DNA of 64,000 bases from Bacteroides fragilis NCTC 9343 (lineage in GTDB: Bacteria > Bacteroidota > Bacteroidia > Bacteroidales > Bacteroidaceae): assembly GCF_000025985.1 (NCBI RefSeq), contig NC_003228.3, positions 1,178,001 through 1,242,000 of the forward strand, read 5' to 3'. Positions within the stretch are counted from its first letter, which is position 1. Every line of letters begins with the position of its first letter. The notes below the pieces were generated by a model, which was not told where the DNA came from, made no database searches, and worked only from the letters and a program-made list of their open reading frames with translations. Positions 1 to 64,000 of this stretch are shown here, in pieces. A program made the position numbers and the translations under genes.

Positions 1-423
1 GTTCAGACGCGGTAAACGTGCTTTTAACGATTGCTTGATGGCAGACACCAATATCTTTTCAATGCGTTCGGTTTTAATTACTTTCCGTTCGGAGAAGCGG
101 CAGTTCAAGAATGTTAATTCGTCGAACCCTATTTCAGTTGCTTTTTCAGCAAACCATTCATTACGATCCATATTTTTTGTGGGTGCCATAGCAATGTGCA
201 GATGTCCGTCCCACAAAGGCTCTTGGTAAATTGTTTCTTTAATATTCACCAGGCAACGTTTATGGGTTGCCACGCTGATCTCTGCCCGATAGAAGTTTCC
301 CTTTCCGTCGGTGAGACTAATTTCATCTCCGGCTGTCAGGCGGAGCACACGTACACAGTGCTGTGCTTCCTCTTCAGGAAGTTCTGTGCTGGTTTGTATA
401 TCAGGGGTATAAAATACGTGCAT
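1..423 (-). CDS. rsmE: 16S rRNA m3U1498 methyltransferase RsmE, N-terminal part
   Basis: The reading frame starts with ATG at 423 (minus strand) and stays open for 141 codons to the window edge, so the C-terminal part is missing here. The start of the protein (MHVFYTPDI), the stretch LPEEEAQHCVRVLRL followed by GDEISLTDGKG, and the later block MAPTKNMDRNEWFAEKATE are typical of the N-terminal PUA-like domain and the start of the SPOUT domain of RsmE. The family methylates N3 of U1498 in 16S rRNA using S-adenosylmethionine. It lies 5 bases downstream of the bifunctional nuclease gene and is the last visible member of that operon. The identification rests on family recognition; the SAM-binding knot lies outside the window. 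Confidence 0.93.
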   Translation of the reverse strand, partial: MHVFYTPDIQTSTELPEEEAQHCVRVLRLTAGDEISLTDGKGNFYRAEISVATHKRCLVNIKETIYQEPLWDGHLHIAMAPTKNMDRNEWFAEKATEIGFDELTFLNCRFSERKVIKTERIEKILVSAIKQSLKARLPRLN

Positions 424-428
424 ATCTT

Positions 429-998
429 TTATTTATGTCGGTTTATTTCGTCACGAAGTCGGGCTGCCAGTTCGTAATTCTCTTCTTGAATGGCTTTATT
501 CAATGCTTCTTCAAGAGAAATAATGCTGACCGGCTCCGTGCGTGAGTTTTCATCCTCTTCCGGAGTATCGGGACGTTCGTCCCCGTCTGTCAACCGTATA
601 CACTCGCGTTCAAGAATAGATTCGTATATAAAGATAGGACAATCTGCCCTGACGGCCAGTGCCACTGCATCCGAGGTACGGGCATCTATCCGAATAATTT
701 CTTCGTCTTTTTTAAAGTAGATATACGAATAGAAAACGCCTTCTTTGGCTTTGTATATTAGTACCCGGAGCAGAGTTGCTCCCAAAACATTCAGACACGA
801 ATAGAATAAATCGTGTGTCAGCGGGCGTGGGGCCTTTATTCCTTTCAGGCAAATGGCTGTAGCTTGTGCCTCGGCAGGTCCTATTATAATAGGTAGCTGC
901 CGTTCGCCATCTACTTCTCCCAATACCATTGCATAGGCACCTACCTGCGCCTGGCTGTTAGAAATGTTCAATACCTGTAATTCTACTTTCTTATCCAT
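429..998 (-). CDS. Bifunctional nuclease (DUF151) with C-terminal UVR motif
   Basis: A 189-residue protein. Residues 1-130 match the bifunctional nuclease family (BFN/DUF151): start MDKKVELQVLNISNSQ, the block GERQLPIIIGPAEAQA and the later SDAVALAVRADCPI are characteristic. The last 35 residues (LEEALNKAIQEENYELAARL and following) form a UVR motif, the short helical hairpin also found in UvrB and UvrC where it mediates protein contacts. An acidic linker (residues about 138-152) joins the two. BFN proteins from plants and bacteria have been reported to cut RNA and DNA; the target in Bacteroides is unknown to me. It sits 2 bases after the permease gene and 5 bases before rsmE, so it is surely cotranscribed with them. 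Confidence 0.88.
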   Translation of the reverse strand: MDKKVELQVLNISNSQAQVGAYAMVLGEVDGERQLPIIIGPAEAQATAICLKGIKAPRPLTHDLFYSCLNVLGATLLRVLIYKAKEGVFYSYIYFKKDEEIIRIDARTSDAVALAVRADCPIFIYESILERECIRLTDGDERPDTPEEDENSRTEPVSIISLEEALNKAIQEENYELAARLRDEINRHK

Positions 999-1000
999 TG

Positions 1001-2260
1001 TTAATTGTTCACTTTCTTAAGTTCTCCCGGTTGATGTTTGTATCTGAAAACAATTGCAAACAAAATACCGATAGCCAGTGCATATGCTGCAAATATGAAC
1101 CAGATAGCCGGCCAGTTGCGACTTGCCAACATTCCGTTTTCATATACAGAGAATGCATCCACTACGGCTCCACTGGCATATCCTCCGATGACAGCGCCCA
1201 ATCCGTTTGTCATAATGAAGAACAAACCTTGTGCACTGGCCCTTGTCTCAGGTTTGGTTTCCAATTCAACAAATAAAGAACCGGAAATGTTGAAGAAATC
1301 AAATGCCATACCGTATACTATCATTGATAAAATCAGCATCCAGATGCCTGATCCCGGATCACCAAAGCCAAACAGTCCGAATCGGAATACCCAGGCAAAC
1401 ATACTGATGAGCATGACACGTTTGATTCCGAAGTGCTTCAGGAAGAAAGGAATGGCCAGGATAAACAGTGTCTCGGACATTTGTGAGATGGACAGCAGGA
1501 TTACCGAGTGCTTGACACCGAAAGAGTCTGCAAATTCGGGTATTTTGGCGAAACTCCCCAAAAATGCATCACCATATGTATTTGTGATTTGCAAGGCTGC
1601 ACCCAGCAACATCGAGAAAAAGAAAAAGATAGCCATCTTTTTTCTTTTGAATAGGCTGAGGGCATCTAGACCGAAAGAAGACAATAGGGTTTTGCTCTGA
1701 TTTTTTGCAGGGGGGCATGGGGGCAGAGTGAAAGAATACAGTCCGAGAAGTAATGCTGAGCTTGCTCCGACATAAAGTTGAGCACTCGAGTTTTTGAATC
1801 CGGTAAGGTCCACTGCCCACATAGCACAAATGAAACCGATGGTTCCCCATACACGGATAGGCGGGAAGTCTTTTACTAAATCGCATTTATATTGTTCGAG
1901 TGCATTGTACGAAACAGTATTGGCGAGCGAAAGAGTAGGCATGTAAACCATTAGATTGAGTAACATGGCCCAATACATTTGATTATAGTCGGTGGCGGTA
2001 GAAGCGTAGAACAAGCAGCCGGCTCCCAGCAAGTGGCAAATACCATAAAGGCGTTCGGCATTGAACCATTTGTCGGCTATAATGCCTGTTATTCCCGGCA
2101 TGATAATGGATGCGATTCCCATTGTTGCGAAAATGGCTCCGATTTGCCCACCTTCAAAATGGAGGCCTCTTTCCATATAGCCACCTAGTGAAATTAACCA
2201 CGACCCCCATACAAAGAATTGCAGGAAGTTCATAATAATCAAACGATTTTTTATATTCAT
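1001..2260 (-). CDS. nupG: Nucleoside:H+ symporter, NupG family MFS permease
   Basis: A 419-residue, strongly hydrophobic protein with about 12 membrane segments. The start (NRLIIMNFLQFFVWGSWLIS) and the block FPPIRVWGTIGFICAMW are the usual marks of the nucleoside:proton symporter branch of the major facilitator superfamily (NupG/XapB). Length fits the family (about 418). It should import nucleosides across the inner membrane. It is the first gene of a tight minus-strand operon with the bifunctional nuclease and rsmE; a nuclease next to a nucleoside importer hints at nucleic-acid salvage, but that is inference. A Bacteroides -7 box lies about 50 bases upstream of the ATG. Confidence 0.88.
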   Translation of the reverse strand: MNIKNRLIIMNFLQFFVWGSWLISLGGYMERGLHFEGGQIGAIFATMGIASIIMPGITGIIADKWFNAERLYGICHLLGAGCLFYASTATDYNQMYWAMLLNLMVYMPTLSLANTVSYNALEQYKCDLVKDFPPIRVWGTIGFICAMWAVDLTGFKNSSAQLYVGASSALLLGLYSFTLPPCPPAKNQSKTLLSSFGLDALSLFKRKKMAIFFFFSMLLGAALQITNTYGDAFLGSFAKIPEFADSFGVKHSVILLSISQMSETLFILAIPFFLKHFGIKRVMLISMFAWVFRFGLFGFGDPGSGIWMLILSMIVYGMAFDFFNISGSLFVELETKPETRASAQGLFFIMTNGLGAVIGGYASGAVVDAFSVYENGMLASRNWPAIWFIFAAYALAIGILFAIVFRYKHQPGELKKVNN

Positions 2261-2308
2261 AACTTTTATTGATGTGTTTCCCGTCGTGCCTGTCTATGGC
2301 AGATCAGG

Positions 2309-2318
2309 TGCAAATATA
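2309..2318 (-). promoter_or_regulatory. Promoter -7 box for the nupG operon
   Basis: On the minus strand the bases read TATATTTGCA, matching the Bacteroides -7 consensus TAnnTTTGC. It lies 49 bases upstream of the permease start codon. No clear -33 TTTG was found at the usual distance. Confidence 0.6.
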
Positions 2319-2329
2319 ATATTTTTAGT

Positions 2330-2959
2330 TGACAGAGTGGAAAAAGCATGGAATAAAAGGAAATGAGAAAAGGAAAATGGGAAAAGAAAATCGGAAAAAA
2401 CAGAGAATGAAAGGTCTATAAAAAAGAAAGCGGTCTATTCCAAATGACTTACTTCTATTGTATAAATGACTAAATGTCAGAAATAAACCTGCAAAAGTAT
2501 GATTAATAATTTGTTTTTTTAATGTGGGTATATATAATCCGTTGCTACCTTATTTAATCTAAGAGCCGGTTTAAGTTTTCCTCCATAATAATCTTAAAGC
2601 CTGTTATTTCGATAACGAAGGTGTGGCAACCGAACTTTGTCCGGTATTTGAGGGGACGATTTCAGCGGACTCTAAAACCTTTTGTACGCTTCTCATACGA
2701 AAAATGAATTTCGATCTTCCATCTTCCACTCTTCGTTTTAGTAGAGAACGTAAACGTAACGGTTTGACATATGGTGTGATGTATCTGTTATCTTATTTGT
2801 TTATGCCTATAAAAGCATTTTGTTTTCCTTCGTATCTTTAGCGAAGATGGTCTGAATCTTATCCGGGTATGCGGGCCGGAGTAAAGATCGCATGAATGAT
2901 CGTAATAGTTTTGTTTATAATGGCTTATGATAAGAGGGGAAATCCATTTGTTTTCTTCT
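2330..2959. other. Intergenic stretch without a recognisable gene
   Basis: The first part (about 2,340-2,450) is rich in A and G with short GGAAAA-like runs. The remainder is AT-rich with scattered stops in all frames. A 72-codon frame at 2,623-2,841 has no recognisable family, signal or RBS and I do not call it. Because a broken transposase lies immediately next to it, this stretch may hold more decayed mobile-element DNA, but nothing in it can be recognised. Confidence 0.4.
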
Positions 2960-3228
2960 TTATTTGCGCAGGGAAAAAAGGTCTTTAGGGAATTTCTCTA
3001 ATAGCAAGTCAAAATCCAACAAGGTCGCCCATTTGCGATAGTAGTAGTAAACCAACTGCCACTTAGGGAGGTCAAGAGGAAGCATATGCCATTGGCAGCC
3101 GGTCTTCACTAAATAAAAAATGGCATTCTAAACCATTTGTAAATCTTATTTTCGCTTTCTTTCTTGCAGGTTCAATACTTTTGTTATATATTGCCACTCT
3201 CTTTCCTTAAAATCAGTCTGATATATCT
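2960..3228 (-). pseudogene. IS5-family transposase, N-terminal remnant
   Basis: On the minus strand one frame reads DFKEREWQYITKVLN, then LQERKRK, a TAA stop, DLQMV, a TAG stop, then [17 protein letters not shown] and [14 protein letters not shown], ending LRK-TAA at 2,960. This is the helix-turn-helix N-terminus of IS5-family (IS1031/IS427-like, DUF4096) transposases; the family pattern [17 protein letters not shown] is very conserved. The two in-frame stops fall where the family has an aromatic residue (Y and W), so they look like point mutations. The DDE catalytic domain is absent and no terminal inverted repeats are seen. It is a dead fragment of about 85 codons, not a functional element. 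Confidence 0.85.
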
Positions 3229-3359
3229 TTTTTAAAGTTTGGTTACTTCAAAGAAAGAAACTATTCGGCTGATACGGAAAGTTTAGATTAAAAAGATTTC
3301 AGCCATTTTTTTTACAGGCTCTAAACAGGTTCTTCTTTATCAAATAAACAATAACTGAA

Positions 3360-4517
3360 ATGAAACAAACAAAAACGATTTTAGCAGTCATTCTGTTGGT
3401 GGTATTAGTGGGGTGTGGAGAAAATATACAGTCAAACAATGATTTAATCATTGTTGACGTTTCGAAAAGTTATCCTAAAAAAGAATTGATTCTTCAGGAC
3501 TTTATGGATGTAGAATATGTTGCGTTGGAGACCACTGACGAGTTTCTTACACAAGGTCTGGTGCAGGATGTGGGAAAAGAATACATATTGGCAACAAATA
3601 GGAATAATGATGGGGATATTTTTATTTTTGACAGAAAAACCGGTAAGGGAGTGAGGAAGATAAATCGTCGGGGGCAAGGAGCAGAAGAATATGCGAGGAT
3701 TAATGAGATTATTCTTGATGAAAACAATGGTGAAATATTCGTAAAGTCACCGGGAAATAAAATCTTAGTGTATGATCTTTATGGAAAGTTCAAACGGTGT
3801 TTGAGTCTTGATCGGGAAGTTTCATCTATTTTCGATTATGACAAAGATAATTTGATTTGCTATGATATGTCAGATTATCACAGTAAAGGAGAGGATAGAA
3901 CCAAATCATACCATATTATCCTATCAAAACAGGATGGAAGTATCACCCGTGATATTTTTATTCCTTTCAAAACGATTGATACACCAATTGTGAATGATGG
4001 AGATAGGTTTATAGCAAATTATTCTTATCAGATACGCCTGAGTAACGGGAAATGTACACTTATGGACACATCGGCTGATACATTGTATAACTATGCGTCG
4101 GATGGTACATTAAGTCCTTTTGTTGTAAGAACTCCTTCTGCACATACCATGGAACCGGAAGTTTTTCTTTATATGGGTATCCATACCGACCGTTATTACT
4201 TTATGGAAGCCGTTAAAAATGTATTTAACTTTGAAAAGGGCAACGGATTCTATGCTGATGAACTGGTGTATGACAAAGAAGAAAAGGCGGTATTTCAAGT
4301 TACCATATACAATGATGACTATGTGGACAAAAGAACAGTGGCTATGACAGCGAAACCAATTAATCGTGAAATTGAAGACGTCACAAGTCTAAATGCAGCC
4401 CGACTTGTTGAAATTTATAAGAAAGACCAACTGAAAGATGGTAAATTGAAAGAAATAGCCTCTAGGTTGAATGAAGAAGATAATCCGGTGATTATGTTAG
4501 TAAAACAAAAAAAATAA
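3360..4517 (+). CDS. 6-bladed beta-propeller lipoprotein
   Basis: A 385-residue protein. Residues 1-18 form a lipoprotein signal (MKQTKTILAVILLVVLVGCG; lipobox LVGC, Cys 19). The mature part has the repeating pattern of the Bacteroidota 6-bladed beta-propeller family (DUF4934-like): VEYVALETTDEFLTQGLV near residue 50, then IFIFDRKTGKGVRKINRRG-type blade turns and ILVYDLYGKFKRCLSL. Function is not known for most members; they are often surface or periplasmic lipoproteins near uptake loci. It stands alone here, flanked by gene-poor DNA and a dead transposase. No promoter with a good -7 box was spotted upstream. Confidence 0.75.
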   Translation: MKQTKTILAVILLVVLVGCGENIQSNNDLIIVDVSKSYPKKELILQDFMDVEYVALETTDEFLTQGLVQDVGKEYILATNRNNDGDIFIFDRKTGKGVRKINRRGQGAEEYARINEIILDENNGEIFVKSPGNKILVYDLYGKFKRCLSLDREVSSIFDYDKDNLICYDMSDYHSKGEDRTKSYHIILSKQDGSITRDIFIPFKTIDTPIVNDGDRFIANYSYQIRLSNGKCTLMDTSADTLYNYASDGTLSPFVVRTPSAHTMEPEVFLYMGIHTDRYYFMEAVKNVFNFEKGNGFYADELVYDKEEKAVFQVTIYNDDYVDKRTVAMTAKPINREIEDVTSLNAARLVEIYKKDQLKDGKLKEIASRLNEEDNPVIMLVKQKK

Positions 4518-4721
4518 AAGGTAGAGGTTACTGCTTATTTAATTAAAGAAACAGGTCATCCACCACCTGCTGCAGGACGGTTCTTTTGCATTATTAGATG
4601 GATTGTTAACCAAATAGAGTCAATGAATAAATTGGAGGAGGTAAAGGGCTGAATATCTATCTTTATTTCTAAGTTTATTCATTGATCCCGCAGTAATCTA
4701 TTCTCTCTTCATATATACAAA

Positions 4722-4787
4722 TAAAAAAAAGGCTATCCTCCCGGACAGCCAATCTTTATTAACCTTAAATCTAATACCATGAAAAAC
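4722..4787 (-). ncRNA. Candidate small RNA ending in an intrinsic terminator
   Basis: On the minus strand a perfect -7 box (TATCTTTGC, 4,793-4,801) is followed about 45 bases later by a strong terminator: stem GGCTGTCC / GGATAGCC (one G-U pair), loop GGGA, then eight Ts (4,750-4,722). The short region between has no open frame. This predicts an independent transcript of about 65 nt. The hairpin would also stop read-through from the rlmI-like gene ending at 4,900. Whether the element is a true small RNA or only a promoter remnant plus terminator cannot be told from sequence alone. Confidence 0.5.
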
Positions 4788-4792
4788 ACAGT

Positions 4793-4801
4793 GCAAAGAT
4801 A
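4793..4801 (-). promoter_or_regulatory. -7 box of the candidate small RNA
   Basis: Minus-strand TATCTTTGC, an exact match to TAnnTTTGC. A 14-base perfect palindrome lies 9 bases upstream, where RNA polymerase or a regulator would bind. Confidence 0.55.
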
Positions 4802-4810
4802 AAGGGATTT

Positions 4811-4824
4811 ATGTTATATAACAT
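4811..4824. promoter_or_regulatory. 14-bp perfect palindrome, possible operator
   Basis: ATGTTATATAACAT reads the same on both strands. It sits just upstream of the -7 box of the candidate small RNA, in the spacer between -7 and -33, a position suited to a repressor site. In AT-rich DNA such a palindrome can also arise by chance. Confidence 0.35.
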
Positions 4825-4899
4825 AATGATTTGATGAAAATCTTCTATTCGTTAACTCTAATTAACTTTGAGGCTGCTGCTTTTATGCTTATGGAATGA

Positions 4900-6078
4900 T
4901 TATTCTACATAGAGCACCAATCCTTTGAGATATTCCCCTTCCGGGTGATAGATGTTCACCGGATGGTCTGCGGGCTGGGTCAACTGATGTAGTATACGTA
5001 CACTTCTGCCCGACATGGCGGCAGCAGTAAATACAGCAGTACGGAAATTATCTTTGGTCACTACTTGCGAACATGAGAAGGTGAATAAGATACCACCCGG
5101 TTTGATTTTCTCAAATGCTTTGGCATTGAGCTTGCGGTAGCCCTGAAGGGCATTGCGCAGCGCATCCTTATGTTTGGCAAATGCCGGAGGATCAAGAATG
5201 ATCAAGTCGTACTGGTCACCCATACGGTCGAGATATTTGAAAGCATCTTCAGCAAAGGCTGCATGACGGGTATCTCCCGGGAAGTTTAATTCTACATTTT
5301 TATTAGTCAGATCGATGGCTTTTGCAGAACTGTCTACCGAGTGCACCTGTTTGGCACCTCCACGCATGGCGTAAAAGGAAAAGCCTCCGGTATAACAGAA
5401 CATATTTAATACCGACCGCCCCTTGGCATAACGCTCCAGTAGAGCACGATTCTCACGCTGGTCTACAAAAAATCCTGTTTTTTGTCCCTTCAGCCAGTCT
5501 ACATGGAATTTCAGCCCATATTCCTGAGCGATGTTGTCGCTGCTTCCTCCTTTAAGGAAACCGTTCTCCGGGAAAAGGTCCGCTTTAAATGGGAGGGTCG
5601 TTTCTGATTTATAATAGATATTTTCAATCTGATCACCCATAACTTCGGACAAAGCTTCGGCAATGGCCATACGGTCTACATGCATTCCTGCAGAATGTGC
5701 CTGCATCACAGCAGTCCGGGCATAAACATCGATAACGAGTCCGGGCAGATTATCGCCTTCTCCATGTACCAGGCGATAGGTATTGTTAGTCGGATTGGTA
5801 GCGATGCCAATACTGCGTCGCATGTCGTAGGCCACTTCCAATTTGTGTTTCCAGAAATCGTGGTTAATCTCTTCTTGTTTGAACGAAAGTACACGTACAG
5901 CAATACTTCCGATCTGGAAATGCCCTTTGGCAATAAATTCTTTTTTTGAGGTGTACACTTCCACTACTTCACCTTCCTCGGGTTCGCCGTCGAAGTGGGC
6001 GATGGCACCAGAAAAAATCCAGGGGTGGAACCGTTTCAATGAGTCTTCTTTGCCGGGTTTAAGATATACTTTATGCAT
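4900..6078 (-). CDS. RlmI-like 23S rRNA m5C methyltransferase
   Basis: A 392-residue class I SAM-dependent methyltransferase. Residues 1-75 look like the N-terminal PUA domain (VYLKPGKEDSLKRFHPWIFSGAI). The catalytic domain follows: FFVDQRENR, then motif I region SVLNMFCYTGGFSFYAMRGG, motif IV DPPAFAKH and motif VI TFSCSQ with the probable catalytic cysteine. This order and length match RlmI (YccW), which makes m5C1962 in 23S rRNA. It is the last gene of the DUF5063-exonuclease-rlmI run, 24 bases after the exonuclease gene. Substrate position is inferred from the family. Confidence 0.88.
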   Translation of the reverse strand: MHKVYLKPGKEDSLKRFHPWIFSGAIAHFDGEPEEGEVVEVYTSKKEFIAKGHFQIGSIAVRVLSFKQEEINHDFWKHKLEVAYDMRRSIGIATNPTNNTYRLVHGEGDNLPGLVIDVYARTAVMQAHSAGMHVDRMAIAEALSEVMGDQIENIYYKSETTLPFKADLFPENGFLKGGSSDNIAQEYGLKFHVDWLKGQKTGFFVDQRENRALLERYAKGRSVLNMFCYTGGFSFYAMRGGAKQVHSVDSSAKAIDLTNKNVELNFPGDTRHAAFAEDAFKYLDRMGDQYDLIILDPPAFAKHKDALRNALQGYRKLNAKAFEKIKPGGILFTFSCSQVVTKDNFRTAVFTAAAMSGRSVRILHQLTQPADHPVNIYHPEGEYLKGLVLYVE

Positions 6079-6102
6079 AAATTTATTATGTTGTTTTTAC
6101 TT

Positions 6103-6753
6103 TTATTGTTGATCTGAACCTACTTTTACTTTCTCTGTGGCTTCCTCTTCCGGAGCCAATTCGTAGTTTCCTGTTCGTTTCAGTTCCTCCAATAAGTGAT
6201 ATATGTTGAGGCAGGCCCAAGCATCTGTAGCTGCGTATTGCTTTTGAGCATCCGTCAGTACATCTGCTTCCCAATTAGAAAGACGCTGTGATTTTGAGAT
6301 TTTCTCACTAAACAAGATACCGTATATCTTTTGCAGGCTCTTATCCTGAATGCCGAAAGGACGGACGTACTCTTGTAACTCAATGCATGCCTGTTGATTG
6401 AAAGGGGCTCGTTTGTGTAACATCATGAAGTCGTCTTTTAGCGAAAGGCCCACTTTGATTACTTTCGGATCTTCAAGTAGTTCTATGATAGGTTGGGTTA
6501 GGCCGGTCATGTTCAGGCGAAACAGAAAGCAACACTCGTCAGATGAAATCTGAAGTAATGCTACTTTATGAGAATGTCCCTTGGTGAATGAGGGACGTGT
6601 CTCGCTGTCGATTCCCAAGATGGCTTGGGATTGCAGATAAGCCACCGCTTTTTGCGCCTCACTTTCAGTCTGTATTACATGAATCCGTCCGGGAAATGCT
6701 GCTTTGGGCATCTCCTTCACCTCTTCTTTGCTTATGGTTCTTTTTAAAATCAT
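6103..6753 (-). CDS. 3'-5' exonuclease, DEDDy (RNase D/WRN-like)
   Basis: A 216-residue protein consisting of one DEDD exonuclease domain. The metal ligands are visible: GIDSETRP (Asp49, Glu51), VGLSLKDDFMML (Asp about 107) and YAATDAWA (Tyr173, Asp177), the last giving the DEDDy type. It lacks the HRDC domains of full RNase D, so it resembles the stand-alone WRN-type exonucleases. It should trim 3' ends of RNA or DNA in the cytoplasm; the substrate is not shown by the sequence. It lies 6 bases after the DUF5063 gene and upstream of the rRNA methyltransferase, a context that fits an RNA role. Confidence 0.87.
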   Translation of the reverse strand: MILKRTISKEEVKEMPKAAFPGRIHVIQTESEAQKAVAYLQSQAILGIDSETRPSFTKGHSHKVALLQISSDECCFLFRLNMTGLTQPIIELLEDPKVIKVGLSLKDDFMMLHKRAPFNQQACIELQEYVRPFGIQDKSLQKIYGILFSEKISKSQRLSNWEADVLTDAQKQYAATDAWACLNIYHLLEELKRTGNYELAPEEEATEKVKVGSDQQ

Positions 6754-6759
6754 ATTCTT

Positions 6760-7395
6760 TTATTCATCATCATGGCAATGGCAGCCATGATCGTGACAAT
6801 GGCAGTCGTCATCTTCACAGTGACAGTCTTCATTGTTTTCGGGTTCGTACTCTTCTTCCTCTTCGTCTTCTCCCCGGGCTTTCGGACTATATTTTACGTC
6901 ATGCAGGGCACGCATGGTGTTTACCAGTTTTTGTCCCCACAAGAGTCCGAAGTTTTCTTGGCAGATGGCGAGGGAATCGTTCATCGTCTCGTTCAATCCC
7001 AGCTGGAATACGAAGATAAAGTCTTTGATATCCTGATAGATATCGGCCAAATCTTCCGAAATATTCTTTTTGATCGGTTCGTCACTGTAAGCCATGTCGG
7101 GTAGAAATACTTCCAGATAATCGTCTTTTTCTGCCAATATGGATGCCAGGTTGATGCGTAACACTTCGTAAATTTCTTCCGTTACATACGTTTCAGGTGA
7201 TTCATCACCTATCATTTCGCATTTCGGAAGCATGGATGCTTTTAGATAAAGCAAAGGAAGTATTTTAAGGGTGGTATCAACAAACGTACTGCGTTTCATA
7301 CTTTCGGCACGTTCCAAAAAAGCGCAGAACTCGGCGGCTACTGTAACGAATTCTATCACATTCTTATCAAATATTACTTGACTCTCTTTTTTCAT
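6760..7395 (-). CDS. DUF5063 protein with Cys/His-rich tail
   Basis: A 211-residue protein. Residues 1-170 match the helical DUF5063 family of Bacteroidota (VIEFVTVAAEFCAFLE at the start, IYQDIKDFIFVFQLGLNETM in the middle); function unknown. The last 40 residues differ sharply: an acidic run of Asp/Glu/Tyr followed by a stretch with five CHC- or HCH-type clusters ending CHCHDDE, which looks able to bind transition metals. It is the first gene of the operon with the exonuclease and the rlmI-like gene, and its promoter is divergent from that of ftsK. Confidence 0.82.
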   Translation of the reverse strand: MKKESQVIFDKNVIEFVTVAAEFCAFLERAESMKRSTFVDTTLKILPLLYLKASMLPKCEMIGDESPETYVTEEIYEVLRINLASILAEKDDYLEVFLPDMAYSDEPIKKNISEDLADIYQDIKDFIFVFQLGLNETMNDSLAICQENFGLLWGQKLVNTMRALHDVKYSPKARGEDEEEEEYEPENNEDCHCEDDDCHCHDHGCHCHDDE

Positions 7396-7412
7396 ATCTG
7401 CTTGAATTGAAA

Positions 7413-7422
7413 CGCAAAGGTA
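7413..7422 (-). promoter_or_regulatory. -7 box for the DUF5063 operon
   Basis: Minus-strand TACCTTTGCG matches TAnnTTTGC and lies 17 bases upstream of the DUF5063 start, so the leader would be very short. Confidence 0.65.
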
Positions 7423-7463
7423 AGAAAAAGTTGTGGGTAGTCCAATGAAATTCTTTTTTTTAC

Positions 7464-7472
7464 TACTTTTGC
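7464..7472 (+). promoter_or_regulatory. -7 box for ftsK
   Basis: TACTTTTGC matches TAnnTTTGC and lies 35 bases upstream of the ftsK ATG, divergent from the DUF5063 promoter. Confidence 0.65.
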
Positions 7473-7507
7473 ATCATTAATCATATAGCTTAAGATTCAT
7501 CATCCAC

Positions 7508-9997
7508 ATGGCAAAAAAGAAATCAGATAAGGAAGCAGAACAGAAGCCGGCTTCCACAAAAAAATATGTGGCTTTCTTCAGGAACGAAACAATTCACTTT
7601 GTAATCGGGTTGGTACTGGTCATTTTCTCAGTCTATTTGTTACTGGCCTTTACCTCTTTCTTTTTCACTGGAGCAGCTGACCAAAGTATTATTGATAGCG
7701 GAAATGCCCAGGACCTTGCTGCTGTGAACAATCACGTAAAGAACTATGCAGGTTCCCGGGGAGCTCAGTTGGCAAGCTACCTGATCAATGATTGTTTTGG
7801 TGTTTCCTCTTTCTTTATTTTAATCTATCTGGCTGTTGCCGGACTCAAATTAATGCGTGTGCGTGTGGTACGCCTTTGGAAATGGTTTATCGGATGTTCA
7901 TTGCTGCTCATTTGGTTTTCTGTTTTCCTTGGTTTCGTTTTTATGGACCATTATCAGGACTCCTTCATCTATCTGGGTGGATTGCATGGTTATAACATCA
8001 GTAATTGGCTGATTTCTCAAGTCGGCATTCCGGGTGTATGGCTGATTCTTCTGGCAACAGGTATTTGTTTCCTTATATATATGAGTGCCCGCACTATCAT
8101 TTGGCTGCGTAAGCTTTTTAGTCTTAGTTTCTTGAAGCGTAAACAAAAAGAAGAATTTGCTGAAGTTACTCAGGCCCCTCAACCACATGAATATGATAAC
8201 CCGAAACCTCAGGAAGTGGAATTTGATGTAAATCGTACTTTCCGTCAGGAAGTACCGGTGAAAAAGGTGGAAACTACTGTTGTGCCTGAAACACCTGTCG
8301 AATCTTCAACCGAAATGCCTGTGACTCCGGAAGATAGGGATGTGACATCCGATGGTGATGTGACTATGACTTTTGAACAGACAGCTCCTGATCCCGTATC
8401 TCCTTTTCGGGCAGCGTCGGCAGATAAAGAGCCTGAGTTCGAGATAGAGCCTGCTGCCGATGATGAAAATTATCAGGGTGCGGAGACTGAACCTTACAAC
8501 CCTAAACTGGATTTAGAGAACTATCATTTTCCTACTATCGATTTGATGAAACACTATGAAAATAGTGAGCCTACCATCAATATGGAGGAACAGAATGCAA
8601 ATAAAGACCGTATTATCAATACATTGCGTAGTTTTGGAATTGAAATAAGTACGATTAAAGCTACGGTAGGACCTACGGTAACTCTTTATGAGATCACTCC
8701 GGAACAAGGAGTACGTATTTCAAAGATTCGTGGCTTGGAAGACGATATCGCTTTGAGCCTTTCTGCGTTGGGCATTCGTATCATTGCTCCCATACCTGGG
8801 AAAGGTACGATCGGTATCGAGGTACCTAACTCAAATCCGAAGATCGTTTCAGGACAGTCTATTATAGGTAGTAAGAAGTTTCAGGAGTCAACCTATGATT
8901 TGCCTATTGCACTTGGTAAAACCATTACGAATGAGGTATTCATGGTTGATCTTTGCAAAATGCCGCACGTATTGGTGGCAGGTGCTACCGGGCAGGGTAA
9001 ATCTGTCGGCTTGAACGCTATCATCACTTCACTGCTTTATAAGAAGCATCCTGCCGAATTGAAGTTTGTTCTGGTAGATCCTAAGAAAGTGGAATTCAGC
9101 ATTTATTCTGTCATTGAGCATCATTTTCTTGCAAAACTTCCCGATGGTGAAGATGCTATCATCACTGACGTAACTAAAGTGGTGCAGACTCTCAATTCTG
9201 TTTGTGTAGAGATGGACAGCCGCTATGATCTGCTGAAAATGGCTCATGTGCGCAACATTAAAGAGTACAACGAGAAGTTCATCAATCGCCGCCTGAATCC
9301 GGAAAAGGGGCATAAATTTATGCCTTATATCGTAGTGGTTATTGATGAGTTTGGTGATTTGATTATGACAGCCGGTAAGGAGATAGAACTACCGATCGCC
9401 CGTATTGCGCAGTTGGCACGTGCCGTAGGTATTCATATGATTATCGCAACCCAGCGTCCGACTACCAATATCATTACAGGTACTATTAAGGCCAACTTCC
9501 CGGCACGTATCGCATTTCGCGTGTCAGCGATGATGGACTCACGTACCATCCTCGACCGTCCGGGAGCCAATCAGTTGATCGGTCGCGGTGATATGCTCTT
9601 CCTTCAGGGAGCCGATCCGGTACGTGTACAGTGTGCATTTATCGATACGCCCGAAGTGGAAGAAATCACCAAGTATATTTCACGTCAGCAGGGATATCCT
9701 ACCGCCTTCTTCCTGCCCGAATATGTGAGTGAAGATAGCGGTAGTGATTTGGGTGAAGTCGATATGGGACGGCTCGATCCGTTGTTTGAGGAAGCTGCCC
9801 GGTTGATTGTGATTCACCAGCAGGGATCTACTTCGCTGATACAGCGCAAATTCTCCATCGGCTACAATCGTGCCGGGCGTTTGATGGATCAGCTGGAAAA
9901 GGCCGGTATTGTAGGTCCCTCACAGGGAAGCAAGGCACGCGATGTGCTGTGTGTGGACGAAAATGACCTTGAAATGCGTTTGAACAATATTCAATAA
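7508..9997 (+). CDS. ftsK: DNA translocase FtsK
   Basis: An 829-residue protein with the full FtsK/SpoIIIE layout. Four membrane segments lie in residues about 28-200. A Pro/Glu-rich linker follows (about 215-330). The motor has Walker A GATGQGKSV near residue 491 and Walker B VVVIDEFGDLIM near 610. The C-terminal gamma winged helix (STSLIQRKFSIGYNRAGRLM) reads DNA polarity in the family. It pumps chromosome DNA through the closing septum and activates XerCD at dif. The linker is short compared with Escherichia coli FtsK, as usual outside Proteobacteria. It is followed by the lolA-like gene, a frequent pairing in many bacteria. Confidence 0.97.
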   Translation: MAKKKSDKEAEQKPASTKKYVAFFRNETIHFVIGLVLVIFSVYLLLAFTSFFFTGAADQSIIDSGNAQDLAAVNNHVKNYAGSRGAQLASYLINDCFGVSSFFILIYLAVAGLKLMRVRVVRLWKWFIGCSLLLIWFSVFLGFVFMDHYQDSFIYLGGLHGYNISNWLISQVGIPGVWLILLATGICFLIYMSARTIIWLRKLFSLSFLKRKQKEEFAEVTQAPQPHEYDNPKPQEVEFDVNRTFRQEVPVKKVETTVVPETPVESSTEMPVTPEDRDVTSDGDVTMTFEQTAPDPVSPFRAASADKEPEFEIEPAADDENYQGAETEPYNPKLDLENYHFPTIDLMKHYENSEPTINMEEQNANKDRIINTLRSFGIEISTIKATVGPTVTLYEITPEQGVRISKIRGLEDDIALSLSALGIRIIAPIPGKGTIGIEVPNSNPKIVSGQSIIGSKKFQESTYDLPIALGKTITNEVFMVDLCKMPHVLVAGATGQGKSVGLNAIITSLLYKKHPAELKFVLVDPKKVEFSIYSVIEHHFLAKLPDGEDAIITDVTKVVQTLNSVCVEMDSRYDLLKMAHVRNIKEYNEKFINRRLNPEKGHKFMPYIVVVIDEFGDLIMTAGKEIELPIARIAQLARAVGIHMIIATQRPTTNIITGTIKANFPARIAFRVSAMMDSRTILDRPGANQLIGRGDMLFLQGADPVRVQCAFIDTPEVEEITKYISRQQGYPTAFFLPEYVSEDSGSDLGEVDMGRLDPLFEEAARLIVIHQQGSTSLIQRKFSIGYNRAGRLMDQLEKAGIVGPSQGSKARDVLCVDENDLEMRLNNIQ

Positions 9998-10021
9998 TCA
10001 AACGTTAAATGAGTGTATACA

Positions 10022-10663
10022 ATGAAGCAGATTATAATTAGCATTTGGATAGCTTTACTGACTTTGCCTGTGTTTGCTCAACAACAAATGCAGGCAAAAG
10101 TTGTGCTTGATAAGACGGCGGCCACATTTGAAAAGGCAGGCGGTATCCGTGCGGAATTCAACGTGACAGTGTTTAACAAAAGCAGGATGGCCGGACAGTC
10201 TGCCGGAGTCATCGAACTCAAAGGGGAAAAGTTTGTACTGAAAACAGACGATGGTATTACTTGGTTTGATGGTAAGACCCAGTGGAGCTATCTGAGAAGC
10301 AGTGATGAAGTTAATATCAGTAACCCTACCGGGACCGAATTGCAGGGCCTTAATCCGTATGCGCTTTTACAGATATACCGTCATGGCTTCGACTATAAGA
10401 TCGGATCATTGAAGAACTTTGGTGGCAAACCGGTCTATGAGGTAGTATTGACTGCTACTGATAAGAAGAGAGATTTATCGCGAATTGTGCTTTATGTGAG
10501 TAAAGAGACTTATCAACCCTTGTTCATTATGATGGAACAACGTGATAAGAGTCGTAGCGAGATCACTGTGACTGGTTATCAGACAGGTTTGAAATATGCC
10601 GATGGTATGTTTGTGTTTGATAAGAAACAATATCCTCATGCCGAAGTGATTGATCTTCGGTAG
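10022..10663 (+). CDS. lolA: LolA-like outer-membrane lipoprotein carrier
   Basis: 213 residues from ATG at 10,022; an upstream GTG at 10,013 in the same frame would only add three residues before a good signal peptide (MKQIIISIWIALLTLPVFAQ). The mature part, beginning QQQMQAKVVLDKTAATFEKAGGI, has the LolA/LolB fold pattern with repeated beta strands (GVIELKGEKFVLKTDDG, TWFDGKTQWSYL). LolA carries lipoproteins across the periplasm to the outer membrane. It lies 24 bases after ftsK and before trxB on the same strand. Sequence similarity in this family is weak, so assignment leans on fold pattern and context. Confidence 0.82.
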   Translation: MKQIIISIWIALLTLPVFAQQQMQAKVVLDKTAATFEKAGGIRAEFNVTVFNKSRMAGQSAGVIELKGEKFVLKTDDGITWFDGKTQWSYLRSSDEVNISNPTGTELQGLNPYALLQIYRHGFDYKIGSLKNFGGKPVYEVVLTATDKKRDLSRIVLYVSKETYQPLFIMMEQRDKSRSEITVTGYQTGLKYADGMFVFDKKQYPHAEVIDLR

Positions 10664-10718
10664 GAGAGGGAAATGATTTCAAGCGTTAAATAGTAAATCG
10701 TAAAATATAAATAGGAGT

Positions 10719-11666
10719 ATGGAAACAGAAAGAATTAAATGCCTTATTATAGGTTCAGGACCAGCCGGCTATACAGCCGCTATCTATGCTGGACGTGCAA
10801 ATTTGTCACCGGTGCTTTACGAAGGAATACAGCCGGGTGGACAGTTGACTACCACTACCGATGTAGAAAACTTCCCGGGCTATCCGCAAGGAATCAGCGG
10901 ACCGCAATTGATGGAAGATCTTCGTACACAGGCCGAACGTTTTGGTGCTGACATCCGCTTTGGGATTGCTACCGCTTCTGATCTTGGTCAGGCTCCTTAC
11001 AAAATTACAATCGATGGTGAAAAAGTAATCGAAGCCGATTCATTGATTATCGCCACCGGAGCTACAGCCAAATATTTAGGACTGGACGATGAAAAGAAGT
11101 ATGCCGGTATGGGGGTAAGCGCTTGTGCTACTTGCGACGGTTTTTTCTATCGTAAGAAAGTGGTTGCTGTGGTAGGTGGTGGTGACACTGCTTGTGAAGA
11201 AGCGATCTATTTGGCCGGACTCGCTTCCAAGGTTTATCTGGTTGTGCGCAAGCCTTATCTTCGTGCTTCGAAAATTATGCAGGAGCGTGTGAGGAAACAT
11301 GATAAGATTGAAGTACTTTTTGAGCATAATGTAGTTGGTCTTTTCGGTGAGAACGGTGTAGAAGGTATGAATCTTGTGAAACGTTGGGAGGAGCCCGATG
11401 AAGAACGCTATTCATTACCTATCGACGGTTTCTTCCTTGCTATCGGGCATAAACCGAATTCGGACATCTTTAAACCCTATCTGGATACTGATGAAGTGGG
11501 ATATATTACCACCGACGGTGACAGTCCTCGTACCAAGGTACCCGGAGTATTTGCTGCAGGTGACGTAGCTGATCCGCATTATCGTCAGGCTATTACAGCA
11601 GCCGGAAGCGGATGTAAAGCTGCTATTGAAGCTGAACGCTATCTGTCTGAAAAGGGATTGATCTAA
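10719..11666 (+). CDS. trxB: Thioredoxin reductase
   Basis: A 315-residue FAD/NADPH flavoprotein. The FAD-binding motif [16 protein letters not shown] is at the N-terminus (residues 13-28), the redox-active pair CATC (about residues 136-139) in [10 protein letters not shown] is central, the NADPH motif [11 protein letters not shown] follows, and the C-terminal FAD contact [20 protein letters not shown] is complete. Length is normal. It reduces thioredoxin with NADPH in the cytoplasm; in Bacteroides this is a main thiol and oxygen-stress system. Two tandem hairpins follow the stop. Confidence 0.97.
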
Positions 11667-11691
11667 GATTTGTAAAAAACTACAAAGATAT

Positions 11692-11800
11692 TCCGGACGC
11701 AGTTGTCTCTTTGGACAGTAATTGTGTCCGGAAATAAAGCGGAGGACGCAGAGTTTATATTTTCAGAAATGGAATAATACTCTGTGTCCTCCGCGTTTTT
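11692..11800. terminator. Tandem hairpins between convergent trxB and GH20 genes
   Basis: A first hairpin pairs TTCCGGACGCA with TGTGTCCGGAA (about 11,692-11,734). A second pairs GCGGAGGACGCAGAGT (11,739-11,754) with ACTCTGTGTCCTCCGC (11,779-11,794), 15 of 16 positions, and is followed by GTTTTT. It can end transcripts from both sides. Confidence 0.75.
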
Positions 11801-11819
11801 GTGGAGTATGATGTGGTCG

Positions 11820-14264
11820 TTAATATACTTCTATTTCGTCCAAATAGATGTTAGCCTGAACCACATCTTTTTCATTCGGGTCTTTCACGAAATCAATGCC
11901 GTTTCGTAAAGTACCACCATTTTGAAGAGTGATTTTGATATACTTGACTTCTTTGGGGGCAAAGCCTAATGTGTCAGTGAATGCCTTTCTGCCTCTTTCA
12001 GGATAGTTCCGTTTGAAGGAAGCTTCTGCCATTTTATCATACTTCCGTCCGTCGGAAGAGGTCTCAACAGTAGCTACACTGGGAGGGAGAATGACTGATG
12101 CGGGGTTGTATAACGAACCGAAGACCACTTTGCTGACAGTAGTAGGCTGTTCGAATTCAACGATAAATACCAGTTTATTGCAGGCGTCGTTCATCCGGAA
12201 TCCGCTCCACGGAGTCATCGAAGCGATGTTGCCACGTTTACCGTTGGTCAGTCCGAAAGTGCTTATATCAGTACCGAGAACATCATTTTCACCCAAAATG
12301 TCGCCTTTGGCCGCTCCGATGGGCGGAGTCACTGTGAAACTTTTACCACTGATCAGATTGCCATACAACTTCTTTCCACTGACCTTGCCCAACATCTTTC
12401 CGTCTTTGAAAGCAGCGGCTTTCACGTCCATCTCGCCGGATAAGGCGAAAGGCTGATTGTAAATGGCAGATTCTACTGTTGGAACGCTTCCATTTGTTGT
12501 ATAGTGAATTTCGGCATTGGGGTAGAAACTTTCCAGTACTACTTTCAACGTATTAGTTTCGTCTACATGTGTATTGATATTCACATCGAAGAAATTGCGG
12601 CAAGCTTTGACATTTTTCACATCCATACGACGGAAGTCTTCTACCATGCGTTGGCAAAAGTTATTCCAGTTTTTGTTTGCATTCAATGTCCAGCCCGTTT
12701 CGGCGATGGCTACTGCACGTGGGAAAGCCTGATAGTCGCGGTTGTCATTGCCGGGCATGTATTCCGTCCAGATGTTACCCTGTACACCGATGATATGCTT
12801 TTTCACCAGTTCGTTTGCATCGTCCGGTACAGGGTTGTAGCTGTAAGTCTTTTTAAGCGTATTATATCCACCGATGGTGACGGGAGCTATCTCCGGTTCT
12901 TCCTGATACTGATCCAGATATGCGTATGGATTTGGTGTCATAATGGCGTTGTGTCCGGCTTTGGCTGCATTTAATCCACCCTCTACTCCTCTCCAGGACA
13001 TAACGGTAGCATTCGGGGCCAGTCCGCCTTCCAGAATTTCGTCCCATCCGATGATGTTACGCCCTTTATTATTCAAGTATTTCTCCATGCGGGTGATAAA
13101 GTAGCTTTGTAACTTCTCTTCTTTGGTATGTTTCTTCCCATCGATAACGTTGGGGGTAACATCGTCTTTCAGTCCCAGTTGTTTGATCAACGACTGGCAG
13201 TATTCACTGTTGATCCAGGCTGTTTTCGGGCATTCATCACCACCGATATGGATGTATTTGCTGGGGAAGAGATCCATAACTTCATCCATCACTCCTTCAA
13301 GGAATTGGAAAGTGGTGTCTGAAGGGCAGAATACCTGCTCAAATACACCCCAGGTTCCTGTCACATCGCATGTGCTGTCCGGTGTACATGAAAGTTCCGG
13401 ATAAGAAGCAATGGCTGCTATTGCATGCCCCGGCATCTCGATTTCGGGGATCACCGTGATAAATTTGCTGGCTGCATAATCTACAATGGCTTTGATCTGC
13501 TCTTGTGTATAGTATCCGCCATGCTCTTTGCCGTCAAAGACTTGCGGGTAGTTTACATAGTAATAATCTACTAATGTCTCTTTACGTTTGGAACCTATCT
13601 CAGTCAGTTTAGGATATTTTTTGATTTCGATTCTCCATCCCTGGTCGTCGGTCAGATGCCAGTGGAAAGTGTTCATCTTGTGCATGGCCAGCATATCGAT
13701 GAATTTATATACATATTCCACCGGGGAGAAGTGGCGACATACGTCCAGCATCAGACCACGGTATGCAAAGCGCGGAGCATCTTCTATTTCGACGGCCGGT
13801 ACCGACCATTCGGCGTTCTTCACCTTTTGATTACCATATACAACGGGTGGCAATAACTGATAAAGTGTTTGCACTGCATAGAAAAATCCCTTGGGGGTAG
13901 AAGCTGTAAGGGTGATATTTTGAGGAGTGACAGAGAGTTTATATCCCTCTTCGGGCATTCCGTCTTGCGGCACGAAACGAATAACAGGCTCGTCCGTTAC
14001 GTTCTCGAAAGTTTGCTTTATGGTAATTCCTGATGTCAGCTTCAATCGGTTGATGAGGCTGTCGGCAATGATTTGTACGTCCGGTGTACAAGCGGTTGTT
14101 ATGACTCTTACTTTTTTACTTATTTCGAACCGTCCCTGTTGGGGAATCATTTGGTTTGGCAACGGAACGATATTGTATTCGTTCACGATGGTTTCTTTTG
14201 ACTGTTTGCATCCGGGGGTGATGAAAAGCAGAGACAAAAGAAAAAGAGTAATTCCTTTTTTCAT
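11820..14264 (-). CDS. GH20 beta-N-acetylhexosaminidase lipoprotein
   Basis: An 814-residue protein. It begins with a lipoprotein-type signal (LLFITPGC, Cys 19, a slightly unusual lipobox). Residues about 25-160 form the GH20b domain, 165-525 the GH20 catalytic barrel. FHWHLTDDQGWR and the catalytic pair in HIGGDECPKTAW (Asp343-Glu344) are intact, so substrate-assisted hydrolysis of terminal GlcNAc or GalNAc is expected. A chitobiase/HEX C-terminal domain (HYTTNGSVPTVESAIY) and a discoidin-like (F5/8 C) domain follow, both for glycan binding. It probably acts on host mucin or N-glycans at the cell surface. It lies 44 bases downstream of the Crp/Fnr gene. Confidence 0.93.
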   Translation of the reverse strand: MKKGITLFLLSLLFITPGCKQSKETIVNEYNIVPLPNQMIPQQGRFEISKKVRVITTACTPDVQIIADSLINRLKLTSGITIKQTFENVTDEPVIRFVPQDGMPEEGYKLSVTPQNITLTASTPKGFFYAVQTLYQLLPPVVYGNQKVKNAEWSVPAVEIEDAPRFAYRGLMLDVCRHFSPVEYVYKFIDMLAMHKMNTFHWHLTDDQGWRIEIKKYPKLTEIGSKRKETLVDYYYVNYPQVFDGKEHGGYYTQEQIKAIVDYAASKFITVIPEIEMPGHAIAAIASYPELSCTPDSTCDVTGTWGVFEQVFCPSDTTFQFLEGVMDEVMDLFPSKYIHIGGDECPKTAWINSEYCQSLIKQLGLKDDVTPNVIDGKKHTKEEKLQSYFITRMEKYLNNKGRNIIGWDEILEGGLAPNATVMSWRGVEGGLNAAKAGHNAIMTPNPYAYLDQYQEEPEIAPVTIGGYNTLKKTYSYNPVPDDANELVKKHIIGVQGNIWTEYMPGNDNRDYQAFPRAVAIAETGWTLNANKNWNNFCQRMVEDFRRMDVKNVKACRNFFDVNINTHVDETNTLKVVLESFYPNAEIHYTTNGSVPTVESAIYNQPFALSGEMDVKAAAFKDGKMLGKVSGKKLYGNLISGKSFTVTPPIGAAKGDILGENDVLGTDISTFGLTNGKRGNIASMTPWSGFRMNDACNKLVFIVEFEQPTTVSKVVFGSLYNPASVILPPSVATVETSSDGRKYDKMAEASFKRNYPERGRKAFTDTLGFAPKEVKYIKITLQNGGTLRNGIDFVKDPNEKDVVQANIYLDEIEVY

Positions 14265-14308
14265 GGTAATAAATGTGTGTTAAGTTATTGAATGGCGACA
14301 AAGCGCTT

Positions 14309-15010
14309 TTATCCTATTTTGCTGATCTTCTTAAGTTTTTCCTCGTCGATGATCTTGATTTTTCGTCCGTCGATGGTGATCAGTCGTTCGGTTGCGAAGT
14401 TGGATAATGTACGGATGGCATTAGAAGTAGTCATATTCGATAGGTTAGCCAAATCCTCGCGTGAAAGATAGATACTTAACGTAGAGCCATCTTCTTCCAG
14501 TCCATAGCTTTCTTTGAGGAAAAGCAGTGATTCGGCCAAGCGTCCGCGAATGTGTTTTTGGGTCAGATTGACGGTTCTTTCATCGGCAATACCGAGGTCG
14601 ATAGACAATTGACGAATGAAAAACATACCCAGGTCATTGTTCTGGCTTACCAGTGTCATGATAGCACTCATGGGAATCAGGCAGATGGTTGAAGGTTCGA
14701 ACGCAGAAGCGGCAGTCACATAGTCTTCTTTGGCAAAGTAAGCTCGGTAACCGAAATATTCTGTAGGCTTTATCATGCGTATAATCTGACTTCTGCCTCC
14801 TACACCGTCTTTATAGATTTTTACTTTGCCGCTAAGCAGACACATCAGATAGGTAGGTGATTCACCTTCACAATAAATTGTTTCATTCTTTTTGTAATTT
14901 TGAAGGGTGAAATTATTGGCCAGGAACTCCCTTTGCTCTGCGTTTAGAGGAGCCCACATCTCTGCAATACGTTCGGGAACGTTTATTTCTGACAAATTCA
15001 TCTTTACCAT
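14309..15010 (-). CDS. Crp/Fnr family transcription regulator
   Basis: 233 residues: a cyclic-nucleotide-binding type beta barrel (about 30-145, with NETIYCEGESPTYLMCLLSG) and a C-terminal winged helix (about 165-225, with LSREDLANLSNMTTSNAIRT). No Fnr-type cysteine cluster is seen, so a Crp-like sensor is more likely than an iron-sulfur one; the ligand is unknown. A start nine bases further in (MNLSEIN) is also possible. It is directly upstream of the GH20 gene on the same strand and may control it. Confidence 0.88.
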   Translation of the reverse strand: MVKMNLSEINVPERIAEMWAPLNAEQREFLANNFTLQNYKKNETIYCEGESPTYLMCLLSGKVKIYKDGVGGRSQIIRMIKPTEYFGYRAYFAKEDYVTAASAFEPSTICLIPMSAIMTLVSQNNDLGMFFIRQLSIDLGIADERTVNLTQKHIRGRLAESLLFLKESYGLEEDGSTLSIYLSREDLANLSNMTTSNAIRTLSNFATERLITIDGRKIKIIDEEKLKKISKIG

Positions 15011-15290
15011 ATCTGTTGCAAAACTGTGTTATAAAGCACAAATGTAGAAAGAAAAAATGAAAAACAGAATAGTTTATCGAAAAGTTTGCTATGTATGCTT
15101 TACATTTTGGAAGTCGGGCGGACTATTTAGGAGAGTGAGCATACTCTTTCTGAGAGCAAGAAGCACGATATGGAACTCCGGTTTATCTATCTTTCAAATT
15201 GAACATTGATCTCTTTCAATCTTTTGTTGACAGACGCTGGGATGTTTGCCGGCAGGAAAGTAGGGTTGGGTAGAGGAAACCCGGGAAATG

Positions 15291-15337
15291 AAAAGCTCCC
15301 CATAAGAGATCTTTGAAAAGGACCTTCTTACGGGGAG
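15291..15337 (-). terminator. Terminator downstream of glnN
   Basis: Minus-strand arms CTCCCCGTAAGA and TCTTATGGGGAG pair over 12 bases with one G-U pair, followed by CTTTT. It lies 15 bases after the glnN stop. The remaining DNA to the Crp/Fnr gene (15,011-15,290) holds no gene I can support. Confidence 0.7.
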
Positions 15338-15351
15338 ACATCAAGTATGGC

Positions 15352-17541
15352 TTACTTCGTGAATAACAGTTCTCTGTATTTGGGCAACGGCCAGATTTCA
15401 TCGTCAATTTCCATCTCGAGATGGTCTATATGGTCGCGTATGCTTTCCAGGTAAGGACGTACGGTCTCTTCGTAAGCAAAAGCTTTCTCTTTGAAGTTCT
15501 CTTTGTGATTGGCTACTTTGCGGGCTTCTGTCATGTCGCGTACCAGTACTTTAATAGCAGATACACGGTGAGAGATTTCTTTAATAAGTTCTTTCCGATC
15601 GGCACTCATTACTTCGTATTCTTCTTCAGAGAAGATTTCCTTCATTCTGCAAAGGTTTTCCAAAAGACGGTTCTGGTAGCTGACAGCGATAGGGACGATG
15701 TGGTTGATGGCCAGATCACCCAATACGCGGCTTTCAATCTGTACCTTCATGGTATATTTTTCCAATTCCACTTCCAGACGACAGGCGAGTTCGGTCTCGT
15801 TGAAGATACGTTCGCCTATCAGTACGGCTCTCGATTGGTTATCCATATAATGCATCAGGGCCTCCGGAACATGGCAGATGTTGGTTAGTCCGCGGCGGGC
15901 TGCTTCCTGTTTCCACTCTTCTGAGTAGCCGTCACCCTCAAAACGGATAGGTTCGGAGGCTATGATATTTTCTTTCAGGATGCGGAAGATTGCTTCGTCC
16001 TTACCGATACCCTCTTCCATCAGTTTGTCTACCGATGCTTTAAATTCATTCAACTGGTTGGCCATGGCAGCATTTATGGCAATCATGGCAGCAGCACAGT
16101 TGGCTGAGGAGCCGGCGGCACGGAACTCAAAACGATTTCCTGTGAATGCAAAAGGAGAAGTGCGATTACGGTCGGTGGTATCGAGCAGGATTTCGGGTAT
16201 ACGCCCGATACCTAATTTCAAAGTTGTCTTCTCCTCTGGAGTCATTTTTGAGTTGGTCACCTGACGGACAATTTCATCGAGTGTAGCTGACAGTTGTGAA
16301 CCCAGGAAAATGGACAAGATAGCGGGAGGTGCTTCGTTGGCTCCCAAACGGTGACTGTTTCCGGCACTCATAATAGAAGCACGCAACAGATCCTGATTCT
16401 TGTGGACCATCATTAATACGTTTACCAGGAAAGTAAGGAATAGCATGTTTCCTTTTGGATTTTTACCCGGTGCAAAGAGGTTGATGCCTGTATCGGTGCA
16501 GAGCGACCAGTTGTTATGTTTGCCCGAACCATTAACGCCATTGTAGGGCTTTTCATGGAAAAGAACAGCAAAATGATGTTTGCGTGCGATACGTTTCATC
16601 AGGTCCATTACCAACTGATTGTGGTCATTCGCCAGATTACAGTTTTCAAAAATGGGAGCCAATTCAAACTGGTTGGGAGCGACTTCATTGTGGCGGGTCT
16701 TTACCGGTATGCCCAGCTTGTGACACTCTATTTCAAGTTCTTTCATGAAAGCTGTGACGCGTGGTGGAATAGAACCGAAGTAATGATCTTCCAACTGTTG
16801 GTCCTTGGCCGAAGAATGTCCCATCAAGGTGCGTCCTGTTAGTCGAAGGTCGGGGCGGGCATTATATAAAGAGGTGTCAACCAAAAAATATTCCTGTTCC
16901 CAACCCAAATTGGTGAATACCCGGGTGATGTTTTTGTCGAAAAGCTGGCATACTTCGGTAGCAGCTTTGTCAACGGCTGCCAATGCTTTTAATAATGGAG
17001 TTTTGTAGTCGAGTGCTTCACCTGTATATGAGATAAAAATCGTCGGGATACAAAGAGTGGTGTCTACTACGAAAGCCGGTGACGAAACGTCCCATGCAGT
17101 GTAACCGCGGGCTTCGAATGTATTACGGATTCCACCATTAGGGAAAGAAGAAGCGTCCGGTTCCTGCTGGATCAGTAATTTGCCGGAAAAACGTTCGATT
17201 ACTTCACCGTCTTCACCGAACTCGATAAAGCCGTCATGTTTCTCGGCCGTTCCGTCTGTCAGTGGCTGAAACCAGTGGGTGTAGTGTGTCACATTGAGCG
17301 ATTTTGCCCAGCTTTTCATGCCGTTGGCTATCAGGTCGGCCATTTCTCGGCTGATAGGGGTGCCTTTTTCGGTAGCGTCTACTACTGCTTTGTATGCTTC
17401 TTTGGGAAGGTACTCTTGCATCTTCTTACGATCGAATACATGGCTGGCATAATAATCGGATAGTTTATTAGAGGGAGTAGTAATTTCTAAGGGCTTTCTG
17501 TTAGATAGCTCTTGTAGTGCGAAAAATCTCATTTTTGACAT
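15352..17541 (-). CDS. glnN: Glutamine synthetase type III
   Basis: 729 residues from ATG at 17,541 ([12 protein letters not shown]), the usual length and start for GSIII; an upstream in-frame ATG would add 11 residues without a family match. Diagnostic blocks include [59 protein letters not shown] and [17 protein letters not shown], covering the metal, glutamate and ATP sites. GSIII makes glutamine from glutamate, ammonia and ATP and is the typical ammonium-assimilating enzyme of Bacteroides. It has its own hairpin-containing upstream region and terminator, so it is monocistronic. Confidence 0.97.
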
Positions 17542-17578
17542 GATGGTGTCTCTTTTATTGGTTGTTGGGCACAAAATT

Positions 17579-17660
17579 ATATGTTTTTTCTAATATACCC
17601 CTATTTTTATAGGGGTATTTTGCAAAATAAATATGTTTTTTCTTTGTACACCCCTATTTG
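17579..17660. promoter_or_regulatory. Hairpin and direct repeats upstream of glnN
   Basis: ATACCCCTAT (17,595-17,604) and ATAGGGGTAT (17,609-17,618) form a perfect 10-bp inverted repeat with a four-T loop. A direct repeat of the form ATATGTTTTTTCT followed by ACCCCTATTT occurs at about 17,579 and again at about 17,631. The block sits between the divergent glnN and DUF5686 genes and is a good candidate for a nitrogen-responsive operator or leader structure. Confidence 0.5.
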
Positions 17661-17780
17661 TTTGTGGGCGAAAGAACTTTTTTGTATACTTTACCTATCC
17701 GGAGATTACTATAAAATATGAATTTATTAGTCGCATAATCGGATTTTTTTTATATTTGCCTTCAATAAGGAGATTAGTAT

Positions 17781-20000
17781 TTGAGGTGCAATATATTAAT
17801 ATGGTGTTTTTGGTTATTCTCGCTCTGTTTTGTTCAAAAGGGAGTGGCTAACGTTGTTCTTGATCCTCAGACCAATCGTCCCATCTCTGCCGATTCTATT
17901 TTGAATAATGTGATGACTTTCGCTCCTTTTTACGAAAAGTTAGTGACCGACTATCGGGCCGATCTATATATAAAAGGTACGATGGACATCAAACGAAAGA
18001 ATTTTATTCTCCGGTATGTACCTTCCATGTTCCGTCTTCAAAAAGGTGTACGGCAGTATATGGTGGAGACGTATAGTGATCTGCATTTTACAGCTCCTAA
18101 TATCTATGACCAGAAGGTGAAAGCTTCTATGGGCACTGTGCATAATAGCCGGGGAGTACCGGGGATGCTCGAGTATTTCAATATCAATCTTTATTCTTCA
18201 ACGCTGCTTTACGACCGATTGCTTTCGCCTTTGGCCAAAAACGGGCGGAAATATTATAAGTATCTGATCGATTCCATAATGGGTGGGACGGACAACCGAC
18301 AATATAAGATACGGTTTATCCCCAGAAGTAAGAGTGATCAGTTGGTGGGTGGATATATGATTGTGAGTAGTGACGTGTGGAGTGTCCGCGAAATACGTTT
18401 TTCCGGCAGGTCGGAACTGCTATTGTTCAGTTGCCTGATAAAAATGGGTAGTGTAGGAAAGGATGATGAGTTTCTTCCGGTCAGCTATAATGTCGAAGGA
18501 CAGTTTAATTTTTTGGGTAACCGTATTAATGGAGTTTATGTGGCATCGCTCAACTATCACGATATTGTGCTTGAAGAAAATCAGAATAAATGGAAAGAGA
18601 AGGTGAGGGCGAGAATAAAAGGAAAAAGTAAATATGATCTTTCAGACTCTTATAACTTGCAATGCGAGACTACCTCTTTCCATACGGATAGTGCTTATTT
18701 TGAAACATTGAGGCCTATTCCTTTGTCGGAGGCTGAGCGCAGACTATACAAAGAAGATGCGTTGCGTAAAGATACCATTCAACGCAACATCAAACCAAAG
18801 AGTAAGAGTCAGGTGTTTTGGGGACAGGTGGGAGACGTACTGATCAGTGACTATAAATTGAACCTCTCCAATCTGGGAAGCGTGAAGTGCTCACCACTTA
18901 TCAACCCTTTCTTGTTGAGTTATAGCGGGAGCAATGGGCTTTCCTACAGGCAATCGTTTAAATATAACCGACTTTTTAAGCATGATAGGCTATTGCGTGT
19001 GGTACCTAAGTTGGGCTACAACTTTACACGAAAAGAATTCTATTGGTCTGTCAATACCGAATTTAATTACCTGCCCGAGAAGATGGGAGCTGTTCACATT
19101 GACTTTGGTAACGGCAACCGGATTTACAGTAGCGATGTGCTTGATGATTTGAAAGCCATACCCGACAGTGTATTTGATTTTAATCAGATTCATTTGGACT
19201 ACTTTTACGATTTATATTTTAATTTCCGACACAGTATCGAGATTATTAATGGATTAGAGTTAAGTGTAGGCTTATCTACCCATAGGCGAAAGGCGGTAAA
19301 GTCCTCTAAGTTGGTTCCACTGACAAAGAGTCGGGAGACACTCAATGAAGATATCCAGAACAAAATCAGGAATACCTATTTGAGTTTTGCCCCTCGGGTT
19401 CGGTTGGAGTGGACCCCTTGTTTATACTATTACATGAACGGACACCGTAAGATTAATCTCCGTTCTAAGTATCCCACTTTTTCGATAGACTGGGAGAGGG
19501 GAATCAAGGGGGTATTTGGCAGTACCGGACAATATGAACGTTTGGAGTTTGATTTGCAGCATCATATACCCTTGGGACTGATGCGTAATATCTATTATCG
19601 TTTTGGATTTGGTATGTTTACCAATCAGAAAGAAATGTATTTTGTCGACTTTAATAACTTTACCCGAAGTAATCTTCCTGAAGGTTGGAATGACGAAATC
19701 GGAGGAGTATTTCAGCTTCTCGACCGTCGTTGGTATAATGCTTCACGGAAATATATACGGGGACATTTTACTTATGAAGCTCCTTTCCTATTATTAAAAC
19801 ATCTGATTAAATACACACGTTATGTACAGAACGAGCGGTTGTATGCGAGTATATTGTCAGTACCCCATCTTCAGCCGTATGTGGAATTGGGATATGGAAT
19901 CGGTACTCACATCTTTGATTTTGGCGTTTTTGTAGGTAGTGAGAACTGGAAGTATACCGAGGTCGGCTGCAAGTTTACGTTCGAGCTGTTTAACCGCTAA
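17781..20000 (+). CDS. DUF5686 outer-membrane beta-barrel protein, TTG start
   Basis: A 739-residue protein. The frame has a stop just upstream of TTG at 17,781 and no early ATG, so TTG is the likely start; an AAGGAG sits 8 bases before it. That start gives a signal peptide (ILIWCFWLFSLCF then a cut after VA). The N-terminal half (SADSILNNVMTFAPFYEKLV, YIKGTMDIKRKNFILRYVPS) matches DUF5686 family proteins; the C-terminal half has alternating aromatic strands ending in FELFNR, typical of an outer-membrane barrel. Molecular role is unknown. It is followed by the retron. Confidence 0.75.
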   Translation: MRCNILIWCFWLFSLCFVQKGVANVVLDPQTNRPISADSILNNVMTFAPFYEKLVTDYRADLYIKGTMDIKRKNFILRYVPSMFRLQKGVRQYMVETYSDLHFTAPNIYDQKVKASMGTVHNSRGVPGMLEYFNINLYSSTLLYDRLLSPLAKNGRKYYKYLIDSIMGGTDNRQYKIRFIPRSKSDQLVGGYMIVSSDVWSVREIRFSGRSELLLFSCLIKMGSVGKDDEFLPVSYNVEGQFNFLGNRINGVYVASLNYHDIVLEENQNKWKEKVRARIKGKSKYDLSDSYNLQCETTSFHTDSAYFETLRPIPLSEAERRLYKEDALRKDTIQRNIKPKSKSQVFWGQVGDVLISDYKLNLSNLGSVKCSPLINPFLLSYSGSNGLSYRQSFKYNRLFKHDRLLRVVPKLGYNFTRKEFYWSVNTEFNYLPEKMGAVHIDFGNGNRIYSSDVLDDLKAIPDSVFDFNQIHLDYFYDLYFNFRHSIEIINGLELSVGLSTHRRKAVKSSKLVPLTKSRETLNEDIQNKIRNTYLSFAPRVRLEWTPCLYYYMNGHRKINLRSKYPTFSIDWERGIKGVFGSTGQYERLEFDLQHHIPLGLMRNIYYRFGFGMFTNQKEMYFVDFNNFTRSNLPEGWNDEIGGVFQLLDRRWYNASRKYIRGHFTYEAPFLLLKHLIKYTRYVQNERLYASILSVPHLQPYVELGYGIGTHIFDFGVFVGSENWKYTEVGCKFTFELFNR

Positions 20001-20016
20001 CTTTATTCTTACTATT

Positions 20017-20049
20017 TTTGTTAGCAGAGAAGAATATTTCTACCTTTGC
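20017..20049 (+). promoter_or_regulatory. Promoter of the retron RNA
   Basis: TTTG at 20,017-20,020 and TACCTTTGC at 20,041-20,049 match the Bacteroides -33 and -7 boxes with a 20-base spacer. Transcription would start within a few bases of the first arm of the retron RNA at 20,054, as expected for a dedicated promoter. Confidence 0.75.
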
Positions 20050-20053
20050 GGTC

Positions 20054-20172
20054 AAGAGGATGAGATAAAGATTTAGCAAAAAAGAGGTGCAGTCGCCTCA
20101 TGAACTCAGGTTCTTTCTGGTTTCTTTATTAAGATACTCATAATAAAGAAAAGTAAATACTCTCATCCTCTT
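20054..20172 (+). ncRNA. Retron ncRNA (msr-msd) with a1/a2 arms
   Basis: The ends are complementary: a1 AAGAGGATGAGA (20,054-20,065) with a2 TCTCATCCTCTT (20,161-20,172), 12 perfect pairs. After a small internal loop ATTTA (20,071-20,075) pairs with TAAAT (20,154-20,158). The next base, G20,076 in TTTAGC, is in the position of the branching guanosine of known retrons (Retron-Eco1 has CCTTAGC paired with TAAGG). Inside lie a msr-like hairpin GAGGTG-CAGT-CGCCTC (20,084-20,099) and a msd-like hairpin with 11 perfect pairs, TTTCTTTATTA / TAATAAAGAAA, and a 9-base loop (20,121-20,151). The reverse transcriptase gene starts 34 bases downstream. The predicted cDNA would be short, at most about 50 nt. 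Confidence 0.85.
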
Positions 20173-20206
20173 CTTTTATTGCTTCTATATATTATAATGT
20201 ATAAGG

Positions 20207-21319
20207 ATGGAACTACTTTTGGGTATTGTGATTGTCGTTACCTGTTGGATGGTTGTTCGTATTATTCGTTCAAGCAAAAATCAGGAAGGATATAAAAGGT
20301 GGAGGGCCGGTAACTATGCCAGTGAAAATCCTTATGCCAAAGAAAAAGCAAGTGGTCCGCTTTCCCAAGGTCTTTTTAGTAAGAGAGTCAGAACTACCGG
20401 TGTGAGGCGGTTCGATGACGGAGCTATCAGGTGGTGTGCCAATCTGCTGGCAACCGAAGAATCCAGATTGAGGGAAGTGTTGGATTATATACCGCGCCAA
20501 TATACCTGTTTTCATGTTCGGAAAAGAAGTGGCGGATTTCGTTATATTTCGGCTCCCGCAGGTGATTTTCGTTCCATGCAACAAACTATCTATCACCGTA
20601 TTTTATTGTTAGCTAACATACATCCCGCTGTTACCGGATTTTGTCCGGGAAAGTCCGTATCCGATAATGCACGGGTGCATTTGGGGCGAAAGAATGTATT
20701 AAAAGTAGATCTTCACGACTTTTTTCCTTCCATACGTTCACCCAGGGTGAGAGCAGCTTTTAGGGAGATGGGGTACTCACGTCCCATCGCGAAAGTTTTG
20801 GCGGAACTTTGTTGTCTCAGATGTTGTCTTCCGCAGGGAGCGCCTACCAGTCCGGCTCTCAGTAATATTATAGCCTATCCGATGGATAAAAAAATGATGG
20901 CGTTGGCCGGTGAATACGGGTTGGTTTATACGAGATATGCCGATGATCTTACCTTTTCGGGTGATTATTTGCCGAAAGATGAAGTTTTGGTACGAATCCA
21001 CAGGATTATTCGGGAAGAAGGTTTCACGATGAATGTCAAAAAGACCCGCTTCTTGTCTGAACATAAACGTAAGATTATTACGGGAGTATCGGTTAGCTCA
21101 GGCAAGAAGATGACTCTGCCTAAAGTGAAGAAGCGGGAGATTCGTAAGAATGTGCACTACGTCCTGACAAAAGGGTTGGTCGGACATCAGGAACATATTG
21201 GTTCTACCGATCCCGTTTACTTGAAGCGTTTACTGGGCAGTTTGTGTTACTGGCGTTCCATAGAACCGGACAACCGATATGTATCCGATTCCATCACAGC
21301 TTTGAAGAGATTAATGTGA
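20207..21319 (+). CDS. Retron reverse transcriptase with N-terminal membrane segment
   Basis: A 370-residue reverse transcriptase. Retron-specific marks are present: NARVH (NAxxH, residues 154-158) in region X and ITGVSV (VTG-like, 291-293) in region Y. The polymerase core has VDLHDFF (Asp168), QGAPTSPALSN (210-220) and YADD (244-247), all intact. Before the core is an extension: residues 1-20 are a hydrophobic helix (LLLGIVIVVTCWMVV) followed by basic residues, then a linker of about 45 residues. The enzyme would therefore sit on the inner membrane. It should reverse-transcribe the upstream RNA into branched msDNA. No separate effector gene adjoins: the neighbours are DUF5686 and rpsA. Confidence 0.93.
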   Translation: MELLLGIVIVVTCWMVVRIIRSSKNQEGYKRWRAGNYASENPYAKEKASGPLSQGLFSKRVRTTGVRRFDDGAIRWCANLLATEESRLREVLDYIPRQYTCFHVRKRSGGFRYISAPAGDFRSMQQTIYHRILLLANIHPAVTGFCPGKSVSDNARVHLGRKNVLKVDLHDFFPSIRSPRVRAAFREMGYSRPIAKVLAELCCLRCCLPQGAPTSPALSNIIAYPMDKKMMALAGEYGLVYTRYADDLTFSGDYLPKDEVLVRIHRIIREEGFTMNVKKTRFLSEHKRKIITGVSVSSGKKMTLPKVKKREIRKNVHYVLTKGLVGHQEHIGSTDPVYLKRLLGSLCYWRSIEPDNRYVSDSITALKRLM

Positions 21320-21386
21320 GGTATGTCGATTGTAGTTCCTTTTGATATTTTTTTTGCTATTCTTTTCTAATTCAAGAAAATAGTTC

Positions 21387-21396
21387 TATCTTTGCG
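21387..21396 (+). promoter_or_regulatory. -7 box for rpsA
   Basis: TATCTTTGCG matches TAnnTTTGC, 64 bases upstream of the rpsA ATG. It separates the ribosomal gene from the retron transcript. Confidence 0.7.
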
Positions 21397-21460
21397 CCCG
21401 ATTTATATAATCAATATAATGTCTTATTTAATTAAAGAATTACTAAACAATTAATTATTA

Positions 21461-23254
21461 ATGGAAAACTTAAAGAACGTTGCTCCTATTGAAGACTTCA
21501 ACTGGGATGCGTATGAAAACGGCGAGAGCTTCGCTGGTGCCAGCCACGAAGAACTCGAAAAAGCTTACGACGGTACGCTTAACAAAGTAAATGACCGTGA
21601 GGTTGTTGACGGAACTGTAATCGCAATGAACAAACGTGAAGTTGTTGTGAACATCGGTTACAAATCAGACGGTATCATTCCTTTGAATGAATTCCGCTAC
21701 AATCCTGATTTGAAAGTAGGTGATACTGTTGAAGTATACATCGAAAATCAGGAAGACAAAAAAGGACAGTTGGTTCTGTCACACAGAAAAGCTCGCGCTA
21801 CTCGCTCTTGGGATCGCGTTAATGCTGCTCTGGAAAACGAAGAAATTATCAAGGGTTACATCAAGTGTCGCACTAAGGGTGGTATGATCGTTGACGTATT
21901 CGGTATCGAAGCATTCTTGCCGGGTTCTCAGATCGACGTGAAACCGATCCGTGACTATGATGTATTTGTTGGCAAAACAATGGAATTCAAAGTGGTTAAA
22001 ATCAACCAGGAATTCAAAAACGTGGTTGTTTCTCACAAAGCTCTTATCGAAGCTGAACTGGAACAACAGAAGAAAGAAATTATCGGTAAGCTCGAAAAAG
22101 GACAAGTTCTTGAAGGAACCGTTAAGAATATCACATCTTATGGTGTATTCATCGACCTGGGTGGCGTAGACGGATTGATCCACATCACTGACCTGTCTTG
22201 GGGCCGCGTAAGCGATCCGAAAGAAGTGGTTGAACTGGATCAGAAGTTGAACGTTGTTATCCTCGACTTCGATGACGAGAAGAAACGTATCGCTTTGGGT
22301 CTGAAACAACTGACTCCGCACCCATGGGATGCTTTGGATCCGAACCTTCAGGTAGGTGACAAAGTGAAAGGTAAAGTAGTGGTTATGGCTGACTACGGTG
22401 CATTCATCGAAATCGCTCCGGGTGTTGAAGGTCTGATCCACGTTTCAGAAATGTCATGGTCACAGCATTTGCGTTCTGCACAAGACTTCATGAAAGTCGG
22501 TGACGAAGTAGAAGCTGTAGTTCTGACTTTGGATCGCGAAGAACGTAAGATGTCTTTGGGTATCAAACAACTGAAACAAGATCCATGGGAAACTATCGAA
22601 GAGAAGTATCCTGTAGGTTCTAAGCATACTGCTAAGGTTCGTAATTTCACTAACTTCGGTGTATTCGTAGAAATCGAAGAAGGTGTTGACGGACTGATCC
22701 ACATCTCTGACCTTTCTTGGACTAAGAAGGTTAAACACCCGTCAGAATTTACTCAGATTGGTGCTGATATCGAAGTTCAGGTATTGGAAATCGACAAAGA
22801 AAACCGTCGTTTGAGCCTTGGTCACAAACAACTTGAAGAGAATCCTTGGGATGTATTCGAAACAGTATTTACTGTAGGTTCTGTACACGAAGGTACAATT
22901 ATCGAAATGCTGGATAAAGGCGCTGTAGTTGCTCTTCCTTACGGTGTTGAAGGTTTCGCTACTCCGAAACATCTCGTTAAAGAAGACGGTTCACAGGCTC
23001 AGATGGACGAGAAACTGGAATTCAAAGTGATTGAGTTCAATAAAGATGCTAAGAGAATCATCTTGTCTCACAGCCGCATTTTCGAAGATGTTGCTAAGGC
23101 AGAAGAAAGAGCTGAAAAGAAGGCTGCTTCTAACGCAAAGAAATCTTCTAAGAGAGAAGAAACTCCTGCTATCCAGAACCAGGCTGCTTCTACAACTCTG
23201 GGTGATATCGATGCTTTGGCTGCTCTGAAAGAACAGTTGGAAGGTAAGAAGTAA
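21461..23254 (+). CDS. rpsA: 30S ribosomal protein S1
   Basis: 597 residues made of repeated S1 RNA-binding domains; at least five clear repeats carry the pattern G-x-V-x-x-x-x-x-YGVFIDLGGVDGLIHITDLSW or close variants, with earlier degenerate copies at the N-terminus. The C-terminal tail (about 555-597) is Lys/Ala/Glu-rich. S1 binds mRNA leaders on the 30S subunit, which is especially important in Bacteroides where Shine-Dalgarno pairing is weak. Codon use is strongly biased as expected for a highly expressed gene. It has its own promoter and terminator. Confidence 0.97.
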   Translation: MENLKNVAPIEDFNWDAYENGESFAGASHEELEKAYDGTLNKVNDREVVDGTVIAMNKREVVVNIGYKSDGIIPLNEFRYNPDLKVGDTVEVYIENQEDKKGQLVLSHRKARATRSWDRVNAALENEEIIKGYIKCRTKGGMIVDVFGIEAFLPGSQIDVKPIRDYDVFVGKTMEFKVVKINQEFKNVVVSHKALIEAELEQQKKEIIGKLEKGQVLEGTVKNITSYGVFIDLGGVDGLIHITDLSWGRVSDPKEVVELDQKLNVVILDFDDEKKRIALGLKQLTPHPWDALDPNLQVGDKVKGKVVVMADYGAFIEIAPGVEGLIHVSEMSWSQHLRSAQDFMKVGDEVEAVVLTLDREERKMSLGIKQLKQDPWETIEEKYPVGSKHTAKVRNFTNFGVFVEIEEGVDGLIHISDLSWTKKVKHPSEFTQIGADIEVQVLEIDKENRRLSLGHKQLEENPWDVFETVFTVGSVHEGTIIEMLDKGAVVALPYGVEGFATPKHLVKEDGSQAQMDEKLEFKVIEFNKDAKRIILSHSRIFEDVAKAEERAEKKAASNAKKSSKREETPAIQNQAASTTLGDIDALAALKEQLEGKK

Positions 23255-23276
23255 TTCATATTTTCTCAGATAAACT

Positions 23277-23312
23277 GAAGGGTATTCCTGCAAAGGAGTA
23301 CCCTTTCTTTTT
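23277..23312 (+). terminator. rpsA terminator
   Basis: GAAGGGTATTCCT pairs with AGGAGTACCCTTC (one mismatch-like T-G pair) and is followed by TTTTTT, 22 bases after the rpsA stop. Confidence 0.85.
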
Positions 23313-23378
23313 TGTATCTTGGCAGAACCCTTCATTATTTTTTTATTCGGTGAGACTTTGCACTGAATTTTAATTGTC

Positions 23379-23388
23379 TATCTTTGCA
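23379..23388 (+). promoter_or_regulatory. Promoter for rnz
   Basis: TATCTTTGCA at -7 with TTTG at 23,357-23,360, spacer 18 bases. The rnz ATG follows 15 bases after the box. Confidence 0.7.
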
Positions 23389-23403
23389 GATACAGTTTGA
23401 AAG

Positions 23404-24318
23404 ATGGAAAAATTTGAATTACATATATTGGGTTGCGGGTCCGCATTGCCTACTACCCGGCATTTTGCTACCTCACAGGTAGTTAATTTGCGTGATAAAC
23501 TTTTTATGATCGATTGTGGAGAAGGAGCACAAATGCAATTGCGTAAATCACGGTTGAAATTCTCACGGTTGAATCATATCTTTATCTCGCATCTGCATGG
23601 TGACCATTGCTTCGGATTGATGGGACTTATTTCCACTTTCGGGTTACTGGGACGTACGGCTGAATTACACATTCATTCTCCAAAAGGATTGGAGGAGTTG
23701 TTGACTCCCATGCTCAATTTCTTTTGCCATACATTGGCCTATAAAGTCATTTTTCATGAATTCGATACCAGACAGACTTCAGTGGTTTACGAAGATCGTT
23801 CGATGACGGTCACTACTATTCCGCTTCAGCACCGTATTCCTTGTTGTGGCTTTCTGTTTGCCGAAAAAGCACGCCCTAATCATATTATACGTGATATGGT
23901 GGATTTTTATAAGGTGCCTGTTTACGAACTAAACCGGATAAAGAATGGATCTGATTACGTGACTCCCGAGGGAGAAGTGATTGCCAATACACGTTTGACC
24001 CGGCCTTCGGATCCTCCCAGAAAGTATGCCTATTGTTCCGATACGATTTTTAGGCCGGAAATAGTGAAACAACTTTCCGGTGTCGACTTACTTTTTCATG
24101 AAGCGACCTTTGCCGAATCAGAGTTGGCACGTGCCAAAGAGACCTATCATACTACAGCTGCTCAGGCGGCACGGATAGCTTTGGAGGCCGGGGTACGCCA
24201 GTTGGTAATCGGTCACTTTTCTGCCCGTTACGAAGACGAGAGTATTTTGCTGAAAGAAGCTTCGGCGGTATTCCCGAATACGATTCTGGCAAAAGAAAAT
24301 TTGTGTATAAGTCTTTAA
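23404..24318 (+). CDS. rnz: Ribonuclease Z
   Basis: 304 residues of the metallo-beta-lactamase fold. The zinc motif HLHGDHCFG (His63, His65, Asp67, His68) and the N-terminal LGCGSALPTTRH are those of RNase Z/ElaC; the later YCSDT and LLFHEATF and the His in VIGHFSARY complete the site. It cleaves the 3' trailer of tRNA precursors. Length is normal. It has its own promoter after the rpsA terminator. Confidence 0.95.
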   Translation: MEKFELHILGCGSALPTTRHFATSQVVNLRDKLFMIDCGEGAQMQLRKSRLKFSRLNHIFISHLHGDHCFGLMGLISTFGLLGRTAELHIHSPKGLEELLTPMLNFFCHTLAYKVIFHEFDTRQTSVVYEDRSMTVTTIPLQHRIPCCGFLFAEKARPNHIIRDMVDFYKVPVYELNRIKNGSDYVTPEGEVIANTRLTRPSDPPRKYAYCSDTIFRPEIVKQLSGVDLLFHEATFAESELARAKETYHTTAAQAARIALEAGVRQLVIGHFSARYEDESILLKEASAVFPNTILAKENLCISL

Positions 24319-24390
24319 TTCCGGGGAAGTGATTAAACTATTGCTGAATAGAATTGTCTAAAATAACATATACGAATTACAAACGAACCT

Positions 24391-24942
24391 ATGAACCCTT
24401 ATAATGAACGAGAGGTTTTGGCGCTCCTTCAGGATGAGAGAACACAGAAGCAGGGATTTGAAAGGATTGTCTCACAATATAGCGAACAGTTATACTGGCA
24501 AATCCGGCGGATGGTGCTTTCACACGATGATGCCAATGATCTTCTTCAAAACACTTTCATTAAGGCGTGGATAAACATTGATTATTTCCGGGCTGAGGCA
24601 AAGCTATCTACCTGGCTTTACCGTATTGCCCTGAACGAATGTATCACTTTCCTGAATAAACAGCGGGCTATGAATACGGTCGCCATTGACGATCCGGAGG
24701 CTGATGTCACCCAGAAACTGGAGAGTGATCCTTACTTTTCGGGAGATCGTGCAGAACTTTTGCTTCAGAAAGCACTGCTGACCCTTCCTGAGAAGCAGCG
24801 GATGGTGTTTAACCTGAAATACTATCAGGAGATGAAGTATGAAGAGATGTCGGAGATATTCGGCACTTCAGTAGGAGCTTTGAAAGCTTCTTACCATCAT
24901 GCCGTGAAAAAAATCGAGAAGTTTTTGGAAGAGGCCAATTAA
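24391..24942 (+). CDS. ECF RNA polymerase sigma factor
   Basis: 183 residues. Region 2 (about 25-90) has DANDLLQNTFIKAW and the core-binding helix STWLYRIALNECI; region 4 (about 125-180) has LPEKQRMVFNLKYYQEMKYEEM and the recognition helix SVGALKASYHHAVKKI. It is the first gene of a three-gene run with an anti-sigma-like membrane protein and a small exported protein, a usual arrangement for an envelope-stress circuit. No promoter match to the other two ECF loci in the window was seen upstream. Confidence 0.92.
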   Translation: MNPYNEREVLALLQDERTQKQGFERIVSQYSEQLYWQIRRMVLSHDDANDLLQNTFIKAWINIDYFRAEAKLSTWLYRIALNECITFLNKQRAMNTVAIDDPEADVTQKLESDPYFSGDRAELLLQKALLTLPEKQRMVFNLKYYQEMKYEEMSEIFGTSVGALKASYHHAVKKIEKFLEEAN

Positions 24943-24959
24943 ACCTTTTAATATGTACA

Positions 24960-25373
24960 ATGTCTAAGAAGAAGAGAGGAGAAGAACGTATGAAAGAAGA
25001 AGATAACATATTGAAGAAAGTGGGGAAGAAGAATTCCTTTAAAGTGCCTGAAGGGTACTTTGAAAACTTGACTTCAGAGGTCATGGGGAAACTGCCGGAA
25101 AAAGAAGGTCCTGCCTTTGAAGAAGTGAAGCAACCCACGATGTGGATCAGGATGAAGCCCTTGCTCTATATGGCGGCTATGTTTATAGGGGCTGCATTGA
25201 TCATCCGTGTAGCTTCTTCGAACCACCAACCGACAACTGCCGGTGATCATCTCACTGCAAATGAAGCAGCGACAGAAGTGGTTTCGGATGAATATATTGA
25301 TGTAGCATTAGATCGCTCGATGTTGGACGATTACTCATTGTACGTCTACCTTAGTGATGCGACAGCCGAATAA
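24960..25373 (+). CDS. Probable anti-sigma factor, single membrane segment
   Basis: 137 residues with no strong family match. Residues 1-60 are charged and cytoplasmic in character, residues about 64-84 form one hydrophobic helix (LLYMAAMFIGAALIIRVA), and about 50 residues follow outside. It begins 17 bases after the ECF sigma gene. Size, topology and position fit a short anti-sigma factor that holds the upstream sigma at the membrane; no zinc-binding anti-sigma motif is visible. The later in-frame ATG at residue 11 (MKEEDN) is an alternative start. Confidence 0.65.
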   Translation: MSKKKRGEERMKEEDNILKKVGKKNSFKVPEGYFENLTSEVMGKLPEKEGPAFEEVKQPTMWIRMKPLLYMAAMFIGAALIIRVASSNHQPTTAGDHLTANEAATEVVSDEYIDVALDRSMLDDYSLYVYLSDATAE

Positions 25374-25401
25374 GTAAACTAAACTGATTTAATAAAGCGA
25401 A

Positions 25402-25875
25402 ATGAAGAAACTGATTATTCTATTGATTATAGTTTGTAGCTTTACCCCTGCGCTGCGTGCCGTGGGAAGTCCTAATCAACATTTGTCACCCAAAGAATTC
25501 AGGGCCAAACAACAAGCATTTATAACAGAAAAAGCTGGCCTGACTCAAGAAGAGGCTGCGAAGTTTTTTCCGGTTTATTTTGAACTGCAGGATCGGAAAA
25601 AGCAATTGAATGACGAAGCATGGAAATTGCTTCGTAGCGGTAAAGATGAAAAGACTACCGACACTCAATACGGAGAAATCCTGGAAGGAGTTTATGATGC
25701 CCGCATCGCTTCGGACCGGCTGGATAAGACTTATTTTGAGAAGTTTAAGAAAATCCTTTCGTGCAAGAAAATTTATCTGGTGCAAAGAGCCGAGATGCGT
25801 TTCCACCGCGAACTGCTGAAAGGGGTACGTGATAATAAAGGTGGAAACGAACGTCCACAGGGAAAGAGGAAATAG
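25402..25875 (+). CDS. Small exported helical protein, Spy/CpxP-like
   Basis: 157 residues. A signal peptide (MKKLIILLIIVCSFTPALRA) is followed by a charged, all-helical mature part. The stretch EKAGLTQEEAAKFFPVYFEL resembles the LTxEQ-type motif of Spy/CpxP periplasmic chaperone-like proteins, and the tail is rich in Lys and Arg. Third gene of the sigma/anti-sigma run; a secreted target or stress sensor of that circuit is a reasonable inference, not shown directly. Confidence 0.6.
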   Translation: MKKLIILLIIVCSFTPALRAVGSPNQHLSPKEFRAKQQAFITEKAGLTQEEAAKFFPVYFELQDRKKQLNDEAWKLLRSGKDEKTTDTQYGEILEGVYDARIASDRLDKTYFEKFKKILSCKKIYLVQRAEMRFHRELLKGVRDNKGGNERPQGKRK

Positions 25876-25902
25876 CTTATCCTTTTAGCAAATCATTATA
25901 TA

Positions 25903-25957
25903 GATGAGGGTGTATCAAGACTCTGTGGTGAGTGGTGACATACCCTCATCTTTTTTT
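25903..25957. terminator. Terminator after the sigma operon, convergent with mazG
   Basis: GATGAGGGTGT pairs with ACATACCCTCATC and is followed by seven Ts. The loop holds ACTCTGTGG, a motif shared with two other convergent terminators in this window. Confidence 0.8.
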
Positions 25958-25977
25958 GAATCCGGGGGGGTGTCGGA

Positions 25978-26763
25978 CTATAATCCTTTCTTTTTAGCTT
26001 CGTTCCAGATGGCATCCATTTCATCCAGGCTCATATCTTTTAGATTTTTACCTTCTTTAATGGTATGATCTTCCAGATAGTTAAATCGTCGGATGAATTT
26101 TTGGTTGGTACGTTCCAATGCATTGTCCGGGTTGATTTTATAAAGTCGGGCAGCATTGATGAGGCTGAACATGACATCTCCGAATTCTGCTTCTGCCTTA
26201 TCCTTATCCATATTGGCTACTTCCACCTGAAATTCGGCTATTTCTTCTTTTACTTTATCCCAAACCTGCTCTCTTTCTTCCCAATCGAATCCTACGTTGC
26301 GTGCTTTGTCCTGTATTCTGTAAGCTTTTATAAGTGAGGGTAAAGCAGCAGGTACACCGCTTAACACACTTTTATTGCCGTCTTTCTCCTTCAGTTTCAA
26401 TTGTTCCCAGTTTTCGGATACTTGTCCGGCTGTTTCTGCTTTTACTTCCCCGAATACATGGGGATGACGGAATATCAATTTCTCACAAAGTTTGTCGCAT
26501 ACATCTTTCATGTCGAAATCACCGGTTTCGGAACCGATTTTAGCATAAAAAGCTACGTGCAGCAGGACGTCTCCCAGTTCTTTGCAGATATCTTTTTTGT
26601 CGTTCCGCATTAATGCATCGCAAAGTTCGTAAGTTTCTTCAATAGTGTTGGGGCGCAGGCTTTCGTTAGTCTGCTTGCGGTCCCATGGACATTTTACCCG
26701 AAGTTCGTCGAGGATGTCCAGAAAGCGTCCGAACGCTTCCATTTGTTCTTCTCTTGTATGCAT
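25978..26763 (-). CDS. mazG: Nucleoside triphosphate pyrophosphohydrolase MazG
   Basis: 261 residues with two MazG domains. The first carries CPWDRKQTNESL, EETYELCDAL and KELGDVLLHVAFYA, giving the EExxE and ExxD metal ligands; the second (about 150-240) repeats the helices with EIAEFQVEVA and EAEFGDVMFSLIN. It hydrolyses NTPs to NMP and pyrophosphate and cleans damaged nucleotides. It lies 5 bases after the DUF3810 gene, on the same strand. Confidence 0.95.
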   Translation of the reverse strand: MHTREEQMEAFGRFLDILDELRVKCPWDRKQTNESLRPNTIEETYELCDALMRNDKKDICKELGDVLLHVAFYAKIGSETGDFDMKDVCDKLCEKLIFRHPHVFGEVKAETAGQVSENWEQLKLKEKDGNKSVLSGVPAALPSLIKAYRIQDKARNVGFDWEEREQVWDKVKEEIAEFQVEVANMDKDKAEAEFGDVMFSLINAARLYKINPDNALERTNQKFIRRFNYLEDHTIKEGKNLKDMSLDEMDAIWNEAKKKGL

Positions 26764-26768
26764 GTTTA

Positions 26769-27830
26769 TTATTTATTTGATTCTTTTTTCCATTCATTAT
26801 ATGAAATCAGCAGACCGATCACTTCCGAATAGTTCTTACGTCCACTTTCTATTTTGTTCCCTTTCAGATACAAATCATATATCCAATCCTGAATATCACC
26901 TATAAGCGGACTATACTTTGCCATCCAGTATTCCTGGTCTTTTCTGGCCAGCTCAATGATTTCCGGACGTATACTGCCGAATAACTTTTTATATTCCTCT
27001 TCTGTCATCAATTGGCGGGCATTGGCAAGTACATGGCCTAAAATAGAAAAATAACCGCTGAAACGGATTTCTTTATTTACGGAGCGGGTGCAGACCTGAT
27101 ATGCATAAAAGTTTGCTTCCGCTTCGCTGGTGATACCTAGCAAATGTGCCAGCTCATGAGTATAGGTTGCCGGATATTGTGGGGGAAGCAGGTCTCCGTT
27201 CAGTGTGAACTCACAGAAGAAAGGTCCCATGCTACCCGTCACGCCCACCATCGAAATCAATGGAGTGAACATCATGGTTTTTACCCGAGGACGGGAGTGT
27301 GGGGGACGGTGTATACCTAGTGTATCACTGATCAGGTTATATTGTCGGACTGCCTCTTTGCGGATTACTTCTTTATCGATCCGATTGACCGGCACATACG
27401 ATTCGTTCAGTTTTGAGATATAGTTGTCTACAAATTCATTGAAAATCTCAGGAGTGTAGGCAGTATATGGAATTCCGGTTCGTTCATAAAAATTCTTTTG
27501 TGAATAGTTGAGTCCCCATGCCAGATAGAACCAAACATAGATCCATAGCAAATATTCCACATCCCTTCTCAGTATTTTTTTCCAGCTTAATTTCAGTCGG
27601 ATTCGTGCATAAAACGGATAGGCGATCATTCCTCCAATGCTCAGTGCTATAAATAAGTCACCCAATGCAAAGGGGATAATGTTCGAAAAACCGGACAAGA
27701 TATATGAAATGACCGGATAGGCCGTACGGGCATACCCTTCGCCCAATGCCGGGAGCATCTGAGTGAGCCAGACAAGGGCTATTAAAGTCCCTAAAACAGA
27801 GTACCGTATGATTCGTTTCCTGTTTTTCAT
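26769..27830 (-). CDS. DUF3810 membrane protein with HELAH motif
   Basis: 353 residues. Three or four membrane helices lie in the first 110 residues, then a soluble domain. The domain contains YPATYTHELAHLLGITSE (about 217-233), an HExxH zinc-peptidase signature with a downstream Glu in EAEANFYAYQ, which would give a gluzincin-type site. DUF3810 is a Bacteroidota and Firmicutes family of unknown substrate. It is upstream of mazG and divergent from valS. Confidence 0.83.
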   Translation of the reverse strand: MKNRKRIIRYSVLGTLIALVWLTQMLPALGEGYARTAYPVISYILSGFSNIIPFALGDLFIALSIGGMIAYPFYARIRLKLSWKKILRRDVEYLLWIYVWFYLAWGLNYSQKNFYERTGIPYTAYTPEIFNEFVDNYISKLNESYVPVNRIDKEVIRKEAVRQYNLISDTLGIHRPPHSRPRVKTMMFTPLISMVGVTGSMGPFFCEFTLNGDLLPPQYPATYTHELAHLLGITSEAEANFYAYQVCTRSVNKEIRFSGYFSILGHVLANARQLMTEEEYKKLFGSIRPEIIELARKDQEYWMAKYSPLIGDIQDWIYDLYLKGNKIESGRKNYSEVIGLLISYNEWKKESNK

Positions 27831-27895
27831 TGCTTCTTCTTCCTTTCGGGGAACAAAAGTACATATTCCTGCCCCTATATTCTACTTATTTTTAT

Positions 27896-27904
27896 TAATT
27901 TTGC
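27896..27904 (+). promoter_or_regulatory. -7 box for valS
   Basis: TAATTTTGC matches TAnnTTTGC, 42 bases upstream of the valS ATG. Confidence 0.6.
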
Positions 27905-27946
27905 GCCAATCTTTCGCAATAAACTAATAAAATAGATAGATATAAC

Positions 27947-30577
27947 ATGGAATTAGCAAGTAAGTACAACCCTGCTGACGTGGAGGGGAAGTGGTATCAG
28001 TATTGGCTGGACCATAAATTATTCAGTTCGAAACCCGATGGACGTGAACCTTACACCATCGTCATTCCGCCCCCTAACGTCACCGGTGTGTTGCACATGG
28101 GACATATGCTTAATAATACCATTCAGGATATTCTTGTTCGTCGTGCACGTATGGAAGGTAAGAATGCTTGCTGGGTGCCGGGAACCGACCATGCCTCTAT
28201 TGCTACCGAAGCCAAGGTAGTGAATAAGTTGGCCGCACAGGGTATTAAGAAAACCGATCTGAGCCGTGACGAGTTTCTGAAGCATGCCTGGGCATGGACA
28301 GACGAACACGGTGGTATCATCCTGAAGCAGCTTCGTAAGTTAGGTGCATCGTGTGACTGGGACCGTACGGCTTTTACTATGGATGAAAAGCGCAGTGAAA
28401 GTGTGCTGAAGGTATTTGTCGATCTCTATAATAAGGGACTTATCTACCGGGGAGTACGTATGGTTAACTGGGACCCGAAAGCACTGACAGCCCTGTCGGA
28501 CGAGGAGGTGATTTATAAAGAAGAACATGGAAAGCTGTTTTACCTGAGATACAAGATTGAAGGAGAAGACGGATATGCAGTGGTTGCCACTACCCGTCCG
28601 GAAACGATTATGGGTGACACGGCCATGTGTATCAACCCGAACGATCCGAAGAATCAGCATCTCAAAGGAAAGAAAGTAATAGTTCCCTTGGTAGGCCGTG
28701 TGATTCCTGTTATCGAAGATGACTATGTGGATATCGAATTTGGTACCGGTTGCCTGAAAGTGACTCCGGCACATGACGTAAACGACTATATGCTGGGCGA
28801 AAAATATAATTTGCCGAGTATCGATATATTCAATGATAACGGTACGATCAGCGAAGCTGCCGGAATGTATATCGGTATGGATCGCTTTGACGTCCGTAAG
28901 CAGATTGAGAAGGATCTTGAAGCAGCCGGACTGCTGGAGAAGACAGAGGCTTACACCAACAAAGTGGGATATTCAGAGCGTACCAACGTGGTCATCGAAC
29001 CGAAGTTGTCTATGCAATGGTTCCTCAAGATGGAACATCTGGCCCAGATCGCTCTTGAACCGGTGATGAAGGATGATATTAAATTCTATCCTGCCAAGTA
29101 TAAGAATACCTACCGTCATTGGATGGAGAATATCAAGGATTGGTGTATCAGCCGTCAATTGTGGTGGGGACACCGCATCCCGGCATATTTCCTGCCCGAA
29201 GGCGGATATGTGGTAGCTGTGACCGATGAGGAAGCCTTGAAGCTGGCTCGGGAAAAGACTGGCAATCCTAACTTGAAGATGACCGATCTTCGTCAGGATG
29301 AAGACTGCCTGGACACTTGGTTCTCTTCCTGGTTATGGCCTATCTCTCTGTTCGACGGCATCAATAATCCGGGTAATGAAGAAATCAATTATTACTATCC
29401 GACAAGCGATCTGGTGACCGGACCGGATATCATCTTCTTCTGGGTAGCCCGTATGATTATGGCCGGTTACGAATATGAAGGAAAAATGCCGTTCAAGAAT
29501 GTATATTTCACGGGTATCGTTCGCGATAAACTGGGACGTAAAATGTCTAAGTCACTCGGTAACTCGCCCGATCCGTTGGAATTGATTGAAAAGTACGGAG
29601 CAGATGGTGTACGTATGGGTATGATGCTCTCGGCTCCTGCCGGGAATGACATTCTCTTTGATGACGCGCTTTGCGAGCAGGGACGAAATTTCTGCAATAA
29701 GATATGGAATGCTTTCCGATTGGTGAAAGGTTGGGAGAACGGAATGGGAACAATCGATATTCCGGCAGATGCTCACCTGGCTGTACAGTGGTTTGACCAG
29801 AGACTGGATGCCGCTGCTGTCGAAGTTGCCGATTTGTTTAGCAAATATCGTCTGAGCGAAGCATTGATGCTGATTTATAAACTGTTCTGGGACGAATTCT
29901 CTTCATGGTTGCTCGAGATTGTGAAGCCGGCTTACGGACAGCCCGTTAACGGATTCATTTACTCGATGACGTTAAGTGCTTTCGAACGTCTGCTGGCTAT
30001 GCTCCATCCTTTCATGCCGTTTATTACGGAAGAGTTGTGGCAGCAGTTGCGCGAGCGTGAACCGGGTGCAAGCCTGATGGTACAGCCTTTGGGAGAACCG
30101 GGAGAGGTAAACGAAGAATTTCTCCAGCAGTTCGAAACAGCTAAAGAAATCATCAGCAGTGTACGTACCATTCGTTTGCAGAAGAATATCGCATTGAAAG
30201 AACCGCTTGAATTGCAGGTAGTCGGAGCCAATCCGGTAGAAAAGATGAATCCTGTCATTCGTAAAATGTGTAATCTGTCTGCCATCGAGGTAGTGGACGC
30301 AAAGGCCGACGGAGCTTCTTCGTTCATGATAGGAACCACTGAATTTGCGGTGCCCTTGGGCAATATGATCGATGTCGATGCCGAGATAGCACGCATGGAA
30401 GCCGAGCTGAAACACAAAGAAGGTTTCTTGCAGGGAGTTTTAAAGAAATTGAGCAATGAAAAGTTTGTAAATAACGCTCCGGCAGCCGTTATCGAGATGG
30501 AGCGCAAGAAACAGGCGGATGCCGAAAGCATCATCCAGTCGCTCAAGGAAAGTATTGCTTCCCTGAAAAATGTATAA
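27947..30577 (+). CDS. valS: Valyl-tRNA synthetase
   Basis: 876 residues, class I synthetase. The HIGH motif is HMGH (residues 50-53) in [19 protein letters not shown] is at about 532-536 in [12 protein letters not shown], and the editing domain (about 190-350) contains [12 protein letters not shown]. The tail is the ValS coiled coil ([18 protein letters not shown]). It charges tRNA-Val. Length is normal, no break seen. Confidence 0.98.
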
Positions 30578-30608
30578 GATCCACTTCTTACGAAGATAAA
30601 AACAGAAA

Positions 30609-30639
30609 GGTACTCTAAAAATAACAGAGTACCTTTTTT
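30609..30639 (+). terminator. valS terminator
   Basis: GGTACTCT and AGAGTACC form a perfect 8-bp stem, followed by six Ts. Confidence 0.85.
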
Positions 30640-30659
30640 CGTATACGGAGAAATAGTCA

Positions 30660-30667
30660 TACCTTTG
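30660..30667 (+). promoter_or_regulatory. -7 box for the histidine kinase
   Basis: TACCTTTG, 28 bases before the kinase ATG and after the valS terminator. Confidence 0.5.
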
Positions 30668-30695
30668 TTTCCGCTCAAAAGAAACGAACATACAA

Positions 30696-32597
30696 ATGAA
30701 ACAGACACCATTCAGATGCCTTTGCCTCCTTCTTATATTGTTGGGAGCTGTTCATTCCCGGCTATCTGCCCATACAGATAAAACAAGGGAAGACGTATTG
30801 TTTCTAAATTCTATCAATTTCAACCTTCCATGGGCAAAGGATGTGTTCTGGTATACGCACCAAGCCCTGCAAAAGAAGAATATCTCCGTAAAGGCCGAGT
30901 CCCTTTCGGTGCCCGCTTTGTGTAACCGTAAAGAAGCAGCAGCCGTAGTAGAGCAGTTACGGCGGAAATACGATGTGCCTCCCCGACTGATCGTCTTTAT
31001 CGGCGATCCGGGATGGATTGTTTGCCGTGAACTTTTTGATGATGTCTGGAAAGATGTACCGGTCATCATTACCAACACCCGCGACCGTCTGCCGGCTACA
31101 CTCGACATCTTGCTTTCACACGAAGAGCTGACCGAATCGAATACTGTCCCCGCTTATGAATGGCGGAAAGGATATAACGTGACTACTCTGGGGCAAGTAT
31201 ATTATGTGAAAGAAACCATCGGGCTGATGCGGCAGCTGATGCCGGATATGAAGCGTTTGGCTTTCATCTCAGACGACAGATACATCAGTGAGGCAGTTCG
31301 CGGAGATGTAGAGCAGGCAATGACCGGATCTTTTCCGGAGTTGGCCTTTGAACAGCTGTCCACCAGGAATATTTCTACCGAGATGTTACTCGATACCTTG
31401 AAGAGTTATGATAAAACCACGGGACTCATTTATTATTCCTGGTTCGAGACTCATAACCAGGATGATAACAATTATCTGTTCGATCATATTCAGGAGATTA
31501 TTACTCGCTTCGTACATTCCCCTCTGTTTTTGTTGGCTCCCGAGGATCTGTCCAACAATACTTTCGCCGGAGGATATTATGTTTCAGTGGAGTCCTTCGG
31601 CGATTCATTGTTACAGCTGATTCATCGTGTCCTGGAAGGTGAGTTTCCGCGAGACATTCCTCCCGCTCTCGGAGGAAAACCTGCTGCTTACCTCTGTTAT
31701 CCGGCTTTGCAGTCGTATGACATACCGGTTTCCCTTTATCCGAAAGAGGCTGTGTACATCAATCTGCCTGTCAGCTTCTTCGAGCAGTATAAGAAGGAGA
31801 TTCTGATGACTGTTGTCTTGCTGTTGGTGGTGGTCAGTGCCGTAGGCTATTATATTCATATTCTTAAAAGAGCCCATCAGCGAATGAAAGAAGCGCAGCT
31901 GAAAGCCGAGGAAGCCAATCAGCTTAAGTCGGCCTTTCTGGCTAATATGAGTCATGAGATACGTACTCCTCTCAATGCCATTGTCGGTTTCTCGAATCTG
32001 CTTTCTATGGTAGAAGATAAAGAAGAAATGCTGGAGTATGCCGGTATTATCGAAACCAATACCGAACTTTTGCTTCAACTGATTAACGATATTTTGGATA
32101 TGTCGAAGATAGAATCCGGAATGTATGACTTTCATGTGACTCAGGTGGATGCCAATCAGTTGATGTCGGAAGTCGAACAGGTAGCCCGTTTGCGTATCAG
32201 GACAGACGAAGTCTCCCTCTCGTTTGCCGAACGTTTACCCCAATGTGTTTTCCATACTGATAAGAACCGCTTGATACAGGTTCTTACCAATTTGGTTGTC
32301 AATGCCATAAAGTTCACTTCGCAGGGAGAGATTCAGATCGGGTATCGGCTGCAAGATGCCCATACGTTATACTTCTATGTATCCGATACCGGTTGTGGTA
32401 TGTCCGCCGAGCAATGCGAACATGTTTTTGAGCGCTTTGTCAAATACAACACTTTTATACAAGGCACCGGATTGGGACTGTCTATCTGCAAAATGATTAT
32501 TGAGAAGTTGGGGGGCGAGATCGGGGTTCAGTCCGAGTCCGGCAAAGGTTCTGTCTTTTGGTTCACTCTTCCTTACCGGGCTTCGGCCTCTTTGTAA
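30696..32597 (+). CDS. Membrane sensor histidine kinase, orphan
   Basis: 633 residues. A signal segment ([14 protein letters not shown]) is followed by a periplasmic region of about 340 residues that looks like the ABC-type substrate-binding proteins found fused to sensor kinases ([29 protein letters not shown]). One membrane helix lies at about 369-390. Then come a short coiled coil, HisKA with the phospho-acceptor His420 in [10 protein letters not shown], and HATPase with DTGCGMS and [11 protein letters not shown]. There is no receiver domain and no response regulator beside it. The ligand is unknown. Its 3' end overlaps the convergent HU-like gene by 35 bases. Confidence 0.9.
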
Positions 32598-32991
32598 ATC
32601 GCAGTTGCATGCTTTCGAATTCGCAATGTTTCACGTCGTAGGTGAACGCAGTATCGGCCCGGAAGCAAATGCGTGTCAATCTGACTTTGTTGGGTGTACA
32701 TTCTTCGGGAGTTTCGCAGCCCTCGCTGCTTAAGGCCGGGTAGAAAGTTCCCAATCCGCGGATAGTGACGGTCCTTCCTTCTTTCATATGTCGTGCGATG
32801 GCTTTCGGGAGTTGTTCGAGTACAGACAGTACGTCGCCTGCCGAGAGTGAACTGTTGTCGTGCAGGTCCTCCGCTAATTGTTTTTCACTGACTCCTTTGT
32901 TCTGAATGGCACTGGGCACGGCATAGTAGAGCTCTTTAACTTCATTACCGCTCTGATCTTTTTTCTTCCTGACTACATAGTTTATAGGCAT
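32563..32991 (-). CDS. HU/IHF-like DNA-binding protein
   Basis: 142 residues of the Bacteroidota HU-like family: start [12 protein letters not shown], then [21 protein letters not shown] and the strand [16 protein letters not shown], the usual HU beta arm region. It is longer than classical HU (about 90) because of an N-terminal strand and a C-terminal tail. It binds DNA as a dimer. The upstream region holds two striking palindromes, and its end overlaps the kinase gene. Confidence 0.85.
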
Positions 32992-33063
32992 ATACTTTTA
33001 TCTTTAAGGTTAGTTATCGTTTTCTCTGTACTCTCTGTACGGGAAGCATAGACTTTAGGAGTG

Positions 33064-33125
33064 CTGACATGGGGGTGTCGCAGTGTGTGACACCCCCATG
33101 TCAGACTATCCGACACCCGGGTGTC
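33064..33125. repeat. Two perfect palindromes built on GACACCC
   Basis: CTGACATGGGGGTGTC (33,064-33,079) and GACACCCCCATGTCAG (33,089-33,104) form a perfect 16-bp inverted repeat with a 9-base centre. Nine bases on, GACACCCGGGTGTC (33,112-33,125) is a perfect 14-bp palindrome. They lie between the sigma gene and the HU-like gene, both minus strand. No T-run follows, so they look more like protein-binding sites than a terminator. Confidence 0.6.
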
Positions 33126-33200
33126 AGATATCGTATGCTACTGCCAAATGTACGTAAAGATAAGGAGATCTGCAACGAAACTAAGAACTGTTTCGTCCTT

Positions 33201-33782
33201 TCAATGCAGGAGGAAAGGAAGTAATAAGGGGAGATACTCCTTCAGGTCGATGCGCAACTGTTTTAAGGCCTGTTGAATCCGGTAATCGATTGTTTTGGGA
33301 GACACTCCCAGTCGTTCGGCTATTTCATTGTATGTCAGATTCTGAAAGCGGTTGAGTTCGAATGCTTCGCGTACATTCTCGGGAAGTCGTGCCAGAGCTT
33401 CTTCTATTTTTTCGGTTAACTCCTGTATAGCGTAGAAGTCGGGATCATCATACTGCGATTGGAGATTATCGAATATCATTTTTTCGATCCGTTGTTTCAC
33501 TTCGTTCCGGTTGATGAGAGTCAGGCAGCGGTTTTTAACAGCCTTGAACAAATAACTTTTTAAGGAACTCTCGAATGCCTGCATTTCTTTATTTTCCCAA
33601 AGCCAGACCATGACGTCCGATACGATCTCCTGGCCGTCATCCGGTTCGACAAAGAGCCGGGCATAGGCACAAAGAGCCGGGTAATGCCTGAGAAACAATG
33701 CTTCGAATGCGCCTTCGTTTCCCTGCTGAACCTGGAAGAACAGAGTTTCATCGCTTACTGTGCGCGAGGTGTCGTTATACAT
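33201..33782 (-). CDS. ECF sigma factor of uptake locus 1
   Basis: 193 residues from ATG at 33,782 (MYNDTSRTVSDETLFF); an upstream ATG would add 13 residues with no family match. Region 2 has FLRHYPALCAYARLFV and SDVMVWLWENKE; region 4 has LPENVREAFELNRFQNLTYNEIAERLG and the helix SPKTIDYRIQQALKQL. This is the Bacteroides PUL-type ECF family. It is divergent from fecR, whose product should bind and restrain it until the STN domain of the SusC partner signals substrate. Confidence 0.92.
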   Translation of the reverse strand: MYNDTSRTVSDETLFFQVQQGNEGAFEALFLRHYPALCAYARLFVEPDDGQEIVSDVMVWLWENKEMQAFESSLKSYLFKAVKNRCLTLINRNEVKQRIEKMIFDNLQSQYDDPDFYAIQELTEKIEEALARLPENVREAFELNRFQNLTYNEIAERLGVSPKTIDYRIQQALKQLRIDLKEYLPLLLPFLLH

Positions 33783-33839
33783 GTAGACCTTCGTTTTGGG
33801 CAAAAATAATATTATTTTCAAAAAAAATACGTTTTTTGG

Positions 33840-33869
33840 TTAGGAGATTTCTATTTTGGTTCGTCTTAT
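33840..33869 (+). promoter_or_regulatory. Candidate ECF promoter of fecR, locus 1
   Basis: TTAGGA, 17 bases, GTCTTAT. The identical two boxes with the identical spacer occur before the second fecR (43,131-43,160), although the spacer bases and the downstream genes differ. Start codon follows 17 bases later. Confidence 0.6.
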
Positions 33870-33886
33870 CTATAAAAGCACGAATT

Positions 33887-34912
33887 ATGGATGAATCCTG
33901 TTACATTAATGAGTCGGTTCTTTTAAATTATTTTGCGGGGGAGCTCCCAGCCGATCGCCGGAAAGAGGTGGAGGAATGGATAGCGGCTTCGGAAGATAAC
34001 GAGAAGATGGCACGAGATATTTTCCGGCTCTACCGCGCGGCAGACACACTAGACTATATGAATCGGGTGGATGCTTCCGCAGCCTTACAGCAGGTGAAGG
34101 GCAGAATACACAAACATCGACATAGAATCTCCTGGATGGTTTGGGGGCAGCGTATTGCTGCTTGTATGGCGTTACCGCTGCTTGCCACCACCCTTTATTT
34201 AATTCTGAAAAATCCGCCGCAAGAATATGTGGAGATACGGACCAATCCCGGTATGGTGGCTGAGGCAAATTTACCGGACGGTACCAAAGTCTGGCTTAAC
34301 TCCGGATCTTCACTGAAACATCCTGTTAAGTTTACAGGGGATACGCGTACGGTGGAACTTGACGGGGAGGCTTACTTCTCTGTCCGTAAAGACAGGAGTA
34401 AACGGTTTGTGGTCAATACTCCTTTCAATATACAGACCGAAGTATTGGGTACGGAGTTCAATATGGAAGCATACCGGACGGATAGTGTAGTCAGGACAAC
34501 GTTGGTATCGGGATCGGTCAGGTTGTCATTTTTGGGGAAAGGCGATACAAAAGAAACATTCGTCATGAAGCCCGATGAAGAATTTGTATATAATACGGCG
34601 ACACACGAGGCACGGGCCGAAAAATCGTATGTGGAGATCTATACAGCCTGGAAGAACGGTCAGGTAGTGCTTAAAAACACATCATTGGCCGAAACGCTGA
34701 AGATACTCAGCAAGAGGTTTAATGTAGAGTTTATCGTGAAAGATTCCACACTATATGCCAATTCTTTCACCGGTGTGTTCAGCAGGCAGTATTTGCCGTT
34801 GATCCTTGAACACTTCAGATATGCATCCGGAATACAGTATAAATACCTTGATCTGGAGTATGATGCCACACACAAGGCAATACAGGAAAAAACAAAGATA
34901 GAATTATATTAA
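33887..34912 (+). CDS. FecR-family anti-sigma factor, locus 1
   Basis: 341 residues from ATG at 33,887; the longer frame upstream runs back over the sigma gene and is not used. A cytoplasmic sigma-binding part (1-75, VLLNYFAGELPADRRKEVEEW) precedes one membrane helix at about 88-105. The periplasmic FecR domain follows (TNPGMVAEANLPDGTKVWLN, VELDGEAYFSVRKD), and a C-terminal STN-like region is marked by SLAETLKILSKRFNVEF. It should hold the divergent ECF sigma inactive and release it on contact with the SusC of the locus. Confidence 0.93.
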   Translation: MDESCYINESVLLNYFAGELPADRRKEVEEWIAASEDNEKMARDIFRLYRAADTLDYMNRVDASAALQQVKGRIHKHRHRISWMVWGQRIAACMALPLLATTLYLILKNPPQEYVEIRTNPGMVAEANLPDGTKVWLNSGSSLKHPVKFTGDTRTVELDGEAYFSVRKDRSKRFVVNTPFNIQTEVLGTEFNMEAYRTDSVVRTTLVSGSVRLSFLGKGDTKETFVMKPDEEFVYNTATHEARAEKSYVEIYTAWKNGQVVLKNTSLAETLKILSKRFNVEFIVKDSTLYANSFTGVFSRQYLPLILEHFRYASGIQYKYLDLEYDATHKAIQEKTKIELY

Positions 34913-34953
34913 CCGTTTGAGTATGAAACTTTAAAATCATTTTTATTACTACT

Positions 34954-35051
34954 ATGACAGCACGCTCTCCCTAAAACAAAAAACATACAGGAAGATATTG
35001 GCGTATCTACCTGTATGAAAGTCCACCGTCAGTTTGTTTGGCGACAAACTG
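34954..35051 (+). ncRNA. Two-hairpin susC leader with TTGGCG loops, copy 1
   Basis: A six-codon frame (ATG 34,954 to TAA 34,974, MTARSP) is followed by hairpin 1: CATACAGG, A, AGATA, loop TTGGCG, TATCT, A, CCTGTATG (34,984-35,017). Hairpin 2 is CAGTTTGT, loop TTGGCG, ACAAACTG (35,030-35,051). The susC start is 43 bases later. A second copy with the same loops and changed but still paired stems lies before the other susC at 44,216-44,321. Confidence 0.7.
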
Positions 35052-35093
35052 TGCGGCAAATAGAATTTTTTAAATCAAAATCACTACAAATCT

Positions 35094-38000
35094 ATGACAA
35101 TTTACTTAAACTTCCAATTTTTCGGGAGGCAGAATACATTTTCGCTCTTGAAAAAAATACCTTTGTGTATGAAACTATCAGCAATAATGTTGTTTGTCTT
35201 TGCCAGCATGGCATTTGCGGCTAAAGGTTATAGCCAGTCAGTACGTGTGACTTTAAATGTCAACAACAGTAGTCTTCAGAAAGTGCTGGATGAAATAGAA
35301 AAGCAGTCGGAGTTTCACTTCTTCTATAACAACAAGCAAGTGGATATCTCCCGGAATGTGACTATCAAAAGTAACCAGAAAGAGATCAGTCAGGTTCTGA
35401 ACCAATTGTTTGCCGGAACGAATATCGGGTATAAGATATTGGAGAACAGCATAATCCTGTCTCCAAAACAGATTTTGGAAACAACCGCTGCACAACAGCA
35501 GACCACTAAAAAGATAAAGGGGCTGGTGACTGATGAAACCGGGTCGCCCGTTATCGGAGCCAATATTAAGGAGAAAGAAACCGGAAACGGAACGATTACC
35601 GACATCAACGGTAATTTCAGCCTTTCTGTAGGAACTAAGAGTACGATTATCATTTCATATATCGGATATATCACTAAAGAAGTTCCGGTAGGTAATAATA
35701 CCTCACTTACTGTCCAGTTGGCCGAAAATACGAAACAACTCGACGAAGTTGTGGTGACGGCCTTGGGTATCAAGCGCGAGGAAAAAGCTCTGGGCTATGC
35801 CGTGCAAAAGGTAGACGGTGACAAACTGGCTGCTGTCAAGACCGTGAATGTAGCTACATCGCTGACCGGTAAGATTGCCGGATTGAATGTAAAAAACAGT
35901 ACGGAGTTCAATACTTCACCTTCACTTTCGTTGCGTGCATCTGCTCCTTTGCTGGTTATCGACGGAGTGCCTTATGGTAACGTAGGATTAAATGATATAG
36001 CTGCTGATGATATCGAGTCGGTCGATGTCTTGAAAGGAGCTACGGCTTCGGCCCTGTATGGTGCACGTGGAGGAGCCGGTGCGGTGATGATTACTACCAA
36101 AAAGGGAAAAGAAGAGGGACTGAATGTGACTGTGAATAGCAGTACGATGTTTGCGGCCGGATATCTGAGAAAGCCGGAAGTGCAAACGTCATACAGTTCC
36201 GGATCACAGGGTACCTATTCTACCGGAGGATATGTATGGGGAGATAAGCTGGACATCGGGCGTACGGCATTGCAGTATGATCCGTATACGCACGAATGGG
36301 TAGACATGCCTTTGGTATCGAAAGGCAAAAACAATCTGAAGAACTTCCAGGAGTTGAGTATGGTGACAAACAACAATGTAAGTGTCTCTCAGAAAGGTAA
36401 ATATGGAAGTGTACGCACTTCATTGACCCATGTGTATAATAAAGGACAGTATCCGAACCAGAAACTGAATAAGATCACTTATTCGGTGTCGGGTGATATG
36501 AAGTGGAAGAAATTCTCTTTTGACGGAGGATTGACTTATAATAAGCGCTTTTATCCCAATGACATGGGAGCCGGATACGGTGGTAGCGGATTCCTTTATA
36601 ACCTGTTGGTGTGGTCGGGTGCCGAATATGATATACGCGACTATAAGAACTACTGGATCAAGCAGGACGAACAGCAGAACTGGATGGATACCAAGTGGTA
36701 TGACAACCCTTATTTCATAGCAAATGAAATTGTCCGTTCGAGTGATTACGATTTGATTAACGGATATCTTTCTGCCAACTATGATTTTACTCCCTGGTTG
36801 AACCTGTCACTGCGTTCGGGTCTGGATTCATACTCGCAGAAGAAAGAGTGGCGGAATGCCGTCAGTGCCGTAGGTGGCTGGCATAAACAAGGTTATTACG
36901 GGCTGCAACGTTTAGGAGGATACAGCTTAAACAATGACCTGATCTTGTCTGCCGATCACAAATTCGGTGATTTTAATGTCGATGGTTTTATTGGTGGAAA
37001 CGTTTATTATTGGAAGAGTGACAATATCCTGGGCGAAACGCAGAATGGGTTGAAAATTCCGGGGTATTATTCATTGAAGTCATCGATTGATCCGGTGAAG
37101 ACAACCAGCGGTATTACCAAAAAACTGGTGACCAGTGTATATGCCAAAGCCTCTGTTTCCTGGAAAAGTACACTGTTTCTGGATGTGACAGGACGTAATG
37201 ACTGGTCTTCTTCATTGCCGTCGGAGACACGTTCTTATTTCTATCCTTCTGTAGCCGGTAGTGTGGTTCTTTCACAGTTCATCCCAATGCCCGAAGTGAT
37301 TGACTTCTGGAAAGTGAGGGGGGCATGGACGCAGACCAAGAGTGACTTGGGAGTATACGATACCAACAATACTTACAGTGTTTCTACCGATTTGTGGAAC
37401 GGTGAGAGCGCCGCATATTATCCGACATCTATCCGTGGTGTAGCGGTGAAACCCTCGGCCACGCGTTCTTATGAAATCGGTACGGCAATTCACATGTTTA
37501 AGAATCGCCTGAAACTGGATTTTACATATTATAATAAACTCTATTACAACTTGACCCGCAGTGCAGGTATCAGTAACTCTTCCGGATTTACGTCTACATT
37601 GATCAATATAGATGAAGAATATGTGGGACGGGGAGTAGAGTTGACTTTATCGGGCGATATTATCAGGACGAGAGACCTGAAATGGGAGTCGTCCTTCAAC
37701 TGGTCGCGTGACCGTTGGTATTATACCAAAATAGACCCGGTGTATTCTACACAAAAACCTTGGGTAGCCGTCGGGAAACGTTGGGACTGGTACGGTATTT
37801 ACGATTGGGAGCGTGATTCACAGGGAAATTTAGTTAATTATAATGGTTATCCCAAACAGAGCGACTACCAGTCGGTTATCGGCTATGAATATCCCGATTG
37901 GATATGGGGCTGGACCAATACGGTAACCTATAAGAACTTTACTCTTTCTTTTACACTTGACGGACGAGTAGGAGGTATGGCACATTCGAAGACCAATCAG

Positions 38001-38471
38001 GCCATGTGGAATTCGGGAGCACATATCGACTCGGACAACCAGTGGCGGTATGACGAGGTAGTGAACAAGAAGACCAACTTTGTGGGCAGTGGAGTAAAAG
38101 TAGTTTCGGGAAGTGTAGATTATGACTCGAATGGAAAAATCATCCATGACAACCGTGTGTTTGCTCCGAATGATGTACAGGTATCCTACGAATCGTATAT
38201 GAAGAGTACCAATCCATATATAGGCACCGTCACCCGTCAGAATGTATTTGATGAAACTTTCTTTAAATTGCGTGACCTCTCACTGAGCTATCAAATGCCT
38301 AAATCGGTTTGTGACAAGCTTCATATGAAAGGGCTGACACTGGCTTTTGTCGGACAAAACCTGTTTGTCTGGACCAAAGAGTTCCGTTTTACCGATCCCG
38401 ACAGTGACTCGGATAACCTGAGCTCTCCTTCCACCCGTTATTTAGGTTTTAATGTAAAATTGGATTTTTAA
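35094..38471 (+). CDS. SusC-type TonB-dependent transducer, locus 1
   Basis: 1,125 residues. A signal peptide (KLSAIMLFVFASMAFAAKG) follows a short N-terminal extension. Next are an STN signalling domain (about 50-125, NSSLQKVLDEIEKQSEFHFF), a carboxypeptidase-regulatory-like domain (about 138-215, GLVTDETGSPVIGANI), the plug with the usual ASALYGARGGAGAVMITTKK, and the 22-strand barrel ending in YLGFNVKLDF. The SusC signature LDEVVVTALG is present. With STN and the divergent sigma/FecR it is a TonB-driven importer that also reports substrate. It lies 13 bases before its susD. Confidence 0.96.
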   Translation: MTIYLNFQFFGRQNTFSLLKKIPLCMKLSAIMLFVFASMAFAAKGYSQSVRVTLNVNNSSLQKVLDEIEKQSEFHFFYNNKQVDISRNVTIKSNQKEISQVLNQLFAGTNIGYKILENSIILSPKQILETTAAQQQTTKKIKGLVTDETGSPVIGANIKEKETGNGTITDINGNFSLSVGTKSTIIISYIGYITKEVPVGNNTSLTVQLAENTKQLDEVVVTALGIKREEKALGYAVQKVDGDKLAAVKTVNVATSLTGKIAGLNVKNSTEFNTSPSLSLRASAPLLVIDGVPYGNVGLNDIAADDIESVDVLKGATASALYGARGGAGAVMITTKKGKEEGLNVTVNSSTMFAAGYLRKPEVQTSYSSGSQGTYSTGGYVWGDKLDIGRTALQYDPYTHEWVDMPLVSKGKNNLKNFQELSMVTNNNVSVSQKGKYGSVRTSLTHVYNKGQYPNQKLNKITYSVSGDMKWKKFSFDGGLTYNKRFYPNDMGAGYGGSGFLYNLLVWSGAEYDIRDYKNYWIKQDEQQNWMDTKWYDNPYFIANEIVRSSDYDLINGYLSANYDFTPWLNLSLRSGLDSYSQKKEWRNAVSAVGGWHKQGYYGLQRLGGYSLNNDLILSADHKFGDFNVDGFIGGNVYYWKSDNILGETQNGLKIPGYYSLKSSIDPVKTTSGITKKLVTSVYAKASVSWKSTLFLDVTGRNDWSSSLPSETRSYFYPSVAGSVVLSQFIPMPEVIDFWKVRGAWTQTKSDLGVYDTNNTYSVSTDLWNGESAAYYPTSIRGVAVKPSATRSYEIGTAIHMFKNRLKLDFTYYNKLYYNLTRSAGISNSSGFTSTLINIDEEYVGRGVELTLSGDIIRTRDLKWESSFNWSRDRWYYTKIDPVYSTQKPWVAVGKRWDWYGIYDWERDSQGNLVNYNGYPKQSDYQSVIGYEYPDWIWGWTNTVTYKNFTLSFTLDGRVGGMAHSKTNQAMWNSGAHIDSDNQWRYDEVVNKKTNFVGSGVKVVSGSVDYDSNGKIIHDNRVFAPNDVQVSYESYMKSTNPYIGTVTRQNVFDETFFKLRDLSLSYQMPKSVCDKLHMKGLTLAFVGQNLFVWTKEFRFTDPDSDSDNLSSPSTRYLGFNVKLDF

Positions 38472-38484
38472 AAGATAGAATAAT

Positions 38485-40005
38485 ATGAAACGAATTAATA
38501 AATACATATCGCTGTTGCTGGCAACCGCTTTGTTGGCGTCTTGTGATAAGTTCGATGAAATCAATACAGATCCCGATGCAACCACTAAGGTGACCTCTTC
38601 ATTGCTGGCAACCGGATTACTGCTGGACATTACCTCTTCCAGTGCCAGTAAATCCTTTATATACGACGAATTGCTTGCCAAGCAGATGGCATGGGGTGAA
38701 AGTATGGAAGATTACCAGTATAATGTCTTCGGGCGTTCCGGTTTTGGCGGGTATACTACCCTGATCAATGCCCAGAAGATGGTCGAATCCGTTTCGGACG
38801 ATAACGTAAATGCATACGACGGACTGGCACATTTCATCAAGGCCTATAAGATATTTTATATGTCGATGGAGATGGGAGATCTTCCTTATGAAGAAGCTTT
38901 GCAAGGCGAATTAGGATTGGTACGTCCTAAGTACAATACCCAGAAGGAAGTGATGAACTTTATTCTGAGCGATCTGGAAACAGCTTATGAACTGTTTTCG
39001 ACAGCTAAAGATTTTGATGGCGATCCGATCCTGGGAGGAAGTATCAGCAAGTGGAAGAAAGCGACTACGGCTTTTCAACTGAAAGTACTGATGCACCTCT
39101 CGAAGAAAGAGAGCGATGCCGACCTGAAGGTGAAGGAACGTTTTGCACGGATCGTAGCATCGGGCAGCCTGATGGAATCGAATGAAGATAATCTGCAGAT
39201 GAAATATGCGGATAAAGCGAATACAGTGTATCCTTTCCATAACACGAATACCAAGCATGCGGGTTATGCCATGCTGTCTACCATGCTGATTGATAAATTC
39301 AAGGCGACAGGAGATATTCGCATGTTCTATTATGCAAAGCCGGCAAAGGCCAAACTTAACGAAGGGGTGACAGCCGACAGTTGGGATGCTTATATCGGTA
39401 CAGACCCTTCACTGCCTTTCGAGCAGATAGAAAAAGCTTATGCCACTGAACAATACTCCGGATTTAATGCACGTTATACCGATTATCCTTCCGGAGAACC
39501 GGTCGTTCGATTAGGATATGCCGAGCAGAATTTTATTCTGGCCGAAGCAGCCGTGCGGGGATGGATTTCGGGAGATGCGTCTGCTTACTATAAAAAGGCG
39601 ATCAGAGCCCATATGGAGTTTATAGCTTCCAATACTCCGGATGAAGAGGTATATCATCATGGACATCCGATTACAGAGGAAGCGATTGCAGCTTTCCTTG
39701 AAACACCCGCTATCCAATTGAGTGGTGAGAAAGAAGCGGATATTGAGAAGATATTGACGCAACGTTATCTGGCTTCGTTCATGCAGCATCCGTATGATGT
39801 TTATTATGATTATCGACGTACAGGTTATCCGGTGTTGCCGATTAATCCTGCAACCAACCGTAATACGATGAATGACAGGTTGCCGATGCGCTGGATGTAT
39901 CCCAAATCAGAGTCCGATTATAACCTGGAACATCAGAACGAGGCTCTTGAACGTCAGTTCGGAGGAGTGGACGATGTAAATAAACTGATGTGGATTTTGC
40001 AATAA
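38485..40005 (+). CDS. SusD-like surface lipoprotein, locus 1
   Basis: 506 residues. Lipoprotein signal with lipobox LLASC (Cys 20) and the common start CDKFDEINTDPD of the SusD-2 (SusD/RagB) branch. TPR-like helices run through the middle, and LAEAAVRGW and LTQRYLASFMQHPYDVYYDYRRTGYP near the end are conserved family blocks. It caps the SusC barrel on the cell surface and binds the substrate. A hairpin follows its stop. Confidence 0.94.
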   Translation: MKRINKYISLLLATALLASCDKFDEINTDPDATTKVTSSLLATGLLLDITSSSASKSFIYDELLAKQMAWGESMEDYQYNVFGRSGFGGYTTLINAQKMVESVSDDNVNAYDGLAHFIKAYKIFYMSMEMGDLPYEEALQGELGLVRPKYNTQKEVMNFILSDLETAYELFSTAKDFDGDPILGGSISKWKKATTAFQLKVLMHLSKKESDADLKVKERFARIVASGSLMESNEDNLQMKYADKANTVYPFHNTNTKHAGYAMLSTMLIDKFKATGDIRMFYYAKPAKAKLNEGVTADSWDAYIGTDPSLPFEQIEKAYATEQYSGFNARYTDYPSGEPVVRLGYAEQNFILAEAAVRGWISGDASAYYKKAIRAHMEFIASNTPDEEVYHHGHPITEEAIAAFLETPAIQLSGEKEADIEKILTQRYLASFMQHPYDVYYDYRRTGYPVLPINPATNRNTMNDRLPMRWMYPKSESDYNLEHQNEALERQFGGVDDVNKLMWILQ

Positions 40006-40017
40006 AATAAAAATAGG

Positions 40018-40063
40018 AGAGGTGAGTGCAGAATGGAGAGAAACACTCCCTGTTCTCACCTCT
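40018..40063 (+). terminator. Hairpin between susD and the EEP hydrolase
   Basis: AGAGGTGAG pairs with CTCACCTCT, with a GAGTG/CACTC inner pair. There is no long T-run, so it may weaken rather than stop transcription into the hydrolase genes. Confidence 0.45.
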
Positions 40064-40083
40064 GTTGATTAGAATATATTGAT

Positions 40084-41112
40084 ATGTTAAGATATAGTTT
40101 ATTAAATATAACTTTATGGCTGTTTGCCGTAATGGCCTATGGCAAAGGGAGCGAACTCAAAGTGCTCCAAATGAATATCTGGCAGGAGGGCACCATGGTG
40201 AAAGGGGGCTTTGAAGCCATAGCGGATGAAGTGGCCCGCCTGGAACCGGATATTGTGTTATTCAGTGAGGTGAGAAATTATCATGGGAAACAATTCATTT
40301 CGCGTATATTGCAGGCTTTGGAAGAGCGTGGAAAGAAGTATTATGGTGAAAACAGTAAGTTGGATGTAGGTATTTTATCAAAATATAAGATTGAAGAACA
40401 AGCCCCTAATTGCCCTTTGGAAGATGATGCCGGTTCGGTGCTGAAAGCCCGTATTCGTATTAACGGAAGAGATGTGGTTGTTTATTCTGCCCATCTGGAT
40501 TATACGCATTATGCTTGTTATTTGCCGAGAGGCTATAGCGGGGTTACCTGGAAAAAACTGGATGCTCCGGTGCTGGATGCGGTAGCCATTGAAAAGGCTA
40601 ATAATGAATCTATGCGTGATGAAGCTATTTGCCATGTCATAGAAGATGCCCGAAAGGAAAAAGGAAATATCATTTTGCTGGGAGGTGATTTCAACGAACC
40701 TTCACATCTGGATTGGAAAGAAAATACAAAGAATTTGTGGGATCATAATGGGACGGTAGTTCGGTGGGATTGCTCCGTATTACTTGAAAATGCCGGATTT
40801 AAAGATGCTTACCGGACGAAATACCCTAATCCGGTTACACATCCGGGCTTTACATTCCCGTCTGATAATGAAGGAGTGCCGGTGCAGAAACTGTCGTGGG
40901 CACCCGATGCTGACGAACGGGATCGTATCGACTTTATTTATTTCATGCCGGACAGGAAATTGAAATTAAAAGATGTATCGGTGGTAGGTCCTTCAAAATC
41001 GATCGTCCGTAGTGAACGTGTGGAGGAGAGTGGTAAAGATTCGTTTATAACTCCGCTAGGCGTATGGCCGACAGACCATAAAGCCGTAATGGCTACTTTT
41101 TCCCTGAAATAA
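40084..41112 (+). CDS. Secreted endonuclease/exonuclease/phosphatase-family hydrolase
   Basis: 342 residues: signal peptide (LLNITLWLFAVMAYG), then the EEP fold. Catalytic blocks are seen in order: LQMNIWQEG (Asn), IVLFSEVRN (Glu), GGDFNEPSHLDW (Asp, Asn), DRIDFIYF and WPTDHKAVMATF (Asp-His). The family cuts phosphodiesters or phosphomonoesters in nucleic acids, sphingomyelin or inositol phosphates; residues alone do not tell which. Position right after susCD suggests that the locus takes up a phosphate-bearing compound. No lipobox seen, so it is probably periplasmic. Confidence 0.85.
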   Translation: MLRYSLLNITLWLFAVMAYGKGSELKVLQMNIWQEGTMVKGGFEAIADEVARLEPDIVLFSEVRNYHGKQFISRILQALEERGKKYYGENSKLDVGILSKYKIEEQAPNCPLEDDAGSVLKARIRINGRDVVVYSAHLDYTHYACYLPRGYSGVTWKKLDAPVLDAVAIEKANNESMRDEAICHVIEDARKEKGNIILLGGDFNEPSHLDWKENTKNLWDHNGTVVRWDCSVLLENAGFKDAYRTKYPNPVTHPGFTFPSDNEGVPVQKLSWAPDADERDRIDFIYFMPDRKLKLKDVSVVGPSKSIVRSERVEESGKDSFITPLGVWPTDHKAVMATFSLK

Positions 41113-41149
41113 TTCGGAGAATACAGGGGCTATTGCCGGCAAGTATTTA

Positions 41150-41159
41150 TATCTTTGCT
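41150..41159 (+). promoter_or_regulatory. -7 box for the metallophosphoesterase
   Basis: TATCTTTGCT matches the consensus and lies 37 bases before the chosen ATG at 41,197. This supports that start over an upstream TTG, and an independent vegetative promoter for the gene. Confidence 0.6.
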
Positions 41160-41196
41160 ACTTAATTTTTATTTGAGATATTTAAATGTAATACTT

Positions 41197-42270
41197 ATGA
41201 ACAGGAAAAACTACTTATTAGCTTTCATTCTTTGTGTGCAGACGCTGTTTGTTTCTGCGCAAGTCTATCCGGTCCGCGCAAAGTTGACCGATGAAAAGTC
41301 TTTTTCAATGATTCTTTTACCCGATCCGCAGAGTTATACAAAGTTCGATGCCAATCAGCCACTTTTTGAGTTACAGACAGCATGGGTAGCCAATAGCATT
41401 GAATCTCTGAATATAAAAGGTGTGCTTTGTACCGGTGATTTGGTGGAGCAAAATGAAATTCGCATTCCGGATGGGGTGAACGGCAACCAGACAAGTGAGG
41501 AGCAATGGCGTGCTGCTTCGCGTGCGTTTGAGCGACTGGATGGAAAATTGCCTTATGTGATTTGTACCGGTAATCATGATTATGGATATCAGAAAGCGGA
41601 AAATCGTTTGTGTCATTTCCCTGATTACTTTCCTGCGGAGAGAAACTCCTGTTGGCGCAAGAGCCTGGTTGCCGTAGGCAACAATTATCAGGGTATACCG
41701 ACACTGGAAAATGCTGCCTATGAATTTATAACCGATACCTGGGGCAAAATTCTGGTTGTTTCTCTGGAATTTGCTCCACGTGATGAGGCTTTGGCGTGGG
41801 CTAAGAAAGTGGTCGATGCTCCCCGCTATAAAGACCATAAAGTGATATTGCTGACACATTCATATCTGGCATGGACAGGAAAAGTCATTGAAAGCGAGAA
41901 CTACAAAGTGACTCCTGCCAATTATGGAAAAGCTATTTGGGATAAGTTGGTCTATCCGGCAAAGAATATTTGTATGGTGATTTGCGGTCACGAATGTGAG
42001 ATTGCCGATTATAAGGATAATGTCAGTTTCCGGATTGATAAAAATGCTTCAGGCAAGAATGTTCCTCAGATGATGTTTAATGCGCAGACTGCCGATAAGC
42101 AATGGTTCGGTAACGGTGGAGACGGATGGTTGAGGATTATGGAATTCATGCCTGATGGAAAAACGATTAAAATCAAAACATTCTCTCCTCTCTTTGCACT
42201 TTCTCCTCTTACTTGTGATAAATCGTGGAGAACAGATTCTTATGATCAGTTCGACATTACGATAGAGTAA
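41197..42270 (+). CDS. Secreted calcineurin-like metallophosphoesterase
   Basis: 357 residues from ATG at 41,197, which opens a signal peptide (NYLLAFILCVQTLFVSAQ). Metal ligands of the calcineurin-like family are present: LLPDPQSY (Asp, with Gln in place of the usual His), CTGDLVEQNE, CTGNHDYGY, LLTHSYLAW and CGHECE. It hydrolyses phosphate esters in the periplasm or at the surface. It follows the EEP hydrolase but has its own promoter box. The substrate is unknown; partnership with the neighbouring phosphoesterase is inferred. Confidence 0.85.
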   Translation: MNRKNYLLAFILCVQTLFVSAQVYPVRAKLTDEKSFSMILLPDPQSYTKFDANQPLFELQTAWVANSIESLNIKGVLCTGDLVEQNEIRIPDGVNGNQTSEEQWRAASRAFERLDGKLPYVICTGNHDYGYQKAENRLCHFPDYFPAERNSCWRKSLVAVGNNYQGIPTLENAAYEFITDTWGKILVVSLEFAPRDEALAWAKKVVDAPRYKDHKVILLTHSYLAWTGKVIESENYKVTPANYGKAIWDKLVYPAKNICMVICGHECEIADYKDNVSFRIDKNASGKNVPQMMFNAQTADKQWFGNGGDGWLRIMEFMPDGKTIKIKTFSPLFALSPLTCDKSWRTDSYDQFDITIE

Positions 42271-42306
42271 GTCCGGTATATATTATAGAGGGGATACATC
42301 AAAAGT

Positions 42307-42407
42307 CGTCTTCACCGCAGATTACATAGATAGATATTATTAGTTATCAATAGATTAAGCTCACTCTGTGGCACTCTATGTTATTCTGTGGTGAAGACGT
42401 TTTTTTA
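42307..42407. terminator. Long bidirectional terminator between the two uptake loci
   Basis: CGTCTTCACCGCAGA and TCTGTGGTGAAGACG pair with one G-U, extended by TTACATAGA / TCTATGTTA with a bulge, then seven Ts. The loop contains CACTCTGTGG. Confidence 0.8.
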
Positions 42408-42473
42408 ATGTATCTTCTCTTTTTTGGTCCCTCCCCACTGCTTATATTTATTCTCCACATACTTCCCTGCATA

Positions 42474-43049
42474 TTACGCTGCCAGAAATATCAAGGCGAA
42501 CGACAGGAACTCTTTGAGTTCTTTACGTAATAATTTTAGTGCCTGTTGTATGCGGTAATCTACTGTTTTGGTAGAGGTGTTAAGAGTTTGTGCGATTTCT
42601 TTGTAGCTCATATCTCTGAACCGGTGCATGATAAACGCTTCCCGGTAAGATTCCGGTAACTCCGCTATCGCGGTGTGAATCCGTTTGGTCAACTCCTCAA
42701 TCTGATAGAAATCCACGTCATAAATCATTGCCTGGCTTTTCTCATAAAATAATGTATCGGCACGATACTTTACCTCCTTTTGTGCGATGCGGTTTAATGA
42801 ACGGTGATATATCATTTTCAACAGGTATTGACTAAGGGATGATTCTATCAATAAGATTTCTCGATTCTCCCATAACCACAACATTACATCCTGAACTATT
42901 TCTTCCGCATCTTCCAAGTCTACAAAACGGTGGGCATAAGCGCATAATATCGGATAATACCTTCTGAACAAAGTATTGAAGGCTTTTTTATCTCCTTGCT
43001 GAAGTTGGGAAAGCAGTAAAATGTCTTCTTTTGTCCGATTCGGCTTCAT
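42474..43049 (-). CDS. ECF sigma factor of uptake locus 2
   Basis: 191 residues, paralogue of the sigma at 33,201-33,782: RRYYPILCAYAHRFVDLEDAEEI in region 2, DVMLWLWENREI, and region 4 with LPESYREAFIMHRFRDMSYKEI and TKTVDYRIQQALKLL. It is divergent from the second fecR and should direct transcription of this locus through the TTAGGA-N17-GTCTTAT promoter. Convergent with the first locus across a long terminator. Confidence 0.92.
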   Translation of the reverse strand: MKPNRTKEDILLLSQLQQGDKKAFNTLFRRYYPILCAYAHRFVDLEDAEEIVQDVMLWLWENREILLIESSLSQYLLKMIYHRSLNRIAQKEVKYRADTLFYEKSQAMIYDVDFYQIEELTKRIHTAIAELPESYREAFIMHRFRDMSYKEIAQTLNTSTKTVDYRIQQALKLLRKELKEFLSFALIFLAA

Positions 43050-43130
43050 AGATTTAGAAATTTAATTTATATACAAAGATAGTCTTTTCTTATTAAAACA
43101 AAGATTTCTATAAAAAAAATGGATTTAAGT

Positions 43131-43160
43131 TTAGGAATCTTATTTTTCCACCTGTCTTAT
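43131..43160 (+). promoter_or_regulatory. Candidate ECF promoter of fecR, locus 2
   Basis: TTAGGA, 17 bases, GTCTTAT, then 24 bases to the ATG. Same boxes and spacer as at 33,840-33,869. Confidence 0.6.
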
Positions 43161-43184
43161 TAATAAAAGGGTTGAATTACAAAT

Positions 43185-44192
43185 ATGAACTACGAAGATA
43201 TAGACCATTTACTGCCTCGATATTGTGAAGGACTGGCTACGGAAGAAGAATGCCGGCAGGTGGAAAGCTGGATGGAAGAATCGGAAGATAACCGAAAGAT
43301 AGTGGATCAAATCAACACTCTTTATATAGCTGTAGATACGGTCAACGTAATGCGTAAGGTGGATACGGAAAAAGCTCTGAAAAAGGTCAGTAGCAGAATG
43401 ATCGTCAGGAAAACAACTTGGTGGGAGTGGATGCAGCGTGTCGCTGCTATCTTATTTATCCCGTTGTCCGTTGCTTTTCTGGTGCAATATATGCACAATG
43501 GGAAATCTGCTGTGTGCCAGATGATGGAAATAAAAACCAACCCGGGGATGACAACCTCGGTGGTATTGCCCGATAGTACGGTTGTCTATCTCAATTCGGA
43601 GTCTTCTTTGCGTTATCCTTCTGTTTTTGAAGGCGATATACGAAATGTCGAATTAAAGGGAGAAGCTTATTTTGCGGTAGCGAAGGATTTGAAAAAGAAG
43701 TTTGTAGTTTCCGCCCCGCATTCATCGCAGATAGAAGTGCTGGGTACACACTTCAATGTGGAGGCTTATGAAGACGAGCCGGATGTTTCGACAACATTGG
43801 TGGAAGGGCAGGTCTGCTTTCATTTTAGTGATAAAGACTATCTGGCCAAGAAAGTGGTTATGAAACCCGGACAAAGGTTGGTCTACAGTTCGACCAATGG
43901 TGATGTACAGTTGTACGCAACATCCTGCCTGTCCGAAACCGCCTGGAAAGATGGTAAGATTATATTTAATAACACTCCGTTGGATGTAGCACTGAGGATG
44001 CTCGAGAAGCGCTTTAATGTAACATTTAAACTAAAGAATGCCCGTTTGAAGACTAATGCCTTTACAGGCACATTTACTGAACAGCGGTTGGAACGTATTC
44101 TGGAGTATTTTAAAATCTCGTCCAAGATACAGTGGAGATATTTGGAAAGTCCTGATATTCGGGATGAACGAAGTATAATAGAAGTTTATTGA
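43185..44192 (+). CDS. FecR-family anti-sigma factor, locus 2
   Basis: 335 residues. N-terminal sigma-binding part (LLPRYCEGLATEEECRQVESW), one membrane helix at about 87-105 (WMQRVAAILFIPLSVAFLV), periplasmic FecR domain (TNPGMTTSVVLPDSTVVYLN, VELKGEAYFAVAKD) and a C-terminal STN-like end (PLDVALRMLEKRFNVTF). Partner of the divergent sigma and of the SusC that follows. Confidence 0.93.
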   Translation: MNYEDIDHLLPRYCEGLATEEECRQVESWMEESEDNRKIVDQINTLYIAVDTVNVMRKVDTEKALKKVSSRMIVRKTTWWEWMQRVAAILFIPLSVAFLVQYMHNGKSAVCQMMEIKTNPGMTTSVVLPDSTVVYLNSESSLRYPSVFEGDIRNVELKGEAYFAVAKDLKKKFVVSAPHSSQIEVLGTHFNVEAYEDEPDVSTTLVEGQVCFHFSDKDYLAKKVVMKPGQRLVYSSTNGDVQLYATSCLSETAWKDGKIIFNNTPLDVALRMLEKRFNVTFKLKNARLKTNAFTGTFTEQRLERILEYFKISSKIQWRYLESPDIRDERSIIEVY

Positions 44193-44215
44193 TTAACCTT
44201 TAAAATGAAATGCTT

Positions 44216-44321
44216 ATGAAAGACAAACCTCCTTAAAATGCCAAAAACGTATGGAAAGATATTGGCGTATCTAATCCATACGTAAAAGAGTAAACCTTGT
44301 GAGCTTGTTTGGCGACAAGCT
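44216..44321 (+). ncRNA. Two-hairpin susC leader with TTGGCG loops, copy 2
   Basis: A six-codon frame (ATG 44,216 to TAA 44,236, MKDKPP) is followed by hairpin 1: CGTATGGA, A, AGATA, loop TTGGCG, TATCT, AA, TCCATACG (44,248-44,282). Hairpin 2 is AGCTTGT, loop TTGGCG, ACAAGCT (44,302-44,321). Relative to copy 1 the outer stem of hairpin 1 has changed on both sides, so pairing is kept while sequence is not. The susC ATG is 39 bases later. Confidence 0.7.
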
Positions 44322-44360
44322 GAGATAAACTATTTTTTAACTTTAAGTCAATACAAAATT

Positions 44361-47300
44361 ATGCAAAATTATTTTAGCATCCAATTGTTACGGGTGGTAA
44401 AGTCTTCGCTTTGGCTGACCTCGAAAAAAATTCCAAGAACTATGCGACTATTCATCCTATTCCTAATTTGCTCTATGAGTTTTGTGCATGCGACAGACAG
44501 CTTCGCACAAAAGGTGGAAATCAGTATTGATGCACAGAATCAAACTGTAGAGAAAGTTCTGAAAGAAATAGAAAAGCAATCGGGCTTTGGCTTTTTCTTT
44601 AATAACAAACATGTCAATCTGAAAAGAGTTGTTTCTGTTTCGGTTGATAAAAGTAATATATTTAAAGTACTGGATAAAATCTTTGAAGGGACTGACGTGA
44701 AATACTCCGTTTTGGACAAAAAGATTATTTTGTCTACTGAAATGACATCGAAGCAACAACAAGCGGTGAAAATCTCGGGAAAAGTAGTCGATGTCAACGG
44801 AGAACCGGTGATTGGTGCCAGTATCGTTGAGAAAGGGACCACCAATGGTACGGTTACCAATTTGCAGGGTGATTTCTCTCTATCGGTCAGTTCAGATAAG
44901 GCAGTGATCGAGATTTCCTACATCGGATACCAGCCTCAGGAACTGAAGGTCATTGCAGGAAAACCATTGAATGTGACAATGAAAGAAGATGCCCAGGCTT
45001 TGGAAGAAGTTGTTGTGGTAGGTTACGGTTCACAGAAGAAGGTGAACGTGATTGGTTCAATTGCTGCTGTGGATAGCAAAAAACTTGAATCCAGAACTGC
45101 ACCCAGTGTTTCGAATATGCTGACCGGACAACTCTCCGGAGTGACGATCACACAGTCGAGCGGTAATCCGGGACAAGACCAGGGTACGATTCGGGTACGT
45201 GGTGTAGGCTCTTTCGGAGCGACTCCCGATCCTTTGGTACTGGTCGATGGACTTCCCGGCAGTCTGAATGATTTGAACCCGGCAGATATTGAAAGTATCT
45301 CTATATTGAAAGATGCCTCGTCGGCCGCCATTTATGGTTCGCGTGCTGCGAATGGGGTTGTACTGGTAAAAACAAAAGGTGGCCAGAAAGGTAAAGTTAC
45401 CGTAAGTTATAACGGATATGTAGGCTTCAATCAAGCTACCGAACTACCGGAAATGTGCGATTCCTGGGAATATGCGGAATTATATAATAAGGCTATGGGT
45501 AAGGAAGTCTATTCGGCGGAGGAGATTCAGAAGTATAAGGATGGATCAGATCCGTATAATTATCCTAATGAACATTATCTGGATAAACTTCTGGGCAACA
45601 AAGGACTGCAAACCGGTCATGAACTGACCGTGAACGGAGGAAATGATAAGACACAGTATATGGTTTCTTTCGGCTATGTAAAACAGAATGGTCTGATGGA
45701 ACACAATCACTACGACCGTTACAACGGCAGAGTGAATCTGACTACAGAGTTGGCTAAAAACCTGACACTGACTACCCGTTTGGGTGGAGTCGTTTCTAAA
45801 CGGAGCGAACCTTCTACTCCGGGTGGAATGGACTCTGCCGGATTTAAAGCTTTCTCAAGTAATGCACTTCGTTTTCCCGGATTATGGGCAACTAAATTGG
45901 AAGACGGATCTTACGGCTTAGGACCGAAGGTACTCGGAACACCATTGGCATGGCTGGACAGCGGCTCTTTTTATGATGAAAACTTCGATAAGTTCCGTTC
46001 TAATGTCGAGTTGGCATTCACACCTGTGAAAGGCTTAACGCTGAAAGCTATCGGAGGATATAACTATACCGGTCAGCAGATTCGTCACTATCGTTCGGCA
46101 ATGGAGATTACGGGCGGCAAGAAACTGGGACCTTCTTCTCTATCGGATACCATGTACAAAACGGTCTATAAGACATTCCAGGCATTGGCCGATTATAACG
46201 TGAAGTTCAGCAAAAATGATTTGTCTGTGTTGGTCGGTTATACTTGGGAAGACGAATCACAGAGAACTGTAGGGGGAAGCCGCTTGAACTTTCCTTCGGA
46301 TGAAGTTCCTTATCTGAATGCAGGAGGAGCCGATGGCCAGACTAACTCCGGCGGAGGTTACGATTGGGCTATTATGTCTGTCTTCGGACGTTTGACCTAT
46401 AACTATGACCAACGCTACCTGTTTGAAACCACTATGCGTTATGATGGTTCTTCCCGTTTCCCGACAGATAATAAATTCGGTTTCTTCCCATCTGTTGCTG
46501 TAGGATGGCGTCTGTCGGAAGAACAGTTCTTCAAAGAAGCAGAGTCACTGAGTTTTATTGATAACTTGAAACTGAAAGCATCATACGGTATCCTGGGTAA
46601 CAATAATATCGGTAACTATCCTTATCAGTCCACTTACGCACTTGGAAAGGCGATGAACTATGTATTCGGAGGTGTGTATACACAAGGAGCCGCAGTGACC
46701 ACTTATGTCGATCCTACACTGAAATGGGAAAAGACCCGTACCACCGATGTCGGTATTGAAACAGCTTTCTGGAACAATAAATTGACATTCAACGCTGCTT
46801 ACTTCTATCGTAAAACGACAGATATTCTCTATAAACCGAGTGCAAGTTACTCTTCTATCTTTGGTCTGGGACTTTCGCAGGTCAATACAGGAAGCCTTGA
46901 GAACAAAGGATGGGAGTTTGAGATCGGTCATCAGAACAAGATTGGTGAGTTTAGTTATCATGTGAATGGAAACTTCTCGATAATTAAAAACAAGGTGATC
47001 AGCCTGGGTGTAGGAGATGTGGAACAGAAAAGCGGAATGATAGGTAACGGTAGCGACCTGTTCCTGGGTTATCCGATGAATATGTTTTATGGCTATAAGA
47101 CGGATGGCGTATTTCTGACCGATGACGAAGTAAAAGAATGGCACGATCAGAGCAAGATTGCTCCTAACTCCAAAGCCGGTGATTTACGCTATGTGGACAT
47201 CTCCGGTGACGGAAAGGTGGACGAATCCGATAAAACTTATTTAGGATCAAAGATACCTCAGTATACGTTTGGCTTAGGACTGGGTGCGGAGTATAAGGGA

Positions 47301-47741
47301 TTTGATTTCAATATATTGCTTCAGGGAGTGGCCAAGGTAAAAGGCCAGTTGACCAATTATGCCGGTTATGCTTTCTTCCAGGAAGGCAATATTCAGAAAT
47401 GGCAGGCAGAAGAAACCTGGACGAATAATCAGTCGAACCGATATCCTAAATATCCTCGTCTCGAAGTGATGTCGAATGCAGGTAGCAACAATACGCTGGG
47501 CTCTGACTTCTGGATTTTGGATGCCTCTTATCTCAAAGTGAGAAATATCCAGTTAGGATATACATTGCCCAAACGTATAACTCAGAAGTTCGGTTCTTCC
47601 AACCTTCGTTTTTATATATCACTTGATAATCCATTCTCCATCAGCGGATATCGTAAAGGCTGGGATCCGGAAATTAATACAGACGGTAGTTATTATCCTA
47701 TTCTGTCAACTTATACATTTGGTTTAACCTTAAAATTTTGA
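44361..47741 (+). CDS. SusC-type TonB-dependent transducer, locus 2
   Basis: 1,126 residues. The same layout as the first: N-terminal extension, signal peptide (RLFILFLICSMSFVHA), STN domain (about 55-125, NQTVEKVLKEIEKQSGFGFF), carboxypeptidase-like domain (GKVVDVNGEPVIGASIVEKG), plug with SSAAIYGSRAANGVVLVKTK, and barrel ending YTFGLTLKF. The SusC signature LEEVVVVGYG is present. It should import a large substrate and signal through FecR. The susD follows after 6 bases. Confidence 0.96.
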   Translation: MQNYFSIQLLRVVKSSLWLTSKKIPRTMRLFILFLICSMSFVHATDSFAQKVEISIDAQNQTVEKVLKEIEKQSGFGFFFNNKHVNLKRVVSVSVDKSNIFKVLDKIFEGTDVKYSVLDKKIILSTEMTSKQQQAVKISGKVVDVNGEPVIGASIVEKGTTNGTVTNLQGDFSLSVSSDKAVIEISYIGYQPQELKVIAGKPLNVTMKEDAQALEEVVVVGYGSQKKVNVIGSIAAVDSKKLESRTAPSVSNMLTGQLSGVTITQSSGNPGQDQGTIRVRGVGSFGATPDPLVLVDGLPGSLNDLNPADIESISILKDASSAAIYGSRAANGVVLVKTKGGQKGKVTVSYNGYVGFNQATELPEMCDSWEYAELYNKAMGKEVYSAEEIQKYKDGSDPYNYPNEHYLDKLLGNKGLQTGHELTVNGGNDKTQYMVSFGYVKQNGLMEHNHYDRYNGRVNLTTELAKNLTLTTRLGGVVSKRSEPSTPGGMDSAGFKAFSSNALRFPGLWATKLEDGSYGLGPKVLGTPLAWLDSGSFYDENFDKFRSNVELAFTPVKGLTLKAIGGYNYTGQQIRHYRSAMEITGGKKLGPSSLSDTMYKTVYKTFQALADYNVKFSKNDLSVLVGYTWEDESQRTVGGSRLNFPSDEVPYLNAGGADGQTNSGGGYDWAIMSVFGRLTYNYDQRYLFETTMRYDGSSRFPTDNKFGFFPSVAVGWRLSEEQFFKEAESLSFIDNLKLKASYGILGNNNIGNYPYQSTYALGKAMNYVFGGVYTQGAAVTTYVDPTLKWEKTRTTDVGIETAFWNNKLTFNAAYFYRKTTDILYKPSASYSSIFGLGLSQVNTGSLENKGWEFEIGHQNKIGEFSYHVNGNFSIIKNKVISLGVGDVEQKSGMIGNGSDLFLGYPMNMFYGYKTDGVFLTDDEVKEWHDQSKIAPNSKAGDLRYVDISGDGKVDESDKTYLGSKIPQYTFGLGLGAEYKGFDFNILLQGVAKVKGQLTNYAGYAFFQEGNIQKWQAEETWTNNQSNRYPKYPRLEVMSNAGSNNTLGSDFWILDASYLKVRNIQLGYTLPKRITQKFGSSNLRFYISLDNPFSISGYRKGWDPEINTDGSYYPILSTYTFGLTLKF

Positions 47742-47747
47742 TGTAAG

Positions 47748-49388
47748 ATGAAGAGTTTAAAATATATAGTAGCATTGGCATTGGCGGCAGGACTGTTTCA
47801 AGCTTGTGATTTAGAGCGCTATCCACTGACAGACTTGTCCGAAGAGACTTTTTGGAATAGCGAATCGAATGCGGAATTGGCATTGACTTCTCTGTATAGA
47901 GGAAGCCTGACAGACGGCGTAGAGTATAACCCTTCGGATTGGTGGTCCTATCACGGAATGATTATGATGGAGCATCTTTCGGATAACGCTTTTGACCGTC
48001 GGGGAGAGAACAATCCTTTCTTTAAGATTTCGAGTGGAAACCTGACTGCGGACAATGCTTTTATTAAAAGGTATTGGGAGACGTCTTATAAGCGGATCGG
48101 TTATTGTAACCGTTTCTTGGTCGGTATCCAGAATAGCTCGGAATCGGAAAAGAAAACACGGATGATTGCGGAAGCCCGTTTCCTGCGTGCGACACAGTAT
48201 TTTTACCTTGCCAGCTATTTCAAAAATGTTCCTTTGGTAGAGAATGTGCTGACGGGTGAAGAAGCCAACAATGTGACAAAGACCTCACAGGCCGATATCC
48301 TGAAATGGTGTGTAACCGAATTTACAGCAGCTGCGGCCGATTTACCTCGTTTCTCTGCCATTCCGGCGGGAGAAGCCGGACGTGCTTGTAAGCAGGCCGC
48401 TCTTGCTTTTCTCGGACGTACCTGCATGTTGCAGAAAGACTGGAAAAGTGGAGCAAAGGCTTTCCACGATATTATGGAATTGGGAGATAATGCGATAAAC
48501 GCCAACTATCAGGAGCTGTTTTATCCTTCTACCGGAACTTCGAACAAGGAGAATATTTTCTACATCCAGTATTTGGAAAACTATCTGGGTACCGGTCTGC
48601 CGCAGCATGCACTTTCTGCTAAAGACGGGGGATGGAGCCTGGTCAATCCGGCTGCTGATTTATACGAATCGTATGAATTTAAGGATGGAACTCCTTTCAG
48701 CTATGATGATCCGAGATATGACCCGTCTAATTTAGGAAAGGATCGCGATCCGCGTCTGGATTATACAATTTACTATAACGGTGCCATCTTTATGGGTACA
48801 GAGTATAAGATGAGTCCTGACTACAGTGCAGCCAAGAAGGAGAAGCTCGATTATACGAGCGAGGCTTCCAGAACTGGCTTTATGATGAGGAAATATTTTG
48901 AAGAATCGACACCTATAAACGATGTACAGAGCGCAAACGGACTGACTCCGGTTATTCGTTATGCCGAAGTGTTGTTGGGCTATCTGGAATGCCTGGTTGA
49001 AGATAATCAAACGATCACTCAAGGAATATTGGACGAGACTATCAATGCAGTGAGAGGACGTGCAAGTGTGAACATGCCTCCGGTAACCGAGGTAACTCCT
49101 GCGAAGCTTCGTGAAATCGTGCGTCACGAACGCCGCATCGAGTTGGCTATGGAAGGTATCCGTTACTGGGATATCATGAGATGGGGAATTGCACACGAAG
49201 TATTGTCCCAGAAAATTTGGGGTGCGCCTTACCCGGGTTCGACTCAGTATGCGACTACGACCAAAGAGGTTGACCCGACAGGAAACTACCGCTGGTATGT
49301 GGGCAAACGTGCTTTCCGTAATCCGACGGATTATACATGGCCGATCCCTCAGTCCGAGCAAAATATTAACCCGAATTTACGTGACTAA
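47748..49388 (+). CDS. SusD-like surface lipoprotein, locus 2
   Basis: 546 residues with lipobox FQAC (Cys 20) and the SusD/RagB pattern CDLERYPLTDLSEETFWNS at the mature start. EARFLRATQYFYLASYF, VIRYAEVLLGYLE and IELAMEGIRYWDIMRWG are conserved SusD blocks, and the end PIPQSEQNINPNL is typical. It binds the substrate above the SusC barrel. Belongs to the RagB/SusD branch, not the SusD-2 branch of locus 1, so the two pairs take different ligands. Confidence 0.95.
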   Translation: MKSLKYIVALALAAGLFQACDLERYPLTDLSEETFWNSESNAELALTSLYRGSLTDGVEYNPSDWWSYHGMIMMEHLSDNAFDRRGENNPFFKISSGNLTADNAFIKRYWETSYKRIGYCNRFLVGIQNSSESEKKTRMIAEARFLRATQYFYLASYFKNVPLVENVLTGEEANNVTKTSQADILKWCVTEFTAAAADLPRFSAIPAGEAGRACKQAALAFLGRTCMLQKDWKSGAKAFHDIMELGDNAINANYQELFYPSTGTSNKENIFYIQYLENYLGTGLPQHALSAKDGGWSLVNPAADLYESYEFKDGTPFSYDDPRYDPSNLGKDRDPRLDYTIYYNGAIFMGTEYKMSPDYSAAKKEKLDYTSEASRTGFMMRKYFEESTPINDVQSANGLTPVIRYAEVLLGYLECLVEDNQTITQGILDETINAVRGRASVNMPPVTEVTPAKLREIVRHERRIELAMEGIRYWDIMRWGIAHEVLSQKIWGAPYPGSTQYATTTKEVDPTGNYRWYVGKRAFRNPTDYTWPIPQSEQNINPNLRD

Positions 49389-49404
49389 TTTAATAGTTTA
49401 AAAA

Positions 49405-50970
49405 ATGAGACAATATGTATTATTGGCTTGTCTCTCTCCGGTAGCATGCCTGATGGCTGCTACCGGTCAGAAGGGAGGAAAAGCCAAGCAAAAAATCAAT
49501 GATCGGCAACTTCCTAATGTCGTGTTTATCTATGCCGACGACCTCGGTTATGGCGACTTGGAGTGTTATGGTGCAAAGAATGTGCAGACTCCGAATGTAA
49601 ACCGTTTGGCAGCTGAAGGTATTCGCTTTAACAATGCGCATGCTACGGCTGCTACCAGTACTCCTTCGCGTTACTCTATGCTTACCGGAGAATATGCCTG
49701 GCGTCGTCCGGGCACTGATATTGCAGCAGGCAATGCAGGGATGATTATCCGTCCCGAACGCTATACGATGGCTGATATGTTTAAGAATGCCGGTTACGCT
49801 ACGGCGGCCATCGGCAAATGGCATTTGGGGTTGGGCGATAAGGATGGAGAACAGGATTGGAATGCTCCTCTGCCGACTGCTTTAGGAGATATAGGTTTTG
49901 ATTATTCTTATATAATGGCTGCAACAGCCGATCGTGTTCCGTGTGTCTTTATAGAAAATGGTAAAGTGGCCAATTATGACCCTTCTGCTCCGATTGAAGT
50001 CAGCTATCGTAAGCCGATCGAGGGGGAACCGTTGGGAAAAGATCACCCGGAATTGCTGTTCAATCTGAAATCGAGCCATGGACACGACATGGCCATCGTC
50101 AATGGTATCGGCCGTATCGGATATATGAAAGGGGGCGGCAAGGCTTTGTGGAAAGATGAAAATATTGCCGATTCAATCACTTCACATGCCATCGGCTTTA
50201 TCCGTGAGCATAAAGACGAACCTTTCTTTATGTATTTTGCTACAAACGATGTACATGTTCCCCGTTTCCCGCACGACCGTTTTCGTGGAAAGAACCCGAT
50301 GGGATTGCGTGGAGATGCCATCGTGCAGTTCGACTGGAGTGTAGGCCAGATCATGGAAACCCTTGATAAACTGGGACTGTCAGAAAATACGCTAATTATT
50401 CTGTCCAGTGACAATGGTCCGGTTGTCGATGACGGCTATCAGGATCGTGCGGAAGAATTGCTGAACGGTCATAGTCCCGCAGGACCGTTGCGTGGTAATA
50501 AGTACAGTGCTTTTGAAGGGGGAACTCGTATTCCTGCCATTGTAAGATGGCCGAAGGGAGCTGCTTCATCACAGGTTTCCAACGCTTTGGTCTCGCAGAT
50601 CGACTGGTTTGCCTCTTTGGCTTCATTGGTAGGAGCCGGGCTGCCGAAGGGAGCGGCACCCGATAGCTTTAACTACCTCGATACTTGGTTGGGCAAAAAC
50701 CAGTCCGACCGTTCCTGGGTGATAGAGCAGGCTTCCAATCATACATTATCAGTCCGCACCAAGGACTGGAAGTACATTGAGCCCAATGACGGACCGGCCA
50801 TGATTACCTGGGGACCGAAGATAGAAACCGGAAATCTGAGTACACCGCAGTTATATCACGTGGTAGACGATGTGGCAGAACAGAAGAATGTAGCTTCTCT
50901 CCATCCGGATCTGGTTTTTGAACTCCAGAATATATTGAGACATGTCCGGATGAAAAACCTGAAGCCCTAA
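49405..50970 (+). CDS. Secreted serine-type sulfatase 1
   Basis: 521 residues: signal peptide, then the alkaline-phosphatase-superfamily sulfatase fold. N-terminal metal block VFIYADDLGYGDLECYG, the modification motif STPSR in ATAATSTPSRYSMLTG (Ser is converted to formylglycine by the anaerobic maturase anSME), GKWHLGLGD, and the later SSDNGPVVDDGYQ metal ligands are intact. It removes sulfate from glycans such as mucin or glycosaminoglycan sugars; the exact bond is not readable. It lies 16 bases after susD and is probably cotranscribed with it. Confidence 0.93.
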   Translation: MRQYVLLACLSPVACLMAATGQKGGKAKQKINDRQLPNVVFIYADDLGYGDLECYGAKNVQTPNVNRLAAEGIRFNNAHATAATSTPSRYSMLTGEYAWRRPGTDIAAGNAGMIIRPERYTMADMFKNAGYATAAIGKWHLGLGDKDGEQDWNAPLPTALGDIGFDYSYIMAATADRVPCVFIENGKVANYDPSAPIEVSYRKPIEGEPLGKDHPELLFNLKSSHGHDMAIVNGIGRIGYMKGGGKALWKDENIADSITSHAIGFIREHKDEPFFMYFATNDVHVPRFPHDRFRGKNPMGLRGDAIVQFDWSVGQIMETLDKLGLSENTLIILSSDNGPVVDDGYQDRAEELLNGHSPAGPLRGNKYSAFEGGTRIPAIVRWPKGAASSQVSNALVSQIDWFASLASLVGAGLPKGAAPDSFNYLDTWLGKNQSDRSWVIEQASNHTLSVRTKDWKYIEPNDGPAMITWGPKIETGNLSTPQLYHVVDDVAEQKNVASLHPDLVFELQNILRHVRMKNLKP

Positions 50971-50994
50971 ACAAAATAGCCGCTGAGGTATTGA

Positions 50995-51030
50995 AGAGGG
51001 TGTGTCTCGTGAGGCACACTCTCGTTTTTT
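50995..51030 (+). terminator. Terminator between the two sulfatase genes
   Basis: GAGGGTGTGTCTC and GAGGCACACTCTC pair at 11 of 13 positions, followed by GTTTTTT. Confidence 0.75.
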
Positions 51031-51087
51031 AAGGGATATCATTTCGATTTAATCTCACTATTTTCGTATCTGAATAAGATTGTTGGC

Positions 51088-51095
51088 TATCTTTG
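51088..51095 (+). promoter_or_regulatory. -7 box for sulfatase 2
   Basis: TATCTTTG, 35 bases before the chosen ATG at 51,131; excludes the longer upstream start and implies separate transcription of the second sulfatase. Confidence 0.6.
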
Positions 51096-51130
51096 TATCC
51101 GGATCTGACAGACCTTATTGGAAATTACTC

Positions 51131-52702
51131 ATGAACAAAATTGATATGACAAACGAACGAATGAAATTGCTGAACTGCACATTGGGATTAGTGGCAGGGG
51201 TGTCTTTGCCGGTAAGTGCCTTGGCCGTACCTCAGCCTGCCCAGGAACAAACAGAGAAACAACCCAACATCATCCTGATTGTCGCCGATGACTTGGGATA
51301 CGGAGATTTAAGTTGTTATGGCGCACACCGGATTCAAACTCCGGGTATGGATCGTATAGCCAACGAAGGTATTCGGTTTACGCAGGGATTTTGTACTGCG
51401 GCCACATCTACCCCCAGCCGTTATTCGGTGATGACCGGGAAATATCCCTGGAGCAATGTGGACGCTAAAATCTTACCGGGTAACGCCGCATTGATTATCG
51501 ATACTCAAAAAATAACGTTGCCTAAACTTATGAAGCAGGCGGGATATACTACCGGTTCTGTCGGTAAATGGCACATCGGCTTAGGAGATGGGCATGTGGA
51601 CTGGAATAAGGAGGTGCATCCCGGAGCCGCTGAGATCGGTTACGACTATTCGTTTATTCAGGCAGCAACCAATGATCGCGTTCCTTGCGTCTTTCTGGAA
51701 AATGGAAGAGTTGTCGGATTGGATCCGAATGACCCTCTTTATGTGGATTACCGGAAAAACTTCCCCGGTGAACCTACCGGTAAAGAGAACCCCGAATTGT
51801 TGCGCATGCATCCCAGTGTGGGACATGCAGGCTCTATTGTGAATGGAGTTCCCCGCATTGGTTTCCAGAAAGGTGGGAAGGCTGCACAATGGAAAGATGA
51901 AGAAATGGCAGGATTATTCCTGGACAAGGCCAGGCAGTTTGTAGATGACAATAAAGACAAGCCTTTCTTCCTTTATTACGGACTTCACCAACCGCATGTA
52001 CCTCGTGTTCCCAATGAACGTTTTGTAGGAAAGTCAGGCATGGGACCCCGTGGTGATGTGATTCTGGAGGCAGACTGGTGTGTTGATCAGTTCCTGAAAG
52101 AGTTGGATAAGTTGGGATTGGCGGAGAATACCATTGTGATTCTGACGAGTGACAATGGTCCGGTGCTCGATGATGGTTATCAAGATGATGCGGTAGAGTT
52201 GGTGGGTGATCACAAAATAGCCGGTCCGTTGAGAGGGGGTAAAACAAGTATGTTCGACGGTGGTACCCGTATACCGTTCATGCTTCGTTGGCCTGCAAAG
52301 GTGAAGCCTCAGGTGTCAGATGTATTTGTCTGTCAGATGGACCTATTGGCCTCGTTTGCTTCTCTTTTGGGACAGACTTATCCGGACAAGGTAGATAGCG
52401 AAAACACACTCGATGCTTTTCTGGGCAAGAGTAAAAAAGGGCGTAAAGAGTTGGTTATTGAGGGAATGTTCAATTATGCCTATCGTCAGGGAGATTGGGC
52501 GCTGATTCCTCCATATTACAATCCTTATAGCAAGGAAGACGGTGACTTCATCGGTTTGGGTTACGGTTATAAGTTGTATAATTTGAAGTCAGACATCGGT
52601 CAACAAAAGAATCTGGCCGAGAAGTATCCTAAAAAGTTGGGTGAACTGATCAATCGTTTTGAGTATCTGAAAGCTCACTCCGACAAAGTGACGAGATTTT
52701 GA
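51131..52702 (+). CDS. Secreted serine-type sulfatase 2
   Basis: 523 residues from ATG at 51,131 (ATGs at 51,146 and 51,161 are alternatives); an upstream start in the same frame lies before the promoter and is dropped. The signal-like segment LLNCTLGLVAGVSLPVSALA is near the start. Motifs parallel sulfatase 1: LIVADDLGYGDLSCYG, STPSR in ATSTPSRYSVMTG, GKWHIGLGDG, TSDNGPVLDDGYQ. The two differ enough, especially at the C-terminus (YNPYSKEDGDFIGLGYGYK), to suggest different sulfate positions. Activation needs anSME, not found in this window. Confidence 0.93.
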   Translation: MNKIDMTNERMKLLNCTLGLVAGVSLPVSALAVPQPAQEQTEKQPNIILIVADDLGYGDLSCYGAHRIQTPGMDRIANEGIRFTQGFCTAATSTPSRYSVMTGKYPWSNVDAKILPGNAALIIDTQKITLPKLMKQAGYTTGSVGKWHIGLGDGHVDWNKEVHPGAAEIGYDYSFIQAATNDRVPCVFLENGRVVGLDPNDPLYVDYRKNFPGEPTGKENPELLRMHPSVGHAGSIVNGVPRIGFQKGGKAAQWKDEEMAGLFLDKARQFVDDNKDKPFFLYYGLHQPHVPRVPNERFVGKSGMGPRGDVILEADWCVDQFLKELDKLGLAENTIVILTSDNGPVLDDGYQDDAVELVGDHKIAGPLRGGKTSMFDGGTRIPFMLRWPAKVKPQVSDVFVCQMDLLASFASLLGQTYPDKVDSENTLDAFLGKSKKGRKELVIEGMFNYAYRQGDWALIPPYYNPYSKEDGDFIGLGYGYKLYNLKSDIGQQKNLAEKYPKKLGELINRFEYLKAHSDKVTRF

Positions 52703-52721
52703 TTATACAAACTGTATATCA

Positions 52722-52758
52722 AAAAGAGGCTATCCGAATCATTCGGATGGCCTCTTTT
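52722..52758. terminator. Bidirectional terminator after sulfatase 2
   Basis: AAAAGAGGCTATCCGAAT pairs with ATTCGGATGGCCTCTTTT at 17 of 18 positions around a short CATT-type turn; A- and T-runs flank both sides. Confidence 0.85.
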
Positions 52759-52781
52759 ACTATATAATGAAAAAAAGAGGA

Positions 52782-53228
52782 TTATTTCTCCAACAGGTCT
52801 TTCAGGAAGTCGTCCAATTCTTTGTCCAGTCCCTTCAATAGTTCATCGTTCACCAACAGTGTGTCGTCATCTACGAGCAGAAGCTCTGAGATCGTCTCTT
52901 TGTCTTCGTCTACCAACACAAAGGAGTAGGGTTTGAGGATGGTTAACTTATCGAAGCTCCCGTTCTCTTTCATGCGGCAAAGCACGGTACGGAAAATTCT
53001 TTCAGCATCTTCGCAAAAGTCGTCCCCTTCGTAGGCTGTCCATTCATCGATGGTTACACTGGATAGTTCTTCATCTTCATCGTCATAGATAAAGAGTTCA
53101 CCGGAATTCTGATTCGGTTGAATATGGATATCTGTGACGATGGTCTGTTCGCATCCACAGGTATATTTGTTGATTGCTTTTTGAATCGCAGATTCGATAA
53201 TGGCTTGTGATTGCTGACTAAGTTTCAT
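52782..53228 (-). CDS. Small acidic protein of unknown function
   Basis: 148 residues, no family recognised. It is very acidic, with runs such as YDDEDEELSS and LLVDDDTLLVNDELL, has no signal peptide or membrane helix, and contains a CGC near residue 24. The C-terminus (LKGLDKELDDFLKDLLEK) is predicted helical. It stands alone between a terminator and the DUF6340 gene on the same strand. A cytoplasmic binding or regulatory protein is possible, but nothing in the sequence fixes a role. Confidence 0.65.
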   Translation of the reverse strand: MKLSQQSQAIIESAIQKAINKYTCGCEQTIVTDIHIQPNQNSGELFIYDDEDEELSSVTIDEWTAYEGDDFCEDAERIFRTVLCRMKENGSFDKLTILKPYSFVLVDEDKETISELLLVDDDTLLVNDELLKGLDKELDDFLKDLLEK

Positions 53229-53292
53229 ATCTTTTAGCTCTTTTTATTTAGCTCAAAGGTATAAAAAAAATAAGAACCTTTGCATGATTTCT

Positions 53293-54393
53293 TTAAAAAT
53301 CCTCATTAAATCTACTCATTTGGCCTTTTAATTTGCCCAATCCGTTGCTCCTTTCCTTTAATTCATTCACATAAAGGCTGGTCAGGTAGTAGTTGGGGAT
53401 TTCGCTCAAGTCTATATCGTTTCTCTTCAACGTGTCGATTTTGTCTATTTTACGGGCCAGTTCCTGTGCAGTGACAGCCCATTTGTGTGCTTCTTCCACA
53501 CTGTCTTTCATCTCGTAATATAGAGCCAGGTTGAAGGCTGCACGCATTTTCTTTTTGTCGTTCTTGGCTGCTTTAAAAGCCTGTTCCCACAGTTTGGATG
53601 CTTTTTCCCATTCGTTTTCTTTCACATAAACGGCAGCATCGCGCATAGCTACAGAGCCATTGATGAAATAATATCGATTGGCCGTTTTCCAGTAAGGTAA
53701 TATTCTGTTTACCGGCACGGAACCGGCAAATTCAGAAGCTTCGCGTATCATTTGTCTTTCATCCGGCAGGCGTGAGCGGACAAACCCTTCGGTATTTCCA
53801 TATTCTTCCCAAAAAATGCTGTCATGGGTGTTGATGGTTACCATCGGGCTTTTTCGTCCCGGCAGATAGATTTTCAGCGTTGGGTAAACCTTCGTATCCA
53901 ATGTGCCGTAATAAGTGTTCCATTCGGGGATGTAACTGAGAACCCGTGTCGATTTCATCTGCAGGTTTTCCAGTGAGATGATGCAATCCACGTCCAGAAA
54001 CTGTGCCAAGGTCTGAACTTCCTCTTGGCTGAGAGTCGATTCACGGGGTGTGAAATCACGTGCACGCAGGGCCGAATCGCAGATTACGACTTCATTGAAA
54101 TAGTTCTGTTCGGCAATAGCTTTGGCCAATACTTCGGTAGTGAGTGCGGGTTGTCCCTCGTGATAGGCTACTGCACGGCTGAGTTCATTTTTATTTTTTA
54201 TTGTATTATCCTTGGGTGGTAAGGTGTTATCCGGAGTGTCGCTCACATTGTTTACGACTGCCACTCGTTTCAGTTCGTTAGGAAAACTGATCTCTGCGGG
54301 GAGCATATAATCGATGGAAAGTTGCTCAACAGTCTGGCAGGAACTGAAAGACGCGAGGAGCAATACGAACAGTATATACGGATATTTTGTCAT
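53293..54393 (-). CDS. DUF6340 lipoprotein
   Basis: 366 residues. Lipoprotein signal with SFSSC (Cys 19). The mature start QTVEQLSIDYMLPAEISFPN matches Bacteroidota DUF6340 proteins. An N-terminal alpha/beta region (about 45-160) is followed by TPR-like helices (EKASKLWEQAFKAAKNDKKK and KRNDIDLSEIPNYY) toward the C-terminus. Function is not established. It lies after secA on the same strand, separated by a terminator. Confidence 0.75.
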   Translation of the reverse strand: MTKYPYILFVLLLASFSSCQTVEQLSIDYMLPAEISFPNELKRVAVVNNVSDTPDNTLPPKDNTIKNKNELSRAVAYHEGQPALTTEVLAKAIAEQNYFNEVVICDSALRARDFTPRESTLSQEEVQTLAQFLDVDCIISLENLQMKSTRVLSYIPEWNTYYGTLDTKVYPTLKIYLPGRKSPMVTINTHDSIFWEEYGNTEGFVRSRLPDERQMIREASEFAGSVPVNRILPYWKTANRYYFINGSVAMRDAAVYVKENEWEKASKLWEQAFKAAKNDKKKMRAAFNLALYYEMKDSVEEAHKWAVTAQELARKIDKIDTLKRNDIDLSEIPNYYLTSLYVNELKERSNGLGKLKGQMSRFNEDF

Positions 54394-54448
54394 AGCCTGT
54401 TTTTTTACTTTTCTAAAAGAACAAAAATACGATTTTGGTTGAATATAG

Positions 54449-54485
54449 AAAAGCCTCGAACAGTTTTTAACCGTTCGAGGCTTTT
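54449..54485 (-). terminator. secA terminator
   Basis: AAAAGCCTCGAAC and GTTCGAGGCTTTT form a perfect 13-bp stem; it lies 28 bases after the secA stop and would also work for the other strand. Confidence 0.9.
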
Positions 54486-54512
54486 ATTAAGGAGTTGTAA
54501 GTTCTTTGTTAC

Positions 54513-57500
54513 TTAACTGTTCCGTCCGTGGCAGTTTTTGTACTTCTTTCCACTTCCGCACGGACAAGGATCATTGCGCCCCACTGTCTTTTCAGCGCGG
54601 ATCGGTTCGCGTTTTACGGCTTCGCGAGTATCCTGCTGGGCAGCAGCCTGCTGATTCGGATCATTCAGGTCTTGTTTTTGTTCGCGATATTTGCTCATGT
54701 CCTGGCGTTGTTCAGGAGCTGCCTGACGTACTTCTACGCGTCTGGCTGCTTCTTGCTGTTCCTCTGTAGGCTCGGCTACGGGAATCTGACCGCGCATCAG
54801 GATAGACACTGTCTGGTTATTGATCTTGTTTACCATGTTGTCAAACAGAGTCACAGATTCCAGTTTGTAGATCAACAGCGGGTCTTTCTGTTCATAACTT
54901 GCGTTCTGCACCGAGTGTTTCAGTTCATCCAGTTCGCGTAAATTTTCTTTCCAGGATTCGTCAATGACATGAAGAAGAATTGATTTTTCAAATGATTTCA
55001 CTACTTCTTTCGATTCACTTTCGTAAGCCGCTTTCAGGTTACAAGAGATGTTGTACATGCGTTTTCCGTCTGTAATCGGAATCAGGATGTTTTCGTACAT
55101 GTGCCCTTGATTTTCGTACACCTGTTTGATGACAGGGTTGGCTATTTGTGCCAGACGTTCTGTCTTGCGCTTGAAGTTAGCCATTGCCACATCGAATGTT
55201 TTGTCTGCCAGCTTGTCCTTTTTCTCGTTGCGGAACTCCTCTTCAGTGAAAGGAGCCTCCATTGCGAGTGTTTGGAGCAAGTCCAGTTTACATTCTTCGT
55301 AGTCTGCATTGTTTTCGATTGCGGCCGCGCAACGGTCCCAGATCATATTGACGATATCCATTCCGATACGCTCACCCATAAGGGCGTGGCGGCGTTTGGT
55401 GTAAACCACCGTACGCTGTTTGTTCATCACATCGTCATATTCCAACAGACGTTTACGGATACCGAAGTTGTTTTCTTCTACTTTCTTCTGTGCACGTTCG
55501 ATGGAGTTTGAAATCATTTTATGTTCGATCATTTCACCTTCCTGGAATCCCAGTTTATCCATCACGCTGGCGATGCGGTCAGAAGAGAAGAGACGCATCA
55601 GGTCATCTTCCAGTGAAACGAAGAATACAGATGAACCCGGGTCACCCTGACGTCCTGCACGACCACGCAACTGACGGTCTACACGACGTGACTCGTGGCG
55701 TTCGGTACCGATGATTGCCAGACCGCCTGCCGCTTTTACTTCGGGGCTCAGCTTGATGTCCGTTCCACGGCCCGCCATGTTGGTAGCAATAGTAACTGTA
55801 CCGCTCAAACCGGCCTTGGCAACAATGTCTGCTTCCTTCTGGTGGAGTTTCGCATTCAGCACATTGTGTTCGATCTTGCGCATTGTCAGCATTTTGCTCA
55901 GCATTTCGGAAATTTCTACCGAAGTAGTACCCACCAATACCGGGCGTCCTGCTTGAACCAACTGTTCAATCTCTTCGATTACGGCTTTATATTTTTCACG
56001 TTTCGTCTTGTAAACGCGGTCGTTCATATCCTTACGGGCTATCGGGCGGTTGGTCGGAATCACTACTACATCCAGTTTGTAGATGTCCCACAACTCACCG
56101 GCTTCTGTTTCGGCCGTACCGGTCATACCCGAGAGTTTGTGGTACATGCGGAAGTAGTTCTGCAGCGTGATGGTAGCAAATGTCTGTGTGGCAGCTTCCA
56201 CTTTCACACCTTCTTTGGCTTCGATGGCCTGGTGCAGTCCGTCCGAGTAACGGCGGCCTTCCATGATACGTCCTGTCTGCTCGTCAACAATCTTCACCTG
56301 TCCGTCGATCACTACATATTCATCGTCTTTCTCAAACATGGTATATGCCTTCAACAACTGGTTGATGGTGTGTACGCGTTCTGACTTGATGGCATAATTG
56401 GTCAATAAGGCATCTTTCTTTTCAAGCTTTTGTTCGTCGCTCAATCCATGTTCATTTTCCAGTTCGGAAAGTTGGGCGGCAATGTCCGGCAAAACGAATA
56501 GAGTCGGATCTTCCGAGTTGCCTGTGATCAGATCGACACCTTTGTCTGTCAGGTCTACGCTGTTCAGCTTTTCATCAATAACGAAGTACAATGGATCTGT
56601 CGCTTCGTGCATGCGCTTGTTGTTTTGTTCCATGTAGATCTCTTCCGTCTTCAGCATACCGGCTTTGATACCCTGTTCACTGAGGAATTTAATCAACGCC
56701 TTGTTTTTAGGCAGTGCCTTGTGGCTGCGGAACAGCGCAAGGAATCCTTCTTCCACCTCTTTCTTATCGTCCGAGTTGATAAGTTTCTTGGCTTCTGAGA
56801 GGTATTTGGTTGCTAATACTTTTTGTGCTTCCACGAGTCGCTCTACCAACGGGCGGAGTTGATCAAAAAGTTGGTCTTCGCCTTTAGGCACGGGGCCGGA
56901 GATAATCAACGGAGTACGGGCATCATCGATTAATACCGAGTCCACCTCGTCGACGATAGCATAATTGTGCTGGCGCTGTACCAGGTCCTTCGGGCTGATG
57001 GCCATGTTATCACGCAAGTAGTCGAAACCGAATTCATTGTTCGTTCCGAATGTGATATCTGCCAGATAGGCCTGGCGGCGTGCGTCGGAATTAGGCTGAT
57101 GACGGTCGATGCAGTCTACGCTGAGTCCGTGGAACATGTAAAGCGGTCCCATCCATTCGGAGTCACGTTTTGCCAGGTAGTCATTCACGGTTACTACGTG
57201 TACGCCGTTTCCGGTCAGTGCATTCAGGAATACGGGGAGGGTAGCCACCAAGGTTTTACCTTCACCTGTTGCCATTTCGGCAATTTTACCTTTGTGCAGT
57301 ACCACGCCACCGAACAACTGTACGTCATAGTGAACCATGTTCCACACCGTGTCGTTGCCGCCGGCGTTCCAATGGTTTTGCCAGATGGCTTTGTCACCTT
57401 CGATGCGGACAAAGTCCTTGGTTGCTGCCAATTTGCGGTCAAAGTCAGTGGCCGTCACCACTATTTCTTCGTTTTCAGAGAAACGCTTGGCCGATTCTTT

Positions 57501-57842
57501 TACAATAGAGAAAGCAACCGGTAATACTTCATCGAGTGCTTTTTCATATATTTCCAATATTTCTTTTTCGATTTTGTCGATCTGAGCAAATACCTCTTCG
57601 CGGTCTTCCAGCTCTACATTTTCGATGCCGGCTCTGAGTTCATCGGCCTTGGCGCGTTCTTTACTTGCCGAGTTACGGATGTATTCTTTAAGTTCCTCTG
57701 TTTTTGCACGGAGGCCGTCATTGTCAAGCTTAGCAACCTCCGGGTAAGCGGCTTTGATCTTGTCTACCCAGGGTTGGATTTCTTTCATGTCTCGTGTGGA
57801 TTTGTTTCCGAAAATCGAGCTTAAAAATTCATTAAATCCCAT
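54513..57842 (-). CDS. secA: Protein translocase ATPase SecA
   Basis: 1,109 residues, long but normal for Bacteroidota. Walker [10 protein letters not shown] lies near residue 190, the DEAD-type [13 protein letters not shown] near 300, [10 protein letters not shown] and [16 protein letters not shown] follow in the second ATPase lobe, then the helical scaffold. The last 20 residues hold the SEC-C zinc site [14 protein letters not shown]. It drives preproteins through SecYEG, feeding the many exported proteins coded here. A basic, Gln-rich linker (about 1,030-1,085) precedes the zinc site. Confidence 0.98.
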
Positions 57843-57885
57843 TATCTATTATTTATGTTTATTATTTACTAAATTGATTTAATTG

Positions 57886-57895
57886 CGCAAAGTTA
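57886..57895 (-). promoter_or_regulatory. -7 box for secA
   Basis: Minus-strand TAACTTTGCG, 43 bases upstream of the secA ATG. Confidence 0.6.
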
Positions 57896-57949
57896 CATTA
57901 AAATGCTGATTTATTTGCGCTTTGCACCTTGTTTTTTGTGCGGAAAGTA

Positions 57950-59524
57950 TTACCGGATGTCGGTAATCGGAGTTGCCGAACAGGCATTGGGAGATCGTAT
58001 TCTCAATATGTGAGCTACGGTGGGAGCTATGTGGTCAATGGTTACGGGCGTGTTGATTACGGCTGGTTTTACGCCGCTGCCCATAAAAATAAGGGGAGAC
58101 GGAATATGCGCTTTCCGCACCACCTTATGGTCGGATGTATTTTCGTTGACGATGCTCCAGCCCGGCAATACATCGATCAGCAGGTCGCCCGAGCGTTTAC
58201 GGTGGAAACTGTTGCGTATCATCGAGATGTCCGGTGTCCAGGACCCCAATAACAGGCGTTTGCCGGAATATACTTCATTCACTCCGCTGAATTGGATCAG
58301 AAATTCGGCGGCTTTTTCCTGTATATCCGCCAGATTCAGTTGTTTTTCTTCGATCAGTTTGTGATTCAGATAAATCTGCTGATCGTAGTACGCTTCCACA
58401 TACTGTCCCTGCCCGTAGGTAGCCATCAGATACATGTTCAGCAAGGCTGCGCAGCGGTTCAGGTGAAATTCGCCGGTCGGAACCCGGTAAAGTCCCAGGT
58501 CGGGTGATTCGGTATCGGTATATCCGGTGGAGGTAATAAAGAAAACAACATTCTGCAGACCCACTTTCTTGTCAATGATGTCCAGTAAAGAGGCGATGCT
58601 CCGATCGAGTCGTACGTATGTATCCTGCATCTCCATGGCACATTCCTGTACACTCTTATGGGCGTAGTTGCCTGCATAGTAGGTCAGTGCCAGCATGTCG
58701 GGGACATGATCTTTCCCCATTGTGCTCTTATCCAGCAGTTCTTCTGTCAGCGTATTGATTTCATCGTTGATAAAAGGGCTTGTAATCAGTCGTTTGTATT
58801 TATTGACACGATCGTCGTCAAATTTGTATTTAAAAGCAGCATCTCTCCATTCGGGAAGGAAACTGTAGCTTTGTACCGGATGGACAGGAGTCCATGTCAT
58901 ATCGGCAATGCGGAAGTCGATGGCATTCCGGTCGTTATACTGGCTTACCCACCATGGAAACTCGCTATAATAGGTCGTTCCACACCATTTTCCGGTTGTG
59001 TTGTTGAGCCAGAATGCGCCATTTCCGGCATGTCCTGCTGCAAGAATGGCAGCGTCGCGGAATGGAGCGATGGCATATACCAATCCCTCGTTACGGGTGG
59101 CTATCTTCAGCTCATCGGCTATCGTAGAGGTCAGGAGATGGGAAGGCGAAGAGCTTTCGTTTGTATAATTGCCCATGAAAGCGGGGTCGTCGACGCAACT
59201 CACAGTGCGCAGTGTCGATACATCCATCCATCGTTTGCCGATAATGCCGTTGACCGAAGGAGTGGTGCCTGTATAAATAGCGGCTATGGCTGATGCGCGG
59301 TCCGTGCCGCTGAAAGTATATTCGGCATTCCGGAACACACGTCCTTCTTTCCAGAGCCTTCTGAATCCCCTGTCGCCATACAGTGTTGAAAAAGCTTCGA
59401 GATAGTCCGTACGTAACTGGTCTATGGTGAGACCTACCACTAATTTCGGGGTAGATGGAAGTGGCTGGGCTTGCAGTCCGGTAAAAGTAAGTACAGTCAG
59501 TATGGAGGTTAATAGTCCTTTCAT
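57950..59524 (-). CDS. Alkaline-phosphatase-superfamily protein with degenerate active site
   Basis: 524 residues. Signal peptide (LLTSILTVLTFTGLQA) then the fold of the PafA/NPP type I phosphodiesterase group: KLVVGLTIDQLRTDYLEAF at the first metal ligand, IYTGTTPSVNGIIGKRW after the nucleophile position. However, the usual Thr/Ser nucleophile context is replaced by DRASAIAAIYTG, the DxxGH block by YYAGNYAHK, and the ADHG metal block by ITSTGYTD. The fold seems intact but most catalytic ligands are changed, so it may be inactive. It overlaps the upstream DUF4105 gene by 4 bases and is surely translated with it. Confidence 0.8.
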   Translation of the reverse strand: MKGLLTSILTVLTFTGLQAQPLPSTPKLVVGLTIDQLRTDYLEAFSTLYGDRGFRRLWKEGRVFRNAEYTFSGTDRASAIAAIYTGTTPSVNGIIGKRWMDVSTLRTVSCVDDPAFMGNYTNESSSPSHLLTSTIADELKIATRNEGLVYAIAPFRDAAILAAGHAGNGAFWLNNTTGKWCGTTYYSEFPWWVSQYNDRNAIDFRIADMTWTPVHPVQSYSFLPEWRDAAFKYKFDDDRVNKYKRLITSPFINDEINTLTEELLDKSTMGKDHVPDMLALTYYAGNYAHKSVQECAMEMQDTYVRLDRSIASLLDIIDKKVGLQNVVFFITSTGYTDTESPDLGLYRVPTGEFHLNRCAALLNMYLMATYGQGQYVEAYYDQQIYLNHKLIEEKQLNLADIQEKAAEFLIQFSGVNEVYSGKRLLLGSWTPDISMIRNSFHRKRSGDLLIDVLPGWSIVNENTSDHKVVRKAHIPSPLIFMGSGVKPAVINTPVTIDHIAPTVAHILRIRSPNACSATPITDIR

Positions 59525-60747
59525 TTAGCTTTTTTGTATGTCAGAATAAGATTGCTTGCAGAACGTATTAGCAAACAGAGTGCCAAAGGTAATACTGCTA
59601 AGTCGAAATTTTGTGGTATTACCGGAAAAAGCACTATAAAAAGTGTTAAAACAATGCAGTTCAGTAGATGATACCTGCTTTTGCGTCGCTTTCGTTCGTC
59701 GTTTATAAAGAAAGGGAGGCAGAGCAGATGCCCCGGATGGAAGACAAACAGCAAGTAATTGGAGCCTACCGTGGGGTGTTCGGAGAAAAGAGCAAGGAAA
59801 GCGACGATGCATCCTGCGATGCCCGCTGCCGCAAACACTGCGATATCCAGTCCCCAAAGACTCTTTTTCTTGCGTAGACCATAGACGGTAGCCATTCCGA
59901 TTGCGATAAACACAAGAAGGGACAATCGGATGGGGGTCAGCATATTCCAGATATCATTTTCTGTGGAGCCGGATACATCCGGTTCACAGTCAATAATTTT
60001 TTGAGTGGAAGTCACCAGTGCTTTGTTGTCTGAAGTGTTGGCTATGCGTGCTCCGGCAAAAGCATCCATCAGATAAAACGGAGCGAACATCATTTGTCTA
60101 TCGTTGATGGGGCGGTCGGCCTGGCTGCCTATGCAGAAATCGATTCCGAATTGTGCCCAAGGATGTCCTTTCGTGTATTGATGGACAATATCCCGATAAG
60201 ATTTCGTTTCGCCATTTTCGGTGTGTGCATTGCTGAAGAGCAATTGGCTACCGCTTTTTTGCAGACTCTCTTCCACCTTGTCCCGTGGACGGGTAGCGCA
60301 GTTGTCGTAGAAAAAGTTATAGCGGTATATCCGGTTTTCCGGGCGGTAATTTTCTTCCAGAAGGGTGATTAACTGTTGTTGTTCTTCGACTGTCAGATTG
60401 AGCGTCTGCTGCCATACACTGCGTCCGAAGTATTCGTATTCGGCGGCAAAACGGCGGTAATCTTCCACCCCCAATTGATAATCGGTCTTGCCGAGTGCGA
60501 AACGCAGGATGAAGTTGGGGGTGTTGAAACTGAACAAGCCATAATTGTATACCCGGTCGATGCCTCGTGCCGGTTCTTCGTAACGGATAGCCGTGTGCCC
60601 GAAGAGCGAATAGATTTCTTCACCCGGAGCGCATGTCAACAAGCTGATCCGGATGGAATCAGCGGTGGACAGACTTTCCGTTCCCCATGTCAGAATCGGG
60701 AAGATTGAAAAAACAATCAGGAGTAAATGTCGCAACTTTGAGTTCAT
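59521..60747 (-). CDS. DUF4105/Lnb-like membrane protein
   Basis: 408 residues. A signal peptide precedes a periplasmic DUF4105 domain (residues about 28-260), followed by four or more membrane helices (about 285-405). The domain has LFGHTAIRY (His) and YDNCATRPRD (Cys), the probable catalytic pair of a papain-like acyl-transfer fold. DUF4105 is the N-terminal domain of the Lnb proteins, which have been proposed as the lipoprotein N-acyltransferases of Bacteroides, where Lnt is missing. That role fits a genome so rich in lipoproteins, but this copy could be a paralogue. Its stop overlaps the start of the phosphatase-family gene. Confidence 0.85.
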   Translation of the reverse strand: MNSKLRHLLLIVFSIFPILTWGTESLSTADSIRISLLTCAPGEEIYSLFGHTAIRYEEPARGIDRVYNYGLFSFNTPNFILRFALGKTDYQLGVEDYRRFAAEYEYFGRSVWQQTLNLTVEEQQQLITLLEENYRPENRIYRYNFFYDNCATRPRDKVEESLQKSGSQLLFSNAHTENGETKSYRDIVHQYTKGHPWAQFGIDFCIGSQADRPINDRQMMFAPFYLMDAFAGARIANTSDNKALVTSTQKIIDCEPDVSGSTENDIWNMLTPIRLSLLVFIAIGMATVYGLRKKKSLWGLDIAVFAAAGIAGCIVAFLALFSEHPTVGSNYLLFVFHPGHLLCLPFFINDERKRRKSRYHLLNCIVLTLFIVLFPVIPQNFDLAVLPLALCLLIRSASNLILTYKKAK

Positions 60748-60819
60748 GTGGCAAAGATACTGCTTTTGTGGGAATAAAATGGCCGGTTCAATGAATTTAT
60801 TTGTCTCTTTTCGTCAATC

Positions 60820-60975
60820 GCGGGGCAATTTGTTCCTGAGCGCAGGGGTTGTGCTTCCCCGAGCGTCGGGCTGCAGGCCTTCGGCTGCCGGGCTGCGGTT
60901 TGTGAATAGCCGGACTTCGTCCTGTTGATCGCTGGACTTCGATTTGTTCGTGACGCGTTTCCTCGGGGTGCGTTT
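60820..60975. repeat. GC-rich block of small palindromes
   Basis: This block is far richer in G and C than its AT-rich surroundings. It holds hairpins CCCGA-GCG-TCGGG (about 60,858-60,870), GGGG/CCCC around TTGTGCTT, and GCAGGCC-TTC-GGCTGC, plus two copies of CGGGCTGC and a near-repeat GCCGGACTTCGT / GCTGGACTTCGA. No coding frame fits. It looks like an intergenic repeat element. The rest of the gap (60,976-61,313) is T-rich; a 133-codon hydrophobic frame there is not called. Confidence 0.55.
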
Positions 60976-61313
60976 TGGGGAGACTGTCGTCAGCGGCAGC
61001 AACAGTTTTTTGAGCTTCCGTCCATTCTTCTTGTTATATTCTGTTTTGTTTTGTATTGTAGGCTATTGGGGGATATTCTGTTTTTTTGTCTCTATATGCT
61101 TATTAATCAGTAATGAAAACTCGTTGCTGATTTTTGGATTTTCTGCTTGTTTTTGTTTATGCCTTCCGGCTCTCTTTTCCGCACTTTTCCAGCGAAGATT
61201 TCGGGAGAGGAAAGTAGTTTTACCGAATCGGCTGTCGGGACGTTTTTTTATTTTTCTCTCTATGCCGCTGCTTTTTTATTCGCTATTTCGGTATTTGAAT
61301 AAATTTTATCTCT

Positions 61314-61322
61314 TATCTTTGC
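61314..61322 (+). promoter_or_regulatory. -7 box for coaX
   Basis: TATCTTTGC, only 19 bases before the GTG start of coaX, so the leader is extremely short. Confidence 0.65.
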
Positions 61323-61341
61323 GCCCTCAAACAGAGAGAAA

Positions 61342-62073
61342 GTGAACTTAATTATCGATATTGGAAATACAGTAGCCAAAGTAGCGCTTTTCGACCGGAC
61401 TTCTATGGTAGAAGTTGTTTACGACTCTAATCAGTCCCTGGATTCCTTGGAGGCTGTTTGTAATAAGTATGATGTTCGGAAAGCAATTGTTGCTACGGTT
61501 ATAGACTTAAACGAGTGTGTGCTGGCTCAGTTGAACAAGCTTCCTGTCCCCGTCTTATGGTTAGACAGCCATACGCCGCTTCCGGTAATAAACTTGTATG
61601 AAACCCCCGAAACTCTCGGTTATGACCGGATGGCTGCCGTGGTGGCGGCCCATGATCAGTTTCCGGGTAAAGACATTTTGGTGATTGATGCGGGTACTTG
61701 CATCACTTACGAATTTGTTGATTCTTTGGGACAGTATCATGGGGGCAATATTTCGCCCGGACTCTGGATGCGGCTGAAAGCACTCCATCAATTTACCGGA
61801 CGTTTGCCGTTGGTTCATGCCGAAGGACGCATGCCGGATATGGGAAAAGATACTGAAACTGCTATTCGTGCAGGTGTAAAGAAAGGGATAGAATACGAAA
61901 TTACAGGGTATATTGCGGCTATGAAGCATAAATATCCTGAACTTTTGGTTTTTTTAACGGGCGGAGATGATTTTTCTTTTGATACGAAATTAAAAAGTGT
62001 CATCTTTGCAGATAGATTTTTAGTGTTGAAAGGATTAAATAGAATATTAAACTATAATAATGGTAGGATATAA
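61342..62073 (+). CDS. coaX: Type III pantothenate kinase
   Basis: 243 residues from a GTG start ([18 protein letters not shown]); no ATG fits. The ASKHA-fold motifs are present: DIGNT (phosphate 1, Asp6), [13 protein letters not shown] near residue 93, [12 protein letters not shown] near 116-126, and LTGGDDF near the end. It catalyses the first step of coenzyme A synthesis, ATP-dependent phosphorylation of pantothenate, and typically needs a monovalent cation. Its last 14 bases overlap the next gene, so the two are cotranscribed. Confidence 0.96.
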
Positions 62074-63334
62074 ACAGACACTTTGTGCGCTTCTGCTCAC
62101 GATATTATTACCCGGAGTGGCAATCGCTCAAAATAATACAAACTCTCCTTATACACGATATGGCTATGGTCAGTTGGCTGATCAGTCATTTGCAAACAGT
62201 AAAGCAATGGGAGGGATCGCTTACGGATTGCGCGATGGATCACATATCAATCCGTTGAATCCTGCTTCTTATACGGCTATTGATTCGTTGACCTTTCTTT
62301 TTGACGGAGGGTTTTCGATGCAAAATACAAACTTTAGTAGTGAAGGCACCAAGTTGAATGCGAAAAATTCAAGTTTTGACTACATAGCGATGCAGTTTCG
62401 TCTACACCAGCGCGTGGCCATGAGTATCGGTCTGCTGCCCTATTCGAGTGTAGGCTATAATATGGCCAAGGCGAACAACGACGTTGCGTCGGAAGAAGCG
62501 CGGAGCGTCACTTCATTTGCCGGAGACGGAGGCTTGCATCAGCTTTACGTAGGTTTGGGAGTGAAGGTGCTGAAAAACCTTTCAGTCGGCGCCAACGTAT
62601 CGTACTTTTGGGGGGAGATCACGCGTCAGGCGCGTATTACTTTTCCTTATAATGACAACGCTTTTGCTTTTCAGCATGTAGACTATTTGTCCGTGCGCGA
62701 TTATAAGCTGGACTTCGGCGCGCAATACACACAGCAGCTGGGTAGGAAGCATGCGGTTACATTAGGTGTAGTGTTCTCGCCTAAAAAAGATTTGCATAAC
62801 GAAGCTTATGTACAAAGATCGACGCTTACGAACTCCAACAGCACGCAGGCCGTCACTACGAATACGGTCGATACGGTGGCTACCTTTGGAATGCCCAATA
62901 GCTTTGGGGTGGGACTTACGTACGAGTATGACAAACGTCTGATCGTGGGAGCTGATTTTAATTTGCAGAAGTGGGGCGACGTGACCTATATGAATCAGCC
63001 GAATGCTTTTTGTGATGCGATGAAAATTTCAGTGGGTGCCGAGTATATGCCGAGTCGTTTCTCGCGTAGTTATCTGGCGCATATCAAATACCGCGTCGGA
63101 GGATATTATTCGGAACCTTATTATAAAATAGGAGGGGAGAGAGCCTCTCGTGAGTATGGAGTAACGGCCGGTTTGGGATTACCTCTTCCGGGTTCACGCT
63201 CGCTAATCAACGTTTCGGCTCAATATATTAAAGTACATGGTCTGAAAGCCGGTATGGTAGATGAAAATACATTGCGTTTGAGCATCGGAATCACGTTCAA
63301 TGAAGGCTGGTTCTTCAAACGTAAAGTTAAATAA
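62060..63334 (+). CDS. Outer-membrane beta-barrel protein candidate
   Basis: 424 residues. Signal peptide ([18 protein letters not shown]), then [20 protein letters not shown] and a long series of amphipathic strands; the end [15 protein letters not shown] is strand-like. [18 protein letters not shown] and the overall pattern recall FadL/OmpP1-like barrels, but similarity is loose. It begins inside coaX and is followed 45 bases later by another exported protein, so this is probably an envelope-assembly run entered from the coaX promoter. Precise role unknown. Confidence 0.72.
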
Positions 63335-63379
63335 TAGAGAGAATAGACGGTATTATATAACAACTAAAATTTAGATACA

Positions 63380-64000
63380 ATGAAAATTAAAACGCTTGTG
63401 GCTGTGTTGTTTCTTTCGGCGGGAGCAACAACTGTGGTAGCACAGGACGACGCTAATTGTAATTCGAACAGTAGTATTTCTCACGAAGCAGTGAAAGCTG
63501 GTAACTTTAAAGATGCTTATACTCCGTGGAAAGCTGTTTTGGAGAACTGCCCGACTCTTCGTTTCTATACCTTCACAGACGGTTATAAAATTCTGAAAGG
63601 GTTGCTGGGGCAGATCAAAGACAGAAACTCTGCAGAATACAAAAAGTATTTTGATGAGTTGATGAATACGCACGATTTGCGTATGAAGTATACTCAGGAA
63701 TTCTTGGGAAAAGGTGTAAAAGTATCGTCGGAAGATGAAGCACTGGGCATTAAAGCTGTCGATTATATTGCATTTGCTCCGAAGGTGGATGTAAATCAAG
63801 CTTATGATTGGTTGAAAAAATCGGTGGACGCTGCGAAAGCTGAGTCTGCAGCTGCTACATTGTTCTATTTCTTGCAGATGTCTCACGATAAACTGAAAGA
63901 AGATCCGGCTCACAAAGAGCAGTTTATTCAGGACTATCTGGCTGCATCCGAATATGCAGACGATGCTATAGCTGCTGCTGATAAAGAGAGTGTGAAGAAA
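63380..64000 (+). CDS. Exported helical-repeat protein, C-terminus outside window
   Basis: The frame opens with ATG at 63,380 and runs to the window edge (207 codons visible). A signal peptide (KTLVAVLFLSAGATTVVAQ) is followed by a helical mature part: EAVKAGNFKDAYTPWKAVL looks like one TPR unit, and AYDWLKKSVDAAKAESAAA another. No membrane helix is seen beyond the signal. Likely a periplasmic TPR-type protein in the run with coaX and the barrel protein; function unknown. Confidence 0.75.
   Translation, partial: MKIKTLVAVLFLSAGATTVVAQDDANCNSNSSISHEAVKAGNFKDAYTPWKAVLENCPTLRFYTFTDGYKILKGLLGQIKDRNSAEYKKYFDELMNTHDLRMKYTQEFLGKGVKVSSEDEALGIKAVDYIAFAPKVDVNQAYDWLKKSVDAAKAESAAATLFYFLQMSHDKLKEDPAHKEQFIQDYLAASEYADDAIAAADKESVKK

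What the first reader, a model, noticed from the sequence alone, without database searches (positions are those of the whole stretch)
20041..21319. Complete retron core: promoter, msr-msd RNA and reverse transcriptase
Seen directly: -7 box TACCTTTGC; 4 bases later the arm AAGAGGATGAGA (20,054-20,065), matched perfectly by TCTCATCCTCTT (20,161-20,172). Then ATTTA pairs with TAAAT, and G20,076 follows at once in TTTAGC. Hairpins fill the interior, one with 11 perfect pairs. The adjacent reverse transcriptase has NARVH, YADD and ITG. Established: retrons have a1/a2 complementary ends, a branching guanosine just after a1 in a UAGC-like context, and reverse transcriptases with NAxxH and VTG motifs. 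Inference: the locus makes msDNA with a 2'-5' branch at G20,076 and a cDNA of at most about 50 nt.
Basis: partly seen in the sequence, partly recalled or inferred. Interest (0 to 1): 0.94.

Follow-up and report, generated by a model that had tools for sequence, protein, structure and literature searches.

The report
Membrane-anchored retron with helicase-nuclease partner
A Bacteroides chromosome carries a retron, a reverse transcriptase gene beside the RNA that it likely copies into a very short DNA hairpin, but this enzyme is predicted to sit in the cell membrane, the partner genes usual for its type were not found, and in some related bacteria it lies tail-to-tail with a predicted helicase-nuclease gene that likely is its partner, which points to a new kind of retron.

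Summary
The finding is a real retron. An RNA model built from the window and relatives hits exactly the 23 of 149 genus genomes that hold the RT and 4 of 4 RT loci it was not trained on. The a1/a2 helix is kept by changes on both sides at 5 of 12 pairs.

(2) It descends from type III-A retrons, but the PRTase and winged-helix profiles of its sister find nothing in 26 of 26 genomes. (3) A ~1,950-aa DUF4011/helicase/nuclease gene (PDC-S37, Hhe-like) lies tail-to-tail with the RT in 12 Bacteroides genomes (one spot) and 4 Dysgonomonas genomes (four spots). All 23 Bacteroides retron genomes have it, against 20 of 126 others. In the window's genome it lies 2.8 Mb away.

Likely a new retron type. 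msDNA, membrane location and the partnership are untested.

The parts
20017..20048 (+). Promoter: TTTG (20,017-20,020) and -7 box TACCTTTG (20,041-20,048), spacing 20 bp
   Evidence: Sequence. TAnnTTTG ends 7-9 bp upstream of the conserved a1 core in 25 of 27 loci, window included; a TTTG 19-22 bp further up in 7 of the 27. Consensus from a passage of PMC7366714.
20054..20065 (+). Arm a1 of the retron RNA
   Evidence: Perfect complement of a2; helix kept with changes on both sides at 5 of 12 pairs.
20071..20078 (+). ATTTAGCA: TTTA pairs with TAAA at 20,154-20,157; predicted branch guanosine G20,076
   Evidence: TTTAGCA invariant in 26 of 26. Priming G in a conserved AGC is the retron rule (passage of PMC6868368). 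Branch chemistry untested.
20084..20099 (+). msr hairpin GAGGTG-CAGT-CGCCTC
   Evidence: 100% of cells paired in 25 distinct rows; A-U to G-C change on both sides in 2 rows.
20121..20153 (+). msd hairpin (11 perfect pairs) and likely cDNA template, about 33 nt
   Evidence: Stem of 9-23 pairs (G-U allowed) ending within 3 nt of AGTAAA in 26 of 26, with arm sequences that differ between clades; single-letter shuffles match it in 0-9 of 300. The cDNA itself is inferred.
20161..20172 (+). Arm a2
   Evidence: As a1.
20207..21319 (+). Retron reverse transcriptase, 370 aa (NARVH, YADD, ITG)
20210..20284 (+). Codons 2-26: predicted membrane helix (inner-membrane anchor, N-out/C-in)
   Evidence: AlphaFold helix 2-26, mean pLDDT 93 over residues 1-20. 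Hydrophobic segment in 27 of 27 clade loci against 3 of 106 other retron-like RTs and in 216 of 218 listed database relatives. More net positive charge after than before it in 198 of 216.
20285..20413 (+). Codons 27-69: mostly disordered tether between anchor and RT domain
   Evidence: pLDDT under 50 over 25-45 and 47-65; higher dN than the RT domain in the pairs compared.

Best explanation
This is a retron, an RNA with conserved a1/a2 arms and branch-site context beside its reverse transcriptase, whose enzyme is predicted to be anchored in the inner membrane, likely makes a hairpin DNA of about 33 nt there, and would hold a predicted helicase-nuclease partner (encoded elsewhere in this genome, and right beside the retron in some relatives) in check until phage attack. 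Steps shown: RNA and RT form one unit conserved across Bacteroides, Tannerella and Dysgonomonas. The RT carries an N-terminal hydrophobic segment that its sister type III-A RT lacks. The PRTase and winged-helix profiles that fit the sister locus find nothing in these genomes. A DUF4011/SF1-helicase/MTES_1575-nuclease gene lies tail-to-tail with the RT in 12 Bacteroides genomes (one spot) and 4 Dysgonomonas genomes (four spots), and 2 kb behind it in a fifth Dysgonomonas. All 23 Bacteroides retron genomes encode that gene. Steps inferred: the RNA is transcribed from the promoter just before a1. The RT primes from G20,076 and copies the msd hairpin up to the second msr stem. The RT-msDNA complex sits on the inner face of the membrane. 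A phage activity that binds, cuts or modifies the small DNA hairpin frees or switches on the helicase-nuclease, which attacks DNA. In the window's lineage the partner would act in trans from a gene about 2.8 Mb away.
For: RNA: the covariance model hits 23 of 149 genus genomes, exactly those with the near-full-length RT, and 4 of 393 order genomes, exactly the four whose RT scores above 450 bits. Nearly all of these were in its training set. It also hits 4 of 4 RT loci not used to build it, E 7.7e-17 to 6.8e-23, with 21 of 23 pairs formed in each. Covariation. msd stems.
RT.
Anchor.
Descent: the anchored RTs form one branch (SH-aLRT 99) whose sister in the tree (support 91), L131, is a canonical type III-A locus PRTase-WH-ncRNA-RT without the helix. 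The model also finds L131's RNA at E 0.0019.
No type III partner: PDLC02932 (PRTase_III-A) and PDLC02975 (WH_III-A), the profiles that fit L131 best, in 0 of 26 anchored-retron genomes, 1 of 1 positive control.
Helicase-nuclease: 23 of 23 Bacteroides genomes with the retron against 20 of 126 without (Fisher 1.5e-15); 21 of 21 against 2 of 20 among genomes of 4.4 Mb or more. On a DUF5686 tree, 5 independent pairs that differ in the retron: helicase the same way in 4.8 on average, the other way in 0. Dysgonomonas 5 of 6 against 3 of 19. Gaps between the stop codons 1, 3, 4 and 6 bp in four Dysgonomonas and 41 bp in B. faecis.
Against: No msDNA, membrane or phage experiment is available. In the window the helicase gene is not adjacent, and its copy in this genome (52% identical to the B. 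faecis one) lies outside the helicase subclade that holds all 8 linked copies sampled, of 17. That subclade also holds 5 copies from genomes without the retron. Two anchored-retron genomes lack the gene: Dysgonomonas G539 and Tannerella G498. In G086 it is split over two reading frames with a stop. The gene occurs without the retron in 20 of 126 Bacteroides genomes; of 15 independent pairs that differ in the helicase, 10 do not differ in the retron. The sign test cannot fall below 0.0625 with 5 pairs. In the theta group both genes lie in one variable spot, so joint loss there is one event. Known retron effectors are usually encoded in the same operon, not convergently (recalled). Convergence with a defence gene in a shared spot can also be accidental.
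Confidence: 0.45

Rival explanations
1. The retron and the DUF4011 helicase-nuclease are two independent defence genes that share insertion spots and hosts; the anchored retron works with another, unidentified partner in trans.
For: The helicase stands without an RT-like ORF on the flanks examined in 7 no-retron loci. The interval behind DUF5686 is a variable spot that takes other cargo. G539 and G498 hold the retron without the helicase.
Against: In five Dysgonomonas genomes the pair lies in five different neighbourhoods with the same orientation, four of them with gaps of 1-6 bp. 23 of 23 Bacteroides retron genomes hold the helicase although it is unlinked in 11 of them.
Confidence: 0.25
2. 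The anchored retron is self-contained: the membrane helix of the RT is the output, for instance RT-msDNA clustering or release that depolarises the membrane.
For: The helix is kept in 216 of 218 listed relatives while its sequence drifts. No gene is shared next to the RT among B. fragilis, the cellulosilyticus group, UBA939 and Tannerella.
Against: A single short helix with a positively charged flank looks like an anchor. A commentary states that an effector beyond the RT is essential for retron defence (passage of PMC13158370).
Confidence: 0.12
3. An orphan retron: after loss of the type III partner genes the RNA-RT unit persists as a DNA-making element with a housekeeping, regulatory or no function.
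For: RNA plus RT alone between DUF5686 and rpsA in the window. Retron-Eco5 (Ec107) is an intergenic precedent (passages of PMC6868368).
Against: Purifying selection on the RT domain, dN/dS 0.08-0.10 in the fragilis trio. Between the window and strain S82, RT dS is 0.89 against 0.02 for rpsA, which looks like allele exchange, common in defence genes; against strain Q1F2 the RT dS (0.99) is no higher than that of most neighbours. Helicase association.
Confidence: 0.15
4. An ordinary type III-A retron whose PRTase/WH genes were missed.
For: Best PADLOC profile is RT_III-A.
Against: PDLC02932 and PDLC02975 find nothing in 26 of 26 genomes while the positive control rings. Neighbours within 6 kb listed in 16 related loci show no gene that stays with the RT when the locus changes.
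Confidence: 0.02
5. A chance inverted repeat upstream of a non-retron RT.
For: 12-bp stems occur in 2 of 500 shuffles.
Against: Covariation and out-of-sample hits.
Confidence: 0.01

Closest known systems
Type III-A retrons (PADLOC RT_III-A, PRTase_III-A, WH_III-A; e.g. L131 in a Bacteroidales genome, L202 Rhizobium, L203 Acinetobacter)
   Same: RT family and position in the tree (L131). L131's RNA, with AGC and a similar msr hairpin, is found by the model directly before the RT at E 0.0019. Gene order PRTase-WH-RT in all three.
   Different: No match to the best-fitting PRTase or WH profile in 26 of 26 anchored-retron genomes. RT has a membrane helix and tether; often a convergent helicase-nuclease instead. 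The model did not find the RNA in L202 or L203 at E up to 1.
Retron-Eco5 (Ec107)
   Same: Retron as an intergenic insertion without a mobile element nearby (passages of PMC6868368).
   Different: The PADLOC Ec107-like profile scores 244.5 against 335.6 bits for III-A. Ec107 RT has YCDD (same passages), here YADD. No anchor is described in the passages seen.
Retron-Eco1 (Ec86), type II-A (type recalled)
   Different: Ec86 uses a ribosyltransferase effector that hydrolyses NAD(P)+ (passage of PMC12948488). The match begins at residue 71 of this RT, so residues 1-70 are extra.
Hhe / PDC-S37 defence candidates (DUF4011-helicase-nuclease)
   Same: The neighbour gene in two relatives scanned (B. faecis, Dysgonomonas G454) matches PDC-S37 (1,240 and 1,233 bits) and Hhe (569 and 555 bits) in PADLOC and carries DUF4011, AAA_11/12, MTES_1575 nuclease and DUF3320 domains.
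   Different: Known as single-gene defence candidates (recalled), not as retron partners. Of 13 papers listed only PMC10250203 holds both 'retron' and 'DUF4011', as separate items (passages).

Membership tests
Retron | RT with NAxxH (region X), YADD and VTG (region Y) | tested here: met
   NARVH, YADD, ITG. A V-to-I variant occurs in validated Vc81 (passage of PMC6868368). In 218 listed relatives: NAxxH 201, YADD 216, TG motif in region Y 216.
Retron | a1/a2 inverted repeat enclosing msr and msd | tested here: met
   97.3% of cells paired, 5 of 12 pairs with changes on both sides.
Retron | Priming guanosine in a conserved AGC next to a1 | tested here: met
   TTTAGCA invariant in 26 of 26, with the TTTA/TAAA helix beside it. 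This is position only.
Retron | Synthesis of branched msDNA | not testable with these tools
   Needs nucleic acid from cells.
Retron | Effector gene or RT-fused effector domain at the locus | tested here: not met
   Window neighbours are DUF5686 and rpsA; no effector domain found in the RT. In some relatives a candidate partner stands beside the RT. Definitions of retron as RT plus ncRNA do not require it.
Type III-A retron | RT closest to the type III-A profiles | tested here: met
   335.6 bits, best other type 253.6. Canonical members score 476.7 and 392.5.
Type III-A retron | PRTase and winged-helix genes | tested here: not met
   PDLC02932 and PDLC02975 in 0 of 26 anchored-retron genomes; positive control G508 rings. 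Other PRTase/WH subprofiles were not searched.
Ec107-like retron | RT best matched by the Ec107-like profile | tested here: not met
   244.5 bits against 335.6 for RT_III-A.
Type IV (2TM) retron | Separate two-helix membrane effector gene (recalled) | tested here: not met
   No such gene beside the RT in the window; the helix is part of the RT itself.
New type: anchored retron plus DUF4011 helicase-nuclease | The two genes are linked or co-occur | tested here: met
   Linked in 12 of 23 Bacteroides and 5 of 6 Dysgonomonas anchored-retron genomes (one of the five at 2 kb); present in 23 of 23, 5 of 6 and 0 of 1 (Tannerella). Not linked in the window.
New type: anchored retron plus DUF4011 helicase-nuclease | The two proteins act together | not testable with these tools
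   Needs pull-down and phage assays.

The most novel reading that the evidence does not exclude
A new retron type: a membrane-tethered reverse transcriptase displays a very small hairpin msDNA at the inner membrane, where phage DNA enters, and uses it to gate a DUF4011 helicase-nuclease. The pair travels as a tail-to-tail two-gene module, and in B. fragilis it has been split into two loci that still work together.
Probability: 0.38. Interest if true: 0.86.

Novelty: new variant of a known kind. Interest (0 to 1): 0.7.

Why it matters
Retrons are understood as complexes in which RT-msDNA holds a neighbouring effector. A clade whose RT is predicted to be fixed in the membrane, that has dropped its ancestral effector genes and that keeps company with a helicase-nuclease would give a new effector class and a new cellular location for msDNA sensing. 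It sits in common gut Bacteroides, and its type III ancestry can be compared directly with L131. It makes testable what triggers a retron at the membrane. The short, compact RNA, not matched by any Rfam 15 family, may also be a useful small template for making DNA in gut bacteria.

Tried and rejected
Chance stem: rejected on conservation and covariation, although 2 of 500 shuffles do make a 12-bp stem.

Known RNA family: none above threshold; the weak hits (E 3.9-9.1) are unrelated families.

Ordinary type III-A with PRTase/WH: rejected genome-wide with one profile each.

Plasmid or phage carriage: the best plasmid hit is a chromosome-like fragment with rpsA, ftsK and trxB. The best phage hit is an unannotated 11-kb faecal contig, not analysed further.

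'No partner at all': I held this view until. It was revised when the Dysgonomonas flanks showed the same helicase as the theta group.

Genome size as the cause of the helicase link: 21 of 21 against 2 of 20 among genomes of 4.4 Mb or more speaks against it. The third figure (order level) was labelled and counted slightly off and is not used.

A defence-hotspot reading of the DUF5686-rpsA spot: only partly borne out, as 7 of 9 proteins tested from loci downstream of DUF5686 had no PADLOC match.

Structure library: the match rows mostly span residues 70-370, so they say nothing about the anchor.

Rows left out: L008 (close to L007 and L009) was left out of A1 and A2. The tree took 18 of 27 anchored RTs and 93 of 106 others (by length and duplication). 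4 of the 139 genomes with a DUF5686 match (G053, G063, G128, G135, partial) and the 10 without were left out of the tree. The helicase tree took 28 copies. One search's text pattern for the RNA was mis-written and found nothing; one search replaced it. Genome-wide RNA searches used stricter filters that can lose weak matches. The model also gives weak antisense hits on its own loci (E 0.0023, 0.00089), not counted.
Full report
1. What was checked. The promoter, both arms, the TTTAGC context, the hairpins and the RT motifs are all at the coordinates given. In dinucleotide shuffles of 20,001-20,206 a 12-bp perfect stem at that spacing appeared in 2 of 500, and 20,050-20,206 folded better than all but 1 of 200 shuffles. 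Alone this would be suggestive only.

2. The RNA is conserved. A genus search found 34 of 149 genomes with some RT match and 23 (the window's included) with a near-full-length relative, 56-81% identical where not its own. Named relatives include two B. fragilis strains, B. faecis, B. cellulosilyticus, B. xylanisolvens, B. finegoldii and Tannerella forsythia. The same RNA lies upstream in each of the 27 loci looked at. In an alignment of 26, TTTAGCA and AGTAAA are invariant. The a1/a2 helix is paired in 97.3% of cells and has changes on both sides at 5 of 12 pairs. Over the whole structure given, 7 pairs and 24 cells change on both sides, which 0 of 500 shuffles reach; slid versions give at most 3 pairs. 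The number of further pair types was reached by 143 of 500 shuffles, so that one measure is not informative. A stem of 9-23 pairs ends within 3 nt of AGTAAA in 26 of 26, with different arm sequences in different clades; single-letter shuffles match it in 0-9 of 300. TAnnTTTG lies 7-9 bp before the a1 core in 25 of 27 loci, so the transcript should begin at a1. That is inference, supported by the promoter consensus in a passage of PMC7366714.

3. Prediction outside the training set. A covariance model from the 26 sequences found the RNA in 23 of 149 genus genomes, exactly those with the near-full-length RT, and in 4 of 393 order genomes, exactly the four with an RT above 450 bits. Those sets nearly coincide with the training set. 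The real test is four Dysgonomonas loci found later: all four carry the RNA just before the RT (E 7.7e-17 to 6.8e-23), each with 21 of 23 pairs on a model-fitted alignment. No Rfam 15 family matches.

5. Descent and lost partners. On a tree of 111 RTs (quick method) the 18 anchored RTs are one side of a branch (SH-aLRT 99), next to L131 (91). L131 is a type III-A locus, PRTase_III-A, WH_III-A, RNA, RT, without the helix. The covariance model finds its RNA at E 0.0019. Plasmid relatives L202 and L203 have the same gene order, but the model does not find their RNA. In 26 genomes with the anchored RT, PDLC02932 (PRTase_III-A) and PDLC02975 (WH_III-A) were found in none; G508, the positive control, rings. 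So this clade keeps RT and RNA, lacks the type III partners and has an anchor. A passage of PMC12548924 describes type III by PRTase plus a DNA-binding protein.

6. The neighbourhood. In the window the unit sits between DUF5686 (17,781-20,000) and rpsA (21,461-23,254). In 8 of 30 DUF5686 loci examined the site is empty, with 109-260 bp between the two genes. Neighbours differ elsewhere: PTR2 and a SecDF-like gene in the cellulosilyticus group, PAP2 and MatE in UBA939, a beta-galactosidase and DJ-1 in T. forsythia. RNA and RT therefore appear to move as one unit of about 1.3 kb.

7. The candidate partner. In the theta group the next gene, on the other strand, encodes a ~1,950-aa protein with DUF4011, SF1-helicase, MTES_1575 nuclease and DUF3320 domains, best matched by PADLOC PDC-S37 and then Hhe. 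It is linked to the RT in 12 of 23 Bacteroides genomes, within 100 bp in 11 and at 360 bp in G012. In Dysgonomonas a homologue (63% identical in G454) stands convergent to the RT in 5 of 6 anchored-retron genomes. The five flanks differ; one gene family recurs, upstream in one and downstream in another. The gaps between stop codons are 1, 3, 4 and 6 bp in four of them and 2.0 kb, with two small genes between, in the fifth; in B. faecis the gap is 41 bp. By genome, 23 of 23 Bacteroides with the retron have this gene against 20 of 126 without. In 11 of the 23 it is unlinked, and in the window's genome it lies at 3,979,555-3,985,395 of contig C1. On a DUF5686 tree of 135 genomes, 5 independent pairs that differ in the retron give 4.8 concordant and 0 discordant on average, two-sided p 0.0625, the lowest that 5 pairs can give; of 15 pairs that differ in the helicase, 5 go the same way and 10 do not differ in the retron. 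Dysgonomonas: 5 of 6 against 3 of 19, Fisher p 0.0055.

8. Against the partnership. Tannerella G498 and Dysgonomonas G539 have the retron without the gene. In G086 the gene is split. The 8 linked copies sampled (of 17) sit in one subclade of 13 that also holds 5 from genomes without the retron, while the copies of B. fragilis and of the cellulosilyticus group lie outside it. The gene stands alone in other genomes. I put the partnership at about two in five.

9. Selection and exchange. Within the fragilis trio the RT has dN/dS 0.12-0.14 and its RT domain 0.08-0.10. Between the window and B. fragilis S82 nucleotide identity is 97-100% just downstream, 86-96% in the 2 kb upstream and 72-73% inside the first half of the RT. 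dS is 0.89 for RT, 0.38 for DUF5686 and 0.02 for rpsA. This looks like local exchange of retron alleles, as expected of defence genes (inference). Against strain Q1F2 there is no such peak: RT dS 0.99, DUF5686 1.23.

10. Literature. In the held library none of the papers listed or 117 shows in title, abstract start or the passages I opened an anchored retron RT or a retron paired with a DUF4011 protein. I read passages only, of PMC4244168, PMC5704556, PMC6868368, PMC7366714, PMC8867640, PMC10250203, PMC12262390, PMC12548924, PMC12948488 and PMC13158370; a search inside PMC10994844 returned no passage. The 2020 classification of retron types is not held, so I cannot say whether it lists this clade under another label. 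NCBI already names such proteins 'retron St85 family RNA-directed DNA polymerase'. The identity of the window's genome as B. fragilis NCTC 9343 is recalled from its contig sizes and comes from no call.

11. Verdict. A real retron, ordinary in its core, unusual in its anchor and its lost partners, with a recurrent helicase-nuclease neighbour in relatives: a new variant, and likely a new type.

Noticed in passing
window 20,001-21,460 and relatives (L190-L201, L207-L214): The interval behind DUF5686 is a variable spot across Bacteroides: empty, retron only, retron plus helicase, helicase plus a Fic-like gene without retron (L212), or other cargo of up to about 11 kb before rpsA (L208).
   Followed up: partly
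window 20,000-21,250 against L032: A local drop in identity (to 72-73%) between close B. fragilis strains, centred on the retron, with near-identical sequence downstream: likely allele exchange. Not seen against L031.
   Followed up: partly
window 4,721-4,789, minus strand: Rfam BTncRNA_FopS, 78.5 bits, the only Rfam family above threshold in the window.
   Followed up: no
L371, L373, L374, L376, L377: The Dysgonomonas msd is long (template about 71-73 nt in the two measured), and it holds CTAAATC, complementary to the GATTTAG that precedes the branch site; a possible alternative pairing.
   Followed up: no
G000:C1:2,467,791-2,468,495: A second, distant retron-like RT (296-aa open frame, about 30% identical) in the window's genome, and similar hits in other genomes of the genus.
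   Followed up: no
L157 (NZ_OY725931.1): A record labelled plasmid carries rpsA, ftsK, trxB and the retron locus, so it looks like a chromosomal fragment.
   Followed up: partly
G000:C1:3,979,555-3,985,395 (L234): The window genome's helicase-nuclease gene overlaps convergently with an ion-channel gene (Ion_trans); the same gene family stands there in all three B. fragilis-group loci.
   Followed up: no
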